Source: Acidilutibacter cellobiosedens | GTDB taxonomy: Bacteria; Bacillota; Clostridia; Tissierellales; Acidilutibacteraceae | Assembly (NCBI RefSeq): GCF_004103715.1 | Contig: NZ_CP035282.1 | Coordinates: 620,001 to 684,000, forward strand | DNA: 64,000 bases | Direction of reading: 5' to 3' | Shown here: in pieces, positions 1-64,000 of the stretch | How positions within the stretch are numbered: position 1 is the stretch's first letter | How the letters are laid out: every line of letters starts with the position of its first letter | Notes under the pieces: model-generated | Databases searched by the model: none | The model's input: the letters and a program-made list of their open reading frames with translations, nothing else | Told to the model about the DNA's origin: nothing | Program-made: the position numbers and the translations under genes

Positions 1-197
1 TGGTTATTCTTGATGCTATAGAGAGGGCAAATTCCACTGATCCCGAAAAAATAAGGGATGCTATAGCATCGACCAAAGATTTTGTCGGAGCTACAGGAAA
101 TATAACTCTTGACGAAAACGGAGATGCGGTAAAGAGTGCGGTTATTAAAAAAGTATCAAATGGAGAATTTAAGTATTTGACCACGGTAGAACCATAA
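1..197 (+). CDS. livJ: Branched-chain amino acid ABC transporter substrate-binding protein, 3' end only
   Basis: Only the last 64 codons are in the window, read from base 3 to the TAA at 195-197; the gene starts upstream. The tail has the pattern typical of Leu/Ile/Val-binding proteins: a helix with 'DPEKIRDAIAST', then 'FVGATGNITLDENGDA' and a short beta strand ending 'FKYLTTVEP'. Such lipoproteins capture the amino acid outside the membrane and deliver it to LivHM. It sits 23 bp ahead of livH in the same orientation, the normal livJ-H-M-G-F order. The family call relies on the C-terminal motif and on context; the ligand cannot be told from this fragment. Confidence 0.85.
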   Translation, partial: VILDAIERANSTDPEKIRDAIASTKDFVGATGNITLDENGDAVKSAVIKKVSNGEFKYLTTVEP

Positions 198-220
198 CAA
201 CTATACTGGGGGAAGTAAAT

Positions 221-1120
221 ATGAATATGAGTATTCAAGATTTTTTACAGCATTTAACTAACGGAATATCCTTAGGCAGTTTATATGCATTGATATCTAT
301 AGGATATACAATGGTATATGGAATATTAAGACTTATAAATTTTGCTCATGGAGATATATTTATGCTTGGGGCGTATATAACTTATTATGGTCTTGTATTT
401 ACGTCTATACCCTGGTGGCTTGTATTTATTTTATCTGCCGTGATAACAGGATTATTGGGCGTTTTATTGGAGAGAGCCGCATATAAACCCCTTAGAAATT
501 CGCCGAGAATTACGGTCCTTATATCTGCTATAGGAGCATCGTTCTTCTTAGAGAATTTAGGGACTGTAGTATTTGGAGGCAGACCTAAGGCTTTTCCTAC
601 CCCTTCAATATTTAACTCAGTAGTACGAATAGGGGGAGTATCTATAGTAGGAGTTACTTTCATTATCCCTGCAATCACAATCGTTCTTCTCATTTTGCTC
701 AACTATTTTACAAAGAGGACTAAGACAGGAATGGCAATGAGAGCTCTATCTAAGGATTATGAAGCGGCAAGCCTTATGGGTATTGATATCAACAAGATTA
801 TATCTGTAACTTTTTTAATAGGGTCTTTTCTTGCAGCAGTAGGAGGAATTATGTGGGGAACCAAATTCCCTCAGTTAATGCCGCTAATGGGAATGATGCC
901 CGGGATTAAATGTTTCATTGCAGCAGTAATAGGAGGAATCGGAAATATTACAGGGGCAGTAATAGGAGGTTTCATTTTAGGATTGGGCGAAATAATGATT
1001 GTGGCATTTCTTCCGGGGCTTACAGGGTACAGGGACGCTTTTTCCTTTGTATTCCTTATAATAATACTTCTTCTTAAGCCTACAGGTCTTATGGGAGAAA
1101 ATATGACGGAGAAGGTGTAG
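221..1120 (+). CDS. livH: Branched-chain amino acid ABC transporter permease LivH
   Basis: A 299-residue, highly hydrophobic protein with about eight membrane spans. The N-terminal 'ISLGSLYALISIGYTMVYGILRLINFAHGD' region (residues about 16-46) is diagnostic of LivH permeases, and the cytoplasmic coupling loop 'DYEAASLMGIDINK' (about 179-192) is the segment that docks on LivG/LivF. It forms the membrane channel with LivM. The start at 221 (MNMS) follows a GGGGGAAG ribosome site; the second ATG at 227 is possible. The stop is 3 bp before livM, so the two are probably translationally coupled. Confidence 0.95.
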   Translation: MNMSIQDFLQHLTNGISLGSLYALISIGYTMVYGILRLINFAHGDIFMLGAYITYYGLVFTSIPWWLVFILSAVITGLLGVLLERAAYKPLRNSPRITVLISAIGASFFLENLGTVVFGGRPKAFPTPSIFNSVVRIGGVSIVGVTFIIPAITIVLLILLNYFTKRTKTGMAMRALSKDYEAASLMGIDINKIISVTFLIGSFLAAVGGIMWGTKFPQLMPLMGMMPGIKCFIAAVIGGIGNITGAVIGGFILGLGEIMIVAFLPGLTGYRDAFSFVFLIIILLLKPTGLMGENMTEKV

Positions 1121-1123
1121 CCT

Positions 1124-2122
1124 ATGAAATATAAGAAAAAGTATAAGAAAAAATCTAATTCAATTTTATATATATGTATATTTTTAGTAATTTTATATAT
1201 ATTGAATAAAACTCTTGACCCTTATAAATTAAGAATACTGAATCTGTGCGGTATATATGTAGTATTGGGATTAAGCTTGAACCTTATTAACGGATTTACG
1301 GGACTTTTTTCCTTAGGTCATGCAGGATTTATGGCAATAGGCGCTTATACTACGGCTCTGCTTACTATGCCTCCCGCTATGAAGGAAATGAATTTTTTCA
1401 TGCAGCCGATAGTACCATTTTTGGCGAATGTAGAATGGCCTTTTCTGCAGGCTCTTCTTATGGGAGGATTGGTATCCGCAATGATGGGATTTTTTATAGG
1501 GGCACCTGTTTTAAAGTTGACAGATGATTATTTGGCGATTGCAACTTTAGGATTTGCTGAAATAATTCGTGTTGTGTTTACAAATTTGCAGGGTATAACC
1601 AACGGAGCTTTAGGATTAAAGGGGATTCCCGCAACCACTAATGTATGGTGGAGTTGGGGAATGGCAATTCTTACTATATTATTGTTGAAATATTTGATGA
1701 AGGGAAGCTATGGAATAGCATTTAAATCCATCAAAGATGATGAAATAGCAGCTCAGGCAATGGGGATAAATCTTTTTAAACACAAAATTATGTCTTTTAC
1801 TATAGGATCTTTTCTTGCAGGAATAGGAGGAGGGCTTTTAGGAAATCTTCTTGGGACTATTGACCCAAATATGTTCAGGTTTCCCCTTACATTTAATATC
1901 CTTCTGATAGTAGTGCTGGGAGGTCTCGGAAGCATTAAGGGAACTACTGTTGCAGCTGTCATTATTACAATTATGATGGAAGCATTGAGATTTTTGGATG
2001 AATCTATAAATTTAGGCTTTATAAGCTTCGAAGGAATACCTGGGATGAGAATGGTTGTTTTCTCAGTACTCTTGATGGCAGTAGTAATATTCCGAAAAGA
2101 AGGACTGTTAAAAGAGAGCTAA
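1124..2122 (+). CDS. livM: Branched-chain amino acid ABC transporter permease LivM
   Basis: A 332-residue membrane protein that pairs with LivH. A very basic N-terminus (alternating Lys/Tyr, residues 1-12) precedes the first span. The LivM hallmarks are 'LGLSLNLINGFTGLFSLGHAGFMAIGAY' near residues 48-75 and the coupling loop 'DDEIAAQAMGINLFKHK' (about 205-221). It starts 3 bp after livH and ends 12 bp before livG, so it belongs to the liv operon. Start choice is simple because there is no earlier in-frame start after the livH stop. Confidence 0.95.
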   Translation: MKYKKKYKKKSNSILYICIFLVILYILNKTLDPYKLRILNLCGIYVVLGLSLNLINGFTGLFSLGHAGFMAIGAYTTALLTMPPAMKEMNFFMQPIVPFLANVEWPFLQALLMGGLVSAMMGFFIGAPVLKLTDDYLAIATLGFAEIIRVVFTNLQGITNGALGLKGIPATTNVWWSWGMAILTILLLKYLMKGSYGIAFKSIKDDEIAAQAMGINLFKHKIMSFTIGSFLAGIGGGLLGNLLGTIDPNMFRFPLTFNILLIVVLGGLGSIKGTTVAAVIITIMMEALRFLDESINLGFISFEGIPGMRMVVFSVLLMAVVIFRKEGLLKES

Positions 2123-2134
2123 TAAAGGATGTGA

Positions 2135-2908
2135 ATGATTATGCTTAAAATAGATAATGTGACTGTAAAATTTGGGGGACTTACGGCTGTCAACAGTTTT
2201 AAACTTGAACTGACAAAGGGTGAGATTGTAGGGCTTATAGGTCCCAACGGGGCAGGGAAAACTACTGTATTTAATGTAATCACGGGAGTGTATAAACCGA
2301 CAGAGGGTAAAATTACTTTTATTAAGGATAAATCGAAAATCAATATTACCGGGTTGAGGCCGGATCAGATATCAAAACTGGGAATTTGCAGAACATTCCA
2401 GAATATAAGACTGTTTAAAGACCTTACTGTCCTTGAAAATGTATTTATAGGGAATCATTTGAGAATTAAATCAAATATATTTTCGTCCATTCTAAGATTA
2501 CCTAACTATACCAGAGAAGAAAGGGAAATGTATGAAAAATCTATGTACCTTCTTGAACGGGTTGGGCTTACGAAGGAAAAGGATGAAAAAGCCTATTCTC
2601 TGCCCTATGGAAAACAAAGAAGGCTTGAAATCGCAAGAGCCCTGGCTACGAATCCTTCGATACTTCTTCTTGATGAACCTGCAGCGGGGATGAATCCTCA
2701 GGAGACTAAAGAATTGATGAAGTTTATCGAGAGCATTAAAGATGAATTTGATTTAACTATATTTCTTATTGAACATCATATGGAGGTTGTTATGGGGATA
2801 TGTAAAAGAATACTTGTCCTTGACTATGGCATTTCTATAGCCGAAGGCAGTCCTCGGGAAATTCAAAATAATCCTAAAGTTGTTCAGGCTTATTTGGGGG
2901 TGGAATAA
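2135..2908 (+). CDS. livG: Branched-chain amino acid ABC transporter ATPase LivG
   Basis: A 257-residue ATP-binding subunit that powers LivHM. Visible motifs are Walker A GPNGAGKTT (residues 36-44), a degenerate signature 'YGKQRRLEIARAL' where most ABC proteins have LSGGQ (typical of LivG), and Walker B 'ILLLDEPAAG' followed by the H-loop 'IEHHMEVV'. AAAGG lies 6 bp before the ATG at 2135; the ATG two codons later is an alternative. Its stop overlaps the livF start by one base (TAATG), suggesting coupled translation in equal amounts. Confidence 0.95.
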   Translation: MIMLKIDNVTVKFGGLTAVNSFKLELTKGEIVGLIGPNGAGKTTVFNVITGVYKPTEGKITFIKDKSKINITGLRPDQISKLGICRTFQNIRLFKDLTVLENVFIGNHLRIKSNIFSSILRLPNYTREEREMYEKSMYLLERVGLTKEKDEKAYSLPYGKQRRLEIARALATNPSILLLDEPAAGMNPQETKELMKFIESIKDEFDLTIFLIEHHMEVVMGICKRILVLDYGISIAEGSPREIQNNPKVVQAYLGVE

Positions 2909-3621
2909 TGCTGTCGGTAAAGGATCTTCATGTAAGTTATGGTGGAATTAGGGCCTTAAGGGGAATAAACATAAATATTGAACAGAATAAAATAGTTACC
3001 TTAATCGGAGCCAATGGCGCGGGAAAGTCATCTGCTTTGAGAGCTATCATGGGGCTTGTAAAAGCCGAAAAAGGAAGTATAAAATATGATGACCGTGAAC
3101 TCTTAGGAAAAAGTACTAAAAATATAGTTAAAATGGGGATATCTCTTGTTCCGGAAGGGAGAAAGGTATTTTCAAACTTGACTGTTGAAGAGAATTTGAT
3201 TTTAGGAGCATATACAAGAAACGATAAAGAAACGATTAAAAAGGATATTGAAAGACAGTATGAACTGTTTCCAAGACTTAAGGAGAGATCCTGGCAGAAA
3301 GCAGGAACCCTTTCCGGCGGGGAACAGCAAATGCTTGCCGTAGCAAGGGGACTTATGATAAGGCCCAAACTATTGATGATGGACGAACCTTCCTTAGGCC
3401 TTGCTCCTTTATTGGTGAAAGATATTTTTGAAATAATAAAGGAAATTCACAGACAAGGAAATACCATTTTACTTGTAGAACAGAATGCTAAAAAAGCATT
3501 GGAAATTGCAGACTATGGATATGTTCTCGAGACGGGGCAATTGATATTGGAAGGAGAAGGAAAAGAGCTTCTTAACAACCCTAAAGTACAGGAAGCTTAT
3601 TTGGGAGAAATGAAAAATTAA
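2908..3621 (+). CDS. livF: Branched-chain amino acid ABC transporter ATPase LivF
   Basis: A 237-residue second ATPase of the liv transporter. Walker A is GANGAGKSS (residues 34-42), the signature is the canonical 'LSGGEQQMLAVARGL' and Walker B is 'LLMMDEPSLGLAP', the last stretch being characteristic of LivF. The ATG shares its A with the livG stop. It is the last liv gene; after it comes an AT-rich gap and a new promoter. LivG and LivF are separate, non-identical subunits, as usual for this family. Confidence 0.95.
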   Translation: MLSVKDLHVSYGGIRALRGININIEQNKIVTLIGANGAGKSSALRAIMGLVKAEKGSIKYDDRELLGKSTKNIVKMGISLVPEGRKVFSNLTVEENLILGAYTRNDKETIKKDIERQYELFPRLKERSWQKAGTLSGGEQQMLAVARGLMIRPKLLMMDEPSLGLAPLLVKDIFEIIKEIHRQGNTILLVEQNAKKALEIADYGYVLETGQLILEGEGKELLNNPKVQEAYLGEMKN

Positions 3622-3714
3622 TTTTTATATAAAAAAATATTATATAGCAAAGGGGGTGATAAAATCATTCATAAATTTGTCATAAATAATATTGTAACAA
3701 ATGTTGATGAGTAT

Positions 3715-3743
3715 TTGACAAAAGTGTTATATTATTAGATAAT
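3715..3743 (+). promoter_or_regulatory. Sigma-A promoter upstream of ptsH
   Basis: TTGACA at 3715-3720 and GATAAT at 3738-3743 are separated by 17 bp. It lies in the AT-rich gap between livF and ptsH and would give a leader of roughly 105 bases. No experimental support; the match to consensus is the only evidence. Confidence 0.6.
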
Positions 3744-3855
3744 AATTTTGTCGATATAATATTATAATAGGTATATTTATAAGGTTTTTTGTTTAAATTT
3801 ATCAATATTTAGTTTTTAAAATTAATACTATAAAGAATATGGGAGTGATTGTGAC

Positions 3856-4119
3856 ATGTATAAACAAGAATTAACATTACAAAATGAAGCGGGGCTCCAT
3901 GCAAGACCTGCAAGTTTGTTTGTAAGGGAATCAGCAAAGTATAAATCTGAAATATTGGTGGAGAAAGACGGAAAAGAGTATAAAGCTAAAAGTATAATGA
4001 GTATACTCAATATGGGAGCTTTTAAAGGAGACAGGATTACAGTTAAGGCTGATGGACCTGACGAAAGAGAAGCAGTTGAAGGGCTGGCAAAGCTTGTAAA
4101 CGGTAAATTCGGCGAGTAA
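3856..4119 (+). CDS. ptsH: PTS phosphocarrier protein HPr
   Basis: An 87-residue HPr, the small protein that passes phosphate from Enzyme I to sugar-specific EIIA domains. The catalytic histidine is His15 in 'GLHARPAS'. The regulatory serine used by HPr kinase in Gram-positives is Ser46 in 'KSIMSIL', so it should also serve carbon catabolite control. GGGAGTGATTGTGAC precedes the ATG. No Enzyme I gene follows; instead the LevR-type regulator lies 98 bp downstream, whose PRD domains are normally phosphorylated by HPr. Being next to this regulator it could be a locus-specific HPr or the general one. Confidence 0.93.
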   Translation: MYKQELTLQNEAGLHARPASLFVRESAKYKSEILVEKDGKEYKAKSIMSILNMGAFKGDRITVKADGPDEREAVEGLAKLVNGKFGE

Positions 4120-4217
4120 AAATTTGATAATTTGGGGCCTAACAATTTATTTGTTGGAAAATTAATAATTCCGCTGTTTATTTTCTATCTGATGAGACCT
4201 TTGGAAAGGATGAAAAC

Positions 4218-7094
4218 ATGACAAGAAAAGAGAAGATTTATAATGCGTTGGTATTGCTTTCAGAAAATATAACCATTGAAAAGATAAAAAAAGGCTTTAA
4301 AGGTTATGAGGCTGAAGAAATCGCGGAAATGACGAATATAGACAGATCAAATGTCAGCAGAGAACTAAACTGTTTGATTAAAGAAGGAAAGATTATTAAA
4401 ATTACAGGAAGGCCTGTTTATTTTATGGACAGGCATATTGTTGAAGATCTATTCAACAAGAATTTTTCAACAAATACGATTTTCAGTTCCTATGATGATT
4501 TTATGAATGTTATTTCGAATAAGGATAATAATAAAGATTCAAAGGATCCTTTCAGCAACATGATTGGCTCAAAGGGGAGTTTGGAATTAGCGATTAAGCA
4601 GGCTAAGGCGGCGGTGCTTTATCCTCCTAAAGGACTTCATACTTTGATTACAGGACCTACAGGAGTAGGGAAGACTACTTTTGCGGAAATGATGTATAAG
4701 TACGCTCTGTCCGTAAGAAAAATAAAGGAAGATGCTCAGCTTGTTGTATTTAATTGTGCAGAATACGCAGAAAATCCACAGCTTGTTTTGTCTCAGCTTT
4801 TTGGACATGTAAAAGGTGCTTTTACAGGTGCGGAAAAGGATAAAGAAGGATTGATAGAAAGAGCAAAGGGAGGCATAATACTGCTGGATGAAGTCCATAG
4901 ATTGACTCCTGAAGGGCAGGAAATGCTTTTTATACTGATGGATAAGAATAAATACCGCAGACTGGGAGAAACCGAAACTTTCAGAGAGGCAAATGTTTTA
5001 ATAATAGGTGCGACAACGGAGGATATCAATTCGGCTCTTTTGAAAACCTTTTTAAGAAGGATCCCAATGCTCATAAATCTACCGTCTTTGTCCCAAAGAC
5101 CTATATCTGAAAGATATGAGCTTATAAAATGCTTTTTTAAAGAAGAAGTAAGGAATGTTCAAGTTCCCATAAAGGTCTATAAAAATGTAATGGAAGCTCT
5201 TTTGTTATATGATTGCCATGGGAATATAGGACAACTAAAAGCGGATATACAGCTTTTATGTGCCAGGGGATTCTTGGAATACAAAACCTTTGGCAAGAAT
5301 GAAATAGAGATTGATACTCCTATACTTCCCGATTATATTTACAATGGTTTTCTTAATGGAGAAAAAAGAAGAAACGAAATAGTAAATTTAATGGAATTTG
5401 GAGCAGACAATTTTAGTATATTCACGGATTATGAAAAAGAAAAATTTGCTTTAATAGATAATTATCAGATATCGGATAATTTATATCAAAGATTGGCCGA
5501 AAAATACAACAAATATTTGGAAGATGGCTATTCATTAGAAGATGTAAATAAGATATTGAGTTCCGAAGTAGAGGAGTATCTAAAAAATTTATTAAACAAA
5601 TCCGATACGGAAAAGGGAATTCCGGACAAAGAAGAATTGTTCAAGATAGTGAGCCCGAGAGTATACAATGCTGTTAAAGATGCAGCGAGTGTTGCCGAAC
5701 AAAAATTGAATAGAAAAATCAAGGATAATATTATTATAGGTTTAGCCCTTCACTTTAGTGCATTAATAGAAAAAATTCAAAACGGTAACTTGGATTACAG
5801 TGAAGATGTTGAGCAGATAACACTAAATAATCCCCAAGAGTTTAAAATAGCGAAGATAATGACAAAAATAGTTGGAGAGGAGTTAAATATCAATATTCCT
5901 TTTCAGGAAGCAGGATTTTTAACTATGTTTTTGGCGACTCTTTCCCAGAGCAGCGGCAGCAGAAAGAAGATTGGCTGCATAGTATTATCTCATGGCGACA
6001 GTACTGCCACAAGTATAGCAAAAGTAGTTAATGAACTTCTTGGTGTAAATGTTTGCAGAGCCATAGATATGCCTTTAGATGCAAAGGTCAAAGATATCTT
6101 GGGAAAAACTGCAGAGATGGTGAGAAATATAGATGAGGGTAAGGGAGTTGTTCTTCTGGTGGATATGGGAAGCTTAACTGCGTTTTCTGAGATAATAACC
6201 CAAAAAACCGGAATAAACACCTATTCTTTTGAAATGGTTTCCACCCCTTTAGCTTTAGAAGTTGTAAGAAAGTGTATGACTCCCGATATGACTTTGAAAA
6301 AGCTTATAAAAGAAATGGATTCGGTCTGTCCCTATATCGGCAGAAATGTAGTGGATAATATAGTGGAAGAATTAAATGCTCAGCAGGAAGTTGTTATAAC
6401 CGTATGTATATCGGGAAAGGGATGCGCGATTAAAATAGCAAATTTAATAGAAAATAACATGCCTATCATCAAGGATAAGAAAATAGAGCTGATTCCTATT
6501 GGAATGAGCGAATTTAATGAATGCGTAAGGGAATTGAATAACAAATCCAAGAGAATATTGGCCATAGTGGGTTCTTTAAATCCGGAGGCCGGTATTCCGT
6601 TTATCCCTGTGGATGAAATAATAGTAGGCGAAGGCTTAGAAAAATTAAACAAAATAGTACTGGAAGATAAACATTCCGAAAATAAAAACATACAAACCTA
6701 TTACTCTGATGGAGAGAAAGTAGTTATTGAAAATGAGAAGGATATTTATATAAAAATTTTGGAAAGAACCTTAACGTTCTTAAATCCTGTTAAGGCCTAC
6801 GATATAGTTAAACAGACTTTTGACTATATAATAGATAAACAAAATATTGAAGCAGATGACAGTATGAAAATCGGCTATATTATTCATTGCAGTTGTATGA
6901 TTGAAAGGCTGTTAATAGATAGTCCCCTTGTATATAAAAATGTAAGAAAATTAATACAGAAAGAAAGGAAAGATTATGAAATTATCAAACAGTCAATGAA
7001 AATCATAGAACAATATTTTGGGCTAATAATTCCTGACACAGAAATAGGTTATATAATAGATTTATTTGACACACATAAGAAAACGTTGGCATAG
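4218..7094 (+). CDS. levR: LevR-type sigma-54 activator with PRD and PTS EII-like domains
   Basis: A 958-residue transcription activator of the LevR/ManR family. In order: N-terminal winged helix (about 1-75), AAA+ sigma-54 activator domain (about 115-350) with Walker A GPTGVGKT at 146-153, the sigma-54 contact loop GAFTGA at 200-205 and Walker B 'IILLDE' at 220-225, PRD1 with His512, a mannose-type EIIA-like domain with His592 ('LSHGDS'), an EIIB-like region with Cys730 ('VCISGKGCA'), and PRD2 with His890. HPr and the EII proteins phosphorylate such histidines to switch the activator on or off. It precedes a -24/-12 promoter and a complete mannose-family PTS, its probable target. The symbol is by family resemblance; the sugar is unknown. 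Confidence 0.93.
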   Translation: MTRKEKIYNALVLLSENITIEKIKKGFKGYEAEEIAEMTNIDRSNVSRELNCLIKEGKIIKITGRPVYFMDRHIVEDLFNKNFSTNTIFSSYDDFMNVISNKDNNKDSKDPFSNMIGSKGSLELAIKQAKAAVLYPPKGLHTLITGPTGVGKTTFAEMMYKYALSVRKIKEDAQLVVFNCAEYAENPQLVLSQLFGHVKGAFTGAEKDKEGLIERAKGGIILLDEVHRLTPEGQEMLFILMDKNKYRRLGETETFREANVLIIGATTEDINSALLKTFLRRIPMLINLPSLSQRPISERYELIKCFFKEEVRNVQVPIKVYKNVMEALLLYDCHGNIGQLKADIQLLCARGFLEYKTFGKNEIEIDTPILPDYIYNGFLNGEKRRNEIVNLMEFGADNFSIFTDYEKEKFALIDNYQISDNLYQRLAEKYNKYLEDGYSLEDVNKILSSEVEEYLKNLLNKSDTEKGIPDKEELFKIVSPRVYNAVKDAASVAEQKLNRKIKDNIIIGLALHFSALIEKIQNGNLDYSEDVEQITLNNPQEFKIAKIMTKIVGEELNINIPFQEAGFLTMFLATLSQSSGSRKKIGCIVLSHGDSTATSIAKVVNELLGVNVCRAIDMPLDAKVKDILGKTAEMVRNIDEGKGVVLLVDMGSLTAFSEIITQKTGINTYSFEMVSTPLALEVVRKCMTPDMTLKKLIKEMDSVCPYIGRNVVDNIVEELNAQQEVVITVCISGKGCAIKIANLIENNMPIIKDKKIELIPIGMSEFNECVRELNNKSKRILAIVGSLNPEAGIPFIPVDEIIVGEGLEKLNKIVLEDKHSENKNIQTYYSDGEKVVIENEKDIYIKILERTLTFLNPVKAYDIVKQTFDYIIDKQNIEADDSMKIGYIIHCSCMIERLLIDSPLVYKNVRKLIQKERKDYEIIKQSMKIIEQYFGLIIPDTEIGYIIDLFDTHKKTLA

Positions 7095-7151
7095 ATATTC
7101 TACCATAAAATTTTGAATATAAATATATTTTAAACATTAACACAGAAGCCC

Positions 7152-7200
7152 CTAATTTAGAATCCTCTTTTATTAACTGAGGGTTCTAAATTTATTTTTT
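7152..7200 (+). terminator. Rho-independent terminator after the LevR-type gene
   Basis: An inverted repeat of about 14 bp (AATTTAGAATCCTC against GAGGGTTCTAAATT) with a loop of about 11 bases is followed by TATTTTTT. It separates the regulator transcript from the sigma-54-driven PTS operon. Confidence 0.8.
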
Positions 7201-7248
7201 GTGTATTTTATCCCTTTTCTTAAGGGAGTCTTTAATTGACATACAAAT

Positions 7249-7264
7249 TGGTATTAAAATTGCA
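7249..7264 (+). promoter_or_regulatory. Sigma-54 (-24/-12) promoter of the PTS operon
   Basis: TGGTAT-N5-TTGCA has the invariant GG at -24 and GC at -12 in exact register, as sigma-54 RNA polymerase requires. It lies about 60 bp before the EIIA start and directly downstream of a LevR-type activator that retains GAFTGA. The upstream activator site should be in the 150 bp before it, but no clear dyad could be assigned. Confidence 0.8.
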
Positions 7265-7325
7265 ATTATAATCTGTAAAATCAAAAATCTAATTAATTTT
7301 TATAGCATTGGAAAGGCGGGAAGAC

Positions 7326-7730
7326 ATGATAGGGATTTTAATAGTTACTCATGGAAATTTTAGTGTGGAATTGCTTAAGAGTGCGGAGCTGATAGTGGGG
7401 AAACAGGAAAAGATAAACACTATAAGCTTTAATTACGGAGATAATGTTGAAGTATTACAAAAGGAAATATATCAAAATATAATTTCTTTAGATGAAGGAG
7501 ATGGAACTCTTGTATTAACCGATGTTTTTGGGGGCAGTCCGTCGAATGCTACTCTATTAAATATGAAGAATTTAGAATTTAGGGCGTTGTCGGGAGTTAA
7601 TTTGCCTATGCTTTTAGAGCTTTTCTGTTTGAGGGACGAATGTAATGATATCGATATTGTAGCGGAAAAGGTTTTTGATGCAGGGAAGGAAGGTATTAAA
7701 GATTTAAACGGAATTATGGCCAGAAGTTAA
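7326..7730 (+). CDS. PTS mannose-family EIIA component
   Basis: A 134-residue EIIA of the mannose/fructose/sorbose family, the cytoplasmic protein that accepts phosphate from HPr. The N-terminal beta strand 'MIGILIVTHGNFS' carries the phosphorylated His9, and 'LTDVFGGSPSNATLL' is the family's second signature. An in-frame ATG exists at 7308, but GGAAAGGCGGG at 7311-7320 lies within that extension and is well spaced from the ATG at 7326, so the shorter form is preferred. First gene of the PTS operon; 94 bp separate it from EIIB. Confidence 0.92.
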   Translation: MIGILIVTHGNFSVELLKSAELIVGKQEKINTISFNYGDNVEVLQKEIYQNIISLDEGDGTLVLTDVFGGSPSNATLLNMKNLEFRALSGVNLPMLLELFCLRDECNDIDIVAEKVFDAGKEGIKDLNGIMARS

Positions 7731-7824
7731 TTTTATATAGAATATTGCAAAGGGGGATTGAATCATAAATTTACTATATTAAATTGATGCTGTTTAAATT
7801 AAATGGAAAGGGAGCGGAATATTT

Positions 7825-8304
7825 ATGGCAAATATTGTATTGACAAGGATTGATGATCGTTTAATTCATGGACAAGTAATGACCGCATGGGTTAAACAAA
7901 CTAAGGCTACAAGAATAATAATTATAGACGATGTCGTCGCAAAGGATGATTTCATGAAAAAAGTGCTTACGATGGCAGCACCACCGGGGATATCTGTCAG
8001 CGTTTATAATATCAAAGAGGCAGCAGATGATCTCAAAAATTTTCAGGATTCAAATGGAAGAATAGTAATATTGGCAAAGGTACCCGAAAGCGTAGAAAGA
8101 GTTATTAACGAAGGTGTAGACATAAATGAAATCATTGTTGGAGGAATGGGAGCTGCGCCTGGCAGAAAAAAGCTTTATAAAAATGTATCTATTTCAGAAT
8201 CAGAAAAGGAAACTTTTTTAAGACTTTTGAAAAATGGAGTTAAAGTAACTATTCAGATTGTTCCTGATGAACGCCCAATGCCTATAGAAAAGGCTTTTAA
8301 ATAA
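7825..8304 (+). CDS. PTS mannose/sorbose-family EIIB component
   Basis: A 159-residue EIIB that takes phosphate from EIIA and passes it to the incoming sugar. The phosphorylated residue is His15 in 'RIDDRLIHGQVMTAW', the signature of PTSIIB sorbose-type domains. GGAAAGGGAGCGG lies before the ATG. Length and sequence match stand-alone EIIB proteins. The gene precedes EIIC by 30 bp. Subfamily features alone do not reveal whether the sugar is mannose, fructose, sorbose or an amino sugar. Confidence 0.93.
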   Translation: MANIVLTRIDDRLIHGQVMTAWVKQTKATRIIIIDDVVAKDDFMKKVLTMAAPPGISVSVYNIKEAADDLKNFQDSNGRIVILAKVPESVERVINEGVDINEIIVGGMGAAPGRKKLYKNVSISESEKETFLRLLKNGVKVTIQIVPDERPMPIEKAFK

Positions 8305-8334
8305 ATAGGGCAAAATAAAAAGGAGGGATAATTT

Positions 8335-9093
8335 ATGCAAATCAGCATCTTTCAGGCTATCTTAATCGGACTTGTCTATTATCTTGGAAACGCAACATGG
8401 TTGATTGGAATAGGCTATTATACTATGTACAGGCCTTTAGTAAATGGATTTTTCGTAGGATTAATACTCGGAAATCCTGTTTTAGGTACGATGGTAGGAG
8501 CTACCATAAACTTGATGTATCTTGGCTTTATATCCGCAGGAGGAGCACTTCCGGGGGATCCGTGCCTGGCAGGTACTTTGGGTACGGCTATAGCGATAGC
8601 ATCGGGAATAGAACCGGAAGCGGCTTTGGCGTTAGCAGTTCCTATAGGATTGCTAGGTACTTTGATTTGGTTTGCAAAAATGACGGTAAATGCATTTTTC
8701 GTTCATAAAGCCGATCAGTATGCAGAAGAAGGAAATACTAAAGGAATAGCTTTTATGAATATAGTTCCGCCTCAAATATTCTTGTTTATTATAACTTTCT
8801 TTCCGGTATTCTTCGCGGCCTTATATGGACCGACAGCTATAAAATCGGCAATTGATTTCTTGGGTACAAACGTATTGAATTCTTTAATTGTAATAGGCGG
8901 AATGATGCCGGCTTTGGGAATTGCAATGAACTTAAAAGCTATTTTTAAAGGAGATAATAGGATATTTTATTTCCTCGGATTTTTACTGACAGTATATTTA
9001 AAATTAGACATTATAGCTGTGGGGTTGTTTGGAGTTGTATTGACTTTAATCTATATGAAATTAAAGAAAGGGGGAAGCGAGGTTGTCAGATAA
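8335..9093 (+). CDS. PTS mannose-family EIIC component (membrane)
   Basis: A 252-residue polytopic membrane protein that forms the sugar path with EIID. Signature segments of the EIIC sorbose-type family are seen: 'NPVLGTMVGATINLMYLGF' (about 46-64), 'GGALPGDPCLAGTLGTAIAI' (about 68-87) and 'GGMMPALGIAMNLK' (about 189-202). AAGGAGG precedes the ATG. Its 3' end overlaps the EIID start by 11 bases, indicating coupled translation of the two membrane partners. Confidence 0.93.
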   Translation: MQISIFQAILIGLVYYLGNATWLIGIGYYTMYRPLVNGFFVGLILGNPVLGTMVGATINLMYLGFISAGGALPGDPCLAGTLGTAIAIASGIEPEAALALAVPIGLLGTLIWFAKMTVNAFFVHKADQYAEEGNTKGIAFMNIVPPQIFLFIITFFPVFFAALYGPTAIKSAIDFLGTNVLNSLIVIGGMMPALGIAMNLKAIFKGDNRIFYFLGFLLTVYLKLDIIAVGLFGVVLTLIYMKLKKGGSEVVR

Positions 9094-9925
9094 TACTTTA
9101 AATAACCAAGATGTTAAAAGAAAACAACTTACAAAAAAGGATTTAAGAAAATCTTGGATAAGATGGATGACGTTTTCTCATTCCTGTTATAACTATGAAA
9201 GAATGCAGTCCTTAGGATTTGCCCATTCTATGTGTCCGATAATCAATAAACTTTATGATAAGAAAGAGGACAAGGCAGCAGCTTTAAAAAGGCATTTAGC
9301 ATTTTTTAATACAGAACCGAATGTAGGTACAATGGTTCATGGGATAACAATTGCTATGGAAGAGGAAAGAGCAAATGGAGTGGAAATATCTGATGAAGCG
9401 ATAAATTCCGTTAAAACCGGACTAATGGGACCATTAGCCGGAATCGGAGATACAATAACTCAGGGAGTAATAACTCCTATACTTCTTGCTCTCGGAATTG
9501 GTATAGCAAAAGAAGGAAATTTGATGGGCCCGATTTTATATACGGTACTTATATCTACGATAATTGTATGGATAAGCTATACCCTTTGGATGAGAGGTTA
9601 TAAATTAGGCAAAAGTGCAGTAGAACAAATATTGGGAGAAGGAATATTTAATAATGTTATTGAAGGAGCAGGAATTTTAGGATGTACTGTAATAGGCGCT
9701 CTTACCGGGAAATATGTAACTTTGTCGACTTCCGTGGTAATGAAGATGGGAGAAGGCCAAGTAGCTCTTCAAGCAGACCTTTTTGATAAGATTATGCCGG
9801 GATTATTGCCTCTATTGTTAACTTTGGGTGTATATAAGTTACTTGAAAAAGGCAAAAGTCCAATAAAAATAATGCTTTACATTATATTAATTGGAGCAGT
9901 GGGAAGTTTAATAAAAATATTTTAG
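9083..9925 (+). CDS. PTS mannose-family EIID component (membrane)
   Basis: A 280-residue EIID, the second membrane subunit unique to the mannose PTS family. Typical segments are 'WMTFSHSCYNYERMQSLGFAHSM' (about 28-50), 'NTEPNVGTMVHGITIAMEE' and 'GLMGPLAGIGDTITQGVITPI'. Translation starts at a TTG after GGGGGAAGCGAGG, inside the end of the EIIC gene. With EIIA, EIIB and EIIC upstream, all four PTS parts are present and look intact. The aldolase gene follows after 18 bp. Confidence 0.93.
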   Translation: MSDNTLNNQDVKRKQLTKKDLRKSWIRWMTFSHSCYNYERMQSLGFAHSMCPIINKLYDKKEDKAAALKRHLAFFNTEPNVGTMVHGITIAMEEERANGVEISDEAINSVKTGLMGPLAGIGDTITQGVITPILLALGIGIAKEGNLMGPILYTVLISTIIVWISYTLWMRGYKLGKSAVEQILGEGIFNNVIEGAGILGCTVIGALTGKYVTLSTSVVMKMGEGQVALQADLFDKIMPGLLPLLLTLGVYKLLEKGKSPIKIMLYIILIGAVGSLIKIF

Positions 9926-9943
9926 CATATAGGAGGTAACAAG

Positions 9944-10726
9944 ATGAAAAGAAGACTGAACAATATATTTAAAAGTGACGGAAAGGCTGTAGTTTTAGCT
10001 ATGGATCATGGGAATGGCATGAGTGTCCTTCCTGAGCTGAATAATCCGGGAGAAATCATTAAAAAAGCTGTTGCCGGAGGAATAGACGCTTTGCTGACAA
10101 GCTATGGCATAGCAACTACTTTTCAGAAAGAAATAGGCAATATCGGTTTAATTTTGAGAGCAGACGGAGGAACATCCCAATTAGCTAAATCGACAGATAA
10201 AAGTATGGAAATAATTTATCAGGTGGAAAATGCTATAAAAATCGGAGCAGATTCAATGCTGGCAATGGGATTTCCGGGAGCGTCAAATGAAGACATAACT
10301 CTAAAGGGTTTAGCAAAACTCATAAATGAAGCCAATAAATATAACTTACCTATTGGAGCGGAAATGCTTCCGCGAGGATTTGAACCCGCAGAAGATTCCA
10401 GGACAGGAGACAATTTGGCTTTTGCCTGCAGAATAGGAGCAGAATTAGGTGCCGATTATATTAAAACCGCTTATTCGGGAGACAAGGAATCCTTTAAAAA
10501 GGTAGTAGAAGGTTGTTATAAACCGGTATTAGTTCTTGGCGGAGGAGTTTCAAAGAAAGAAAAAGATTTGTTCCAAATGATTAAGGACTCATTGGAAGCA
10601 GGAGCAAGCGGTGTGATAATAGGCCGAAATATTTGGAAACATCCGAATCCGGATAAAATATGTGCTGCAATAGCCGCTATTGTTCACGAAAATGTTACAG
10701 TAGAAAAAGCAGTAAAAATGATATAA
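9944..10726 (+). CDS. Class I (DhnA/LsrF-type) aldolase
   Basis: A 260-residue TIM-barrel aldolase of the DeoC/FbaB/LacD superfamily, probably splitting a sugar phosphate delivered by the PTS. 'VVLAMDHGNGM' (16-26) matches the DhnA-type N-terminus, the Schiff-base lysine is predicted at Lys174 in 'ADYIKTAYSGD', and 'GGGVSKK' with 'GASGVIIGRNIW' forms the phosphate-binding site. AGGAGG precedes the ATG. Close relatives include class I fructose-bisphosphate aldolases and LsrF-like thiolases, so the precise substrate is open. Encoded within the PTS operon. Confidence 0.85.
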   Translation: MKRRLNNIFKSDGKAVVLAMDHGNGMSVLPELNNPGEIIKKAVAGGIDALLTSYGIATTFQKEIGNIGLILRADGGTSQLAKSTDKSMEIIYQVENAIKIGADSMLAMGFPGASNEDITLKGLAKLINEANKYNLPIGAEMLPRGFEPAEDSRTGDNLAFACRIGAELGADYIKTAYSGDKESFKKVVEGCYKPVLVLGGGVSKKEKDLFQMIKDSLEAGASGVIIGRNIWKHPNPDKICAAIAAIVHENVTVEKAVKMI

Positions 10727-10730
10727 AAAA

Positions 10731-10756
10731 GAAGGGGATCCGCAAGATTCCCTTCA
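10731..10756 (+). other. Intercistronic stem-loop after the aldolase gene
   Basis: GAAGGGGATC and GATTCCCTTC pair around a CGCAA loop with one mismatch. No T-run follows directly, so it is more likely an mRNA processing or stabilising hairpin, or a weak attenuator, than a full terminator. Confidence 0.45.
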
Positions 10757-10797
10757 TGAGCTGGTAATATTATAAATTATTTTTAGGAGATTAATCA

Positions 10798-11718
10798 ATG
10801 ATTGTAAAATCTAAAATAGGAATGGGAGAATCATTATCCTTAGTGTCTGCAGTTTCTTATGCATTATCAAACGTAGTTCAGGCATGGACCATGGCAGAGG
10901 CTCCTCTATACGTGGGAGTTGCCCTTAAATCTTTACCTATCTGGATAATTGCTACTATAATTTATATAAAAGGAAAACATGGTGAGAATACAGAGTTTAA
11001 AAGGGAGAAGATTTCTCTAAACGCTTTTTTGTTTCTTATTCTCCTTGGTATTTTTTTTCACGTGTTAGGAAATGCCACTTTGATTTCAGCATTGAAATAT
11101 GGAGGAGTAATTATTTCAACACCTATAATGGGAACTCAGGCAATATGGATTTCAATATTGGCTTATTTTTTCCTAAGGGAAATAATAAATATTCCTATGA
11201 TTATAGGAATGGTAATTAGTGTATTAGGAACAGTTGTATTAACCTTAGGTAAAAGTAGTTCCAATATATATATTGAAAATTTAAATTTATCGATAATTCT
11301 ATCTTTAATTACTGCAGTAAGTTTCGCAATAGGAGGATTAATTCAAAGATATTTGCTTACAAGAGAGAAATTGTCGGAGTGGACCGTAATGTTTTACAGT
11401 TTGACGTCAGCTCAATTGATACTTTTTGTATTAGTAATTCTTAATGGAAATATGAATTTCTATTTTACAGTTGGTCTGCTTACATTTTTAAAGCTAATGC
11501 TAACCGGTATATTTTGTGCCGTAGCAATTATAGCTTTGACAAAGGCTATGGTCTTTACACAAGCAGCCATTGTGACAACAATTGGTTCTCTGCAGACTGC
11601 CATAGCACCATTGCTGGCCGCAATTTTTTTGAAAGAGGAAATAAACGGCTTAATGATATTTGGGATTTTGTTGATAATGGCCGGTGTGTATATAGTTCAA
11701 AGGAAGAGAGCAGTTTAA
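10798..11718 (+). CDS. EamA/DMT-family transporter
   Basis: A 306-residue protein with about ten membrane spans in two homologous halves, the layout of drug/metabolite transporter (EamA) proteins. The second half contains the typical 'AVAIIALTKAMVFTQAAIVTTIGSLQTAIAPLLAAIFLKEE' pattern (around residues 240-282). TTAGGAGATTAATC precedes the ATG. Its position between the aldolase and the broken isomerase suggests a role in the same pathway, perhaps exporting a product or importing a related substrate, but the substrate cannot be predicted. Confidence 0.85.
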   Translation: MIVKSKIGMGESLSLVSAVSYALSNVVQAWTMAEAPLYVGVALKSLPIWIIATIIYIKGKHGENTEFKREKISLNAFLFLILLGIFFHVLGNATLISALKYGGVIISTPIMGTQAIWISILAYFFLREIINIPMIIGMVISVLGTVVLTLGKSSSNIYIENLNLSIILSLITAVSFAIGGLIQRYLLTREKLSEWTVMFYSLTSAQLILFVLVILNGNMNFYFTVGLLTFLKLMLTGIFCAVAIIALTKAMVFTQAAIVTTIGSLQTAIAPLLAAIFLKEEINGLMIFGILLIMAGVYIVQRKRAV

Positions 11719-11732
11719 GGCGGGAGGTAAAT

Positions 11733-12198
11733 ATGGATAATGAAAAGTTTATACTCTTAACATTGGAGGAAAATATAGAAGTCTTAGAAAAAACTAAAAG
11801 TACTCTTTCCAAAGACATAATGGGGTTAATAAATGAATTTGAAGAAACATTTGAAAGAGGAAATAAAGTGTTTGTCTTTGGAAATGGCGGATGTGCAGGA
11901 GTTGCCCAGCAGATGGCATCGGCGTTTATAGGAAGGTTTAAATCGGGAAAGCCAAGTAGGCCGGTAATTTCTCTTTCTTCAGATGCTTCATTGATTACGG
12001 CACTATGTAATGATTATGGGTTTGAAAATATTTATAAAAAACAGGTTGAGGCTTACGTAAAAGAAGGAGATTTGGTTATAGGATTGACAGCAAGCGGAAA
12101 TTCTTTGAATGTATTAAAGGATACCCAGCGGTAATCCCACATTTATAGAGAATATTATGGCAGAGATTAATTCAATATTATGTAAAACAATTGATTGA
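11733..12198 (+). pseudogene. SIS-domain phosphosugar isomerase (GmhA-like), broken by an internal deletion
   Basis: The 5' part (11733-12134, good GGGAGG site) encodes 133 residues of a GmhA-like SIS isomerase, including 'VFGNGGCAGVAQQMASAF', 'ALCNDYGFENIY' and 'VIGLTASGNSLNVLK'. The frame then hits a stop. In the next frame the bases 12124-12198 encode 'PSGNPTFIENIMAEINSIL' plus a short tail, which is the normal C-terminal end of the same family. About 40 residues between the two parts, including the second half of the SIS fold, are missing. So this is one gene with an internal deletion plus frameshift, not two genes. A sequencing or assembly error is the alternative. Confidence 0.85.
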
Positions 12199-12227
12199 TT
12201 TCTAATTGACGAGGAGGTAATTTTATT

Positions 12228-13271
12228 ATGGAAAAAATGAAAGCAGCGGTTATAACCGGTAAGAAAAAGGCAGAGATACTGGAAATAAAAAAACCTCAGC
12301 CAGGCAAAGGCGAAGTTTTAGTAAATATTAAGGCTAATGCTTTATGTACTTGGGAACAAAGAGCTTTTTTAGGAGTAATTGATATGAAGCTTCCTTTTCT
12401 TGGAGGGCATGAAATAAGTGGCGTTGTTGAAGAAATTGGAGAAGGAATAGATGAAAAAGAATATAAAATAGGTCAGAAAGTTGCGGTCAGAGCTTTATAT
12501 TCATGCGGAAGCTGTTATTACTGCAGACAAGGAGAAGAAAATTTATGTATAGGAAAACCGGGCAAAGATCCAAACAAGGAAATCTGGGGCCCAGGCGGAC
12601 TGGGAGAATATTTGGTTGCCACTCCGAGAGAATTATTTAAACTTCCTGATGATTTACCCTTCGAATATGGGGCATTTACTGAACCCTTGGCTTGCGTAGT
12701 AAACAGTGTTGAACGAAGCAAAATAGAACTTGGAAACGATGTGGTTATTATAGGAGCAGGCATAATGGGATTGCTTCATGTGATGGTAAGCAAATTAAAG
12801 GGAGCAAGAACAATAGTAAGCGAACCGGATGAAAACAGAAGAAAATTAGCAAAAGAAATTGGAGCAGACATAACGTTTGATCCGACTAAAGAGGATTTAA
12901 TAGAAAAGGTTAAGAGCTTAACAGAAGGAAGAGGAGCAGATGTGGTATTTAATACTACTGCAATTGCCGCGGTTGCGGGACAAGCAATAAAAGCGACGGG
13001 CAAATCGGGCAGAGTCATAATGTACAGTTCTATTCATCCGGATAAGCCTATAGAAGTGAGTCCTAATTGGATTCATAGCACACAGGTAGAAATTATAGGA
13101 GCTGTAAGTCCGACTATTGAATCTTTCCAAACATCATCAATATTATTGTCCAAGAAACTGATAAATCCGGAAAAATTAATCTCCGCTAAGTATCCTTTAG
13201 AGGAAGCCCAAAAAGCATTTGAACATGCTGTTAGACCGGATTCTTACAGAATAATAGTTACTCAGGAATAA
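12228..13271 (+). CDS. Zinc-dependent medium-chain alcohol/polyol dehydrogenase
   Basis: A 347-residue MDR-superfamily dehydrogenase. The catalytic zinc ligands are predicted at Cys40 ('ALCTWEQ') and the His61-Glu62 pair ('GGHEISG'). Four cysteines at 93, 96, 99 and 107 form the structural zinc lobe. 'VIIGAGIMGLLHVM' is the Rossmann NAD(P)-binding turn. Relatives include sorbitol, threonine and (R,R)-butanediol dehydrogenases. GAGGAGG precedes the ATG. Located after the PTS/aldolase genes, it probably oxidises or reduces a polyol or sugar intermediate; the substrate is unknown. Confidence 0.88.
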   Translation: MEKMKAAVITGKKKAEILEIKKPQPGKGEVLVNIKANALCTWEQRAFLGVIDMKLPFLGGHEISGVVEEIGEGIDEKEYKIGQKVAVRALYSCGSCYYCRQGEENLCIGKPGKDPNKEIWGPGGLGEYLVATPRELFKLPDDLPFEYGAFTEPLACVVNSVERSKIELGNDVVIIGAGIMGLLHVMVSKLKGARTIVSEPDENRRKLAKEIGADITFDPTKEDLIEKVKSLTEGRGADVVFNTTAIAAVAGQAIKATGKSGRVIMYSSIHPDKPIEVSPNWIHSTQVEIIGAVSPTIESFQTSSILLSKKLINPEKLISAKYPLEEAQKAFEHAVRPDSYRIIVTQE

Positions 13272-13278
13272 AAAGGAT

Positions 13279-13314
13279 TGTAAGATTAGATGAAGAAATT
13301 CATCTAATCTTACA
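13279..13314. other. Perfect 16-bp hairpin with GAAA loop
   Basis: TGTAAGATTAGATGAA and TTCATCTAATCTTACA are exact reverse complements around GAAA, a stable GNRA-type tetraloop. It lies just after the zinc dehydrogenase stop. On the + strand it is followed by A-rich rather than T-rich DNA, so it is not a classical terminator for this operon. It could protect the mRNA 3' end or punctuate the operon. Confidence 0.7.
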
Positions 13315-13390
13315 AAAATAAAAAACAGACTACTATATATTTTATTATATATATAAATAAAATAAAAGGATTAAATGATGAGGTGGAGTC

Positions 13391-13852
13391 ATGAATTTTA
13401 AAACTTTTAATAGCGCCAATACTATTTTGGGAGAAAATGCTTTAAAATATCTGAACGATATTGAAGAAAAACGCATTGCAATTGTAATGGGAGGAAGAAG
13501 TCAACAGAATATAATAGATGATATAATCAGTAATTTAAAAAAATCAGGGAAAGAAAGCAAAGTAGTTGCTAATATAAAAAATGAACCCTCTATGGGTGAC
13601 ATTGTCCAACCCTTAAAGAACGTGATGAATTTTAAACCGGATTGTATATTAGCTTTGGGTGGCGGCTCGGTAATTGACAGTGCTAAGGCTTTATGGATAT
13701 TTTATGAATACCCGGACCTTAAGTGGGAAGATGTTCTTTTACCAAATCCGGTACCGGTTTTAGGGAATAAGGCAAGATTAATAGCAGTCCCGACTACAAG
13801 CGGAACTGTTCATGTCAGAAGCTTATTATGGAAGGAGATGATCCAATGCTAA
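13391..13852 (+). pseudogene. Iron-containing alcohol dehydrogenase, N-terminal fragment
   Basis: Encodes 153 residues against about 380 in intact family members. The N-terminal Rossmann half is well preserved: 'GENALKYL', 'ALGGGSVIDSAKALW' (NAD site) and 'LIAVPTTSGT'. Right where 'GSE' should follow, the reading frame turns into 14 unrelated residues and stops, so the whole iron-binding C-terminal domain is absent. GAGGTGG precedes the ATG. The fragment overlaps the ribosome site of the next, intact iron alcohol dehydrogenase, which suggests a deletion that joined the two genes. It is not expected to be active. Confidence 0.85.
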
Positions 13853-15015
13853 ATTTTAATTATTCTATACCTACAAAGATTTTTTTCGGTAATGGTCAGA
13901 TTAAAGTTTTGGGAAAAGAAATAAAAAAATACGGAACAAAGGTACTTTTGGTATATGGAGGAGAAAGCATAAAGAAAAACGGTGTCTATGACGAAGTTAT
14001 AGATCAATTAAAGGGAGAGGATATACCGTTCTGGGAACTAAATGGTGTAAAACCTAATCCGAGAATAGACAGCGTCAGAGAAGGCATAAAAATCTGCAGA
14101 GAAAATAAGATAGATTTTTTACTTCCGGTAGGAGGGGGAAGCATAATAGATTGTGCTAAGACTATAGGAGCAGGGTATTATTACGATGGAGATCCTTGGG
14201 ATCTTGTAATAGGGAAGGGAAAAATAGAAAAGGTACTTCCTATAGGTACAGTGTCGACTATAGCTGCTACCGGTTCGGAAATGGATAATTACGCCGTAAT
14301 AAGTAATTTGGAAACTAATCAAAAATTAGGTTTGTTTCATGATAATATGTTTCCGAAGTTTTCAATATTGGACCCTGTTTATACTTTTACGGTATCACAG
14401 AGGCAGACAGCAGCAGGAACGGCCGATATAATGAGCCATATATTTGAAGTTTATTTCAGCAGAACGGAAGGAGCATATTTACAGGACAGAATGGCGGAAG
14501 CTATTTTAAAGACTTGCATTAAATATGGAATAGTGGCAGTAAAGGAACCGAAAAACTATGAAGCAAGGGCAAATCTCATGTGGTCTTCAAGTCTTGCCAT
14601 AAATGGGCTTTTAAGCTATGGAAAGGAGTCTATGTGGAGCGTTCATCCTATACAACATGAATTAAGTGCTTATTATGATATTACTCATGGGATAGGCCTG
14701 GCGATACTTACACCTTATTGGATGGAGTATGTTTTAAATGATGAAACTGTTGATAAATTTGCTGAATATGGAATAAATGTATGGGATATTGATAAAGAAA
14801 ATGATAAATATGGGATAGCCCGTGGGGCAATAGAGAAAACCAGAGAATATTTCATTTCTTTAGGGCTTCCGTCTACATTAAGAGAGGTAGGAATAGGAGA
14901 AGAAAATTTGGAGAATATGGCCAAAAAAGCTACAGATTATCAAGGAGGTACAATAGGTTCCTTTGTTCCGTTAAATTATGAAGATACTTTGGAAATATAT
15001 AGAAGAGCACTATAA
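13846..15015 (+). CDS. Iron-containing alcohol dehydrogenase (BdhA/YqhD type)
   Basis: A 389-residue NAD(P)H-dependent dehydrogenase with the full family fold. The N-terminus 'NFNYSIPTKIFFGNGQI' and 'PVGGGSIIDCAKTIG' form the cofactor domain, 'TGSEMDNYAVI' follows, and the metal ligands lie in 'DIMSHIFEVYF' and 'HPIQHELSAYYDITHGIGLAI'. This resembles butanol dehydrogenase (BdhA) and YqhD, which reduce aldehydes to alcohols. An in-frame ATG exists six codons earlier (13828), but AAGGAG at 13831-13836 fits the ATG at 13846. It is the last gene of the PTS-linked cluster. Confidence 0.88.
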   Translation: MLNFNYSIPTKIFFGNGQIKVLGKEIKKYGTKVLLVYGGESIKKNGVYDEVIDQLKGEDIPFWELNGVKPNPRIDSVREGIKICRENKIDFLLPVGGGSIIDCAKTIGAGYYYDGDPWDLVIGKGKIEKVLPIGTVSTIAATGSEMDNYAVISNLETNQKLGLFHDNMFPKFSILDPVYTFTVSQRQTAAGTADIMSHIFEVYFSRTEGAYLQDRMAEAILKTCIKYGIVAVKEPKNYEARANLMWSSSLAINGLLSYGKESMWSVHPIQHELSAYYDITHGIGLAILTPYWMEYVLNDETVDKFAEYGINVWDIDKENDKYGIARGAIEKTREYFISLGLPSTLREVGIGEENLENMAKKATDYQGGTIGSFVPLNYEDTLEIYRRAL

Positions 15016-15036
15016 TAACTAAATAAAGTTGAATAT

Positions 15037-15102
15037 GCCAAGGAGACGTTTGTGTGAAATCCCACCCCTTTTAAAACGTTCCCTTGGCTTTTTTAATTTT
15101 TT
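15037..15102 (+). terminator. Terminator closing the PTS-linked gene cluster
   Basis: GCCAAGGgAgACGTTT pairs with AAACGTtcCCTTGGC across a loop of about 20 bases and is followed by TTTTTTAATTTTTTT. A strong rho-independent terminator 20 bp after the iron alcohol dehydrogenase stop. Confidence 0.85.
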
Positions 15103-15230
15103 TATTGATATAAATTGAAAATTTTCTGTTTTTCTCCTGTTATATCAGGGTATATTATTAAAAATAGGACTGTTTTTGAATTTTTAAATATCAAAAAAGT
15201 TGGTGAAATAAATGAGTTGATGTTATATAA

Positions 15231-15335
15231 TTATAAAAAAGGCTTCTATTGAAGCACATAAATTAAGGAAGTCTTTCTTGAAATCCATTTACGGAAAATA
15301 TAAATTAATGAAAATAGGATTTTCCTATGGATTAT
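15231..15335 (+). repeat. Dispersed palindromic element, copy 1 (direct)
   Basis: About 105 bp, matching the 102-bp unit of the array at 52.9-53.3 kb over its whole length: TTATAAAAAAGGCT, a hairpin arm ending in CTTTCTT, then TTGAAATCCATTTACGG, AAAATATAAATTAA and a final TTTTCCTATGGATTAT. It ends 20 bases before the start codon of the SLH gene at 15355. The rest of the gap at 15103-15230 is AT-rich with no recognisable gene. Confidence 0.8.
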
Positions 15336-15354
15336 AAAAAGGGGAGTGATTGGT

Positions 15355-16239
15355 TTGAAAAGGGTAATTAGCTTTACTATCATTTTGGTTTTGATTTTTT
15401 CCGTAAGCCTGAATGTGTTTGCTGATATGAAAGATGTATTGGACGACCATTGGTGTAATAATGAAATCGAAGAAACTTTCGTGGAAATATATTTTCCTTA
15501 TTTAGTAGAAAATAACTATGAAAAATTAGATCCCGACAAACCTATGGAGAAAGATGATTTTATATCTTCATTTAAGCTTCTGCTCAAAGATTATGGATAT
15601 ACATATAAGGAATTAAAGACAGAAAATGACATGAGTAGAAAGAATGTTGCTTATATTATAGCACAAGAGCTTGTATACAATAAAATACTTCAGCAAAACA
15701 ATGAAGGTAAAACGCCTTTTAAGGATTTGAGCAATTTAACTGATGAAGAAAAATATTCTATTTATACATTATATGATAGAGGAATAATGAACGGCAGGTC
15801 AAAAGATGTTTTCAATCCGGACGGCAGTGTTACTCAGGCAGAATGCATCATATTGCTTCAAAGAGTGAAAGGAGTGTTGGTATCTATGAGAGGTATTCCA
15901 TTTAAAATTGTTTCCTCATATCAAAGTTATAATGGTTCTGAATCCGTAAAGGTAAAAGAAGTTGAAGATAAGGTGGAAGTTACATTGATAAAGACATTTC
16001 CTACTCCCGGATATTCTATGACTGTAAATAAAATAGTAGAAGAAAAGGAAGGGGTATTTCGCATAGAATTAGCTGTTAAGCCTCCAAAAGCAGGTGCAGT
16101 TGTTCCGCAGGTTATTGTTTATAATACTATAGTTATAGAAATTGATAAAAAGGATATAGGGAATCCTCCTTACAATTTTAAAGTAGCAAACGGAATTACC
16201 GAAACGGCTTTTGGTAAAAGCAAATTAGTTAAATATTAA
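15355..16239 (+). CDS. Secreted SLH-domain protein with PrcB-like C-terminal domain
   Basis: About 294 residues. A signal peptide (Lys-Arg, then hydrophobic 'VISFTIILVLIFSVSLNVFA') leads into two SLH-like segments ('DDHWCNNEIEE...' near 30-80 and 'YDRGIMNGRSKDVFNPDG' near 140-165), which anchor proteins to pyruvylated wall polymers. The C-terminal part with 'PTPGYSMTVNKIVEEK' and 'PPKAGAVVPQVIVYNTIVI' resembles the PrcB C-terminal domain of a protease-complex regulator. GGGGAG at 15341-15346 is best spaced for the TTG at 15355; an in-frame GTG at 15346 lies inside that site. Monocistronic: dispersed repeat upstream, terminator downstream. Confidence 0.78.
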   Translation: MKRVISFTIILVLIFSVSLNVFADMKDVLDDHWCNNEIEETFVEIYFPYLVENNYEKLDPDKPMEKDDFISSFKLLLKDYGYTYKELKTENDMSRKNVAYIIAQELVYNKILQQNNEGKTPFKDLSNLTDEEKYSIYTLYDRGIMNGRSKDVFNPDGSVTQAECIILLQRVKGVLVSMRGIPFKIVSSYQSYNGSESVKVKEVEDKVEVTLIKTFPTPGYSMTVNKIVEEKEGVFRIELAVKPPKAGAVVPQVIVYNTIVIEIDKKDIGNPPYNFKVANGITETAFGKSKLVKY

Positions 16240-16285
16240 AATCTGTGACGTATAAACAGTTTTATGTTTTTTAATAATAAGTTTT

Positions 16286-16332
16286 AAAAAAAAGGTCAAA
16301 TACATACTTTTATGTATGTTATGGCCTTTTAA
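16286..16332 (+). terminator. Terminator between the SLH gene and murJ
   Basis: AAAAAGGTCAAATACATAC pairs imperfectly with GTATGTTATGGCCTTTT around a short TTTTA loop. The flanking A- and T-runs would allow it to work in either direction. Confidence 0.7.
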
Positions 16333-16354
16333 TATTGGATCGGGGGTCAAAAAA

Positions 16355-17896
16355 GTGAGAGGCACCAAAAAAGCAGCAAAGTCAGCAGCAATTATTGCCA
16401 TATTTACTCTTGTAAGTAAATTTTTAGGATTTATAAGGGAAATGATCGTGGCTTCTAAATTTGGGTCCGGGTGGGAAACAGATACATATGTTGTATCCAT
16501 GACAGCAACAGTTATAATCATGAGTATTGTAGGGGATGCATTGGATACTACCTTGATACCCATTTTTTCTGAAATAGAGGGTAAAATGGGCAGAAAAGAA
16601 AAACTTAAGTACATGAACAATGTGGTAAATGTCATTTTTTTTATAACCATAATCCTTGCAGTTGTAGGATATTTTTTATCTCCTCTTACTATTAGTATAC
16701 TTGCAAAGGGGTTTAAAGGGGAACAATTTGACCTTGCAGTAAAACTTAACCGGATAGGAGTCCCAATAATAATATTTTTAGGACTTAATTATGTGTATTC
16801 AGGATTTCTCCAATCCGACGAAAAGTTTTTTGCTCCCGCAGCCAACGGTATTCCTTTTAATATTATATATATTATATTTTTATTTTTATTTTCTTATAAA
16901 TTCGGAATGGAGGGACTTATGGCAACAGGGATTATAGCCATATTTGTTCAATGGTTAGTCCTTGTGCCTTCAACTAAGAGATCAGGATACAAATGGTCCT
17001 TTCAATTTGATTTAAAGGATAAGTACCTTTATAAATCTATTATTTTAACAATACCCGTACTGATAGGTTCGTCTATAGATCAGATAAATACTATTGTTAA
17101 TAAGACTTTAGCTTCAAGCCTCAGGGCCGGAAGCATTTCAGCCTTGAACTATGCATCAAGGGTTAGCGACATATTTGTAAGCGCTTTTGCGGTGGCAATA
17201 GCTACGGCAGTTTTTCCTATGCTTTCAAATGCTTTTAACAACGGAAAGATGAAAGAGGTAAAGGAAATAATGGCTGAAGGAATAAATATCATTATTATAA
17301 TTACGGTTCCCTCAACCATAGGGATAATAATATTTGCTCAGCCGGCAGTAAAATTGTTCTTCCAGAGGGGAGCATTTGGCGAAAGGGCAACTTTGATGAC
17401 TTCTCAGGCCCTTGTGTGTTATTCTTTTGGACTGCTGGGCTTATCTTTGAGAACTATGGCGACGAGAGTATACTATTCCCTGCAGGATATGATCACCCCT
17501 ATGATTAATGGAATGGTTTCCGTGGGATTGAATATTATCTTGAACCTTATACTTATAAAATATATGGCTCATTCCGGGCTTGCCTTATCTGCAAGTATTT
17601 CTGCAACCGTTACTTCCATACTTTTATTTTTCCAACTTAGAAGGAAGATAGGGAGAATTGGACTTACACGATATTTTACATGTTTTGTTAAAGTCTTTTT
17701 AGCATCTGTTATTATGGGAGTTGCATCCTGGGGAGTATATTCAGGATTAGGGAAATTTGTTTCAGATACAACGATGTCTCAATTTCTTCGCCTCTTTTTA
17801 TCAGTGGGAATGGCGATAATTGTATATATGATATTATGTACAGTATTAAAAGTCAGTGAAATGAAAACATTGATTAACAGATTAAAAAACAGATAA
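16355..17896 (+). CDS. murJ: MurJ-family lipid II flippase
   Basis: A 513-residue membrane protein of the MOP superfamily (MurJ/MviN), with about 14 spans. Family motifs are 'TLVSKFLGFIREMIVASKFG' at the N-terminus, 'NRIGVPIIIFLGLNYVYSGFLQS' and 'FFQRGAFGERATLMTSQAL'. MurJ moves lipid II across the membrane for wall synthesis. GGGGG at 16342-16346 favours the GTG at 16355 over the in-frame ATG at 16316, which lies in the terminator. It could alternatively flip another undecaprenyl-linked polymer, since Gram-positives often carry several MOP proteins. Confidence 0.88.
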   Translation: MRGTKKAAKSAAIIAIFTLVSKFLGFIREMIVASKFGSGWETDTYVVSMTATVIIMSIVGDALDTTLIPIFSEIEGKMGRKEKLKYMNNVVNVIFFITIILAVVGYFLSPLTISILAKGFKGEQFDLAVKLNRIGVPIIIFLGLNYVYSGFLQSDEKFFAPAANGIPFNIIYIIFLFLFSYKFGMEGLMATGIIAIFVQWLVLVPSTKRSGYKWSFQFDLKDKYLYKSIILTIPVLIGSSIDQINTIVNKTLASSLRAGSISALNYASRVSDIFVSAFAVAIATAVFPMLSNAFNNGKMKEVKEIMAEGINIIIIITVPSTIGIIIFAQPAVKLFFQRGAFGERATLMTSQALVCYSFGLLGLSLRTMATRVYYSLQDMITPMINGMVSVGLNIILNLILIKYMAHSGLALSASISATVTSILLFFQLRRKIGRIGLTRYFTCFVKVFLASVIMGVASWGVYSGLGKFVSDTTMSQFLRLFLSVGMAIIVYMILCTVLKVSEMKTLINRLKNR

Positions 17897-17934
17897 ATGG
17901 AGTTGCATTTTTGGCTTTAGTATAATATAATAAA

Positions 17935-18216
17935 TATAAATCATTAAATCCGAGTAAAAGACTATGAATTGGTAAGTAGAATGTTCAAACCATTATAGAG
18001 AGGGTTTCATTGGTGGAAGAAATCTATGGAATTTGCATTTGAAGTGCACCAAGGAGTTTTTAACCGAAGAATAAGTAGGCTTAAACGGTATTTCCCGTTA
18101 TAGAAATAGGGTATGAATGTGCCCGAAAGAGATGGATTTGTTCTAAACAGAGTGGAACCGTGAAAGTGAACCTTTTGCCTCTGAATTATATGGAGGGAGA
18201 GGTTTTTTTATTTTAA
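17935..18216 (+). promoter_or_regulatory. T-box riboswitch upstream of cysE, probable Cys specifier
   Basis: The leader has the T-box core CAGAGTGGAACCGTG at 18148-18162, a stem III-like hairpin TTTCCCGTTATAGAAATAGG at 18091-18110, and a terminator (AACCTTTTGCCTCT ... GGGAGAGGTTTTTTT) ending near 18210. A candidate specifier codon TGC (Cys) at 18034-18036 lies in the Stem I region before GAAGTGCACC. Uncharged tRNA-Cys would stabilise the antiterminator and switch on cysE. A TATAAT at 17921 is the likely -10 box. The fit of a Cys codon with a cysteine-pathway gene supports the reading. Confidence 0.85.
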
Positions 18217-18235
18217 TTTCAGAGGAGTGAGAATT

Positions 18236-18820
18236 ATGCTGCTAATAGATGAAGCAAAAAATATATTGAACAAAGATCCGGCGGCCAAAAATTTATTTGA
18301 AGTAATAATATGTTATCCTTCACTTTATGCTATTGTTATGTATCATATTGCACATAAGCTGTATTTGAAAAAGAGATATACACTGGCTAATATGATTTCC
18401 CAAAAAGCAAGGAGAAAGACCGGGATTGAAATCCATCCGGGGGCTAAAATAGGGAATGGACTTTTTATAGATCATGGAATGGGAGTAGTAATAGGAGAAA
18501 CTGCCGAAGTGGGGAATAATGTGACGATGTATCACGGAGCTACTCTGGGGGCGACGGGAAATGAAAAGGAAATAAAAAGGCATCCTACGGTAGAAGATGA
18601 TGTGATGATTGGAGCGGGAGCTAAGATATTGGGGCCTATTGTCATAGGGAAGGGTTCTAAAATAGGCGCAAATGCGGTAGTATTAAAAGATGTGCCTCCT
18701 TATTCAACGGTGGTTGGAATTCCGGGGAGAATAGTTAAGAGAAATAAAATAAAAGTGAGAGAGGTCACTCATATAGGATTTCTTAAAGATGAAGAAGATA
18801 CATGCGAGTATATAATTTAA
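18236..18820 (+). CDS. cysE: Serine O-acetyltransferase
   Basis: A 194-residue left-handed beta-helix acetyltransferase. It makes O-acetylserine from serine and acetyl-CoA, the first step of cysteine synthesis. The hexapeptide repeats include '[31 protein letters not shown]' (about 65-95) and the catalytic-loop '[10 protein letters not shown]'. It is of the short form common in Gram-positive bacteria. AGAGGAG at 18221-18227 favours the ATG at 18236; an in-frame GTG at 18227 overlaps that site. Controlled by the T-box leader and followed by its own terminator, so it is a single-gene unit. Confidence 0.92.
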
Positions 18821-18836
18821 TTATAGGTTTAGTTAC

Positions 18837-18881
18837 AAATTTCCTTTTATATTTTAAAAAAGTATAAAAGGAAATTTTTTT
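18837..18881 (+). terminator. Terminator after cysE
   Basis: AAATTTCCTTTTATA and TATAAAAGGAAATTT form a perfect 15-bp stem followed by TTTT. Confidence 0.88.
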
Positions 18882-18882
18882 G

Positions 18883-18930
18883 TGACAATTATGACAATTA
18901 TATCTATAATGCAAGTTTATTTGATAAACT
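18883..18930 (+). promoter_or_regulatory. Promoter and candidate XRE operators before the first small gene
   Basis: TATAAT at 18905-18910 follows two direct copies of TGACAATTAT (about 18884-18902), the first of which overlaps the expected -35 position. Immediately downstream is a perfect dyad AGTTTAT-TTG-ATAAACT at 18914-18930, at about the start of transcription. A repressor bound there would block the promoter. The XRE gene 230 bp away is the obvious candidate; that link is inference. Confidence 0.5.
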
Positions 18931-18960
18931 ATACTTAATAATATACTTAAGAAGGATGAA

Positions 18961-19137
18961 ATGAATAGTATAATAAAACAGAAATTGAATTTAAAGGAAG
19001 TATCATCTGAAGACTTAAATGCTGCCTTAGAAAAGGTAGGAAAAGATATGGTATATGATTATTTCTTATTTGGAAATGATGTAACATACGAAATTTTTTT
19101 AGAAGACTTGAAAAAGAGGTTAAACTTGACGAAATAA
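18961..19137 (+). CDS. Small protein, paralogue of the one at 19657
   Basis: A 58-residue protein with an AAGAAGG ribosome site ahead of the ATG. Family unknown. Its segment 'VSSEDLNAALEKVGKDMVYDYFLFGNDVTYEIFLEDLKKRL' aligns without gaps to 'GISEDEIVSALEIVGRDLVYNNFIFGKNVTYKEFLERLNIY' of the protein at 19657, so the two are clear paralogues. The conservation of sequence at this spacing argues that it is a real gene. It looks acidic and helical with no membrane segment. Convergent with the XRE gene and possibly repressed by it. A regulator-binding partner or anti-repressor is a guess only. Confidence 0.7.
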   Translation: MNSIIKQKLNLKEVSSEDLNAALEKVGKDMVYDYFLFGNDVTYEIFLEDLKKRLNLTK

Positions 19138-19158
19138 GATAAAAATAACGCTAAGGTT

Positions 19159-19530
19159 TCAATCGGTATTTTTTTTATTGAACAATTTAATTGTATAGGT
19201 GATTTTCTTTATAGTTTCGGGAGAGAGTTTGTCAAGCTCATAAAACAAATTTTCAAGAGCTGAATTCTTCTTGCAATATGTTTCTTCGTCTTCTTTTATA
19301 ATTATATTAAAATTTCTTATATTTGTCTTTCCAAAAAGATAATCTATAGAAACATTAAAATAATCAGCTATTTTAATAATGAGTTTTTCGTCGTTGGGAA
19401 ATCTTAACCCGTTTTCATAGTTGCCCACAGATTGCCTGCTGATATTAAGTATTTTGGCTAACTCAACCTGAGATAAACCCTTTTCGTCTCTTAAATTTTT
19501 TAGTCTGTCGCAAAAAGCCATAAAATTCAC
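19159..19530 (-). CDS. XRE-family HTH transcriptional regulator
   Basis: A 123-residue protein with an N-terminal helix-turn-helix of the Cro/C1 type (about residues 8-65: 'LKNLRDEKGLSQVELAKILNISRQSVGNYENGLRFPNDEKLIKIADYFNVSIDYLFGKT'-like pattern). A second, mostly acidic helical segment (75-123) probably serves dimerisation or ligand response. GAGGTGA precedes the ATG at 19530. It sits in opposite orientation between two paralogous small genes. No phage genes are nearby, so this looks like a chromosomal regulatory module. Its targets are probably the flanking genes. Confidence 0.88.
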   Translation of the reverse strand: MNFMAFCDRLKNLRDEKGLSQVELAKILNISRQSVGNYENGLRFPNDEKLIIKIADYFNVSIDYLFGKTNIRNFNIIIKEDEETYCKKNSALENLFYELDKLSPETIKKITYTIKLFNKKNTD

Positions 19531-19594
19531 CTCAAAACCATATTACCATGGGAAATGATAGTATTGAATTATATGCAACAAAAAGAAGATATTG

Positions 19595-19623
19595 TTGATT
19601 ATATAGATATAATTGTATATAAT
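19595..19623 (+). promoter_or_regulatory. Promoter for the second small gene
   Basis: TTGATT at 19595-19600 and TATAAT at 19618-19623 are separated by 17 bp, with AAAAAGGAGG and the ATG at 19657 following. This gives a short leader and supports the ATG at 19657 as the start. Confidence 0.6.
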
Positions 19624-19656
19624 AAAATATTGAATGAGACAAAAAGGAGGGAAAAT

Positions 19657-19872
19657 ATGGAATGCTTAGTTAGTGAACTGATAAAAGATGATATAGATAT
19701 AGAAGGAATATCAGAAGATGAAATAGTTTCCGCTTTAGAAATAGTAGGAAGGGATTTGGTATATAATAATTTTATATTTGGTAAGAATGTGACTTATAAG
19801 GAGTTCTTAGAAAGATTGAATATATATGTAGATATAATAAAAAAATGTAAAATGGCGGTACATCAAAAATAA
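19657..19872 (+). CDS. Small protein, paralogue of the one at 18961
   Basis: A 71-residue acidic protein, start chosen because AAAAAGGAGG lies just before the ATG at 19657; the frame opens earlier (19555) but that extension spans the promoter. The core 'SEDEIVSALEIVGRDLVYNNFIFGKNVTYKEFLERL' matches the 58-residue protein on the other side of the XRE gene. It has a longer N-terminus ('MECLVSELIKDDIDIEG') and a basic tail. No known family was recognised. It ends at a terminator shared with pckG. Confidence 0.75.
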   Translation: MECLVSELIKDDIDIEGISEDEIVSALEIVGRDLVYNNFIFGKNVTYKEFLERLNIYVDIIKKCKMAVHQK

Positions 19873-19906
19873 GCCACGATATTATAAATATGTGGCTTAT
19901 TTTTTC
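19867..19906. terminator. Bidirectional terminator between the small gene and pckG
   Basis: AAATAAGCCAC and GTGGCTTATTT form a perfect 11-bp stem with A- and T-rich flanks on both sides, serving both convergent genes. Confidence 0.85.
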
Positions 19907-19914
19907 TATTTAAT

Positions 19915-21696
19915 TTATTTAGCTGATGTTGCTGTAGCCGAATCGACTTCCAGTCTTTCAGTCAATAATTTGTATTGACTTTTAATTTCTTCAGGTAAAG
20001 TATCAAATTTTTCAAACCATGCGGCTTGATCTTTTATTTCTTCATCCCAAGCTTCCTTATTGATACTTAAGAGACTCTCAAGGGTTTTTTCCGAAAGTTT
20101 GTTTTCAATTCCCGATATATTGATATCTTTTGCCTTCGGAAGATATCCTATAGGGGATTTTATGGCATCCACCTTTCCTTTACATCGGTTAAGAATCCAA
20201 AGAAGTACTCGAAAATTGTCTCTGAATCCGGGCCATATGAAATTACCTTCCTCGTCGGTACGGAACCAATTTACGTTGAATATAAGGGGAGGTTTACTTA
20301 TCTTTTTACCCATTTCAAGCCAGTGAGAAAAATAATTTCCCATATTGTATCCGCAGAAAGGAAGCATAGCCATAGGATCTCTTCTTACGACTCCTACGTC
20401 TCCCGTACTTGCCGCAGTCGTTTCCGAAGCCATAGTTGCGCCGACAAATACTCCATGTTCCCAATCAAAGGATTGATATACCAACGGGGCGGTTTTGGCA
20501 CGCCTTCCTCCAAATATTATTGCAGAAATCGGAACTCCTTTGGGATTTTGCCATTCGGGAGAAATACACGGGCATTGCTCCGCAGGGGCAGTAAACCTTG
20601 AATTTGGATGAGCGCCTTTTTCTCCGCTTTCCGGAGACCAAGGGTTTCCTTTCCAATCGGTAGCTTTTTTGGGAGCAGGAAGATTTATTCCTTCCCACCA
20701 AACATCTTTGTCTTCGGTAAGAACTACATTAGTAAATATGGTATTCCTTTTTATAGTCATCATTGCATTTGGATTTGATTTCATACTTGTTCCGGGAACA
20801 ACTCCAAAAAATCCGGCTTCAGGATTTACAGCCCATAGTCTCCCGTCTTCTCCGATTCTCATCCATGCGATATCATCTCCCACAGTCCAAACCTTATATC
20901 CCTTAAATATGTCAGGGGGTATGAGCATTGCGAGATTTGTTTTTCCGCAGGCACTCGGAAAAGCTGCTGCTATATATGAAATTTCTCCCTGGGGATTTTC
21001 TATTCCCATAATAAGCATATGTTCTGCCATCCATCCTTCATGATAACCCATATAACTTCCAATACGAAGAGCAAAACATTTTTTCCCCAATAAAGCATTT
21101 CCTCCGTAATCCGAGCCTATACTCCAAATGGTTTTATCTTCGGGGAAATGACAGATATAACGATTCTGCGGATCTAAATTTCCTTTTGAATGAAGCCCCT
21201 TAACAAAATCAGGCGAATTCTTCAAGGTATCCATTGCGATACTTCCGGTTTTTGTCATTATTTCCATGCTTAAAACAACATATTTGCTGTCTGTTAATTC
21301 TATTCCCACTTTGCTGAAGGGAGAGTCGGAAGGGCCCATCAAATACGGTATAACATACATAGTTCTACCTTTCATGGAATTCCTAAATAAGTTTGTCAAT
21401 TTTTTATAAGCTTCTTCGGAATCCATCCAATTATTTGTAGGACCTGCATCTTTTTCTGATTTTGTGCATATGAATGTACATTTTTCAACACGGGCAACAT
21501 CATTGATGTCGGATCTATGATAATAGCAACCCGGAAGTTTGTCCTGATTAAGTTCAATCAATTCTCCGCTTTTTAAACACTCATCTATTAAACGTTTTCT
21601 TTGGGACATAGAGCCATCTATCCATACAATATCCTTTGGATTTGTTAATGCAGCTGTTTCCTTAACCCAATTGTCAACTTCATTGTTAGAATACAT
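19915..21696 (-). CDS. pckG: Phosphoenolpyruvate carboxykinase (GTP)
   Basis: A 593-residue enzyme interconverting oxaloacetate and phosphoenolpyruvate with GTP. Length and motifs fit the GTP class: 'FPSACGKTNLAML' is the kinase-1 nucleotide loop containing the reactive cysteine, 'GDDIAWMRIGEDGRLWAVNPEAGFFGV' the metal site, and 'FGGRRAKTAPLVYQSFDWEHGVFVGA' the guanine region. GGGGGAT precedes the ATG at 21696. In an amino-acid fermenter it supplies PEP for gluconeogenesis, consistent with glpX elsewhere in the window. Monocistronic. Confidence 0.95.
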   Translation of the reverse strand: MYSNNEVDNWVKETAALTNPKDIVWIDGSMSQRKRLIDECLKSGELIELNQDKLPGCYYHRSDINDVARVEKCTFICTKSEKDAGPTNNWMDSEEAYKKLTNLFRNSMKGRTMYVIPYLMGPSDSPFSKVGIELTDSKYVVLSMEIMTKTGSIAMDTLKNSPDFVKGLHSKGNLDPQNRYICHFPEDKTIWSIGSDYGGNALLGKKCFALRIGSYMGYHEGWMAEHMLIMGIENPQGEISYIAAAFPSACGKTNLAMLIPPDIFKGYKVWTVGDDIAWMRIGEDGRLWAVNPEAGFFGVVPGTSMKSNPNAMMTIKRNTIFTNVVLTEDKDVWWEGINLPAPKKATDWKGNPWSPESGEKGAHPNSRFTAPAEQCPCISPEWQNPKGVPISAIIFGGRRAKTAPLVYQSFDWEHGVFVGATMASETTAASTGDVGVVRRDPMAMLPFCGYNMGNYFSHWLEMGKKISKPPLIFNVNWFRTDEEGNFIWPGFRDNFRVLLWILNRCKGKVDAIKSPIGYLPKAKDINISGIENKLSEKTLESLLSINKEAWDEEIKDQAAWFEKFDTLPEEIKSQYKLLTERLEVDSATATSAK

Positions 21697-21856
21697 TGAA
21701 ACATCCCCCTTATTGATTATCTTATTATTTATTATATCACATTTCAGAAATAGTATATACTATATAATGGAAGTTTATTTCCATATCAAATTCTAACACA
21801 TGAAACTAAATGTTAAAAGCATCAAAAAAATCGAAATTTAAAATTTTTTAATATAA

Positions 21857-21988
21857 AAATTGAATGCAATGAGATGGGCAGCGGAACAGGGTATAATCTC
21901 AGGTGACGAAAACGGTATGCTCAACCCGAAGGATAATGCCGGCAGAGTGGAGATTGCCACTATCTTTATGAGATATCTTAATAAATAG
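21857..21988 (+). pseudogene. SLH-domain gene remnant
   Basis: About 43 codons reading 'RWAAEQGIISGDENGMLNPK' and then a region typical of the end of an SLH repeat, closing with 'FMRYLNK' and a stop. This matches the C-terminal end of an SLH surface protein, followed at once by a strong terminator. A TAA lies just upstream in frame and no ribosome site fits. It therefore looks like the 3' scar of a deleted SLH gene rather than a small gene. An ATG at 21869 could in principle start a 39-residue peptide. Confidence 0.75.
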
Positions 21989-22009
21989 TTTTTAATGTCT
22001 TTTATATAA

Positions 22010-22060
22010 GGGAGCGTCGCAAAACTACTGAATAAGTAGTTAGCGATACTCCCTTTTTTC
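22010..22060 (+). terminator. Terminator after the SLH remnant
   Basis: GGGAG-cg-TCGC-aa-AACTACT pairs with AAGTAGTT-a-GCGA-ta-CTCCC and is followed by TTTTTT. An intact terminator behind a gene scar. The following stretch to 22260 is AT-rich with nothing recognisable. Confidence 0.85.
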
Positions 22061-22267
22061 GTAAATTAAAAAACCAACCATAAAAATTGACTGATATTAA
22101 TTGTAATTTATATATCAAAATATTCTATATTTTTTCAAAATAATACATCGTTCATCAATTAAAAACATTCTTCTGCATTTTTATACATTATCATCTAAGA
22201 ATTTTTTCTAAATAAAAAAATGATTCAACATAATATTTAAACTTTTTATATTAATAAAATATAGTTG

Positions 22268-22296
22268 TTGACTACTTTATGCTATGGAGTTATAAT
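22268..22296 (+). promoter_or_regulatory. Promoter upstream of the SLH/subtilase pair
   Basis: TTGACT at 22268-22273 and TATAAT at 22291-22296 are spaced by exactly 17 bp. The leader to the SLH gene at 22528 would be about 225 bases and would run through an inverted copy of the dispersed element. Confidence 0.65.
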
Positions 22297-22410
22297 ATTA
22301 TAAAAAGATAATTTACTTTCCCTGAATAATTTATTTTTATAATTTCAAAACGATATAAATGCATAACATTATAATTAATATGAATATTTATAATATATGG
22401 GAAAGTATTT

Positions 22411-22478
22411 TTTATAACCCACAGGGGAATTATAATATACCTTAGTGTGAATTTTCCGTAAAGTGGGTTCCAAAAAAA
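22411..22478 (-). repeat. Dispersed palindromic element, partial inverted copy 2
   Basis: Reverse complement reads TTGGAACCCACTTTACGG, AAAATTC, and ends CCTGTGGGTTATAAAAAA, matching the second module of the 102-bp unit. The terminator-like first module is reduced to an A/T run. It lies 50 bp before the SLH gene start at 22528, in the opposite orientation to copy 1. Confidence 0.65.
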
Positions 22479-22527
22479 GAAGGGAGGGAATATTTTTAGA
22501 TTAAACTAAACAGAAGGGGGTTTACCA

Positions 22528-23826
22528 ATGAGTGGAAAGAGAAGGATTTTATCGGTATTTTTGGTTTTAATACTGATAATTGGGATTGGGAACATTTCTT
22601 TTGCACAGTTAAGTGATATTGAATCCCATTGGGCAAAGGATGAAATTCTTAAATTGATCGAAGAAAAAATCATATTAGGATATCCGGACGGAACATATAA
22701 ACCGGATAAAACCATATCTTGGGGAGAACTGTATATTATCGTAAACCGTATATTAAACTTAAATGCAGAAAATGTTCAAAATCCTGATGAACCGATTAAC
22801 AGAGGAGAAGCAGTTAAAGTATTGGGACAAGCTTTTAGAATCAAAAATGATGATAGTAACATAAAACTTGGGTTTAGCGATGAGGATAGGATATCTGAGG
22901 ATTTGATTGATTATTTAAAGGGAATGAAGGAAGGCAAATATATTTCCGGATATACCGACGGCAGTTTTAAACCTGAGAATATTATTACAAGGGCAGAAAT
23001 TGCAAAAGTAATTAATAGCATGTGCGAGAAGATATACGGTTCTGCTCAGGTATATACCGGTACGGTAAATGGGAATATGATAGTAAACGGCAGTGAAATC
23101 AATTTAAAAGATGTAGTCGTTAAAGGGGATCTTTATATTGCCGGAGTCAACAGTTTTAAAGGGGAAAATGTAAAGGTTGAAGGACGTGTAATTATTCTTG
23201 GAGGAACGAAAGGCACGGTTGTTTTCACAAATTCGACTATATCAAAAATCATTGCGGATAGAGAGGGAGTAAATTTAGAACTTAAAGGTACGAATATAAA
23301 GGAATTAGAGGTATTATCCAAGAATGTTGTAGTCAAAAGCGATTCGAAGATAGAGAACTTAATAGCCGGAGAGGATGTAACCGTTAACGGTTCGGTGATA
23401 AAAAAAGGACAAACTCTGCCTAAGACGACTCCCGCACCTGTAAATCAAGGAGGAGGCAATTCCGGTGGTGGAAACTCAGGCGGCGGAAACAATTCCGGCG
23501 GAGAAGATGAACCTTCGGTACCGGAAGAGAAGAAGATAGAGGCTGTATTTCATGAATCAAAAGTACCTAATTTCGGGAGAGTATCTGTTAAGGTCTATGG
23601 AGTAGATGGAGCCAAAAAGTTTTCAGTATATTTCAAATACTTTAATGGAGAAGAAAATAATAGAGAAGAAGGTTTTGTCAGGCCTGTAGATATCGGGAAC
23701 GAAACAACGGAGATATATTATAGAGAAGTTGACTCCGTGAATATTAAGGTGTATGAGGAAGATGGGACTACATTATTATATACGTTTAATAATGTAACAT
23801 TAACGTTTGATAAATTTAGTGAATAG
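22528..23826 (+). CDS. Secreted SLH-domain protein with Gly-rich linker
   Basis: A 432-residue exported protein. Signal peptide 'KRRILSVFLVLILIIGIGNISFA' (4-26) is followed by SLH segments at about 28-75 ('IESHWAKDEI', 'ILGYPDGTYKPDKTI') and 115-165 ('ISGYTDGSFKPENIITRAEIAKVI'), which bind secondary wall polymers. Residues about 180-300 form short beta repeats ('VVVKGDLYIAG', 'VKVEGRVIILGG'), then a flexible 'GGGNSGGGNSGGGNNSGG' hinge and a C-terminal beta domain. AGAAGGGGG lies before the ATG. It is followed 18 bp later by the large subtilase, probably in one transcript. Confidence 0.85.
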   Translation: MSGKRRILSVFLVLILIIGIGNISFAQLSDIESHWAKDEILKLIEEKIILGYPDGTYKPDKTISWGELYIIVNRILNLNAENVQNPDEPINRGEAVKVLGQAFRIKNDDSNIKLGFSDEDRISEDLIDYLKGMKEGKYISGYTDGSFKPENIITRAEIAKVINSMCEKIYGSAQVYTGTVNGNMIVNGSEINLKDVVVKGDLYIAGVNSFKGENVKVEGRVIILGGTKGTVVFTNSTISKIIADREGVNLELKGTNIKELEVLSKNVVVKSDSKIENLIAGEDVTVNGSVIKKGQTLPKTTPAPVNQGGGNSGGGNSGGGNNSGGEDEPSVPEEKKIEAVFHESKVPNFGRVSVKVYGVDGAKKFSVYFKYFNGEENNREEGFVRPVDIGNETTEIYYREVDSVNIKVYEEDGTTLLYTFNNVTLTFDKFSE

Positions 23827-23844
23827 TGAAAAAGGGGGATTTCC

Positions 23845-26800
23845 ATGAAAAATATTAAAAAAATATTGTCAATTCTTCTTGTATTTGTAATGGTGGTACC
23901 TGCTTTTGCTTTTGCGGAGAATGAAATCCAAAGTCAGGATGTTGTAAGCTCCGAAGAGACGGTTGTCGAAAGTGATAAAAAAGTTCCGGCGGAGATGTAT
24001 AAAGCAGGAATTGACAAAGACAAAAAGGTTGAGGAAACCGGAGAGAAAAGCGACAAAGATGTAAGGGTAATTGTAGAAATTGAAGATGACCCTGCCGTGG
24101 TACGCGCTACGGACAAGGGAAAGAGATTTGAAGAAATGGGAGAGAAAGAGAAGAAGGAAATAGAAAAGAGTATAATTTCTTCTCAAGATAAAGTAATAAA
24201 AGCCATTGAAGATAAGATAGATTTTGAAGATAAGGATGCCGCAAAAAAAGAAATGCCGAGGTTTACTACGGCATTTAACGGATTTGCCGGATTTGTAAAG
24301 GAAAGTGATATAAAGAGTATCAAAGAAACTCCGGGAGTTAAAAACGTATATATTTCCCAAGAATATGAAAGACCACAACCGGATATGAACAATTCCGGAG
24401 GTATGGTTAAAGCCGGAGAAACTTGGGATCTGGGATATAAAGGGGAAGGAACGGTTATAGCGATTATTGATACAGGAGTTGACCCAAGGCATCACGACAT
24501 GGTATTGAGTGATGAGACTACACCGAAACTTGATGAAGGAACGGTGGAAGGGCTTATATCCGATAACGGACTTAAAGGAAGATATTTCACCGAAAAAGTT
24601 CCTTACGGATATAATTACTATGATGAAAATGACGAGATATTGGATTTGGGACCTGGTGCTTCCCAACATGGCATGCATGTGGCAGGAACCGCAGGTGCCA
24701 ACGGAGATCCTGAAAACGGCGGAATCAAAGGAATAGCGCCGGAATCACAGCTTCTTGCAATGAAGGTATTCAGTAACGACCCTTCTTATGCAACTACTTA
24801 CGATGATATATATCTTGAAGCTATAGATGAAGCCATAAAACTTGGAGCAGACGTATTGAATATGAGTTTAGGCTCCGCAGCTTCATTTTATGTACCGGAA
24901 AGTGCTGTAGATTCGGCTATCACCAATGCTGTCAATAACGGAGTAGTATGCTCTATATCCGCAGGAAATGCAGGATATATAAGCTACGGGTACGACAATC
25001 CCATAAAGTCGAATCCTGATATAGGAGTTGTAGGTGCGCCGAGTCTTTCAAAGGATTCAATATCAGTTGCTTCCGTTGAGAACTTAAAGATGACGGCTCC
25101 CTATTTGTTCTATGAAACAGAAGGGGAAGGAAATGAATCTCTTCCTACTGATTCTGTTATAGTAAAGGTATATGGAGTTGCTTACGATAAAGGTTACTTA
25201 GAGAAAAATGCTGAGGCTCAGAAAACAGTTGTAAGAGTAAGAAAAGGAGAAACTGATAGAGAAGTTTATTATAAAGAAATTGTGAACGGAGAAATTAAAT
25301 TATATACTATGGAAGGGGATCCCGTTGATATTGATAAGTATCAAGGACCTACTGAAGTAAAATATTATGGTCCTGGTTCAAACGGTGACTCTATGAACGT
25401 CCTAAAGGATAATCAAGGGGATTATACCGAAAAAGAATCTCAGAAAGCCAATGCTGTTCAGACATCCGAAAACAGCATAGTTAAGATTGCCATGATGGTT
25501 GCCGGAAATATAAATCCTGTAGATGTATTCGGAGATAACAAAGTTGAATATGTTGACTGCGGTTTTGGATTGCCCGAAGATTTTGAAGGCAAGGATTTGG
25601 AGGGAAAAGTTGCTCTTGTTATACGTGGCCAAAATCCTTTTACGGAGAAAATAACTAATGCTCAAAATGCGGGCTCAGCAGGAATAATAGTCTATAACCA
25701 TGAAACAGGGGGAGAAGATTTGGTAAATATGGCGACTCCTGCGAATCAGACAATTCCTGCCGTATTTATAGGAAATAGAGGAGGAACCGCTCTTGCCGGA
25801 TTGGCAGATAAGAGAATTCAGTTTACTAACGAAGTAATGAGTGTTTCTAATCCTGTGGGAGGGCAGATGTCCGATTTCACTTCCTGGGGAACGACTCCTA
25901 CTCTTGAGATAAAACCTGAGATTACAGCTCCTGGGGGACAGATCTATTCAACCCTTCAGGATAACAAGTATGGGACTATGAGCGGAACAAGTATGGCAGC
26001 ACCTCATGTGTCGGGAGGTTCCGCATTGGTTAGACAGTATATATCGGAAAATTATGAAGGATTGTCTTTAGGGGAACAGACAAGACTTGCGAAGGTACTT
26101 CTTATGAATACGGCAGAGCCTTTGATAGATGAATATGATGCTGTTTATTCACCGAGAAGGCAGGGAGCGGGGTTAATGAACCTATACGGAGCGGTATCAA
26201 CTCCTGTTGCTGTAACAGATGCTTCAACAAATGAAGCAAAGGTTGAACTGAAGGACTTTGACAGTGAAAACTTCTCTATGACCTTAAGAGCAACCAATTT
26301 GTCTGATGATGAAGTAACTTATAGAGTGGATACAAGTGTATTGACCGATGAAATACTGAATTATCAAGGTACGGAATATAATCTTTTAGGAACAGTGGAG
26401 ATGGATGCAGTAGTAGATGCTCCGGGGACTGTAACTGTACCTGCTAACGGTTCAACGGAATTTACGATAAACGTTGATTTTTCCGGAGATGAAAATGCAT
26501 ACAGAAATATGTTCGTAGAAGGATTTGTAACCTTAACAGAAGTAACGGATACTCATCCGACCCTTAGTGTACCCTATGTGGGATTCTACGGGGATTGGAC
26601 CGAACCGAGCATAATAGACGGGTTTGAAGATTTAGGAGAAATCCCGTTCTATGGGATGTCAGGCATGGTAGATACGGAGACTTATTTCATGGTTCCGGGA
26701 AAAGCTGCTATAAGTCCGGGAACAGAAATGGGTGAGATGAATGGCACCGATACTGTAACGCCTGTGATTTCATTCCTGAGGAATGCGGAAAAAGTAGAGT

Positions 26801-28164
26801 ATAATATTTTGAAAGAGAATGGAACTAAATTAACGACGATTAAATCTGAAAATTTCGTAAGAAAGACTTATATAGACGGAGGCGTAAATCCCGAATATTC
26901 CTTCAGCCTTGACAGGATTTGGAACGGAATAGCAAGGGGAGGAATAGTTGGAGACGGGCTTTACTATTATCAGATAAAATCCAAGCTGCAGAATACCGAC
27001 GAATGGCAGGAGAAAAACATTCCTGTATATGTGGATACGGCAGCACCTGTAATCAAAGAGATTTCTTACAGCGAAACTACAGGAAATATAAGATTTAAAG
27101 TAGAAGATGCTACGTCAGGCTTCAGAGGATATACCGTATGGATTGACGGACAACAGGCAGTAGAATTTACCCCAGTGGAGGAAGGACAGGATGCATATGA
27201 ATGTCCGATAGGAGAATTAATAAGAGGAAAAAATAATCCTTTGGTACAGATAGTTGCCTTTGACTATGCTCTTAACGGAGCAATAGGTTCGATTGCTTTG
27301 GACCATCAGACTCCCGAAATATATATAACTTATCCGGCTTTGCTTAATGTATATAAGAACAGCGAAATAACGGTTACGGGAGCGGTATTTAATGTAACGA
27401 ATCCGACAGTCACGCTTAACGGGGAAGAAGCGGACGAAGTAAGGTGGAATGAGAATGTTGTCGTAACAAACCCGGATACGGGAGAAATTGAAAAAACCGG
27501 CCCGGGATATGAATACAGCAAAGCTATGACTTTTGAAGACGGTTATAATTCAGTACAGGTTGAGGCTGTTTCTTCAGGAGGAGGAAGATTGTCCATTTCA
27601 AGATATTTCTATGTGGATACTAATCCTCCGGAATTAAACGTAACTATTGAAGACAGAGACCCGAGTTCCGACACTGTAAATCTGACAATTAATATGGCAG
27701 ATAACTTCCCATATTTAAGGTTACTTGTATGGGGAAGTGAAGAATTCTATCGTAATGGAATGGAAGATTTGGCGGATAATGTAGTTCCTATAAACGAAAC
27801 TACTACTGTAGCTATTGAAGGATTAGAGGTCGGAGATAATGTTATTCCGATAGAATTAACAGATTATGCCGGCCATGTAACTGAACAAACGATAACGATT
27901 ACGAGGACGGAAGAAGGAACGGAAGGCGAAGCGGTAAGTGACGTGAAAGGTGTAATAGATTTAATCAATAAGATACCCGAAGCAGGGAAGATTACTTTGG
28001 AAGATAAAGCTACTGTTGAATCGGCAAGATCAGCTTATAATGCATTGAGTACCGAAGATCAAAAATTGGTGGAAAACATAAATGTATTGATAAATGCCGA
28101 ATCCATAATCGAAAAATTGGAAGCTCCGGAAGCAGAACTTCCTTCTGAGCCTGAGCTTCCATAA
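23845..28164 (+). CDS. Large secreted subtilisin-like serine protease
   Basis: A 1439-residue S8 protease. Signal peptide (1-24), I9 propeptide inhibitor (about 72-177), then the catalytic domain with Asp209 ('AIIDTGVD'), His275 ('QHGMHVAG') and Ser716 ('GTSMAAPHVSG'). A protease-associated domain is inserted at about 560-660 ('AQNAGSAGIIVYNHETGG'). This is the C5a-peptidase/lactocepin layout. After Ser716 come Fn3-like and Ig-like beta domains to about 1370 and an acidic, Pro-rich tail. There is no SLH domain or LPXTG signal, so attachment may depend on a partner such as the SLH protein just upstream. 'HGM' replaces the usual 'HGT'. Likely digests proteins or peptides for fermentation. Confidence 0.92.
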   Translation: MKNIKKILSILLVFVMVVPAFAFAENEIQSQDVVSSEETVVESDKKVPAEMYKAGIDKDKKVEETGEKSDKDVRVIVEIEDDPAVVRATDKGKRFEEMGEKEKKEIEKSIISSQDKVIKAIEDKIDFEDKDAAKKEMPRFTTAFNGFAGFVKESDIKSIKETPGVKNVYISQEYERPQPDMNNSGGMVKAGETWDLGYKGEGTVIAIIDTGVDPRHHDMVLSDETTPKLDEGTVEGLISDNGLKGRYFTEKVPYGYNYYDENDEILDLGPGASQHGMHVAGTAGANGDPENGGIKGIAPESQLLAMKVFSNDPSYATTYDDIYLEAIDEAIKLGADVLNMSLGSAASFYVPESAVDSAITNAVNNGVVCSISAGNAGYISYGYDNPIKSNPDIGVVGAPSLSKDSISVASVENLKMTAPYLFYETEGEGNESLPTDSVIVKVYGVAYDKGYLEKNAEAQKTVVRVRKGETDREVYYKEIVNGEIKLYTMEGDPVDIDKYQGPTEVKYYGPGSNGDSMNVLKDNQGDYTEKESQKANAVQTSENSIVKIAMMVAGNINPVDVFGDNKVEYVDCGFGLPEDFEGKDLEGKVALVIRGQNPFTEKITNAQNAGSAGIIVYNHETGGEDLVNMATPANQTIPAVFIGNRGGTALAGLADKRIQFTNEVMSVSNPVGGQMSDFTSWGTTPTLEIKPEITAPGGQIYSTLQDNKYGTMSGTSMAAPHVSGGSALVRQYISENYEGLSLGEQTRLAKVLLMNTAEPLIDEYDAVYSPRRQGAGLMNLYGAVSTPVAVTDASTNEAKVELKDFDSENFSMTLRATNLSDDEVTYRVDTSVLTDEILNYQGTEYNLLGTVEMDAVVDAPGTVTVPANGSTEFTINVDFSGDENAYRNMFVEGFVTLTEVTDTHPTLSVPYVGFYGDWTEPSIIDGFEDLGEIPFYGMSGMVDTETYFMVPGKAAISPGTEMGEMNGTDTVTPVISFLRNAEKVEYNILKENGTKLTTIKSENFVRKTYIDGGVNPEYSFSLDRIWNGIARGGIVGDGLYYYQIKSKLQNTDEWQEKNIPVYVDTAAPVIKEISYSETTGNIRFKVEDATSGFRGYTVWIDGQQAVEFTPVEEGQDAYECPIGELIRGKNNPLVQIVAFDYALNGAIGSIALDHQTPEIYITYPALLNVYKNSEITVTGAVFNVTNPTVTLNGEEADEVRWNENVVVTNPDTGEIEKTGPGYEYSKAMTFEDGYNSVQVEAVSSGGGRLSISRYFYVDTNPPELNVTIEDRDPSSDTVNLTINMADNFPYLRLLVWGSEEFYRNGMEDLADNVVPINETTTVAIEGLEVGDNVIPIELTDYAGHVTEQTITITRTEEGTEGEAVSDVKGVIDLINKIPEAGKITLEDKATVESARSAYNALSTEDQKLVENINVLINAESIIEKLEAPEAELPSEPELP

Positions 28165-28238
28165 AGGCAAAGAGAAAGAGGAGCATAACAAAATAAATTT
28201 ATAATAGCAGTTTACACAAACATTTTCTGAAATAGACA

Positions 28239-28287
28239 GAAAAAGGCCCGAAAAAGCGTTGATAAGCGTTATTTCGGGCTTTCTTTT
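28239..28287 (+). terminator. Terminator after the subtilase
   Basis: AAAGGCCCGAAAAAGCG pairs with CGTTATTTCGGGCTTT and is followed by CTTTTT. It lies 75 bp after the stop and may also serve the convergent operon at 28313. Confidence 0.8.
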
Positions 28288-28312
28288 TATGCAATTTTAA
28301 TTTTTTATTTAA

Positions 28313-28840
28313 TTACCTTCTGGATTTTAGATTTAAGATTCCTTTGTGTTTTTTTATGTTAAAAATAAAGATGGTTAAAATATAATCATAGATTACAAAA
28401 CATATTTCAGCTAATACAATTAAATAAGGAGTGCCTATTTTCCCTTGTACCGGAACTGATATAAAAAATTTGGATATAATATATAATAAGAATAAAGACA
28501 GGCTGAAATAAAGGATTTTAATTAATATTTCAACGGGTAATTTTTTTATTCTTTCTATTCGGTTTTTAATAATTCCGTAGGGTCCGAAAAAAATTAAGTA
28601 TGATATGGTGCTTCCCCGTATTCCCGACAGAAATAAACTTAAAAAAAATGTGGAAATAAATACGTATACTCCTCCTTTCGTCCCTAAGAGTATTATTGCT
28701 GTGGGAATTAAAAAGGATGAAACCATAAGAAAAAATATTTTATTGAAGGCTAAGTTGCTGCCTAAATATATGAATATTACGCCTAAAGCCGTCAATATTC
28801 CTCCATATGATATAAATTTGCTTCTGTCCTTTACATGCAT
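28313..28840 (-). CDS. Small integral membrane protein, last gene of the DnaJ operon
   Basis: A 175-residue protein with about five or six membrane spans and a basic C-terminus ('[15 protein letters not shown]'). I do not recognise the family; the even spacing of hydrophobic helices resembles small substrate-binding membrane subunits such as ECF S-components, but no motif supports that. GGGGGGAG precedes the ATG at 28840 with a 10-base spacer. The ATG overlaps the stop region of the J-domain gene by 10 bases, so translation is likely coupled and the products may work together. Confidence 0.7.
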
Positions 28841-29415
28841 CTTATAAAATCTCCCCCCATAGATTCACATAAGCAATCCATACAATACAAAGTTGTACAC
28901 ATCTGACAAAGGTCATTGTTGCCTCTCTGGCCGTAAGGCTGTCTGTAATTGTTATTTGCCGTATTCAGCAGTTCAAAAGCCCTTCTGTATTCCATATTGC
29001 TCGGTTCCATTGAATAGGCAGTCTGGAAATTACTGTATGCTCCGTCATACCAGCCTTTTCTTTGATATAAAGCTCCCGTTAAAAAATACCACTCTGCATT
29101 CCTGCTGTTTATACTGTTTAATTTTTCTTCAGCTTCTTTAAGGCGGCTTCCTTGGATATCCATTCTGATTTCTCTGAAGAGTTGAGTATCGTTTGTGTAT
29201 TCTTTCTTATTTGAATATCCGTTATTATTTTTATTCTCCATAAGGTAATCATATGCTTCATTAATTTCCCTCATTTTTTCTTCCGCCAGATCTTTAAGAG
29301 GGTTATTGGAATATTTATCAGGATGATATTTTTTGCACAGTTCTATATAGGCCTTTTTTATTTCTTCTTCACTTGCTCCTTCTTTTATATTTAATACTTC
29401 ATATGGATTTTTCAT
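28831..29415 (-). CDS. J-domain (DnaJ-like) protein with Cys-rich C-terminus
   Basis: A 194-residue protein beginning with a complete J domain (about 1-65): '[21 protein letters not shown]' and the HPD motif in '[12 protein letters not shown]', which stimulates Hsp70 ATPase. A middle helical part with a TPR-like '[34 protein letters not shown]' pattern follows. The C-terminus has a cysteine cluster, '[16 protein letters not shown]', then one more Cys, suited to binding metal or a redox role. It lacks the Gly/Phe and zinc domains of true DnaJ. It overlaps the upstream DUF5685-like gene by 17 bases. Confidence 0.88.
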
Positions 29416-30265
29416 TTTTTTCCTCCTTATCGTTTTTCTTTTTTAAAAATACCCGGTCCATTTTTTCTAAAAGTCCAAAAGTGAATATGTTATAAAGTAT
29501 ATCTTGATTTTTATATAGAGGAAGAGTGTCTAAGGTTTCCGCACATTCCCTTCCGTAAGATGTTAATACGAAATTTATTCTGTCTTCAATTTTTTCTCCG
29601 TTCATCACGCTGTTAATAGCGTTGAATTTATTTTCCTTTATATCTTTTTCCAAATCATCAAAAGCATCAATTATATAGATCCATCTTCCTAAATTATATC
29701 CTAAATTATATATTTTTTCATAATTATCTTTTTTGCCTACATAAGAAGTAAGCAACAATGCCGTCAGTTCTCCGAAGGGATGGCTTAATTCGTCTAAATT
29801 TGAGGAATTGCCTTTACTTTCGGCAGCATACAGCTCGTTTAATTTGTCGGCAATCATATTCTCTATATTTTGGTATTCAGCGGGAATTTTTTTAAGGTAT
29901 CTTTTTAAAATTGGTGAAAGAAATTTTCCTCTAAGAGAATTTTCATCCTTTATATCATCCAATATCTTATAGTAAGTCAAGGCAATATTTATAGAAGCGG
30001 CGTAGTTCAAAGCGTCATTGTTTATTACGAATATTCGCTTTTTTATCGGATGAAGTATACAATTATTTTTTGTATATTGAGGTTCATCCTTATTGAAAGC
30101 ATCAAGAAATATCGCCATAAATACTACATCATAGTTTAAAGAAATTCTTATAATATTTCCGTAATTATCCTTCAGAACCTTGCATAATCCACAATAATAT
30201 CCCTTTATTTTTTCATAATCCTTTATTTTAAGTTCCATTTTATATGGGGTTACATATCCAAACAT
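29399..30265 (-). CDS. DUF5685-like protein with two Asp-rich motifs
   Basis: A 288-residue soluble, mainly helical protein resembling the uncharacterised DUF5685 family. An N-terminal CxxC ('YYCGLCKVL', Cys25/Cys28) and Cys69 could bind metal. Two acidic motifs stand out: 'DDIKD' at 103-107 and 'DAFDDLEKD' at 200-208. Their sequence and separation recall the two Asp-rich magnesium sites of head-to-head isoprenoid synthases (squalene/phytoene type). That fold suggestion is inference. TTAAGGAG precedes the ATG at 30265. First gene of a tight operon with the J-domain and membrane proteins. Function unknown. Confidence 0.75.
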
Positions 30266-30342
30266 TGTATTCTCCTTAAATATTTAATCAATTTAAATAT
30301 AACATATAAGGGTTAAGGCTTCAATTACAAAGTTTGGGATAG

Positions 30343-30371
30343 TTGAAATAAAGATTGAATTTTGGTATAGT
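30343..30371 (+). promoter_or_regulatory. Promoter of the aldo/keto reductase gene
   Basis: TTGAAA at 30343-30348 and TATAGT at 30366-30371 are separated by 17 bp in the divergent gap before the gene at 30440. Confidence 0.55.
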
Positions 30372-30439
30372 CATCTATAAGTAATAGGGTGATAAATGGG
30401 TAAGAATATTAGTAAGATTAATATAAGGAGGAACTTTTT

Positions 30440-31339
30440 ATGGCGGAAATTGATTCTGAAAGAATAGAGAATATCAGGAATAATAATTTAAAATATCGGG
30501 TAAAATTGCCTGACGGAACTTTAGTGCCGAGATTAGGTCAAGGAACTTGGCATCTGGGAGAAAATCCAGCAAGGAGAAAAAGTGAAATAGAAACTTTAAA
30601 ATTTGGGGTAGAATTAGGAATGACATTAATTGATACCGCAGAAATGTATGGAAACGGAAGTTCTGAGATTCTGGTAGGGGAGGCAATAAAGGGAATAAGG
30701 GATAAGTTATTTATCGTGTCAAAAGTATATCCTCATAATGCAGGATTAAAAAATATTTTCAGAAGCTGCGAAAATAGTTTGAAAAGGCTGAATACGGATC
30801 ACCTGGACCTTTATCTTCTCCATTGGAGGGGAAGTATTCCCTTGGAAGAGACAATTGAAGGAATGGAAAAACTGATTAAGGAAGGAAAAATTTTAAGATG
30901 GGGTGTATCCAATTTTGATATAGACGATATGAAGGAATTGTTTAAATTGGGGAATGGGGAGCATTGTACAACTAATCAGGTACTATACCATTTAGGCTCA
31001 AGAGGGATAGAATATGATCTTTTAAGTTGGCAGGAAGAAAATCATATGCCTATAATGGCCTATTGTCCTATGGCAAAGGCAGGAGAATTAAGAAGAGGAT
31101 TGACCGAAAATTCTACGGTTCGGGATATTGCAGCAAAATATGGAGTAAAGCCTCTGCAGATTCTTTTAGCTTGGTGTATGCGCAGTAATAATGTAATAGC
31201 AATACCTAAATCGTCTACTAAAGAGCATGTATTGGAAAATGCCCAGTCAAATTTTGTTGAACTTACTGAAGAGGACCTTCAGCAATTAGATACTGCTTTT
31301 CCGAAACCACATAAGAAGGTACCCCTTGATATTGTATAG
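30440..31339 (+). CDS. Aldo/keto reductase
   Basis: A 299-residue (beta/alpha)8 NADPH-dependent oxidoreductase. The catalytic tetrad is visible: Asp and Tyr in 'IDTAEMYGNGSSE', Lys in 'FIVSKVYP' and His in 'LYLLHWRGSIP'. 'IAIPKSSTKEHVLENAQ' near the end is the nucleotide 2'-phosphate site. AAGGAGG precedes the ATG. Relatives reduce aldehydes or ketones such as methylglyoxal or 2,5-diketo-gluconate, but the substrate here is not predictable. Single gene between a promoter and a terminator. Confidence 0.92.
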   Translation: MAEIDSERIENIRNNNLKYRVKLPDGTLVPRLGQGTWHLGENPARRKSEIETLKFGVELGMTLIDTAEMYGNGSSEILVGEAIKGIRDKLFIVSKVYPHNAGLKNIFRSCENSLKRLNTDHLDLYLLHWRGSIPLEETIEGMEKLIKEGKILRWGVSNFDIDDMKELFKLGNGEHCTTNQVLYHLGSRGIEYDLLSWQEENHMPIMAYCPMAKAGELRRGLTENSTVRDIAAKYGVKPLQILLAWCMRSNNVIAIPKSSTKEHVLENAQSNFVELTEEDLQQLDTAFPKPHKKVPLDIV

Positions 31340-31349
31340 AAAATGGACA

Positions 31350-31391
31350 AATAAAAATCCTCTGAAGATTTTTCTTCAGAGGATTTTTATT
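31350..31391. terminator. Bidirectional terminator between convergent genes
   Basis: AATAAAAATCCTCTGAAGA and TCTTCAGAGGATTTTTATT are perfect complements (19 bp) around TTTT. It ends at the last codons of the minus-strand SLH gene and serves both genes. Confidence 0.88.
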
Positions 31392-34380
31392 AGAAGTCCC
31401 TATCTGTATAATATTCTCCTGATTCTATTAGGACATTTCCATCTTTGTCCATTATATATTGAGGAGTGTCTTTGATAGCAATTGAATAAACGGATTCTTG
31501 GGACGAATCCCTATCTATGGTTATAAGGACTATACTGGGATCGGAAGATTTCAGACTTGTTGTATAATCTTTTTCGCTTAATACATATCCGTCACTAAGT
31601 CTTGTGATCTCTAAGTCTCTCCTGAATAATGCTGCAGATTCGCTGTCCAATGATTCCGTGAAGGGAAGTTCGATTTTGTTTTTGCTTGACACATTCAGAT
31701 AACCATCATTTTCTTCAACACGAGGAGGAACTTTATCCAATATATATACTCTTCCACCTTCTACTCCCGTGTCTATGAATGTCTCCATATCGTTATCGCT
31801 TTTAATGCTTAATGCGCTTGATGATATGGTGGTTTCATCTCTGGAATTCAATCTTAAAGTTACTATATCCGAACCATCACATATTACATCATCTATTTTT
31901 CCTTCCGATATAGAGAAATCGTCGGGACTTGCGGATATGATAGGTTGATTGAATCTTATTTTTATAATATCCGCTTCTTCCAATATTGCTTGTTTTCCCG
32001 GAATATTGGAGTAATAGTCCTTTGCTCTTGCTTTTCCTGAACTGCTGTATTCAAAATTTAAATTCACTACGTCCGGGTCAAGAAAATTTCCTTTAAGATC
32101 TTTTAATCTCGATATTTGAAGTCCTGTTAGATTTCCTGATGTACCTATTTTTACTTCTTTTCCGTCTATAGTATCGGGAAGAGTAACAAGAACTGTTTGA
32201 TTGTCATTTATTAATGAAAATTCGGTATCCTTCGGCATATAAATCTGTTTTCCGTTAAAGGTAATAAGATAATTTGAAGGATCATCCACTGTTGCCATAT
32301 CCATTTCCTTTGAGAATTTCAGCATTATCTGGTTTGCTACTCCCGAATAGCTTTCAACTTTCGGCCTTATAAGGTCGGATGCTTCTATTGTAGTAGTATA
32401 GGTTTTTATCACATTTTTCAATGCGGTGGTATCCTCAACGTTCTGAATGGTTAATGTATTGCTTCCTATTGGCAGCGGATTAAAAAGATTTATAACATAT
32501 TCTCTGCCGGAACCGGATATATTCTTAATGCTTATATTTTTTCCGTCCTTATCCTTTAAGATATAATAAGTTCTGTTCCCTGCGTTGACATTTTTACTGA
32601 AATAAACCTTTATGGATTTTCCATCTTCTTCAAGGAATACACTTACTACTTCCGGAGGAGTCTTATCTATTACCGGAGTTACTTTTATTTCTTCATCCTT
32701 CAACTTGTTTCCCGAGTAATCTCCCACTGAGGTGATATATAAAGTTGTTTCATAATTTGGAAGTTTATTTGAGGAAAAATCAAGGATTACTTCATTATCT
32801 ACTACTTTTACATCTGAAGGATATTTTTTTGAAGATCCGGATTTCCAATAAAAATTGGTTTTACTTACGGTAGAGGGATCTATATCCTCATCGAAAGTAA
32901 TTATTACTTCTTCCAATGTTGCTCTTTTTTCTGTGATAGCAGGAGGCTCATCATCCGTTATTATATCAAAGGGAACATCCTCGTTTACGGATTTATATCC
33001 TGCGAAATCATACAATTCAGATGTAGTCAGAACATGCTGACCTTCTTCAAGGGCGTTGGAAGTCGAATAATAGGTAAGAGTCACAACCCTGTCGTTTAAT
33101 TCTACTTTTCCTACAAAACTTTTATCATCAATTTTAAAATTTGAAGCTTTGACACTTTTTAATGGCTCAGAGAAGTATATTTTGATACCCTTATTTCCGA
33201 GCTGATTTACAGATTCTACAGAAGGTATGGAATTATCGGCTGCGGTAAAAGCAGTATCTTTTATTGACAATTCTTCTCCTTTAGCAGATTTTATTTTATA
33301 TGCTGCTACTTTATAATCTTTATTGTTGGTCATAGGATTTTCAAGAGTTAAAACAATATCCTTATTATCATTGTAAAGTTTTACATTTTTAATTTTTCCG
33401 CCATTAGTGGAAAAATTGCTTAAAAATAGGGAAGATTCCTTATCAATGGCTTTTGAAAAGGAAAGGGTTATTTCTTTCAAATTATCTGCTTTTGCTCCAG
33501 CAAACTCAAAAGGGATATCTTCGATTGTAAAATCTTCATATTTTGTATAATAACGGCCGTTTGTAAATCTATAGCTCCAGTTTCCGCTTTCCAATCCGGG
33601 GACGGTTACGGAAAATCTTCCGTCGGATTTTAATGATATATCAACACTTTTTTCCTCGGAAGTCATGGTATCGGAGGCAGGTTTTAGCTGGAGTTTTAGG
33701 GAATCGGCTCCCTTAGCTTTCCCTTCTATTGTTATTGTATCTTTGTCTATAGTCGGCGAAGCGGTTACGGTGAATATGTCGGGAAGAGTAATGTCCAAAC
33801 TTTCGGCCAAAGTCGAACTGCTTCCCTTTCTCGTAAGGTTGAGAGCATTAATTGTCATTGCAGACATTAATCCACGGCTTAAACTTTCCGTTGAAGTAGT
33901 AATCAAATTTTCCATAAGCCCAAGTCCTGCAGCTATGGTAGGCACGTTATCCCAATTTTGTGCTTCTTCCTCATATCCCAATGCTCTTAAGAGTATTGTT
34001 TGAAATTGTTGTACTGTTACAGGCTTATCAAATCCGAAAGTACCGTCGGCATTTCCTACGATAAGTTTCTTTTCAACAGACCAGGCTATATATGGTTTAT
34101 AAAAATTATTGTTTACATCCTTGAAAGTAATATCTCCTTTGTGTTTTTTTGCAGTGTTTTCCTGCTTATAAAGTCTTGATATCAATACTACTAAGTCTTG
34201 CCTTTTTAAATTATCCTCAAGCATTAAATCTCCTTTTTCATTCCCTGTAAGTACTCCTGCGGATTTGAGGATTTCTCCCGATTGCTCGTATAGATCATCT
34301 GTGGAAGAATCGCCATATACAGGAGAAAAAGATAAAACTATAAGTAAGGCTGCTAAGAATATTGATAAATATTTTTTCAT
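31390..34380 (-). CDS. Large secreted SLH protein with Ig-like repeats
   Basis: A 996-residue exported protein. Signal peptide 'KKYLSIFLAALLIVLSFSPVYG' (2-23), then SLH segments at about 30-70, 85-135 ('YIAWSVEKKLIVGNADGTFGFDKPVTV') and 145-195. The rest is a chain of Ig-like or SbsA-like beta domains of about 100 residues, recognisable by recurring 'ITLSFSKAID', 'IKIYFSEPL', 'VIITFDEDIDPSTV' and 'IMLKFSKEMDMATV' strands. This is the make-up of an S-layer or S-layer-associated protein. The ATG at 34380 follows AGGAGA. It diverges from pyrG. The absence of enzymatic motifs argues for a structural or adhesive role. Confidence 0.88.
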   Translation of the reverse strand: MKKYLSIFLAALLIVLSFSPVYGDSSTDDLYEQSGEILKSAGVLTGNEKGDLMLEDNLKRQDLVVLISRLYKQENTAKKHKGDITFKDVNNNFYKPYIAWSVEKKLIVGNADGTFGFDKPVTVQQFQTILLRALGYEEEAQNWDNVPTIAAGLGLMENLITTSTESLSRGLMSAMTINALNLTRKGSSSTLAESLDITLPDIFTVTASPTIDKDTITIEGKAKGADSLKLQLKPASDTMTSEEKSVDISLKSDGRFSVTVPGLESGNWSYRFTNGRYYTKYEDFTIEDIPFEFAGAKADNLKEITLSFSKAIDKESSLFLSNFSTNGGKIKNVKLYNDNKDIVLTLENPMTNNKDYKVAAYKIKSAKGEELSIKDTAFTAADNSIPSVESVNQLGNKGIKIYFSEPLKSVKASNFKIDDKSFVGKVELNDRVVTLTYYSTSNALEEGQHVLTTSELYDFAGYKSVNEDVPFDIITDDEPPAITEKRATLEEVIITFDEDIDPSTVSKTNFYWKSGSSKKYPSDVKVVDNEVILDFSSNKLPNYETTLYITSVGDYSGNKLKDEEIKVTPVIDKTPPEVVSVFLEEDGKSIKVYFSKNVNAGNRTYYILKDKDGKNISIKNISGSGREYVINLFNPLPIGSNTLTIQNVEDTTALKNVIKTYTTTIEASDLIRPKVESYSGVANQIMLKFSKEMDMATVDDPSNYLITFNGKQIYMPKDTEFSLINDNQTVLVTLPDTIDGKEVKIGTSGNLTGLQISRLKDLKGNFLDPDVVNLNFEYSSSGKARAKDYYSNIPGKQAILEEADIIKIRFNQPIISASPDDFSISEGKIDDVICDGSDIVTLRLNSRDETTISSSALSIKSDNDMETFIDTGVEGGRVYILDKVPPRVEENDGYLNVSSKNKIELPFTESLDSESAALFRRDLEITRLSDGYVLSEKDYTTSLKSSDPSIVLITIDRDSSQESVYSIAIKDTPQYIMDKDGNVLIESGEYYTDRDF

Positions 34381-34466
34381 TAACAGACATCTCCTTTCTC
34401 TTTGATTTCAATTTAATTATACTATAAAATAGGCCTTTGAAATATTACAATTGAGTGACAGATTAA

Positions 34467-34510
34467 TTGACATATTATTTTTAATGATATAAAATACTAT
34501 AGTTATAGTA
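34467..34510 (+). promoter_or_regulatory. pyrG promoter and start-site palindrome
   Basis: TTGACA at 34467-34472 and TAAAAT at 34490-34495 (17-bp spacer). A perfect dyad TACTATA-GT-TATAGTA at 34495-34510 overlaps the probable transcription start and could be an operator. Pyrimidine control of pyrG is expected, but the dyad's role is inference. Confidence 0.5.
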
Positions 34511-34537
34511 TAAAATTACGAGGAGGTAAATGATGAG

Positions 34538-36151
34538 ATGCCGACGAAATATATATTTGTTACAGGAGGAGTTGTTTCTTCCTTGGGCAAGGGGATTACG
34601 GCAGCAAGTCTGGGACGATTGCTTAAAAGCAGGGGCCTAAAGGTAACTATTCAGAAGTTTGATCCTTATATAAACGTAGATCCGGGAACAATGAGTCCTT
34701 ATCAGCATGGAGAGGTTTTTGTAACGGACGACGGTACGGAAACTGATTTGGACTTGGGACATTATGAGAGATTTATAGATATAAGCTTAAATAAAAACAG
34801 CAATGTGACTACAGGTAAGATATATTGGTCTGTGATAAATAAGGAAAGAAAAGGAGAATATTTAGGAAGAACTGTCCAGGTTATACCTCATATTACTAAT
34901 GAAATAAAGGAGAAAATCAGAGCTGCAGCTAAAAATGAAGAAGTGGATGTAGTAATCACCGAAATAGGTGGTACTGTAGGAGATATTGAAAGTTTACCTT
35001 TCTTGGAAGCTATAAGACAATTTAAGGGTGAAATTGGAGGAGAGAACGTTATGTATCTCCATGTTACCTTGGTTCCCTATCTTTCAAAAGCAGGGGAATT
35101 AAAAACTAAGCCCACCCAGCACAGCGTAAAGGAATTAAGAGGTATCGGCATCCAGCCTGATGTTCTTATTTTAAGAACGGAAAAACCCATTTCTAAAGAA
35201 ATGAAAGAGAAAATAGCTCTTTTTTGTAATTTGAAACCAAGAGAAGTTATTCAGAATATTGATACCGATATTATATATGAACTTCCTTTGATGCTCGAAA
35301 AAGAGGGCCTTTCTCAACTGGTTATAGAACGTTTGGGACTCAAATGCGGCAAACTTGATATGGAAGATTGGAAGGATATTGTTAAAAGAGCAAAAAATCT
35401 AAAGGGAAAAGTAAGGATAGCTCTCGTAGGTAAGTATGTGGAGCTTAAGGATGCATATTTATCTGTCGCGGAAGCATTAAGACACGGAGGTATAGCTAAC
35501 GGAGTTGAAGTAGAGATAAATTGGGTTCATTCCGAACATGTAAATGAGGACAATTGTGAGGAATTGCTTAAAGATTCCGACGGAATACTTGTACCGGGAG
35601 GATTCGGAGATAGAGGAATTGATGGAAAAATTTATGCGGCAAAATATGCGAGAGAACATAATGTACCTTATTTGGGAATATGCTTAGGAATGCAGATGGC
35701 TGTAGTTGAATTTGCACGAGATGTGTTGAAACTCAAAGGCGCTCACAGCTCCGAATTAGACCCGAATACTCCTTATCCTGTTATAGATCTGATGCCGGAA
35801 CAGAGAAATATAGATTCCCTGGGAGGAACCATGAGATTGGGAGCATATCCATGTAAATTAGTTAAATCCACAAAGGCAATGGACGCTTATGGAGATGAAT
35901 TGATATATGAAAGGCACAGACACAGATATGAATTCAACAATGAATTCAGAGATAAAATGGTAGAAAATGGGCTTGTTATAAGCGGAACTTCTCCTGATGG
36001 GAGATTGGTGGAGATAGTAGAGCTCAAAGATCACCCTTGGTTTGTAGCCGTTCAATTTCATCCTGAATTTAAGTCAAGGCCTAATAAATGCCATCCTTTG
36101 TTTAGAGATTTTATTAAAGCTTCTAAGGAAAATTCTCATAGAGATAATTAA
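34538..36151 (+). CDS. pyrG: CTP synthase
   Basis: A 537-residue enzyme making CTP from UTP, ATP and glutamine. The synthetase half begins '[30 protein letters not shown]' (nucleotide loop) and contains '[24 protein letters not shown]'. The glutaminase half has the nucleophile Cys382 in 'LGICLGMQ' and the His/Glu pair in '[10 protein letters not shown]' near the C-terminus. Full family length. GAGGAGG lies upstream of the ATG. A single gene between two SLH genes. Confidence 0.97.
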
Positions 36152-36252
36152 GAAAATATTCTTTTGTTGAAGGAAATATATCTTCCATGAAGAAATATAT
36201 GATATAGGAGAGTTTGTAAGGTATATTTTATGAAAGGGAGGGTGTTATTTTA

Positions 36253-38097
36253 ATGAAGAAGAATATTATTGCGCTAATATTAGTTTTGAGCATATCTTTA
36301 ATTTCCGTTTCCAATACCGCCTTCGGGGATATGATGTTTACCGATGTAAATGAGGGATATTGGGCAAGGGAATATATTGACACAATGGTTAACGTAGGAA
36401 TTATGAGTGGGTATGACGACGGTACTTTTAGGCCTAACGATAAAGTAAATAAAGTACAAGCTGTAGTGATGATTTCAAAACTTCTTTATGTCGGCCAAAG
36501 TGAAATCACGTCGGCACGAGAGAAATACGAAGAATTTCTAAAGAATTATAACCTTACTGAAGATGAAAAGAACAATATGTCGGTAATTATGGATAAAGGA
36601 ATTGTAAGCAAAGATATTGTAGAAAAGGAGTTTTTCAGTAACGGGGCTCCAAAAACCGCATCAAAATTGGAAGTATGCCTGTATCTTGTAAGAGCTATGG
36701 GAATTGAAGGCCAGACAAGCGGAAGAATTTTTAAATTATCTTATAAGGATGCGGAAACCATACCTGTTAATGCCAGACCTTATATCGACCTTCTTATAGA
36801 AAAGGGAATAATCGATAAGGAAGGGGATGCAGGGGGGAAATTTAATCCCAATCAGGAGATAACAAGAGGAGTTTTGGCTAAGATGCTATATCTTGCCTAT
36901 AATGAAATGAATAACGGCAATATAAATGTGACTCCGGGGAATAATTCCGAAATTCAGAACGACGATAGCGGAATCAGCGGAACCGTAGTTGAAAATACAG
37001 GAGAATTTCTTATAATTGATACGGGGAATAAGAAGGATTCTTACGAATTTACTTCTAATACCTTAATTATGCTTGATGGCAAAACCGGGACTAAAGATGA
37101 TATTAAAAGAGGAATGGTAGTAAAAATTACCGCATCTGCCGGAAATAAATTGGATTCCGTAAAGAACGAAAGTACTGATGAATCATTGTCGGGAACTATA
37201 AAGTCCATTGATTTAGGCGCTTCTCCCAGTATGGTTGTTGAATATAAAGATGATTCCGGAAACACTAAGTCTCAGACTTTTTACTTATCTAATGATACAA
37301 AGGTATCCTTAGACGGAAAAGAAGGATTTTTGTATTCATTGGAAGAGGGAGATTTAGTTGATATTCATGTATTGAATAATTTGGTTGTAGGTATTTCGGC
37401 TGAAACCAAATCAGGAACCGTAAAGGGAATACTTAAAGATGAAAAATTTGAAGATGGTTTTCAAATAACGGTGGAAAGAGACGACGAGTCACTGCTTGAA
37501 TATACTGTGGAAGATAATGCCACAATAAAAAGAAACTCTGTCAGTGCAAATATCAGTGAATTAAGAAGAGGAGACGAGCTTAATATTTCTCTGACTTATG
37601 GAAAAGTTACAGGAATAGATGCTAAATCCGTAAAAGGAGAAAATGAAGGAACAATAAATGAAATATTGATAAAAGAAGAACCTCAAATTACTATAGTTAA
37701 TTCAGAGGGAGAAAAAATTACTTATTATGTTTCCAAGGACGTTTCCGTCAATATTGAGGATAAATTAAGTGAAATATATGATTTAAGATTAGGCTATCAT
37801 GCCAAATTGGTTTTGGAAAGCGATGAAATTATATCGGTGGACGTAGACGAGAAAACTTTGAATAATGAATATATGGGAGAAGTTGAATATATAAATGCCG
37901 ACGCAGGATTTTTAAGAATTAAAATAAACGGCAGCCAAGAATCTCTAAATGTTAATTTATCTTCTAATATTTCAATTAAGGATATGGACGGAAAGTCTGT
38001 GAGTATAAACGACATAACCGGAGGAGATAAGGTTCTTGTGAAAGGTTATATGGACAAGGGATATTTTGTAGCGGACAAAATAGTATTGGCAAAATAA
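36253..38097 (+). CDS. Secreted SLH protein with beta-repeat C-terminal region
   Basis: A 614-residue exported protein. Signal peptide 'KKNIIALILVLSISLISVSNTAFG' (2-25), three SLH segments ('FTDVNEGYWAREYIDTMVNVGIMSGYDDGTFRPNDKVNK' pattern at about 29-75, about 110-160 and 175-225), then at least five repeats of about 65-70 residues built on 'GTVKGILKD', 'NATIKRNSVSA' and 'LRRGDELNISLTYGKV'-like strands, similar to small beta-barrel (DUF5666-like) repeats. No enzymatic motif. GAAAGGGAGGG precedes the ATG. Monocistronic; probably a surface structural protein. Confidence 0.85.
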   Translation: MKKNIIALILVLSISLISVSNTAFGDMMFTDVNEGYWAREYIDTMVNVGIMSGYDDGTFRPNDKVNKVQAVVMISKLLYVGQSEITSAREKYEEFLKNYNLTEDEKNNMSVIMDKGIVSKDIVEKEFFSNGAPKTASKLEVCLYLVRAMGIEGQTSGRIFKLSYKDAETIPVNARPYIDLLIEKGIIDKEGDAGGKFNPNQEITRGVLAKMLYLAYNEMNNGNINVTPGNNSEIQNDDSGISGTVVENTGEFLIIDTGNKKDSYEFTSNTLIMLDGKTGTKDDIKRGMVVKITASAGNKLDSVKNESTDESLSGTIKSIDLGASPSMVVEYKDDSGNTKSQTFYLSNDTKVSLDGKEGFLYSLEEGDLVDIHVLNNLVVGISAETKSGTVKGILKDEKFEDGFQITVERDDESLLEYTVEDNATIKRNSVSANISELRRGDELNISLTYGKVTGIDAKSVKGENEGTINEILIKEEPQITIVNSEGEKITYYVSKDVSVNIEDKLSEIYDLRLGYHAKLVLESDEIISVDVDEKTLNNEYMGEVEYINADAGFLRIKINGSQESLNVNLSSNISIKDMDGKSVSINDITGGDKVLVKGYMDKGYFVADKIVLAK

Positions 38098-38114
38098 AGG
38101 TTTAAAGGGAGTTA

Positions 38115-38164
38115 AAAAAATACCTCAAAAATGCTTTTATTTCAACATTTTTGAGGTGCTTTTT
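38115..38164. terminator. Bidirectional terminator between the SLH gene and the ABC operon
   Basis: TACCTCAAAAATG pairs with CATTTTTGAGGTG and is followed by CTTTTT on the + strand, with an A-run on the other side. It touches the last codon of the convergent permease gene. Confidence 0.82.
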
Positions 38165-39530
38165 ATTCCGTTCTTATTGCTTCCAAAGCGCTTAAATTCA
38201 TTGCTTTTTTGGCTGGGTAATATCCGGACATCAATCCTACCAAAGCCGAAAATCCCATAGCTGCAAATATCAGCCATATGGGGATGATGCTTATACGGGT
38301 GTCGGCGCTTGCCCCCATATTGTTTTGAAGAAAATTTATCCCTACTTTATTGATTATAATTGACAGCACTTCACTTAATACTATTCCTACAGCTCCCCCC
38401 AAGAGGCCTATCATTCCTGCCTCAAAGAGGAATAATTTTTTGATATCCCTTAAAGATGCGCCTATTACTTTCATGACCCCGATTTCTTTTGTCCTTTCAT
38501 ATATGGACATGATCATTGTATTGGCGATTCCTATTGCCGCTACAAGAAGTGATACGGCGCCTATCCCTCCAAGGACTGCCTGAATGATAACGGAAGTCTT
38601 GTTTAAACTCTCAAGAGCGTCTGATAAACTCCATGCCTCATATCCCATATCCTTAATTTTTTGTTGTACTTCCTGAACTTTGCTTATATCTTCAACCTTT
38701 ACAAGGATCGTCTGATATTCGTTCCCGTTTGTTTGTGTTTTATTTCCTTCAGCTTTATTTTTTTCTTTTATTAATTTTTTAACTTGTTCGATAGGCATAT
38801 ATACGTTATAGTCGGTATCATAAGAACCTTCCTGAAGAATTCCCACGGTTTTTACTTTATAAGTTTTGTAATTTACTTTCTTTTCTCCATCCTGGTTTTC
38901 CAAAGATGATTCATTCGGATTTCTTTTCCTGCCGTAGTTCATATCAAATGTCATTATAATCTTATCGTTCATCAGATCTATTTCCGGTTCCTTGTCAGGG
39001 CCTCTTCGCCTTCGTGAGTTTTCATCATAAAAGGTATGTTTCATTCCTCCCCCGAATATTAATACATCTTGGTCTCCGGTTTGAAACAATCTTCCTTCTC
39101 CGATTTTAAAGTCAAATTCTTTCATCGAACTGGGTTCTATGCCCTTTAACGACATATAAGTACTATACTTTCCGTCTACTAATTTTATTTGATCTTCTAC
39201 AATGGGTGTGACTGCCGTTACATCAGGAATATTCTTAAATTCGGCCAAACTTTCTTCATTCAGTTTTTTCTCTGTACTTGAACTTGATGAGCTGACTGAA
39301 ACCCCGCCGTCATAATACATCTCATTGTAGCCTTGGCTTACCGTAATAATGTTTACACTTCCCATTTGTTTTATCTGATTATTAAAGGCTTCTCTCATTC
39401 CGAATCCTAAGCTCAGCATAACTATTATGGAGCTGGTTCCTATGATTACTCCTAAAACCGTCAGAAAAGTTCTTAATTTTCTCCTCCATAAATTTCTTAT
39501 TCCCATGGAAACCAAATCTAAACTATTCAT
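38163..39530 (-). CDS. MacB/FtsX-type ABC transporter permease
   Basis: A 455-residue membrane protein with the MacB layout: one span near the N-terminus ('LRTFLTVLGVIIGTSSIIVMLSLGFGMREAF', residues 18-50), a large extracellular periplasmic-core-like domain (about 55-310) and three C-terminal spans of the FtsX domain ('AAIGIANTMIMSIYERTKEIGVMKVIGAS'). These permeases transduce ATPase movement to act on extracytoplasmic substrates rather than forming a channel. The gene overlaps the CARDB-like gene by 8 bases and is the last of a three-gene operon with its ATPase. Confidence 0.9.
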   Translation of the reverse strand: MNSLDLVSMGIRNLWRRKLRTFLTVLGVIIGTSSIIVMLSLGFGMREAFNNQIKQMGSVNIITVSQGYNEMYYDGGVSVSSSSSSTEKKLNEESLAEFKNIPDVTAVTPIVEDQIKLVDGKYSTYMSLKGIEPSSMKEFDFKIGEGRLFQTGDQDVLIFGGGMKHTFYDENSRRRRGPDKEPEIDLMNDKIIMTFDMNYGRKRNPNESSLENQDGEKKVNYKTYKVKTVGILQEGSYDTDYNVYMPIEQVKKLIKEKNKAEGNKTQTNGNEYQTILVKVEDISKVQEVQQKIKDMGYEAWSLSDALESLNKTSVIIQAVLGGIGAVSLLVAAIGIANTMIMSIYERTKEIGVMKVIGASLRDIKKLFLFEAGMIGLLGGAVGIVLSEVLSIIINKVGINFLQNNMGASADTRISIIPIWLIFAAMGFSALVGLMSGYYPAKKAMNLSALEAIRTE

Positions 39531-41562
39531 CTATTGACATAGCCTTCTCTTTCTTTTTCTTTCTCCAGATTTTAATTGCGATTATTGCTAATATTATAGG
39601 TATGACTATTGCCCAGAATTTTACTGTTTTAAATATATTCTTGCTTTGTTTTTCCTGAGGAGGTAATTCATCGGGATTCGGAGCCGGAGGAGCTTCCTGA
39701 ACATTTAAAGCAAATTCTTTTCTGACTTCTACTGTTTCTCCTCTGCTGTCTTCATAGGAAAATACAAGAGCTCCTTTTACTTCGCCGGTAGCTTGAGGAA
39801 TAATAGTTCCTTCGTAAGAATCGCTTCCTCCCGATTCGAAATTTCCCAAGTAGTAATTGCCGTTTTCTGTCTGGAAATCTCCCTCGAGCTTAACCATTGT
39901 ATTGTAAAGTGTGACTTTTCCGGTATTGTAAAAGTCAATTGATATAGGAATCGGAGTTCCGACAAAGGCTTCGGTCGAAATGGTCAATTCTCCTGTTTGC
40001 AATTTGGATTTTTGAACGACGGGGACTCCTACAAGTTCTGTAGCAGTAAGCTCTTGTCCATCGTTATCTTCATATTCGAAAGTTGCCGTAACGGTATAAG
40101 TTTTTGCTTCGGCAGTAGGGACCGTATACATTGTAATCTGCTTTTCAACTCTTCCCTTAGGGGCTATGGAGTCTATGTAGAAGGTATTACTGCTTCCTAC
40201 GGGGCTGAATACATTGCTCCCGTTTTCCTTTGTCTGATCGTTTACAGATAGAGAAATTTTTATATTTCTTACGGCTTTATCTTTATTGGTATTAAAAAAG
40301 GATAAGTTCATTACAAAATTTTCTCCTGCGTTTACTAATGCAGGTGAAAAACTGTATTTATCTATTATAAGTTTTGGCTTTTCTTTCCCGCTGTCTTCTT
40401 TATCTACGTATACTCCTACATATTGTGTTAACATATATTTTTCATCGTCTTTTCCGGAATTTAATTCATCTTCATATTCAACGGTAATATTTATAGGATA
40501 GTTTTTTGCTGTAGCTTCTTTCGTTGGGGAAAGGACAAAGTCTACATGTTCTGTTCCTTCCGGGGCAATTCCGATGATTTTTTTGATACTTGCGGTTTTA
40601 GGAACTATTGCAGGATCGGAACTTTCGACTTTTACAACAATATTAGATGCATCTAATTTCCCGTGATTTACAAGATCAAATCCTATAGTAAAATTCTTTT
40701 CCGGAGTAATTCCCTCATCAGGATAAACAATATTTTCCATTGAAAGATTGGAATTTGATCCGCCTTTTCCTCCAATGTTAATAAATACCTTTTGGGTATC
40801 TTCATAGGCTTGGTTTTGCCTGTCCTTATAGCTGAATTTTAAGTCCAATCCGTGGCTTCCCCTTGAAGCTTTGCTGGAGGCTTTAAGATTGAATTTAACG
40901 TATCCGTGAAATCCTCCGGCGATTTTTTGAATGTATTGAGTGTTGGAGCCTTCTCCCATAACAAACCCTTCGTCACTTAATCCTTCCAAAGAAAATTTGA
41001 TATCTTTTGCTTCTTCCGTTCCGTTGTTTGCTATGTCGAATCCAACTTCCACCGTTTCTCCGGGAGCAATACTCTCTGATCCTATATCTACTTTGCTTAT
41101 TATAAGCCTTGGCGGCGAAATTCTGTTTATAACCCTTACATATACTACTGTATTGTAAGTTCCGGGATCTCCGTAAGAATTAGTAAATTGAAAATTCAAT
41201 TTAATCGGATAATTTTTTTCCGCAGCGAGAGAATCGATTTTCAGTTTTAAGGTTACATCTACAGTACGATCTCCTTCGATTTTATCTAAGCTCTGAGAAA
41301 ATGTCAGGTCATTTATTGTAAAAGGACTGGCTGAATCAATTTCAGGAGTGATTACTACGTCCTTTGCGGTATAACCTGTATTTTTTATGGTTATGGGAAT
41401 ATCAATATTACTTCCGGCATCCCCTGTAGGTATTTTGTCACTGATTATTGAGAGCTTGGGCATCAATTTGGAAGTATCTTCATCTATTTCTGCCGATACA
41501 GGTGCGTAAAATTGGGTTATTATCAGCAGTACTGCTAAGAATACATGAAAAAATCTTTTCAT
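39523..41562 (-). CDS. Membrane-anchored CARDB-like surface protein of the ABC operon
   Basis: A 679-residue protein with a signal peptide ('KRFFHVFLAVLLIITQFYAPVSA'), five or more Ig-like domains of the CARDB/COG1361 type ('GETVEVGFDIANNGTEEAKDI', 'NFTIGFDLVNHGKLDASNI', 'PIPISIDFYNTGKVTLYNT'), a Pro-rich spacer and one C-terminal span 'FWAIVIPIILAIIAIKIW' followed by a Lys-rich cytoplasmic tail. Encoded between the ATPase and permease, in the place where MacA-type adaptors are found in other bacteria. It may act as the extracellular adaptor or substrate receptor; this is inference. Confidence 0.82.
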   Translation of the reverse strand: MKRFFHVFLAVLLIITQFYAPVSAEIDEDTSKLMPKLSIISDKIPTGDAGSNIDIPITIKNTGYTAKDVVITPEIDSASPFTINDLTFSQSLDKIEGDRTVDVTLKLKIDSLAAEKNYPIKLNFQFTNSYGDPGTYNTVVYVRVINRISPPRLIISKVDIGSESIAPGETVEVGFDIANNGTEEAKDIKFSLEGLSDEGFVMGEGSNTQYIQKIAGGFHGYVKFNLKASSKASRGSHGLDLKFSYKDRQNQAYEDTQKVFINIGGKGGSNSNLSMENIVYPDEGITPEKNFTIGFDLVNHGKLDASNIVVKVESSDPAIVPKTASIKKIIGIAPEGTEHVDFVLSPTKEATAKNYPINITVEYEDELNSGKDDEKYMLTQYVGVYVDKEDSGKEKPKLIIDKYSFSPALVNAGENFVMNLSFFNTNKDKAVRNIKISLSVNDQTKENGSNVFSPVGSSNTFYIDSIAPKGRVEKQITMYTVPTAEAKTYTVTATFEYEDNDGQELTATELVGVPVVQKSKLQTGELTISTEAFVGTPIPISIDFYNTGKVTLYNTMVKLEGDFQTENGNYYLGNFESGGSDSYEGTIIPQATGEVKGALVFSYEDSRGETVEVRKEFALNVQEAPPAPNPDELPPQEKQSKNIFKTVKFWAIVIPIILAIIAIKIWRKKKKEKAMSIDE

Positions 41563-41565
41563 TTA

Positions 41566-42279
41566 TTATGCGTCCCCCTTAATATTATTTTTTGAATTTT
41601 CTATAATCTTTTCTATGTTTCCATCTCTTATATAAATGATCTGGTGAGCATAGTTTGATATTTCCGCATCATGAGTAACTATTATTAAAGTCTGCTTTTG
41701 TTCGTTAGCCATGGAAGTCATAAGATCCATAACTTCTATGGTAGTCTTCGTGTCCAAGTTTCCCGTAGGTTCATCAGCAAACACAATCTGTGGATGGCCT
41801 ATAAAAGCTCGTGCAATGCTTACTCTTTGCTGCTGCCCTCCACTCATCTCAGAAGGCCTGTGATGAAGCCGGTTTCCCAATCCCACTTCTACAAGCATTT
41901 TCTTTGCCGCTTTGTTTCTTTTTGATTTGGGTATTCCCTGAAATATAAGAGGGAGGCTTACATTTTCCAAGGCAGAGAGAGTTGGAATCAAGTTATATGA
42001 TTGAAAAACAAAACCAATATATAGTTGACGAAATTTAGTTACCTGATTTTCGTTCATTCTCTCCAGATGCTTTTTATTTATTATTATTTCACCCTTTGTT
42101 GGCTTTTCAAGCCCCGCCATCATATTTAAAAGTGTACTTTTTCCTGAACCGGAAGTGCCCAACAGGCATACGAGCTTTTCATTGTCTATAGAAAGATTTA
42201 TATTGTTGAGAGCAACAATTTTTTCTTCTCCCATCCTGTAAACTTTCCGGACATTATTCAATTTGATCAATTCTGTCAA
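41566..42279 (-). CDS. MacB/LolD-type ABC transporter ATPase
   Basis: About 237 residues. Walker A 'GTSGSGKSTLLN', Q-loop 'FVFQSYNLIPTLSALENVSLPL', signature 'EMSGGQQQRVSIARAF' and Walker B 'IVFADEPTGNLDTKT' place it in the LolD/MacB subfamily. GGGAGG at 42291-42296 is well spaced from the TTG at 42279; a GTG at 42291 abuts the ribosome site and is less likely. First gene of the operon and pairs with the FtsX-type permease. No two-component genes adjoin it, so a role in surface protein or lipoprotein handling is more likely than antibiotic sensing. Confidence 0.9.
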   Translation of the reverse strand: MTELIKLNNVRKVYRMGEEKIVALNNINLSIDNEKLVCLLGTSGSGKSTLLNMMAGLEKPTKGEIIINKKHLERMNENQVTKFRQLYIGFVFQSYNLIPTLSALENVSLPLIFQGIPKSKRNKAAKKMLVEVGLGNRLHHRPSEMSGGQQQRVSIARAFIGHPQIVFADEPTGNLDTKTTIEVMDLMTSMANEQKQTLIIVTHDAEISNYAHQIIYIRDGNIEKIIENSKNNIKGDA

Positions 42280-42425
42280 ATAAGAATTCACCTCCCATCA
42301 TATTATATATGATTATTCTATCATAATTTTCCTTTTGAATAAACTACAAAATAGTTACAATCATAAAAAATAGAAGCAGTTTTTTAAAGACCGCTTCTAT
42401 TAAAGGAAAATATATTATATTATTT

Positions 42426-43769
42426 TTACACAATACCTTGGGCCATCATTGCTTCGGCAATTCTCTTAAATCCTGCGATATTTGCACCTGCAACCAGATT
42501 GTATCCGAGTCCTAATTCTTCGGCTGCTTCTTTCGTATTCTTATGAATATTTATCATTATATTTTTAAGTTTTGCATCAACTTCTTCAAAAGACCATGAA
42601 TATCTCATTGCATTTTGAGTCATTTCTAATGCTGATGTAGCAACTCCTCCTGCATTAACAGCCTTTGAGGGTGCAACTATTACGCCGTTTTCTTGTATAT
42701 ATGCCAAAGCTTCGTTTGTTGTAGGCATATTTGATACTTCTATATAATATTTAATTTTGTTTTCAACTATTTTTTTGGCTTCAGCCATGCCAACTTCGTT
42801 TTGAGTTGCGCAAGGCATATATACGTCTGCTTTGACACCCCACGGTTTTTCCTTTGGATAGAATTTGACGCCGAATTTATCTGCATAGTCTTGTACTTTA
42901 TCTCGTCTGGAAGCTCTCATTACAAGCATATAATCTATTTTTTCGCCTTTGATACCATCGGGGTCATAAATGTATCCGTCCGGGCCTGATATTGTTACAA
43001 CTTTTCCTCCTAATTCGGTTATTTTTGAAACGGTACCCCAAGCTACGTTTCCAAATCCTGATATTGCAAAAGTTTTTCCTTTAATTTCTTCTCCGAAGTT
43101 TTTAAATACTTCCTGTGCAAAATAAGTAGCGCCGTAACCTGTTGCTTCAGTTCTTGCCAAACTTCCGCCATAAGGAATGCCTTTACCTGTTAATACACCG
43201 TTTTTATAAGCTCCTACTATTCTTTTGTACTGTCCGAAAAGATATCCGATTTCTCTTCCGCCGACACCTATATCTCCTGCAGGGACATCAATATCCGGTC
43301 CTATATGCCTATACAATTCCGTCATAAATGATTGGCAGAATCTCATAATTTCTCCTTCGGATTTTCCTTTGGGATCAAAATCGGATCCGCCTTTTCCTCC
43401 GCCAATGGGAAGTCCTGTTAGTGAGTTTTTGAAAATTTGTTCAAATCCAAGAAATTTGATTATTCCGATGTATACGGAAGGATGAAATCTAAGGCCTCCT
43501 TTATAAGGTCCTATGGCACTGTTGAATTGAACTCTGAATCCTCTGTTTACCTGAACTTTGCCTTTATCGTCTACCCAAGGAACCCTAAATATGATTTGTC
43601 TTTCCGGTTCAATGAGTCTGTCGATGATACCGTTTTCAATATATTCAGGATGTTTATCCAAGTAAGGAACCAAAGAATTGAGAACTTCTTCCACTGTTTG
43701 ATGAAATTCAACTTCACCGGGATTTCTTTTTTTAACAATTTCAATATACTTCTCAATGATAGGTGACAT
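42426..43769 (-). CDS. gdhA: Glutamate dehydrogenase
   Basis: A 447-residue hexameric-type dehydrogenase converting glutamate to 2-oxoglutarate and ammonia. Signatures include 'GGLRFHPSVYIGIIKFLGFEQIFKNSLTGLPIGGGKGG' (substrate site with catalytic Lys), 'DVPAGDIGVGGREIGYLFGQYKR' and the Rossmann 'ISGFGNVAWGT'. Length fits the 450-residue class. AAAGGGGAG precedes the ATG at 43769. In amino-acid-fermenting Clostridia it is a central deaminating enzyme. It diverges from kal-kce. Confidence 0.95.
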   Translation of the reverse strand: MSPIIEKYIEIVKKRNPGEVEFHQTVEEVLNSLVPYLDKHPEYIENGIIDRLIEPERQIIFRVPWVDDKGKVQVNRGFRVQFNSAIGPYKGGLRFHPSVYIGIIKFLGFEQIFKNSLTGLPIGGGKGGSDFDPKGKSEGEIMRFCQSFMTELYRHIGPDIDVPAGDIGVGGREIGYLFGQYKRIVGAYKNGVLTGKGIPYGGSLARTEATGYGATYFAQEVFKNFGEEIKGKTFAISGFGNVAWGTVSKITELGGKVVTISGPDGYIYDPDGIKGEKIDYMLVMRASRRDKVQDYADKFGVKFYPKEKPWGVKADVYMPCATQNEVGMAEAKKIVENKIKYYIEVSNMPTTNEALAYIQENGVIVAPSKAVNAGGVATSALEMTQNAMRYSWSFEEVDAKLKNIMINIHKNTKEAAEELGLGYNLVAGANIAGFKRIAEAMMAQGIV

Positions 43770-43824
43770 TTTAAAATCTCCCCTTTATTAATGATTTGTA
43801 GTTTGTTAAAGCTTTTACAACTGT

Positions 43825-43853
43825 AAAATATCATACTATAAAGAAAGTGTCAA
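43825..43853 (-). promoter_or_regulatory. gdhA promoter
   Basis: On the minus strand TTGACA (43853-43848) and TATTTT (43830-43825) are spaced by 17 bp, about 55 bp before the gdhA start. Confidence 0.6.
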
Positions 43854-43893
43854 TCGATTATAAGATAATTATAGAGGGGTTTATAGGTAATAC

Positions 43894-43922
43894 TTGACAT
43901 AAGGTGATAAAATAGCCATAAT
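43894..43922 (+). promoter_or_regulatory. kal-kce promoter candidate
   Basis: TTGACA at 43894-43899 and CATAAT at 43917-43922 with a 17-bp spacer. A second -10-like TATAAT at 43978 lies closer to kal, so a second start is possible. Confidence 0.55.
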
Positions 43923-44026
43923 TATATATTTTAACTTTTTGTAATCTTGTTGTATAGAAAGTAATAATTTATTATGATATAATAATACTGTCTTTTAGGG
44001 TTTATTATGAGGATGGAGGTACAAAT

Positions 44027-44410
44027 ATGAGTGAGGCTATGATAAGATTAAGAATGAGTTCGGGAGATTCTCATTATGGAGGGAATCTTGTGGACGGGGC
44101 AAAGATGCTTCAATTGTTTGGAGATGTGGCAACGGAACTTTTAATCAGGCAGGATGGAGATGAAGGTCTTTTCGCAGGATATGAAGAGATAGAGTTTTTA
44201 TCTCCGGTATTTGCGGGAGATTATATTGAGGCAGTCGGAGAAATAATTAAAATTGGTAATAGTTCGAGAAAAATGAAATTTGAAGCAAGAAAGGTTATAG
44301 CGGCAAGGACGGATATCAGCAACTCAGCTTGTGATGTATTGAAAGAACCTATAGTTGTTTGCAGGGCAGTGGGAACTTGTGTTACACCCAAAGATAAGAA
44401 GAGAAAATAA
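44027..44410 (+). CDS. kal: 3-aminobutyryl-CoA ammonia-lyase (lysine fermentation)
   Basis: A 127-residue hot-dog-fold protein resembling Kal, which removes ammonia from L-3-aminobutyryl-CoA to give crotonyl-CoA. Segments '[40 protein letters not shown]' and '[17 protein letters not shown]' follow the Kal pattern. It is followed 20 bp later by kce, the preceding step in the lysine pathway, which makes the call far safer than sequence alone. GGATGGAGG precedes the ATG. Confidence 0.88.
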
Positions 44411-44430
44411 TAAGGGGGTAAAGCAGTAGA

Positions 44431-45252
44431 ATGGAAAAGCTAATTATAACTGCTGCCATATGTGGAGCAGAAGTGACAAAAGAAAATAACCCCAATGTCC
44501 CTTATACTGTCGAAGAAATAGGAGAGGAAGCAGAATCGGCATATAGAGCGGGGGCAAGTATTATTCATCTTCATGTAAGATATGATGACGGGACTCCGAC
44601 TCAAGACAAAGAAAGATTTAGAGAATGTATGGAGGAAATAAGAAGGAGATGCCCCGATGTTATCATTCAACCATCAACAGGGGGAGCAGTAGGAATGACT
44701 GATGAAGAGAGACTTCAACCGGTGGAGCTTTTTCCGGAAATGGCAACGTTAGATTGTGGAACCCTTAATTTTGGGGGAGACGAAATATTTATAAATACTG
44801 AAAATACAATCAAAAATTTTGCGAAAGTTATGAACGAAAAAGGAGTAAAACCTGAAATAGAGGTATTTGACAAGGGAATGGTAGATTTAGCGGTCAGATA
44901 TCATAAACAGGGATATATATCTGCTCCCATGCATTTTGATTTTGTGATGGGAGTACAGATGGATGCAACAGTAAGGGATTTATCATATATTTCGCGAAGT
45001 ATTCCTGAAGGGTCAACATGGACTGTGGCAGGAGTAGGAAGGCATCAAATACCCATGGCAGTAGTAGGGATAATTATGGGTGGTCATGCAAGAGTAGGAT
45101 TTGAAGATAATGTTTATATTTCTAAAGGAGTATTAGCTAAGTCAAACGGAGAATTAGTAGAAAAAGTAGTAAGAATAGCTAAAGAAATTGGAAGAGAAAT
45201 AGCTACTCCCGAAGAAGCAAGAAAAATTTTGAGAATTAAGTACAAAGGATAA
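44431..45252 (+). CDS. kce: 3-keto-5-aminohexanoate cleavage enzyme (BKACE family)
   Basis: A 273-residue TIM-barrel protein of the BKACE (DUF849) family. With acetyl-CoA, Kce turns 3-keto-5-aminohexanoate into 3-aminobutyryl-CoA plus acetoacetate. The zinc ligands are predicted at His46 and His48 in 'IIHLHVRYDDG'. 'GHARVGFEDNVYI' (219-231) carries the conserved C-terminal glutamate. AAGGGGGTAAAG precedes the ATG. Paired with kal. Other BKACE members use other beta-keto acids, but the kal neighbour supports lysine fermentation. Confidence 0.9.
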   Translation: MEKLIITAAICGAEVTKENNPNVPYTVEEIGEEAESAYRAGASIIHLHVRYDDGTPTQDKERFRECMEEIRRRCPDVIIQPSTGGAVGMTDEERLQPVELFPEMATLDCGTLNFGGDEIFINTENTIKNFAKVMNEKGVKPEIEVFDKGMVDLAVRYHKQGYISAPMHFDFVMGVQMDATVRDLSYISRSIPEGSTWTVAGVGRHQIPMAVVGIIMGGHARVGFEDNVYISKGVLAKSNGELVEKVVRIAKEIGREIATPEEARKILRIKYKG

Positions 45253-45266
45253 AATAGGACTATTGA

Positions 45267-45296
45267 GGAAAGGTGAAGCCTTTCCTTGTACTTTTT
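45267..45296 (+). terminator. Weak terminator after kce
   Basis: GGAAAGG-TGAAG-CCTTTCC is followed by TTGTACTTTTT. A short stem with a delayed T-run. Confidence 0.6.
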
Positions 45297-45387
45297 GTAA
45301 GATAAACAAATTTTCTATTAATTATGGAAGGATTTTTATGCTGTGTATAGAATTATTGATGGAAAGAGTTTTTTCGGAACAACTAAT

Positions 45388-45416
45388 TTTCAAAATTTTA
45401 AAGAAAATGGTATAAT
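45388..45416 (+). promoter_or_regulatory. Promoter upstream of tal-glpX
   Basis: TTTCAA at 45388-45393 and a perfect TATAAT at 45411-45416 are spaced by 17 bp. AAGGAGG and the ATG at 45440 follow. Confidence 0.5.
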
Positions 45417-45439
45417 AAATATATAAGGAGGGTTGAAAA

Positions 45440-46087
45440 ATGAAGTTTTTTATAGATACTGCCAATATTGATGAAATTAGAGAGATAAATGATTGGGGGG
45501 TTATATGTGGCGTCACTACCAATCCATCTCTTATTGCAAAAGAAGGCAGAGATTTTAAAGAAGTTATAAAAGAAATTACGTCGATAGTTGATGGTCCTAT
45601 CAGTGCGGAGGTTATTTCTTTAAAAAGCGAAGGGATGATTAAAGAAGCAAGAGAATTGTCGAAGATTCATCCTAATATAGTTGTTAAAATTCCTATGATA
45701 AAAGAAGGGTTAAAAGCAGTCAAAGTACTTAAATCCGAAGGAATAAAAACTAATGTGACTTTGGTTTTTTCTCCAAGCCAGGCACTTCTTGCGGCTCGGG
45801 CAGGAGCATCTTATGTAAGTCCATTTATAGGAAGAATGGATGATATAAGTAATGAAGGAATGAATATAGTAAGGGACATAGCAGAAATATATCGTAATTA
45901 TGACATTAAGGCGGAAATAATAGCTGCAAGTATTCGCCACCCGATACATGTTGTAGAAGCTGCTAAGGCAGGGGCGGATATTGCAACAATACCTTATAAG
46001 GTATTTTTAAATATGGTGAAACATCCTATGACAGATTTAGGAATCCAAAGATTTCTTAAAGATTGGGAAGGTTTGGTTAAGAAATAA
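45440..46087 (+). CDS. tal: Transaldolase, short (TalC/FSA) type
   Basis: A 215-residue class I aldolase of the short transaldolase family. '[34 protein letters not shown]' is the signature start; the Schiff-base lysine is predicted at Lys83 in 'VVKIPMI'; '[24 protein letters not shown]' follows. It exchanges three-carbon units in the pentose phosphate pathway; some relatives are fructose-6-phosphate aldolases. AAGGAGG lies before the ATG. It is followed by glpX after 12 bp. Confidence 0.92.
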
Positions 46088-46099
46088 GGAGGGATTTTG

Positions 46100-47068
46100 A
46101 TGGATAGAAATTTGCCCTTAAACCTTGTGAGGGTGACAGAAGCGGCTGCTTTGGAAAGTGCCAGATATTTGGGAAGAGGAGATAAAAATGTCGTGGATCA
46201 AGCGGCGGTAAATGGAATGAGAAATATGTTCGATACTATAAATATAGACGGAACTGTTGTAATTGGAGAAGGGGAACTTGACGAGGCTCCGATGCTGTAT
46301 ATCGGAGAACAAATAGGAAAAGCCAAGGAGGGCTGTCCTGAAGTAGATATAGCTGTAGATCCCGTGGATGGGACTATAGCTGTGTCAAAGGGACTTTCCA
46401 ACTCCATATCGGTGGTAGCTATAGCACCTAAAGGCTGCTTACTTCATGCTCCGGATATGTATATGGATAAAATTGCTGTAGGACCTAAGGCAAGGGGTGT
46501 AATTGATATTAATGCACCTGTAAAAGAAAATTTGAGGAATGTGGCTAAGGCACTTAATAAATCGGTTTCAGATATTACTGTGACTATGCTTGACAGGCCG
46601 AGGCATGAAAAACTCGTAAAGGATATCAGAGAAGCCGGAGCAAGAATTAAATTATTCAGAGACGGAGACGTAGCTGCGGCTATTGCTACGGGATTTGAAC
46701 ATTCGGGAGTGGATATTCTTATGGGCATAGGAGGTGCGCCTGAAGGAGTAATCGCGGCTGCAGCCCTTAAATGTATGGGAGGAGAATTTCAGGGGAAACT
46801 TCACCCCATGGATGATATTCAAAAAGAAAGATGTATAAAAATGGGAGCTAATGTTAATACTGTATTAACCATGGAAGATTTGGCCAAGGGGAACGAAATA
46901 GTATTTGCTGCTACCGGAATTTCTGATGGAGAATTGTTAAAAGGTGTGTTATACTATGGAAATGACATGGCAAAAACTCATTCAATGGTTATGAGAGCGG
47001 AAACGGGGACTATTAGATTTATTGAAGCAATACATAGATTAGATAAGAAACCGGAATATGCAAAATAA
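46100..47068 (+). CDS. glpX: Class II fructose-1,6-bisphosphatase
   Basis: A 322-residue GlpX-type phosphatase that makes fructose 6-phosphate in gluconeogenesis. 'GEGELDEAPMLYIGE' and 'DIAVDPVDGTIAVSKG' are the metal and phosphate sites. 'GIGGAPEGVIAAAALKCMGGEFQGKL' is typical of the family. TAAGGAGGG precedes both a TTG (46097) and the ATG (46100); the ATG is preferred. Co-transcribed with tal, and in line with pckG elsewhere in the window. Confidence 0.94.
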   Translation: MDRNLPLNLVRVTEAAALESARYLGRGDKNVVDQAAVNGMRNMFDTINIDGTVVIGEGELDEAPMLYIGEQIGKAKEGCPEVDIAVDPVDGTIAVSKGLSNSISVVAIAPKGCLLHAPDMYMDKIAVGPKARGVIDINAPVKENLRNVAKALNKSVSDITVTMLDRPRHEKLVKDIREAGARIKLFRDGDVAAAIATGFEHSGVDILMGIGGAPEGVIAAAALKCMGGEFQGKLHPMDDIQKERCIKMGANVNTVLTMEDLAKGNEIVFAATGISDGELLKGVLYYGNDMAKTHSMVMRAETGTIRFIEAIHRLDKKPEYAK

Positions 47069-47103
47069 AATCCCGGGCTTTCCGGGATTCCCTTTCTTTT
47101 TTC
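47069..47103 (+). terminator. Terminator after glpX
   Basis: AATCCCGG-gcttt-CCGGGATT, then CCCTTTCTTTTTTC. A compact GC-rich stem directly after the stop. Confidence 0.78.
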
Positions 47104-47185
47104 TTTCCTTCTTATATGCTTTCCACCATATAGATATACAATAAATACATAAAACACATAAAAAATATTGGAGGTGTCAGTTAGT

Positions 47186-48553
47186 TTGACCCAAGTAGAT
47201 TTAAAAGGAAAAAAAATATTAGAATTAAGAGAAATAGCTAAAAATATAGGGATTAAAAGTCCTTATAAATATAAAAAAGAGGAGCTTGAAAATTTGATTA
47301 TACAAAACACAGCTTCCGATAAAATCGATGAAGACAAAAAAAACGACAACATTGAAGATAAAGAAGAAGCTGATATTAAAAAGATAAATAAGGAAGATTT
47401 TCCTGAAAAAATAACGGAAGAAATAGAAAAGATGAATGATGTAAATTTAAGTGAGGGGATATTGGAAGTCCATGTTGACGGATATGGATTTTTAAGAAGT
47501 GATAATTACCTTTCGGGAGATAATGATATATACGTATCTCCATCTCAAATAAGAAGATTCAAACTCAAAACCGGTGATAAAATATTAGGAATTACAAGGC
47601 CCGCAAAGTCCGGAGAAAAGTATAAAGCTCTTCTTTATGTTAAATCTGTAAATGGTTTAAATCCGGAAAAATCAGTTTCCAGACCGGATTTTGATTCATT
47701 AACTCCTGTATATCCTACCGAAAGAATTGTTCTTGAAACAGCTTCAAATGAGCTTTCCATGAGAATGATCGATTTATTGGCGCCTATAGGAAAGGGGCAG
47801 AGAGGAATGATAGTATCTCCTCCTAAGGCAGGAAAGACCACTCTTCTTAAAAAAATTGCCAATGCAATTTCTATTAACCATCCTGAGATTGAAATAATAG
47901 TTCTTTTAATTGATGAAAGACCGGAGGAAGTAACCGATATGAAAAGATCCGTAAACGGAGATGTAGTATATTCCACCTTTGATGAACTTCCTAGACATCA
48001 TGCCAAAGTAGCAGAAATAGTCCTTGAAAGAGCAAAAAGATTAGTGGAACATGGAAAAGACGTCGTTATTCTCTTGGACAGCATTACAAGGCTTGCCAGG
48101 GCTTATAACCTCACTATTCCCGCAACAGGAAGAACTTTATCCGGAGGATTAGATCCGGGAGCCCTTTATATTCCAAAAAGATTTTTTGGTGCAGCAAGAA
48201 AATTAGAAGAAGGGGGAAGTTTAACTATTCTTGCCACTGCTCTTGTGGAAACAGGAAGCAGAATGGACGATGTAATATTTGAAGAATTTAAAGGTACAGG
48301 AAATATGGAAATACATTTGGACAGGAAACTTTCGGAAAAAAGAATATTTCCGGCAATAGATATAAACAAGTCAGGGACAAGAAGAGAGGAACTTCTTTTA
48401 AGTCAGAAAGAATTGGAGACCATATGGGGTATAAGAAAAGCATTAAGCAATTCTCCCATTCAGGATGTAACTGAAACTTTAATTAAAGATTTAATACAGA
48501 CTAAATCCAATGAAGATTTTATAGATGTTATAAGAAATAAAATGCGGATTTAA
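47186..48553 (+). CDS. rho: Transcription termination factor Rho
   Basis: A 455-residue hexameric RNA helicase. The N-terminal Rho domain ('[21 protein letters not shown]') is followed by an acidic linker, the RNA-binding cold-shock fold ('[33 protein letters not shown]') and the ATPase with Walker A '[12 protein letters not shown]'. The Q- and R-loop region contains '[16 protein letters not shown]'. TGGAGGTG at 47169-47176 best fits the TTG at 47186; TTG 47168 and GTG 47174 overlap that site. The usual neighbour rpmE follows. Confidence 0.95.
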
Positions 48554-48559
48554 CGCAAG

Positions 48560-48588
48560 AGAACACAAGGGGACGGTTCTTCTGTGCT
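48560..48588. repeat. Palindromic REP-like remnant after rho
   Basis: The sequence GAACACAAGGGGACGGTTCTTCTGTGCT starts and ends with complementary ACACA/TGTG arms around a GGGGACGGTTCT core. The same kind of palindrome is found beside REP-associated tyrosine transposase (Y1) genes in many Clostridia. No transposase gene is nearby, so it is at most an orphan copy. The rest of the gap to 48767 holds nothing else clear. Confidence 0.45.
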
Positions 48589-48767
48589 GCTTGGCGAACT
48601 TATTTTAAACTTATCTTATGCCAATAGAAAAGTCCTAATTTCCTTGATTTATTAATGTTTCGACGGAAATCTTATATTATTATTTCTTTTAATTAAACTG
48701 CAGGATGAAAAAAGGTTATTTTATGCAGTTAACTTCCTGTTATTAAAATTTTAAAATATGTATCTAG

Positions 48768-48796
48768 TTGAAAATTTTAAAAGTATATGCTATAAT
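48768..48796 (+). promoter_or_regulatory. rpmE promoter
   Basis: TTGAAA at 48768-48773 and TATAAT at 48791-48796 with an exact 17-bp spacer, about 50 bp before the rpmE start. Confidence 0.65.
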
Positions 48797-48847
48797 GAAT
48801 AAAGCTGAAAATTATAGTATGAATTTGTGCATAGAGAGGTGAAGGGA

Positions 48848-49048
48848 ATGAAGAAGGACATTCAACCTAAATATTATGAAGCAACAGTAACTTGTGCTTG
48901 CGGAAATACGTTCAAAACAGGATCGACAAAAAAGGAATTAAGAGTAGAAGTTTGTTCGGAATGTCATCCGTTTTTTACAGGCCGTCAAAAATTTGCGGAA
49001 CGTGGTGGCCGTGTAGAGAAATTCAAGAAAAAATATGGCTTGAAATAA
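48848..49048 (+). CDS. rpmE: 50S ribosomal protein L31, zinc-containing form
   Basis: A 66-residue ribosomal protein. '[22 protein letters not shown]' and '[17 protein letters not shown]' provide the four cysteines of the zinc-binding (C+) form, meaning expression when zinc is sufficient. The ATG at 48848 follows GAGAGGTGAAGGG; an in-frame GTG at 48827 would add seven residues foreign to the family. Single gene with its own promoter and terminator. Confidence 0.96.
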
Positions 49049-49059
49049 AATTTGAAAGA

Positions 49060-49090
49060 AAGTTAGAGATTATACTCTAACTTTTTTTAT
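49060..49090 (+). terminator. Terminator after rpmE
   Basis: AGTTAGAG-attata-CTCTAACT followed by TTTTTT. Confidence 0.85.
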
Positions 49091-49197
49091 TTTTTGTTTA
49101 TTGCGGAAACTATAGTTTCATGGACGTTGCATATAAACAACCGTATGTGCTATAATTTCTATATAGTATCTATGCTAATAATATGGGAGTTGATTTT

Positions 49198-50121
49198 TTG
49201 AAAATAAAAGATGTAAACAGAATTCCAAAACATATGACTACTATTGGTGGGCAAGCTCTTATTGAAGGAGTCTTGATGAAAGGACCTGAAGAAATTTCTA
49301 TTGCTGTAAGAAAACCTGATAAAGAAATAGTTGTGAAAAAGGAGAAACTGAATCCTCTTGGAAAGAGATATAAATTTTTTTCTCTTCCTGTTGTAAGGGG
49401 TGTAGTCGGTCTTATTGAAGCAATGATATTTGGCACGAGGGCTTTAATGTATTCGGCAGAATTTGTGGAGGAGGAAGATAAAAAGCAAAAAGATAAATCG
49501 AATAATATGGAATTGTTTTTTACAATGCTTCTTTCTTTTGCAATAGTGATATTCTTCTTTATATTGGGACCTACTTATTTGACAAACCTCTTTAAGGATA
49601 AAATCCAAAGTCCTATAGTCATGAATCTTATAGAGGGCATTATAAGAATAACCATTTTTCTTATTTATGTGCTGGCGATTTCTAAGATGAATGATGTGGA
49701 AAGGGTATTTCAATACCATGGCGCAGAACATAAAACCATTCACTGTTATGAAAATGAGGATGATTTGACTGTTGAAAATGTCAAAAAATATCCTATTTTG
49801 CATCCGAGATGTGGAACCAGTTTTTTATTTATGGTTATGATAATAAGTATTATTGTTCTTTCTTTCTTTGGGTGGCCCAATCCTTTAGAAAGATTTCTGG
49901 TACGGCTTTTAATGTTTCCCGTAATTGCAGGGTTATCCTATGAAGTAAACCGTATTATAGGAAAAAGTAACGGAAAATTAGCATATATTTTGTCATATCC
50001 AGGATTGATGCTTCAGAAGATAGCAACTACCAAAGAACCTGATGAGGAGGAAATAGAAGTAGCGATAAGGGCGTTAAAAGGTGTGCTAGTAGATAACAAG
50101 GAGGAAGATCTTTGGAAATAA
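49198..50121 (+). CDS. DUF1385 membrane protein (YqhQ-like)
   Basis: A 307-residue protein of the DUF1385 family, function not established. The N-terminal 'IGGQALIEGVLMKGPEEISIAVRKPD' and the central 'RVFQYHGAEHKTIHCYENEDDLTVENVKKYPILHPRCGTSFLF' (His- and Cys-rich) are diagnostic, with about four membrane spans. GGGAG favours the TTG at 49198; an ATG at 49183 precedes the ribosome site. Its place between rpmE and prmC is common in Clostridia. The stop overlaps the prmC start by 10 bases. Confidence 0.88.
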   Translation: MKIKDVNRIPKHMTTIGGQALIEGVLMKGPEEISIAVRKPDKEIVVKKEKLNPLGKRYKFFSLPVVRGVVGLIEAMIFGTRALMYSAEFVEEEDKKQKDKSNNMELFFTMLLSFAIVIFFFILGPTYLTNLFKDKIQSPIVMNLIEGIIRITIFLIYVLAISKMNDVERVFQYHGAEHKTIHCYENEDDLTVENVKKYPILHPRCGTSFLFMVMIISIIVLSFFGWPNPLERFLVRLLMFPVIAGLSYEVNRIIGKSNGKLAYILSYPGLMLQKIATTKEPDEEEIEVAIRALKGVLVDNKEEDLWK

Positions 50122-50981
50122 AGGATCTTATAAGAATGGGAATAAAAAAACTGGATCGGAGAAAATATTCCAATCCTCCTCTTGAGTGTGTACTTCTTCT
50201 GGCATATCTTTTAGATGTGGATAAAACATATATATATATTCACAATAATGAAGAAGTACCTTCTTCTGTTGAGGACAAATACTTTAGTTTAATCGATGAA
50301 AGAAGAAAAGGGTATCCCATTCAATATATATTGAAGGAAAAAGAGTTTATGGGGATCAGCTTTTATATAGAAGAAGGCGTTCTTATTCCAAGACCTGATA
50401 CGGAGGTATTAGTTCAATATGTTTTGGATTATATAGATGAAAAGTATAAAGAAGGGGATATTAAAGTAGTTGAATTGGGGACGGGTAGCGGCTGCATATC
50501 TTTAAGTATTGCTTATTACAACAAAAATGTTTTCGTCTATTCCGTTGATATAGATAAAAAGGCTAATGCTGTTGCAGAAGAAAATTCAAGGAGATTAAAA
50601 CTTTCCGACAGGGTAAAAATATTAGAAGGAGATTTATTTCAAGGAATAAAAAATATGGGATTAAAAAATTCCGTTGATATAATAGTATCCAATCCTCCGT
50701 ATATTCCGGAGGATGAAATATTTGGACTTCAAGATGAAATAAAAAAATATGAACCTTTATGGGCATTAGATGGAGGAGAAGATGGACTGAATTATTATAG
50801 AAGAATAATACCTCAAAGTAAGGAATATCTAAAAAACAGAGGTATATTAGTTTTCGAAATGGGATTTGACCAAGGCAGAAAAATAAAGGAACTTATGGAA
50901 AAAGGAAATTTTCGGAATATAAATATATTAAAAGATTTGCAAGGACTTGACAGAGTAATCACAGGAGAATTGTTCCTATGA
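50112..50981 (+). CDS. prmC: Peptide chain release factor N5-glutamine methyltransferase
   Basis: A 289-residue SAM-dependent enzyme that methylates the GGQ glutamine of release factors. The SAM motif 'VVELGTGSGCISLSIAYY' and the catalytic 'IVSNPPYIPEDE' are present, with an N-terminal helical substrate domain. The TTG start at 50112 follows AAGGAGGAAGATC and overlaps the DUF1385 gene. Its substrate, PrfA, is encoded next, 24 bp downstream. Confidence 0.95.
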   Translation: MEIKDLIRMGIKKLDRRKYSNPPLECVLLLAYLLDVDKTYIYIHNNEEVPSSVEDKYFSLIDERRKGYPIQYILKEKEFMGISFYIEEGVLIPRPDTEVLVQYVLDYIDEKYKEGDIKVVELGTGSGCISLSIAYYNKNVFVYSVDIDKKANAVAEENSRRLKLSDRVKILEGDLFQGIKNMGLKNSVDIIVSNPPYIPEDEIFGLQDEIKKYEPLWALDGGEDGLNYYRRIIPQSKEYLKNRGILVFEMGFDQGRKIKELMEKGNFRNINILKDLQGLDRVITGELFL

Positions 50982-51005
50982 TTGAATAGTTTTGGAGGTG
51001 TAGTA

Positions 51006-52073
51006 ATGTTAGAAAAGTTAGCGAGTTTGGAAGAAAAATATAAAGGCTTATCGGAAAAGATAGTGGATCCTAAGATTATTGAAAATATAAATGAATGGCA
51101 GAAATTAGTTAAAGAGCATGCGGAGATTGAACCTGTTGTTGAAAAATATCAGCAGTATATGGATGTGGATAAGCAATTAGAAGAGAATAAAGAGATGTTG
51201 AAAGAAAAGTTAGAAGAAGATATGAAGGAATTAGTGAAAGAAGACATTGAAAAATTGGAAAGTCAAAAGAAGGAATTGGAAGAGGAATTAAAAACTCTTT
51301 TAATTCCAAAGGATCCCAATGCTCATAAAAATGTTATCGTGGAAATCAGGGCAGGAGCAGGAGGAGATGAAGCAGGACTTTTTGCAGGGGATCTTTTCAG
51401 AATGTATTGCAGATATGCCGAAAGAAAACGATGGAAGATTGAAATAATGAATTCTAACCAACAAGGAATAGGAGGATTCAAAGAAATTATATTTTCAATA
51501 AAGGGAAAGGGCGCTTACAGCAGATTGAAGTTTGAAAGCGGTGTTCATAGGGTTCAGAGAGTGCCGGAAACAGAAGCTAACGGGAGAATTCATACTTCTA
51601 CTGCAACCGTAGCGGTTCTTCCGGAAGCAGAGGATATCGATGTCGAAATCAATCCAATAGATATAAGAGTAGATGTATTTCGTTCTTCGGGAAATGGCGG
51701 CCAAAGTGTGAATACTACCGATTCTGCCGTAAGAATTACTCATATTCCTACAGGAATGGTGGTATCCTGTCAGGATGAAAAATCTCAGTTAAAGAATAGA
51801 GATAGAGCAATGAAGATACTTAAAGCGAGACTTTATGATAAATGTCTTAGGGAACAAAATGAGGAGATTGCTCAAACAAGAAAAAGTCAAGTTGGTTCCG
51901 GTGACAGAAGCGAAAGAATCAGAACTTACAACTTTCCTCAAGGAAGAGTTACAGACCATAGAATCAACATGACCATATATCAATTGGAATCTTTTTTAGA
52001 CGGGGATATTGACGAGATGATAGATGCTTTAATTACAAGTGACCAGGCAGAAAAGCTGAATAATTTGGATTAA
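51006..52073 (+). CDS. prfA: Peptide chain release factor 1
   Basis: A 355-residue RF1 that ends translation at UAA and UAG. The GGQ motif is at residues 231-233 ('[19 protein letters not shown]'), and the family length and long N-terminal coiled helices (about 50-90) are normal. TGGAGGTG precedes the ATG at 51006; an in-frame TTG at 50982 lies before this site and is rejected. The 3' end overlaps the convergent ZIP transporter gene by 4 bases. Confidence 0.97.
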
Positions 52074-52777
52074 GGCAGCATCATGCCCAATAAGAAACCA
52101 ACGATGATACCCATAGTTGAAACCCTTCCTCCGTGTAGGGTTTTTCCTTGGGGTATGAATTCATCACAAACAATATAGAGCATGGCTCCTCCGGCAAAGG
52201 CAAGACATAGGGCGATAAACGAGTCAGATATAGTTCCGAAACATACTCCTAAGAAAGCGCCTATTCCTGTAGGAAAACCGGCAAGTATTGTTGATAGAAT
52301 AATTTTTTTATTGGAGGATTTGTTTATCTTAAGAGGTGTAGAAATAGCTATTCCCCCAGGGATATTATGTAAAAATATTGCAGTAGACAGATAAATTCCA
52401 AGCTCTTTGCTTGACATGAAACTTGAACCTATTGCAAGACCTTCCGGGATATTATGAACTGCCATGCTTATTCCTATTATAATACTTGATTTTATATAAG
52501 GATTATTTATATTGTGAGGAAGAAGATTTTCTATAAGTATTATAAAAATTACCCCCAACCCAACTCCTATTATTTCTATCCAGGTACCTCCAATAAGATA
52601 TGATTTAGGAAGAATTTGAAAAGCAATTAGGCTCAGCATAATTCCTCCTGTAAACCCTAAAAGAAAAGATAAGACACCTTTATTGTTTTTGATAAAAAGA
52701 GAAAGAACTCCTCCAAGACCGGTTCCTACTATTCCTACAAAAAATCCTAATAAAGTAATGAGATATAAATTTTCCAT
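52070..52777 (-). CDS. ZIP-family metal transporter
   Basis: A 235-residue membrane protein with eight spans. The metal path is marked by '[19 protein letters not shown]' (span IV) and '[17 protein letters not shown]' (span V), both with His and Glu/Gly in the ZIP order. Such carriers import zinc or other divalent metals. AGGAGGTTCTT precedes the ATG at 52777. The upstream region is made of the dispersed repeat, so its promoter would lie inside an inverted copy of that element. Confidence 0.9.
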
Positions 52778-52794
52778 AAGAACCTCCTAACATT

Positions 52795-52874
52795 TTTATA
52801 ACCCATAGGAAAGTTATAGTATATATTAATAAAATTTGACCTTAAGTGGGTTTCTTTTATAAAAGCCTTTTTTC
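52795..52874 (-). repeat. Dispersed palindromic element, inverted copy 3
   Basis: Read on the minus strand: AAAAAAGGCTTTTATAAAAG, then AAACCCACTTAAGG, an AT-rich centre and TTTCCTATGGGTTATAAAAA. It faces the four direct copies downstream and so makes a large inverted arrangement between the ZIP and tsaC genes. Confidence 0.75.
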
Positions 52875-52915
52875 TATATAATACATATTCTTGAATTCTT
52901 CTATAAATACCAAAT

Positions 52916-53327
52916 TTATAAAAAAGGCTCTTATTGAAATTGATAAATTAATGAAGCCTTTTTTGAAACCCACTTAACGGAAAATATAGATTAAGGAGAA
53001 CATAATTTTCCTATGGGTTATAAAAAAGGCTCTTATTGAAATTGATAAATTAATGAAGCCTTTTTTGAAACCCACTTAACGGAAAATATAGATTAAGGAG
53101 AACATAATTTTCCTATGGGTTATAAAAAAGGCTCTTATTGAAATTGATAAATTAATGAAGCCTTTTTTGAAACCCACTTAACGGAAAATATAGATTAAGG
53201 AGAACATAATTTTCCTATGGGTTATAAAAAAGGCTCTTATTGAAATTGATAAATTAATGAAGCCTTTTTTGAAACCCACTTAACGGAAAATATAGATTAA
53301 GGAGAACATAATTTTCCTATAGGCTAT
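52916..53327 (+). repeat. Four tandem copies of a 102-bp palindromic element
   Basis: The GGCTC landmark recurs at 52926, 53028, 53130 and 53232, an exact 102-bp period. The first three copies look identical; the fourth differs only at its end (CTATAGGCTAT for CTATGGGTTAT). Each unit has module A, AAAAAAGGCT ... AGCCTTTTTT, a perfect 10-bp terminator-like stem, and module B, AACCCActtaacGGAAAAT ... ATTTTCCtaTGGGTT. Between them TTGAAA-N16-TATAGA resembles a promoter and AAGGAG follows. There are no spacers, so this is not CRISPR. The remaining DNA to 53495 is AT-rich without a clear gene. Confidence 0.92.
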
Positions 53328-53495
53328 AAAAAGCGGTAATTGGCGATAATATAAATTAAATATTACTTGTTTGATAATAGTAATTATAGATTTTTGTTGT
53401 GAATTAATTATGTCTTTTGAATTTGAGATGAAAATTATATGAATTTACGATATAATAAGTTATTAGAAAGGTATAATAAAAGGAAGGTTACAGAT

Positions 53496-54545
53496 ATGAT
53501 CGAAACGGAAATAGTTAAAGTTGATAAATTAAACCCGGATAGAAATATAATTGAAAGGGCCGGAAGAATAATCAGAAAGGGAGGTTTAGTAGCTTTTCCT
53601 ACGGAAACTGTATATGGCCTTGGAGGAAATGGACTTGATGACAGTGCTGCTGACAAAATTTTTGCGGCTAAAGGACGTCCCCAAGATAATCCGCTAATAC
53701 TTCATATTTCTTCCATGGAGGAGTTGTTTCCCTTGATAGAATTTGTTCCTCCGAATGCTGAAAAGCTGATGAAAAAATTTTGGCCGGGTCCTCTCACTCT
53801 TATATTTAAAAGGAGTAAAAAAATTTCAGATAAGATAACCGGAGGCTTATCTACTGTTGCCATTAGAATGCCAAACCACCCTGTGGCATCTATGCTTATA
53901 AAGGAATCGGCAGTTCCCATAGCAGCTCCCAGTGCTAATACTTCAGGAAGACCAAGCCCTACGGAAGCAAAACATGTAATAGAGGATCTCTCTGGGAAAA
54001 TAGACATGATTATAGATGGAGGGAGTACTGAAATAGGAGTTGAGTCTACAGTATTGGACATTTCCGGGGAAATACCGACAATTTTAAGACCCGGAGGAAT
54101 TACATGGGAGGATTTAATGACCATTTTTCCAAGGGTAGATTATGATCAAAGCATAATAAGGGATAATGAGAATATAGTGCCTAAATCACCGGGACAAAAA
54201 TATAAACATTATGCACCAAAAGCGGAAATGATAGTTTTCACCGGAAGAACTGAAGATATAGTTTCTAAAATTAACGAGTATAAAAATATGTATATTGATC
54301 AAGGGAAAAATGTAGGCATCATGGCAACATCGGAAACAGAAGAAAAATATTCAGGAAAAGTTATAACAGTCGGAAGCAGAAATAAAAAATCAACTATTGC
54401 TAAAAATTTGTTTAAAGCGTTAAGGGACTTTGATAATATCAAAGTGGATATAATATTAGCGGAAGGTGTAGATACGGAAGGGATAGGAAGGGCTATAATG
54501 AACAGAATGAAAAAAGCCTGCGGCGGAAGAATAGAAAGGGTATAG
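53496..54545 (+). CDS. tsaC: L-threonylcarbamoyladenylate synthase (Sua5/YwlC)
   Basis: A 349-residue long-form enzyme making threonylcarbamoyl-AMP for the tRNA t6A modification. The YrdC domain (about 10-200) has 'GGLVAFPTETVYGLGGNG' and 'AAKGRPQDNPLILHI'; 'APSANTSGRPSPTEA' and 'VESTVLDISG' follow; the C-terminal Sua5 domain starts near 230 after 'SPGQKYKHYAPKAEM'. AGGAAGG precedes the ATG at 53496; the earlier ATG at 53439 lacks a site. It begins the tsaC-ywlE-rpiB-upp cluster. Confidence 0.95.
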   Translation: MIETEIVKVDKLNPDRNIIERAGRIIRKGGLVAFPTETVYGLGGNGLDDSAADKIFAAKGRPQDNPLILHISSMEELFPLIEFVPPNAEKLMKKFWPGPLTLIFKRSKKISDKITGGLSTVAIRMPNHPVASMLIKESAVPIAAPSANTSGRPSPTEAKHVIEDLSGKIDMIIDGGSTEIGVESTVLDISGEIPTILRPGGITWEDLMTIFPRVDYDQSIIRDNENIVPKSPGQKYKHYAPKAEMIVFTGRTEDIVSKINEYKNMYIDQGKNVGIMATSETEEKYSGKVITVGSRNKKSTIAKNLFKALRDFDNIKVDIILAEGVDTEGIGRAIMNRMKKACGGRIERV

Positions 54546-54557
54546 AAGGTGATTTTG

Positions 54558-55016
54558 TTGAAGAATATATTATTCGTATGTACTGGAAACACATGCAGAA
54601 GTCCTATGGCAGACGGTTTATTTGAAAATATGATAGAAAATAATAAAGACAATTATTCTAATATATCTCATACTTCGGCAGGAATATATGTATTTGGAGG
54701 AGAAAGGCCAACGGATGAGGCAATAAAGGTTATGGCAGAAGAAGGAATAGATATTTCTCAATATAGATCAAAAGGATTGACAGAAAAGATGGTGGAAGAT
54801 GCAGATGTAGTCTTTGTGATGACAAAAAATCATAAGAATTATATGAGAAATTCTTATCCGAGTGCATCAGAGAAAATTTTTACTCTAAAAGAATATGCTT
54901 ATGGCAAGGAAGATGATATTATAGATCCCTTTGGAGAAGGAATGGAGGTTTACAGAAAGGTTAAAGAAGATATAAAAGATGCATTAGAAGAAATTCTACA
55001 AAAAATGAGAGGATAA
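54558..55016 (+). CDS. ywlE: Low-molecular-weight protein phosphatase (YwlE-like)
   Basis: A 152-residue phosphatase. The P-loop 'VCTGNTCRSPMA' has Cys8 and Arg14 (CX5R), and the general acid is in 'IIDPFGEG'. The Thr after the Gly-Asn in the P-loop (CTGNTCRS) is the feature linked to arginine-phosphatase activity in YwlE, so it may remove phosphate from protein arginines. AGAAGG favours the TTG at 54558 over the GTG at 54549. It starts 12 bp after tsaC. Confidence 0.88.
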   Translation: MKNILFVCTGNTCRSPMADGLFENMIENNKDNYSNISHTSAGIYVFGGERPTDEAIKVMAEEGIDISQYRSKGLTEKMVEDADVVFVMTKNHKNYMRNSYPSASEKIFTLKEYAYGKEDDIIDPFGEGMEVYRKVKEDIKDALEEILQKMRG

Positions 55017-55035
55017 AAGGAAAGGAGAATTTATC

Positions 55036-55485
55036 GTGAAAATCGGAATAGGAAGCGATCATGGAGGGTTTGAATTAAAGGAATATTTAAAGGAATATTT
55101 AAAAAAACAAAATATAGAGTATATTGATTATGGGACAAATTCTTTAGAATCTGTGGATTATCCGGATTTTGCTCTCAAAGTTGCCGAGGGAGTGGTAAAC
55201 GGAGAATGCAACAAAGGCATAGTCGTCTGTGGTACAGGCATAGGAGTATCAATTTCATGTAATAAAGTTCGTGGAATCAGATGTGCCCTTCTCAGTGACA
55301 CTTATTCTGCGAGGATGAGTGCGGAACATAATAATGCTAATGTAATAGCTTTGGGCGGCAGGGTCATAGGTAAGGATTTAGCTGTTGAAATAGTTTCCGC
55401 ATGGTTGAAATCAGAATTTTTAGGAGGAAGACACGAAAGAAGAATAAATAAAATTTCTGATATTGAGGCCAAGTATATGTTATAA
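55036..55485 (+). CDS. rpiB: Ribose-5-phosphate isomerase B
   Basis: A 149-residue isomerase of the RpiB/LacAB family interconverting ribulose and ribose 5-phosphates. 'IGIGSDHGGFELKEYL' and 'GIVVCGTGIGVSISCNKVRGIRCAL' (catalytic Cys) are diagnostic, along with 'EHNNANVIALGGRVIG'. GTG start after AAAGGAGAATTTATC. Standard position between the YwlE-type phosphatase and upp in Clostridia and Bacilli. Confidence 0.95.
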   Translation: MKIGIGSDHGGFELKEYLKEYLKKQNIEYIDYGTNSLESVDYPDFALKVAEGVVNGECNKGIVVCGTGIGVSISCNKVRGIRCALLSDTYSARMSAEHNNANVIALGGRVIGKDLAVEIVSAWLKSEFLGGRHERRINKISDIEAKYML

Positions 55486-56154
<669 letters not shown>

Positions 56155-56168
56155 AAATAGAATTTTAT

Positions 56169-56217
56169 AACAAAGGCTTCCTTAATATAAAAAATTAATA
56201 TTAAGGAAGCCTTTGTT
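56169..56217. terminator. Long palindromic terminator after upp (module A of the dispersed element)
   Basis: AACAAAGGCTTCCTTAATAT and ATATTAAGGAAGCCTTTGTT are perfect 20-bp complements. Together with the following GAAACCCATTTACC and TTTTCCCATAGGATAT to about 56252 it matches the two-module layout of the dispersed element, in a diverged form (copy 8 of all copies, direct). Confidence 0.75.
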
Positions 56218-56257
56218 GAAACCCATTTACCTGATTTTCCCATAGGATATAAGAATA

Positions 56258-56286
56258 TTGACTTTATTTGAAATTTAGTGTAAACT
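56258..56286 (+). promoter_or_regulatory. Promoter of the trpP T-box leader
   Basis: TTGACT at 56258-56263 and TAAACT at 56281-56286 with a 17-bp spacer, placed right before the T-box leader. Confidence 0.55.
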
Positions 56287-56294
56287 TATTTTAA

Positions 56295-56580
56295 TAAAAT
56301 ATTTTAAATTTGATGAATAGAAATAGTAAACGATAATTTCTGAATTATAGCGAGTCGGAGTCGGTGTAAGTCCGATATTTAGAGTTTTGTTGAATGGGTC
56401 TAGGAATTATGGGGCGAAGTATAGTAGCCTTAATCGGGGATTTCCCGTTATAGAAATAGGATATCGAGTATTATAACTCCGTATCTGTTAGAGTGAGATG
56501 AATATTATTCATCTAATGTGGGTGGTATCACGGAAATTAACCTTTCGTCCCTTTGTTATGGGGATGAAGGGTTTTTTTAT
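56295..56580 (+). promoter_or_regulatory. T-box riboswitch upstream of trpP, probable Trp specifier
   Basis: T-box core GTGGGTGGTATCACGG at 56518-56533 is followed by a terminator (AACCTTTCGTCCC ... GGGGATGAAGGGTTTTTTTA, 56539-56580). The stem III-like TTTCCCGTTATAGAAATAGG at 56441-56460 is identical to that of the cysE T-box. A candidate specifier TGG (Trp) is at 56395-56397 after TTGAA. Uncharged tRNA-Trp would allow read-through into the tryptophan transporter gene. Confidence 0.85.
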
Positions 56581-56668
56581 TTTAATTGGGAGGTGACAAG
56601 TATGTTGTGAACAGAAGATGAAATACACTGGCAAAATAAAAAAATAAAAACTAAGGAGAGAATTGATT

Positions 56669-57187
56669 ATGAATTTAAGAAAAAACATTTTAACAGCATT
56701 GCTTGTTGCCATTGGTTATGTCCTCCATCAGATTGTCCCGGGTACTATTGGAGGAATGAAGATGGATATGATGCTTGCAGTATTATTTGTGTCTTTGCTC
56801 ATAAACCCGAAATTTAAAAATGCGATTTTGACAGGTATATTGGGAGGAATTGTTACGGCTATGACTACAACTTTTCCGGGAGGACAGATACCCAGTATTA
56901 TTGAGAAGATAATTACTTGTATTGCAGTTTATTTAATGATTAAAGGAACGGAGAAAGTTTCTCACAAAAATATTAGAGCAGGGGTTATTGCTTTTGTGGG
57001 AACTATAATCAGCGGAACTATTTTTTTAGGCTCGGCTTCCTTTATGGCAGGACTTCCGGCCCCATTTGTATTACTGTTTACAAGTATTGTAATTCCTACA
57101 TCCATAACGAATATCTTTGTAACGCTGATAATATATAAAGTAGTTAAAATTGCAATAAAAGCTACGAGATTTAATGCGGCTGACTGA
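56669..57187 (+). CDS. trpP: Tryptophan transporter TrpP
   Basis: A 172-residue membrane protein with about five spans of the TrpP/YhaG family. Recognisable segments are 'GYVLHQIVPGTIGGMKMDMMLAVLFVSLLI' near the N-terminus and 'TTTFPGGQIPSIIEKI'. AAGGAG precedes the ATG at 56669; a TTG at 56663 is possible. The T-box with a UGG specifier strongly supports tryptophan as the substrate. Single gene with a terminator after it. Confidence 0.9.
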   Translation: MNLRKNILTALLVAIGYVLHQIVPGTIGGMKMDMMLAVLFVSLLINPKFKNAILTGILGGIVTAMTTTFPGGQIPSIIEKIITCIAVYLMIKGTEKVSHKNIRAGVIAFVGTIISGTIFLGSASFMAGLPAPFVLLFTSIVIPTSITNIFVTLIIYKVVKIAIKATRFNAAD

Positions 57188-57203
57188 ATAAAAGAGAATT
57201 AGG

Positions 57204-57260
57204 TTAAAGCATTATCGGAATTTGCTGAAAGCTGGTAATAACGATAATGCTTTAATTATT
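57204..57260 (+). terminator. Terminator after trpP
   Basis: TTAAAGCATTATCG and CGATAATGCTTTAA are a perfect 14-bp stem with a 24-base loop, followed by TTATT. Confidence 0.75.
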
Positions 57261-57331
57261 GTATTCATTGACTTATTGTAAAAACTAATATAAAATCGAA
57301 TAAGAAATAAAAAATTAAGGAGAGAAAAATA

Positions 57332-58384
57332 ATGGAGAAATATATAATATCTTTTTTTGTCGCAGCGGTTATTTCAATGTTTATGACGCCTATATCGAAG
57401 AAAATAGCCATAAAAGTCGGTGCTATAGATATTCCTAAAGATGAAAGAAGAATACATAAAAAGCCTATTCCTCTTTTGGGAGGGTTGGCTATTTATACAG
57501 CAACCATGATTTCAATTTTAATTTTTTTGCCTATGAATAAAAGCCTCTTATCAATAATTATAGGAGGAACTATAATATTTATTTCGGGGATTATTGATGA
57601 TAAAAAGAATTTAAGCGCTAAGACAAAATTGATTTTTCAACTGCTGGCAGCAGTAGTTTTAATATTGGGAGACGTAAAAATTGATTTTATTACAAATCCT
57701 TTTTCAAGGACCAGTACTCTTCTTTATTTAAAGGGGTTTTCCATACCTCTGACAATATTTTGGGTAGTAGGAATTACTAATACGTTAAATCTTATAGACG
57801 GATTGGATGGGCTGGCTGCCGGTGTTGCTATGATTGCCAGTTTGTCTCTGCTTATTGTTGCAAATAGATTTGGTTACATAGAAATTACGATTATATCTGC
57901 CATATTGGCCGGTTCCTGTTTGGGATTTCTTCCATACAATTTTAATCCTGCAAAGATATTTATGGGAGATACAGGAGCTTTATTTTTAGGATTTATGCTT
58001 TCCGTAGTTGCAATAGAAGGAGTAATGAAAAGCGTAGCCACTATAGCAATAGTTGTTCCCATAATTATATTGGGACTCCCGATATTCGATACAACCTTTG
58101 CTATATTTAGAAGACTTCTTAATGGAAGACCAATAATGGAAGCGGATAAAGGGCATCTTCATCACAGACTTCTTCAGAGAGGCCTTACTCAAAGGCAGAC
58201 CGTTCTTATTCTGTATCTTATAAGTGCAGTATTTGGGTTTGCAGCAGTTATTATTGCTAAGATCAATAGCAGGCAGGGAATAATAATTTCAGGAACGATA
58301 ATAATTTTAACCATATTATTAGCCAGAAGAATGGGACTTATTGATAAGAGCAAGAATAGCAGCGTTGACGATAAAAAAAGGTAG
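57332..58384 (+). CDS. tagO: Undecaprenyl-phosphate GlcNAc-1-phosphate transferase (TagO/WecA)
   Basis: A 350-residue membrane enzyme of the MraY/WecA family with about ten spans. It starts wall glycopolymers by adding GlcNAc-1-P to undecaprenyl phosphate. Motifs are 'PLLGGLAIY', 'NTLNLIDGLDGLAAG', 'FMGDTGALFLGF' and the His-rich 'DKGHLHHRLLQRG' typical of TagO/WecA rather than MraY. AAGGAG precedes the ATG. Paired with wecB downstream (11 bp), which supplies ManNAc; together they suggest teichoic-acid-like or S-layer-anchoring polymer synthesis. Confidence 0.93.
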   Translation: MEKYIISFFVAAVISMFMTPISKKIAIKVGAIDIPKDERRIHKKPIPLLGGLAIYTATMISILIFLPMNKSLLSIIIGGTIIFISGIIDDKKNLSAKTKLIFQLLAAVVLILGDVKIDFITNPFSRTSTLLYLKGFSIPLTIFWVVGITNTLNLIDGLDGLAAGVAMIASLSLLIVANRFGYIEITIISAILAGSCLGFLPYNFNPAKIFMGDTGALFLGFMLSVVAIEGVMKSVATIAIVVPIIILGLPIFDTTFAIFRRLLNGRPIMEADKGHLHHRLLQRGLTQRQTVLILYLISAVFGFAAVIIAKINSRQGIIISGTIIILTILLARRMGLIDKSKNSSVDDKKR

Positions 58385-58395
58385 GAGGGAAAAGT

Positions 58396-59517
58396 TTGAG
58401 TAAAATAAAGGTAATGACCATATTTGGGACAAGACCTGAAGCAATAAAAATGGCTCCCATAATAAAAGAGATGGAAAAAAGAAAAGAGATAGAAAGTATA
58501 ATATGCGTAACAGCTCAACACAGACAAATGTTGGATCAGGTGTTGAATTTATTTCAGATAAAACCTGATTATGATTTGAATATATTCCATAAAGGACAGA
58601 CTCTGACGGAAATAACTACAAGGGCCTTGGAAGGACTGGAGAAACTGATAATACAGGTTAAGCCCGATTTGGTATTGGTTCAAGGAGATACTACCACAGT
58701 TTTTGCCGGAGCATTGGCTGCTTTTTATCAGAGAGTCAAAGTAGGTCATGTGGAGGCTGGGCTTAGAAGTGGAGATATATATTCTCCCTATCCTGAAGAA
58801 GCAAATAGAAAACTTACAGGCATAATTGCCAATTATCATTTTGCGCCTACTGAAAGAAACAAGAAAAACCTTCTTAATGAGGGCTATGATGAAAAAAATA
58901 TATTTATCACGGGGAATACGGTAATAGATTCGTTGCTGCATGTAATTAGGGAAGATTATATTTTTCAGAATGAATTTTTAAATCATTTGGATTATAAAAA
59001 TATAAAGACAATACTTGTTACATGCCACAGAAGAGAAAATATCGGCAAACCCATGGAAAGTATATTTAGTGCTATTAAGGAAGTGGTAAAAAAGCATGAG
59101 GATGCAGAAGTGATTTTCCCTATTCATTTAAATCCTAAAGTGAGAAATATTGCCTATGAGGTATTTGATCAAATGAAGAGAGTTCATATAATCGAACCGT
59201 TAGATTATGAACCTTTTGTTAATTTGATGTTTAGAAGCTATATAGTTGTTACGGATTCCGGGGGGTTACAGGAAGAGGCGCCAAGTCTTGGGAAACCGGT
59301 TCTTGTAGTAAGAAAGGAAACTGAAAGACCTGAGGGTATAGAAGCCGGAACCGCAAAATTAGTCGGTACATGTAAAGATGATATATATAGGGAATTGAAT
59401 CTGCTTCTTACGGATAAAGGGGAATATAAAAAAATGGCTAATGCTGTTAATCCTTACGGAGACGGAAAAGCGTCCGAAAGGATAGTTAATATCATAATAA
59501 ATAAAATGGGGACTTAA
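58396..59517 (+). CDS. wecB: UDP-N-acetylglucosamine 2-epimerase (non-hydrolysing)
   Basis: A 373-residue GT-B-fold enzyme converting UDP-GlcNAc to UDP-ManNAc. Motifs: 'TIFGTRPEAIKMAPII', 'VQGDTTTVFAGALAAFYQRVKVGHVEAGLRSG', 'TCHRRENIGKP' and 'VVTDSGGLQEEAPSLGKPVLVVR'. TTG start after AGGAGGGAAAAG. Together with the TagO-like enzyme it makes the ManNAc-containing linkage unit of wall polymers; SLH proteins bind pyruvylated ManNAc polymers of this kind. Confidence 0.95.
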   Translation: MSKIKVMTIFGTRPEAIKMAPIIKEMEKRKEIESIICVTAQHRQMLDQVLNLFQIKPDYDLNIFHKGQTLTEITTRALEGLEKLIIQVKPDLVLVQGDTTTVFAGALAAFYQRVKVGHVEAGLRSGDIYSPYPEEANRKLTGIIANYHFAPTERNKKNLLNEGYDEKNIFITGNTVIDSLLHVIREDYIFQNEFLNHLDYKNIKTILVTCHRRENIGKPMESIFSAIKEVVKKHEDAEVIFPIHLNPKVRNIAYEVFDQMKRVHIIEPLDYEPFVNLMFRSYIVVTDSGGLQEEAPSLGKPVLVVRKETERPEGIEAGTAKLVGTCKDDIYRELNLLLTDKGEYKKMANAVNPYGDGKASERIVNIIINKMGT

Positions 59518-59535
59518 AGAGTAGAGGTGAATTTT

Positions 59536-61254
59536 ATGGCTGAAAAGGAAGAATCTTTTTTGAACTTTATTATTGAGAATATCTTTGACGGAGTTATATT
59601 CTTCGGTGTAGAAAAAGATTTGTTATATATGAATTCCGCTGTAACAAAAATTCTTGAAGTGGAACAAAGTCAAATATCTTATGAGTATTATGAAAAATTC
59701 GTACAGAGTCAAATAATGTCTGACTCTAAAGGTGAAGAAAGGGATAAAAAAGAGGGACAGATTAAAAAAGGAAATAAACATATATTTGTAAAGGATATTA
59801 CGTACATTTTAGACGGAAAGTACTGCGGAAATCTTATAATACTGAGAGATATAACAAAAATAAAGGATTCGGAAATTCAGTTAAAAGAATTGAAATATAG
59901 TTTAGATATGATAGAAGATATATTGGACTATGCTTATGAGGGAATAGTATTGGTAGATGGAAATGGGAAAATAGTAAAGATGAACTATGAAAAACTTTTG
60001 GGAATAAAAGAAGAAGATGCTCTGGGTAAAAAGGTTCAGGATGTAATAGAGAATACAAGGATGCATATAGTTGCTAAAACCGGGAAAAAAGAAATTCACT
60101 ATGTTCAGAAAATTCAAGGCCATGATATGATTACAAACAGAATACCTATAATCAGAGACGGGAAAGTCATAGGAGCCGTAGGTACGGTACTCTTTAAAGA
60201 CGCGGCGGAAGTAAAGGATTTAGCAAAAGATCTTGCTGTATTGGAAAAAAGGATAAATGGATATAAAGGAGAAATTGAAAGACTTCAGGAAACTAAATAT
60301 TCCTTTGACAGCATTATAACTCAAAATCCTAAAATGGAATATTTAAAAAAGATTGGGAGAAAGGCTGCGGAGTCGAATTCTACGGTATTGATTACAGGAG
60401 AAAGCGGTACTGGAAAGGAAATGTTTGCTCATTCCATTCATAAAGCAAGCTACAGAAAATACGAATCCTTTCTACCCATAAATTGTGCGGCTATTCCAAG
60501 AGAGCTTTTGGAATCGGAGCTTTTCGGATATGAACAGGGAGCGTTTACAGGAGCGAAAAAAGGAGGAAAACCCGGAAAATTTGAGCTTGCCAACGGAGGG
60601 ACCATATTCCTTGATGAAATTGGCAGTATGCCCTTAGAGATGCAGGCAAAGCTTTTAAGAGTATTGGAAGACAAAGAAGTTGAAAGAGTAGGGGGAACAG
60701 ACAAAATTAGTCTTGATATTAGGATTATTGCAGCTACTAATGAGAACCTTGATGAAGAAATTAAAAACGGAAGATTTAGAGAAGATTTGTTTTATAGGTT
60801 AAATGTTATATCTATAGATATTCCGCCTTTAAGGTATAGAAGAGAAGATATTCCTCTTCTGGCCGAAAGTATTTTTAAAAAACTTTTAAAGGAATTAAGA
60901 TTGAGAGACATAATACTCAGCAAAGAGGTTGTAGAAATATTATCAAAATATAATTGGCCGGGAAATGTAAGAGAATTGAGAAATGTTTTGGAGAGAGCAT
61001 TGAATTTATGCTCCGAAGGCGTTATATATCCTAAGCATATTTCTGAACATATTATTGAAAAAACCAAGTATTGTATAATCAAAAAAGAACCTCTTACATT
61101 AAAGGATAGGATACAGGAAACTGAGATTAAAGCAATTCGTGCTGCTATTGTTGCTTCCGGTGGAAATAAGACTTTAGCTGCCAAAAAACTTGGAATTCAC
61201 AGAACTGCATTATATAAAAAGATTGAAAAATATAAGCTTATGGATAGTATATAA
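59536..61254 (+). CDS. PAS-domain sigma-54-dependent activator
   Basis: A 572-residue activator. Two PAS domains (about 1-115 and 120-230) are followed by a short coiled segment and the AAA+ domain with Walker A GESGTGKE (288-295), GAFTGA (335-340), Walker B 'IFLDEIG' and arginine finger region. It ends in a Fis-type HTH ('GGNKTLAAKKLGIHRTALYKKI'). A GTG at 59527 is possible, but AGAGGTG suits the ATG at 59536. The next gene has a -24/-12 promoter, so it most likely drives thiolase and CoA-transferase, as AtoC-like and similar activators do. The PAS ligand is unknown. Confidence 0.93.
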   Translation: MAEKEESFLNFIIENIFDGVIFFGVEKDLLYMNSAVTKILEVEQSQISYEYYEKFVQSQIMSDSKGEERDKKEGQIKKGNKHIFVKDITYILDGKYCGNLIILRDITKIKDSEIQLKELKYSLDMIEDILDYAYEGIVLVDGNGKIVKMNYEKLLGIKEEDALGKKVQDVIENTRMHIVAKTGKKEIHYVQKIQGHDMITNRIPIIRDGKVIGAVGTVLFKDAAEVKDLAKDLAVLEKRINGYKGEIERLQETKYSFDSIITQNPKMEYLKKIGRKAAESNSTVLITGESGTGKEMFAHSIHKASYRKYESFLPINCAAIPRELLESELFGYEQGAFTGAKKGGKPGKFELANGGTIFLDEIGSMPLEMQAKLLRVLEDKEVERVGGTDKISLDIRIIAATNENLDEEIKNGRFREDLFYRLNVISIDIPPLRYRREDIPLLAESIFKKLLKELRLRDIILSKEVVEILSKYNWPGNVRELRNVLERALNLCSEGVIYPKHISEHIIEKTKYCIIKKEPLTLKDRIQETEIKAIRAAIVASGGNKTLAAKKLGIHRTALYKKIEKYKLMDSI

Positions 61255-61349
61255 ATTGATACAGTTTTTAAATAAATGTATCTATAAATCTACACATAGA
61301 TTACATCAATGAGATACCAAATTCTAAATAATTTATGAAGGACATTCAG

Positions 61350-61361
61350 GCAATCGTTTGC
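61350..61361. promoter_or_regulatory. Candidate upstream activator dyad
   Basis: GCAATCGTTTGC is a short near-perfect dyad about 150 bp before the -24/-12 promoter, the usual place for activator binding. Weak evidence: single site and short arms. Confidence 0.3.
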
Positions 61362-61501
61362 AGAACTGTATTTAAAAAAGTGTAGTAAAATAGGTACAAA
61401 ATTTTATAAAATTATGTCATAAATTTCACAAAGTCTATTGATAAATGAAAAAAGTATTGTTATAATTATAACATAGACATTAATTTTAGAGCTAATTTGT
61501 A

Positions 61502-61517
61502 TGGCATGATAAGTGCA
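61502..61517 (+). promoter_or_regulatory. Sigma-54 (-24/-12) promoter of the thiolase operon
   Basis: TGGCAT-GATAA-GTGCA has GG and GC in the right register (-24/-12). It lies 60 bp before the thiolase ATG and behind the sigma-54 activator gene. The 322-bp gap otherwise holds AT-rich DNA without a gene. Confidence 0.75.
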
Positions 61518-61577
61518 TAGTAAAAAAATAACCTATTTGCACTTTAAAAATTATTTTAAAAAATAGGAGGAATAAAA

Positions 61578-62756
61578 ATGAAAGAAATAGTTATAGCTAG
61601 CGGAGTCAGAACACCTGTAGGGACATTCGGAGGGGCATTTAAAGACGTTTCTGCGGTAGAACTTGGGAAAATAGTTGTAGAAGAAGCGATAAAGAGAGCA
61701 AATATTAAACCTGATATGATTGATGAAGTTATATTTGGAAATGTTCTTCAGGCAGGCCTTGGTCAAAACGTGGCAAGACAAGTTGCGATACATGCAGGGA
61801 TTCCGGTAGAGGTACCGTCTTATACCGTAAACAAAGTATGCGGTTCCGGTTTAAAGACTGTTGCATTGGCTGCTCAAGCTATATTAGCAGGGGATGCTGA
61901 TATAATTGTTGCCGGAGGAACAGAAAACATGAGTCAGGCACCTTACTTATTGAAAAAGGCAAGATGGGGAATGAGAATGGGTAATGGCGTGATTGAAGAC
62001 TATATGATTCATGATGGCTTATGGGATATTTTCGGTGATACTCATATGGGAATTACGGCTGAGAATGTTGCTGAGAAATGGGGAATTACAAGAGAGGAAC
62101 AAGACCAATTTTCTCTCAGAAGCCAACAAAGATCGGAAGCTGCAATCAAAAGCGGAAGATTTAAAGATGAAATAATACCTGTATCTGTTCCTCAAAGAAA
62201 GGGAGATCCTAAAATAGTTGATACAGATGAACATCCGAGATTCGGTTCAACTATTGAAGGAATGAGAAAGTTAAAACCGGCATTTAAAAAGGACGGAACG
62301 GTAACAGCAGGGAATGCTTCGGGAATTAACGATGGAGCGGCTGCTCTTGTTATTATGTCCAAGGAGAAAGCAGATGAACTTGGCATTAAACCAATTGCAA
62401 CAATTTTATCTTATGCTTCTGCGGGAGTAGAGCCTTCAATTATGGGAACAGGACCTATACCTGCAACGAGAAAGGCTTTGAAAAAAATAAATATGAAAGT
62501 TGAAGATATGGATTTGGTAGAAGCAAATGAAGCTTTTGCGGCTCAGTCTTTAGCAGTAGTTAAAGAACTTGGCCTGGACCCGGCAAAAACCAACGTCAAC
62601 GGAGGTGCTATAGCATTAGGACATCCTATAGGAGCATCCGGAGCAAGAATACTTGTTACTCTTCTGTATGAAATGATGAAGAGAGACTCAAAACTTGGTT
62701 TGGCTACTTTGTGTATTGGAGGAGGCCAGGGCATAGCAATGGTAGTTAAAAGGTAA
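61578..62756 (+). CDS. thlA: Acetyl-CoA C-acetyltransferase (thiolase)
   Basis: A 392-residue thiolase that cleaves or forms acetoacetyl-CoA. The acyl-binding Cys88 is in '[15 protein letters not shown]', His349 in '[10 protein letters not shown]' and the second catalytic Cys379 in '[10 protein letters not shown]'. Full length. AGGAGG precedes the ATG. Followed 19 bp later by CoA-transferase subunit A, so together they can turn acetoacetate into two acetyl-CoA. Direction (degradation or butyrate formation) cannot be told from sequence. Confidence 0.95.
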
Positions 62757-62775
62757 AATATTGGAGGTGCATTGA

Positions 62776-63432
62776 ATGAATAAAGTTGTAACCATAGATG
62801 AAGCTGTTAGCCATATTAAAGACGGTATGACTGTAATGGTAGGGGGATTTTTATCTTGCGGAACTCCTCATAAACTAATGGATGCATTGGTAAAAAACGG
62901 GGTTAAGAATTTGACGATTATATGTAATGATTCCGGCTATCCGGAATCGGGAGTGGGGAAGCTGATAGTTAACAGACAGGTAAAAACTTTATATGCTTCT
63001 CATATAGGTACTAATTCTGAAACGGGAAGACAAATGAATTCTAAGGAATTAGAAGTTCATTTAATTCCACAGGGAACTTTAGCGGAAAGAATAAGAATTG
63101 CCGGTGCAGGATTAGGAGGATTTTTAACTCCTACCGGAGTAGGCACCATAGTGGAAGAAGGAAAACAGAAAATAGAGATAGACGGAAAGGTTTATTTGCT
63201 GGAATTACCGTTAAAAGCCGATGCAGCATTAATATTAGGACATAAGGTTGATAAAAAAGGCAATATAGCGTATAGAGGAGCTACAAGAAATTTCAATACG
63301 ATTATGGCTACAGCCGCTGATTTGGTAATAGTTGAAGCAGAAAATCTGGTTGAGGTCGGAGAAATTGATCAAAATGATGTTGTGACACCTGGACTTTTTA
63401 TAGATTATATAGCATTTGGAGGCGAAAATTAA
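62776..63432 (+). CDS. atoD: Acetoacetate/butyrate-type CoA-transferase subunit A
   Basis: A 218-residue class I CoA-transferase alpha subunit. '[23 protein letters not shown]' is the oxyanion/glycine-rich start, and '[43 protein letters not shown]' is typical of AtoD/ScoA. It transfers CoA between acids such as butyryl-CoA and acetoacetate. TTGGAGGTGC precedes the ATG. Its stop overlaps the subunit B start by one base. Confidence 0.93.
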
Positions 63433-64000
63433 TGGATAGAAGTGAAATAAAGTCTTTAATTGCGAGAAGAGTTGCTAAGGAACTTAAAGATGGAGATGTC
63501 ATAAACTTAGGGATAGGTCTTCCAACTATGGTTGCAAATTATATACCTCATGATATGGATATTACTTTTCATTCGGAAAACGGATTTATAGGATTGGGTT
63601 CTGTCCCTGAGTCAGGAATGGAGGATAAGGATATAGTTAATGCAGGAGGGCAATTTGCCACGGTAAAGAAGGGCGGAGTATTTTTTGATAGTGCTGTGTC
63701 CTTTGGAATAATCCGTGGAGGCCATGTAGATGCTACAGTTCTTGGAGCTCTTCAGGTTGATCAGGAAGGGAATCTTGCGAATTGGATGATTCCCGGGAAA
63801 ATAGTTCCCGGAATGGGAGGAGCAATGGACTTGGTAGTAGGAGCCAAAAAGGTAATAGTTGCTATGGAACATACCGCAAAGGGTTCTCCCAAAATCCTTA
63901 AAAAATGCAGCCTTCCCCTTACTGCGGCAAGGGAAGTGGATCTTATTGTTACGGAAATGGGTGTAATAGAAGTAACGAAGGAAGGATTAGTATTAAAGGA
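63432..64000 (+). CDS. atoA: CoA-transferase subunit B, 5' part (runs off the window)
   Basis: The first 189 codons of the beta subunit. '[20 protein letters not shown]' and the catalytic glutamate in '[11 protein letters not shown]' are the class I signature, then '[41 protein letters not shown]'. Starts at the ATG that shares one base with the stop of subunit A. The remaining 30 or so residues lie beyond the window. Confidence 0.93.

Follow-up and report, generated by a model that had tools for sequence, protein, structure and literature searches.

In the 64,000-bp stretch of the Acidilutibacter cellobiosedens genome analysed here (the window, from whose first base the coordinates in Table 1 are counted), a ZIP-type transporter gene and a Sua5-type gene diverge, and the space between them contains an array of a short repeat. 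Tandem-repeat analysis delimits the array to 52916-53332, with a period of 102, 4.1 copies and 99% matches. The first-pass annotation had described it as a perfect 4 x 102-bp array; the array is real, while perfection applies to units 1-3, which are identical over 108 bp, and not to unit 4, which carries CTATAGGCTATAA in place of CTATGGGTTATAA. The ends of unit 1 were set from filled and empty sites of another genus and hold to +/- 1-2 nt. The copies previously reported at 15231 and after upp were recovered, the former followed by an SLH gene whose first possible start codon is at 15346, and the inverted copies proposed at 22411 and 52795 are equally real, but both are decayed. The window also contains two T-box leaders (Rfam RF00230), at 17955-18185 and 56304-56555, the second of which precedes a TrpP-type tryptophan transporter gene.

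Table 1. Copies of the repeat, hairpins of array unit 1 and adjoining genes in the window
Feature	Position	Strand	Remarks
Single full-length copy	15231..15337	+	82% identity; directly upstream of SLH gene
Inverted copy, H1 decayed	22412..22501	-	E 8e-7; before SLH gene
ZIP-type transporter gene	starts 52777	-	beside array
Decayed inverted copy, H2 and H1 remnant	52796..52862	-	E 0.003; directly before ZIP-type transporter gene
Array unit 1, match to model R1	52916-53023		
Array unit 1, inferred element ends	52920..53021	-	AAAAAAGGCT...GGGTTAT on +; ATAACCC...TTTTTT on -
Hairpin H1 of unit 1	52919..52965	+	AAAAAAGGCT...AGCCTTTTTT; terminator-like on both strands; fold and covariation
Hairpin H2 of unit 1	52967..53019	+	AACCCA..GGAAAAT...ATTTTCC..TGGGTT; fold and covariation
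Array unit 2	53018..53125	+	identical to unit 1; TTATAA common to adjoining units
Array unit 3	53120..53227	+	identical to unit 1
Array unit 4	53222..53329	+	2 differences near 3' end
Sua5-type gene	longest ORF begins 53439	+	beside array
Copy with shortened H2	56165..56252	+	E 1e-7; after upp, before T-box leader

On the strand that bears the target, which for the array is the - strand, the element reads 5'-ATAACCC..H2..TTTC..H1..TTTTTT-3', is about 100 bp long and carries no gene. In the family consensus, hairpin H1 is represented by AAAAAAGGCTTC...GAAGCCTTTTTT and hairpin H2 by AACCCA..CGGAAAAT...ATTTTCC..TGGGTT. The two stems per unit that had been proposed are borne out by folding, as a unit reaches -23.4 kcal/mol compared with -13.15 (sd 2.68) for shuffled sequences, of which 0 of 200 reached as good a value. 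Covariation was scored within and across genera. Among 83 matches of the A. cellobiosedens genome, aligned by fitting to the covariance model, 84 cells are changed on both sides of a pair as against 26.2 (sd 4.4) after shuffling, and among 31 copies of different genera, aligned without a structure model and scored with a structure written after a best-register search of the same alignment, 66 such cells compare with 17.9 (sd 3.4) in shuffles and with 5-8 when the partners are slid. The foot of H2 occurs as CCCA/TGGG, CGCA/TGCG, TGCA/TGCA and CACGC/GCGTG; a second subfamily, with AACTCA opposite TTCGTT, has an incompletely paired foot, so that 12 of the 31 rows lack one of the H2 pairs. As judged by eye, H1 and H2 types occur in differing combinations across genomes.

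According to fold and covariation, palindromes lie near both ends of the element and flush with them, leaving no free stretch before H2, and the strongly conserved TTTC before H1 is not complementary to the T-run. Nearest copies diverge less in stem columns than in unpaired ones (0.128 versus 0.174). Among the 265 stem pairs that changed between nearest copies of at least 78% identity, 136 no longer pair in one or both copies; the structure is probably kept in spreading lineages with old copies decaying. In the genus of the two sister species compared below (G007 and G023), the H2 loop (loci L289-L308 and L313-L330) contains a DnaA-box-like TTATCCACA, which is found within one mismatch in 17 of 28 near-full copies and in 0/28 of the reversed control, is also present in L136 and L137, and was not seen in the A. 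cellobiosedens copies inspected.

The repeat belongs to a large family. A DNA search of the 3.74-Mb genome gave at least 60 matches, at least 52 of them below E 1e-11 (best 40 of 138 candidates scored), and a search with covariance model R1, built from 24 copies (alignment A1), gave at least 126 at E <= 0.1 (best 150 of 7395 candidates scored), such that the further copies foreseen for this genome exist in large number. Of these 126, 115 were taken on (E < 0.01), with two antisense shadows excluded and a third antisense shadow dropped later by E-value; the 107 good copies with E < 1e-3 served for gene-context counts and the 106 passing a length filter for end logos, while a separate listing of matches in the same genome holds at least 83 and reports overlapping tandem copies in part. 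Nearest-neighbour identity among the dispersed copies has a median of 0.85 and a maximum of 0.92; these copies are old, which weighs against the explanation favoured below. Of the 107 copies, 101 lie outside the ORFs of a simple ORF caller, in agreement with the claim that the element always lies between genes, which fails for the six that overlap an ORF, five at its edge and one on a 63-aa ORF. Larger, gene-carrying versions were found neither among at least 16 places that match the H2-end pattern outside the copy list nor among 10 proteins near or between neighbouring copies, nine of which proved ordinary in a Pfam scan and one of which had no Pfam match. Two near-identical stretches of more than 200 bp, in opposite orientation and about 7 kb apart (L238 and L239, at 1534852 and 1541797 of the genome), both contain TTTCTTATTCGTTATAA without the remainder of the element.

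The genes around these 107 copies are arranged in every possible way, with both neighbours running against the element at 41, both along it at 28, divergent genes at 20, convergent genes at 17 and one copy unassigned, and this distribution gives no support to the notion of a regulatory cassette. The promoter-like module suggested earlier is not confirmed either: TTGAAA is part of the strongly conserved joint of H1 and H2, and the second hexamer is, by eye, not kept in the cross-order alignment. A consensus scan pairs TTGAAA with a different second hexamer in each array unit and reports 10 promoter-like sites in the array region as against 5.1 (sd 2.5) in shuffles. Neither a conserved promoter nor a gene-linked role was found in the cross-order alignment and the gene context of the 107 copies. 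From its predicted structure H1 may stop transcription on both strands; a consensus scan for terminators with loops of 3-8 reported none in the array region.

Beyond A. cellobiosedens, matches at E <= 0.001 are present in at least 31 of 199 genomes of the order, in at least 19 of 78 genera, and matches at E <= 1e-4 in at least 20 of 391 genomes of the class, at least 18 of them outside the order; both scans were run with stricter filters and scored a small number of candidates in each genome, so that the counts are lower bounds. Three species of one genus possess 69, 15 and 10 matches at E <= 0.01. A looser pattern search of genome_contigs gave 20 stretches and of viral_contigs none, while a strict pattern matched in neither of them. 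With the looser pattern, the assembled genome Clostridiales bacterium DJKA123_ANT-F21_bin.21 has 16 hit stretches, the nearest copies of which are 93-96.5% identical and thus closer than those within the A. cellobiosedens genome, and Lutispora saccharofermentans has one, which appears truncated in H1. Plasmid and phage collections gave no DNA-similarity match to the element, and no family of Rfam 15 matched it in the stretches searched, six microRNA matches by E-value all being below the gathering scores; as in the first-pass annotation, no named family was found in the literature searched, in Rfam 15 or in the plasmid and phage collections. Three places (L351, L361 and L366) have similar DNA following the H2 end (ATCGTCTTCGACGAATTTATCTCACTTCG...), and the element may there have been copied together with a second repeat or may insert next to it.

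Filled and empty sites were compared between the sister species G007 and G023, of which about 380 and 366 kb were covered and whose aligned stretches are mostly 90-95% identical. Among 28 near-full copies, 11 have both flanks together in the DNA of the other species, and at all 11 of these comparable sites the other species is without the element, with none shared; the remaining 17, with no flank pair in the compared DNA of the other species, were not counted. At the cleanest junction the element is located between CCCCCTTTT and TCCATAAC, with CCCCCTTTTTCCATAAC as the empty site, and at two other junctions it stands behind T-runs, the empty sites being ATTTTTTTT and GGTTTTTTT. In the cleanest junctions a T-run precedes the element and A or C follows it, a single ambiguous T being all that could count as duplication, and by eye no empty site shows a target duplication beyond about 1-2 nt, the uncertainty of the junctions themselves being 1-2 nt. 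Although end logos show TTATAA or a near form on both sides of many copies, the idea that TTATAA represents a target duplication is at odds with these empty sites, and TTATAA at both ends is mostly the element's own end beside a preferred T-run.

At least three of the seemingly empty sites retain a remnant, TTATAATCCA, and therefore reflect partial deletion of an older copy rather than a virgin target, so that gain and loss both occur; one of the first two empty sites examined may be such a loss. A site that is filled in G023 and empty in both G007 and a third species, G049, speaks for a gain. Of 10 aligned places, three had unmatched left flanks and were hence uninformative.

T-runs, frequently those of intrinsic terminators, tend to precede the H2 end, which is a preference and not a strict rule. 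In the A. cellobiosedens genome, strong stems (<= -10 kcal/mol) are predicted in 28 of 90 H2-side flanks, compared with 6/90 on the H1 side, 3/90 shuffled and 11/90 at +150, and the other 62 H2-side flanks are without one. In the sister species, where the T-run could be taken from 26 and the base after the H1 end from 23 of the 28 copies, 7/26 H2-side flanks fold at -8 or better (shuffled 0/26), and the T-run before ATAA, with the element's own T counted, has at least four residues in 16 and two or three in 10 copies. Next to the H1 end, C stands in 16, A in 6 and T in 1 of the 23 copies, yet some empty sites have A at this position; apart from the excess of A and C at +1, the H1 side is unconstrained.

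The copies used include 16 abutting pairs, picked by register (within 3 nt) and rechecked without the register filter. Each of them has an overlap of exactly 6 bp, and all remaining neighbours are at least 46 bp apart. Eight pairs are homotypic (identity >= 0.989) and eight heterotypic (0.71-0.85). For unlike units in exact register, insertion at the T-run/A edge of H1 is the best explanation; for identical units, including those of the array in the window, it is later duplication, given that identity between dispersed copies does not exceed 92%. By GC skew of sampled stretches, the replication origin lies near 0 and its terminus near 1.8 Mb (1.83 Mb was used). After same-strand copies less than 700 bp apart had been merged into 88 sites, the target-bearing strand was found in the lagging-strand template at 58 of them (p 0.004), a figure confounded with gene direction, with 134 of 175 flanking genes running with replication and the strand split at same-direction sites largely following the genes; at divergent and convergent sites alone, 22 of 31 show the same bias (p 0.029).

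The copies within the genome and in other genomes, their position relative to ORFs and the site comparison of the sister species support the earlier proposal of a mobile, non-coding, dispersed repeat. On the present comparisons, the repeat is rather probably a non-autonomous, gene-less single-strand DNA element of about 100 bp, similar to the PATEs (palindrome-associated transposable elements) of the IS200/IS605 kind, and because of its target, ends, structure and strand and of its likeness to PATEs and IS200/IS605 a single-strand mechanism is suggested. An HUH-type (Y1) or similar single-strand nuclease would act in trans on H1 and H2 folded on the lagging-strand template, would cut behind the hairpin-plus-T-run on both sides and would paste the excised strand behind another hairpin-plus-T-run, as in IS200/IS605 and supposedly in PATEs. 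Insertion takes place preferentially just after a T-run, in many cases that of an intrinsic terminator, without target duplication and with A or C usually as the next base. Because H1 finishes with a T-run and A comes next, an inserted element would itself become a target for the next one, which would lead to head-to-tail arrays; the near-identical units of the array in the window would derive from later local duplication or homogenisation.

In the excerpted account of PATEs from Haloquadratum, these are described as IS200/IS605-related, and the element shares with them palindromes close to the ends, the absence of both terminal inverted repeats and target duplication, a length too short for a transposase, losses by partial deletion and, as a preference rather than a strict rule, a one-sided short target motif (PMC3119063). 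Set against that same account (PMC3119063), the element differs in that it is bacterial, has palindromes flush with its ends, is directed to a T-run that often belongs to an intrinsic terminator, and forms exact head-to-tail arrays, also of unlike units, while no IS605 transposon with matching ends was found at the Y1 loci examined. IS200/IS605 elements target the lagging strand, according to excerpts of two reports (PMC6006769, PMC5371812), and carry guide sequences before each palindrome, according to those of another (PMC8266576), for which the element, as far as that description goes, would seem to have no room because its palindromes are flush with the ends. SPRITE and BOX of Streptococcus pneumoniae, compared by description only, are likewise short intergenic repeats; in the excerpts of their description SPRITE is AT-rich with a terminator-like hairpin and has no established target duplication and no empty site found, whereas BOX has inverted repeats and target duplications (PMC3049150). 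The element looks like an unnamed relative of the known hairpin-ended mobile repeats.

Candidates for the mobilising enzyme were sought among Y1 transposases and group II maturases. Within 34 Y1 loci (flanks of up to 1.5 kb; a subset of the places listed), no model match fell below E 0.05, six weak ones having E 0.09-0.65, and no palindromes or ends common with an IS605-type transposon were seen; the conserved element end, as an exact motif, was absent at 19 Y1 loci, the ends of IS200-type elements gave no link to the element, and tblastn for a Y1 transposase in loci L330-L369 gave no match. The element carriers G007, G009, G072 and G120 are without a PF01797 (Y1) match. The A. cellobiosedens genome encodes two Y1 (RAYT-like) genes (L086 1340-2210 and L087 ~1900-1950). 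The flanks of these genes carry another repeat, with ACCGTCCCC, which seems to be a REP of their own. A Y1 transposase as linked mobiliser was rejected on the absence of a link in 41 genomes, at the IS200-type ends, at the Y1 loci and in the carriers. The maturase PF08388, three of which are present in A. cellobiosedens, had no match in element-bearing G007, G023, G027 and G037, and a group II maturase was rejected as mobiliser, with no association with element presence.

A RAYT encoded elsewhere in the genome could spread the repeat in the manner of REP/BIME sequences, with which it shares, in the excerpts of the two descriptions, many structured intergenic copies per genome and single-strand hairpins as likely substrate (PMC2817692, PMC8266576). 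In accordance with this possibility, Y1 matches, many of them of RAYT length (255-310 aa), are found in 27 of 31 element-bearing genomes as against 18 of 29 genomes without element match (Fisher p 0.037), the latter being those of a 41-genome Y1 set that lack a model match, six of them with weak DNA-search matches. The GTAG-like tetranucleotide that precedes the palindrome of REP/BIME in these excerpts (PMC2817692, PMC8266576) is, however, not seen in the cross-order alignment of the element, which also differs from what is described there in that its units combine two unlike hairpins, arranged alike in the aligned copies, and in that it does not lie beside the Y1 genes examined; with a good match at 0/34 Y1 loci, the conserved end at 0/19, another repeat at the A. 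cellobiosedens RAYTs and four carriers without a Y1 match, RAYT-driven spread is improbable. A structured cis-regulatory RNA or terminator cassette under selection at each place would be consistent with covarying stems, with stem columns more alike than unpaired ones and with an H1 that is terminator-like on both strands, but copies occur in all gene arrangements and both orientations, the two sister species differ at 11 of 11 comparable sites, about half of the changed stem pairs are broken, so that old copies decay, and the promoter-like second hexamer is not conserved, all of which makes selection at each place distinctly improbable.

Three other routes were weighed against the single-strand element. 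Group IIC introns insert behind terminator hairpins without target duplication. Similarly, a retro-element, a - strand RNA that ends in H1 and is copied into DNA behind terminators, might account for the one-sided target, the lagging-strand bias and the missing target duplication; it is nevertheless very unlikely, as no group II intron family of Rfam matched in the stretches searched and several carriers are without a match to the maturase. Equally unlikely is template switching or slippage between terminator T-tracts without a dedicated enzyme, with which T-runs at both the target and the H1 end in A. cellobiosedens and homotypic arrays reminiscent of local duplication would agree; in G007 and its genus the H1 end has GTT instead of a pure T-run and the cleanest junctions are nonetheless precise, and the cross-order conservation of both hairpins would stay unexplained. 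A classical MITE, as the annotation's term MITE-like implied, would account, as target duplication, for the TTATAA or similar sequence on either side of many copies, but end logos and alignments show no terminal inverted repeats beyond TTATAA itself and the empty sites of the sister species no duplication, by which a classical MITE is contradicted and scarcely credible. A variant of the single-strand reading, possible though unlikely, holds that the repeats are a separate class of single-strand element with the intrinsic terminator as integration signal, which would be moved by a nuclease or recombinase other than Y1, possibly one of the host, and maintained in several orders of Clostridia by exchange of H1 and H2 modules.

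If the non-autonomous single-strand element is real, it would constitute a widespread clostridial family of short, structured elements that has no name and no match in Rfam 15 and that prefers terminators as landing sites. Such a family would offer a natural case for the target choice of single-strand elements, for the persistence of gene-less repeats across orders and for the effects of insertion on transcription ends, and the spread of copy number within a single genus, from 69 to 15 and 10, would make gain and loss directly measurable.
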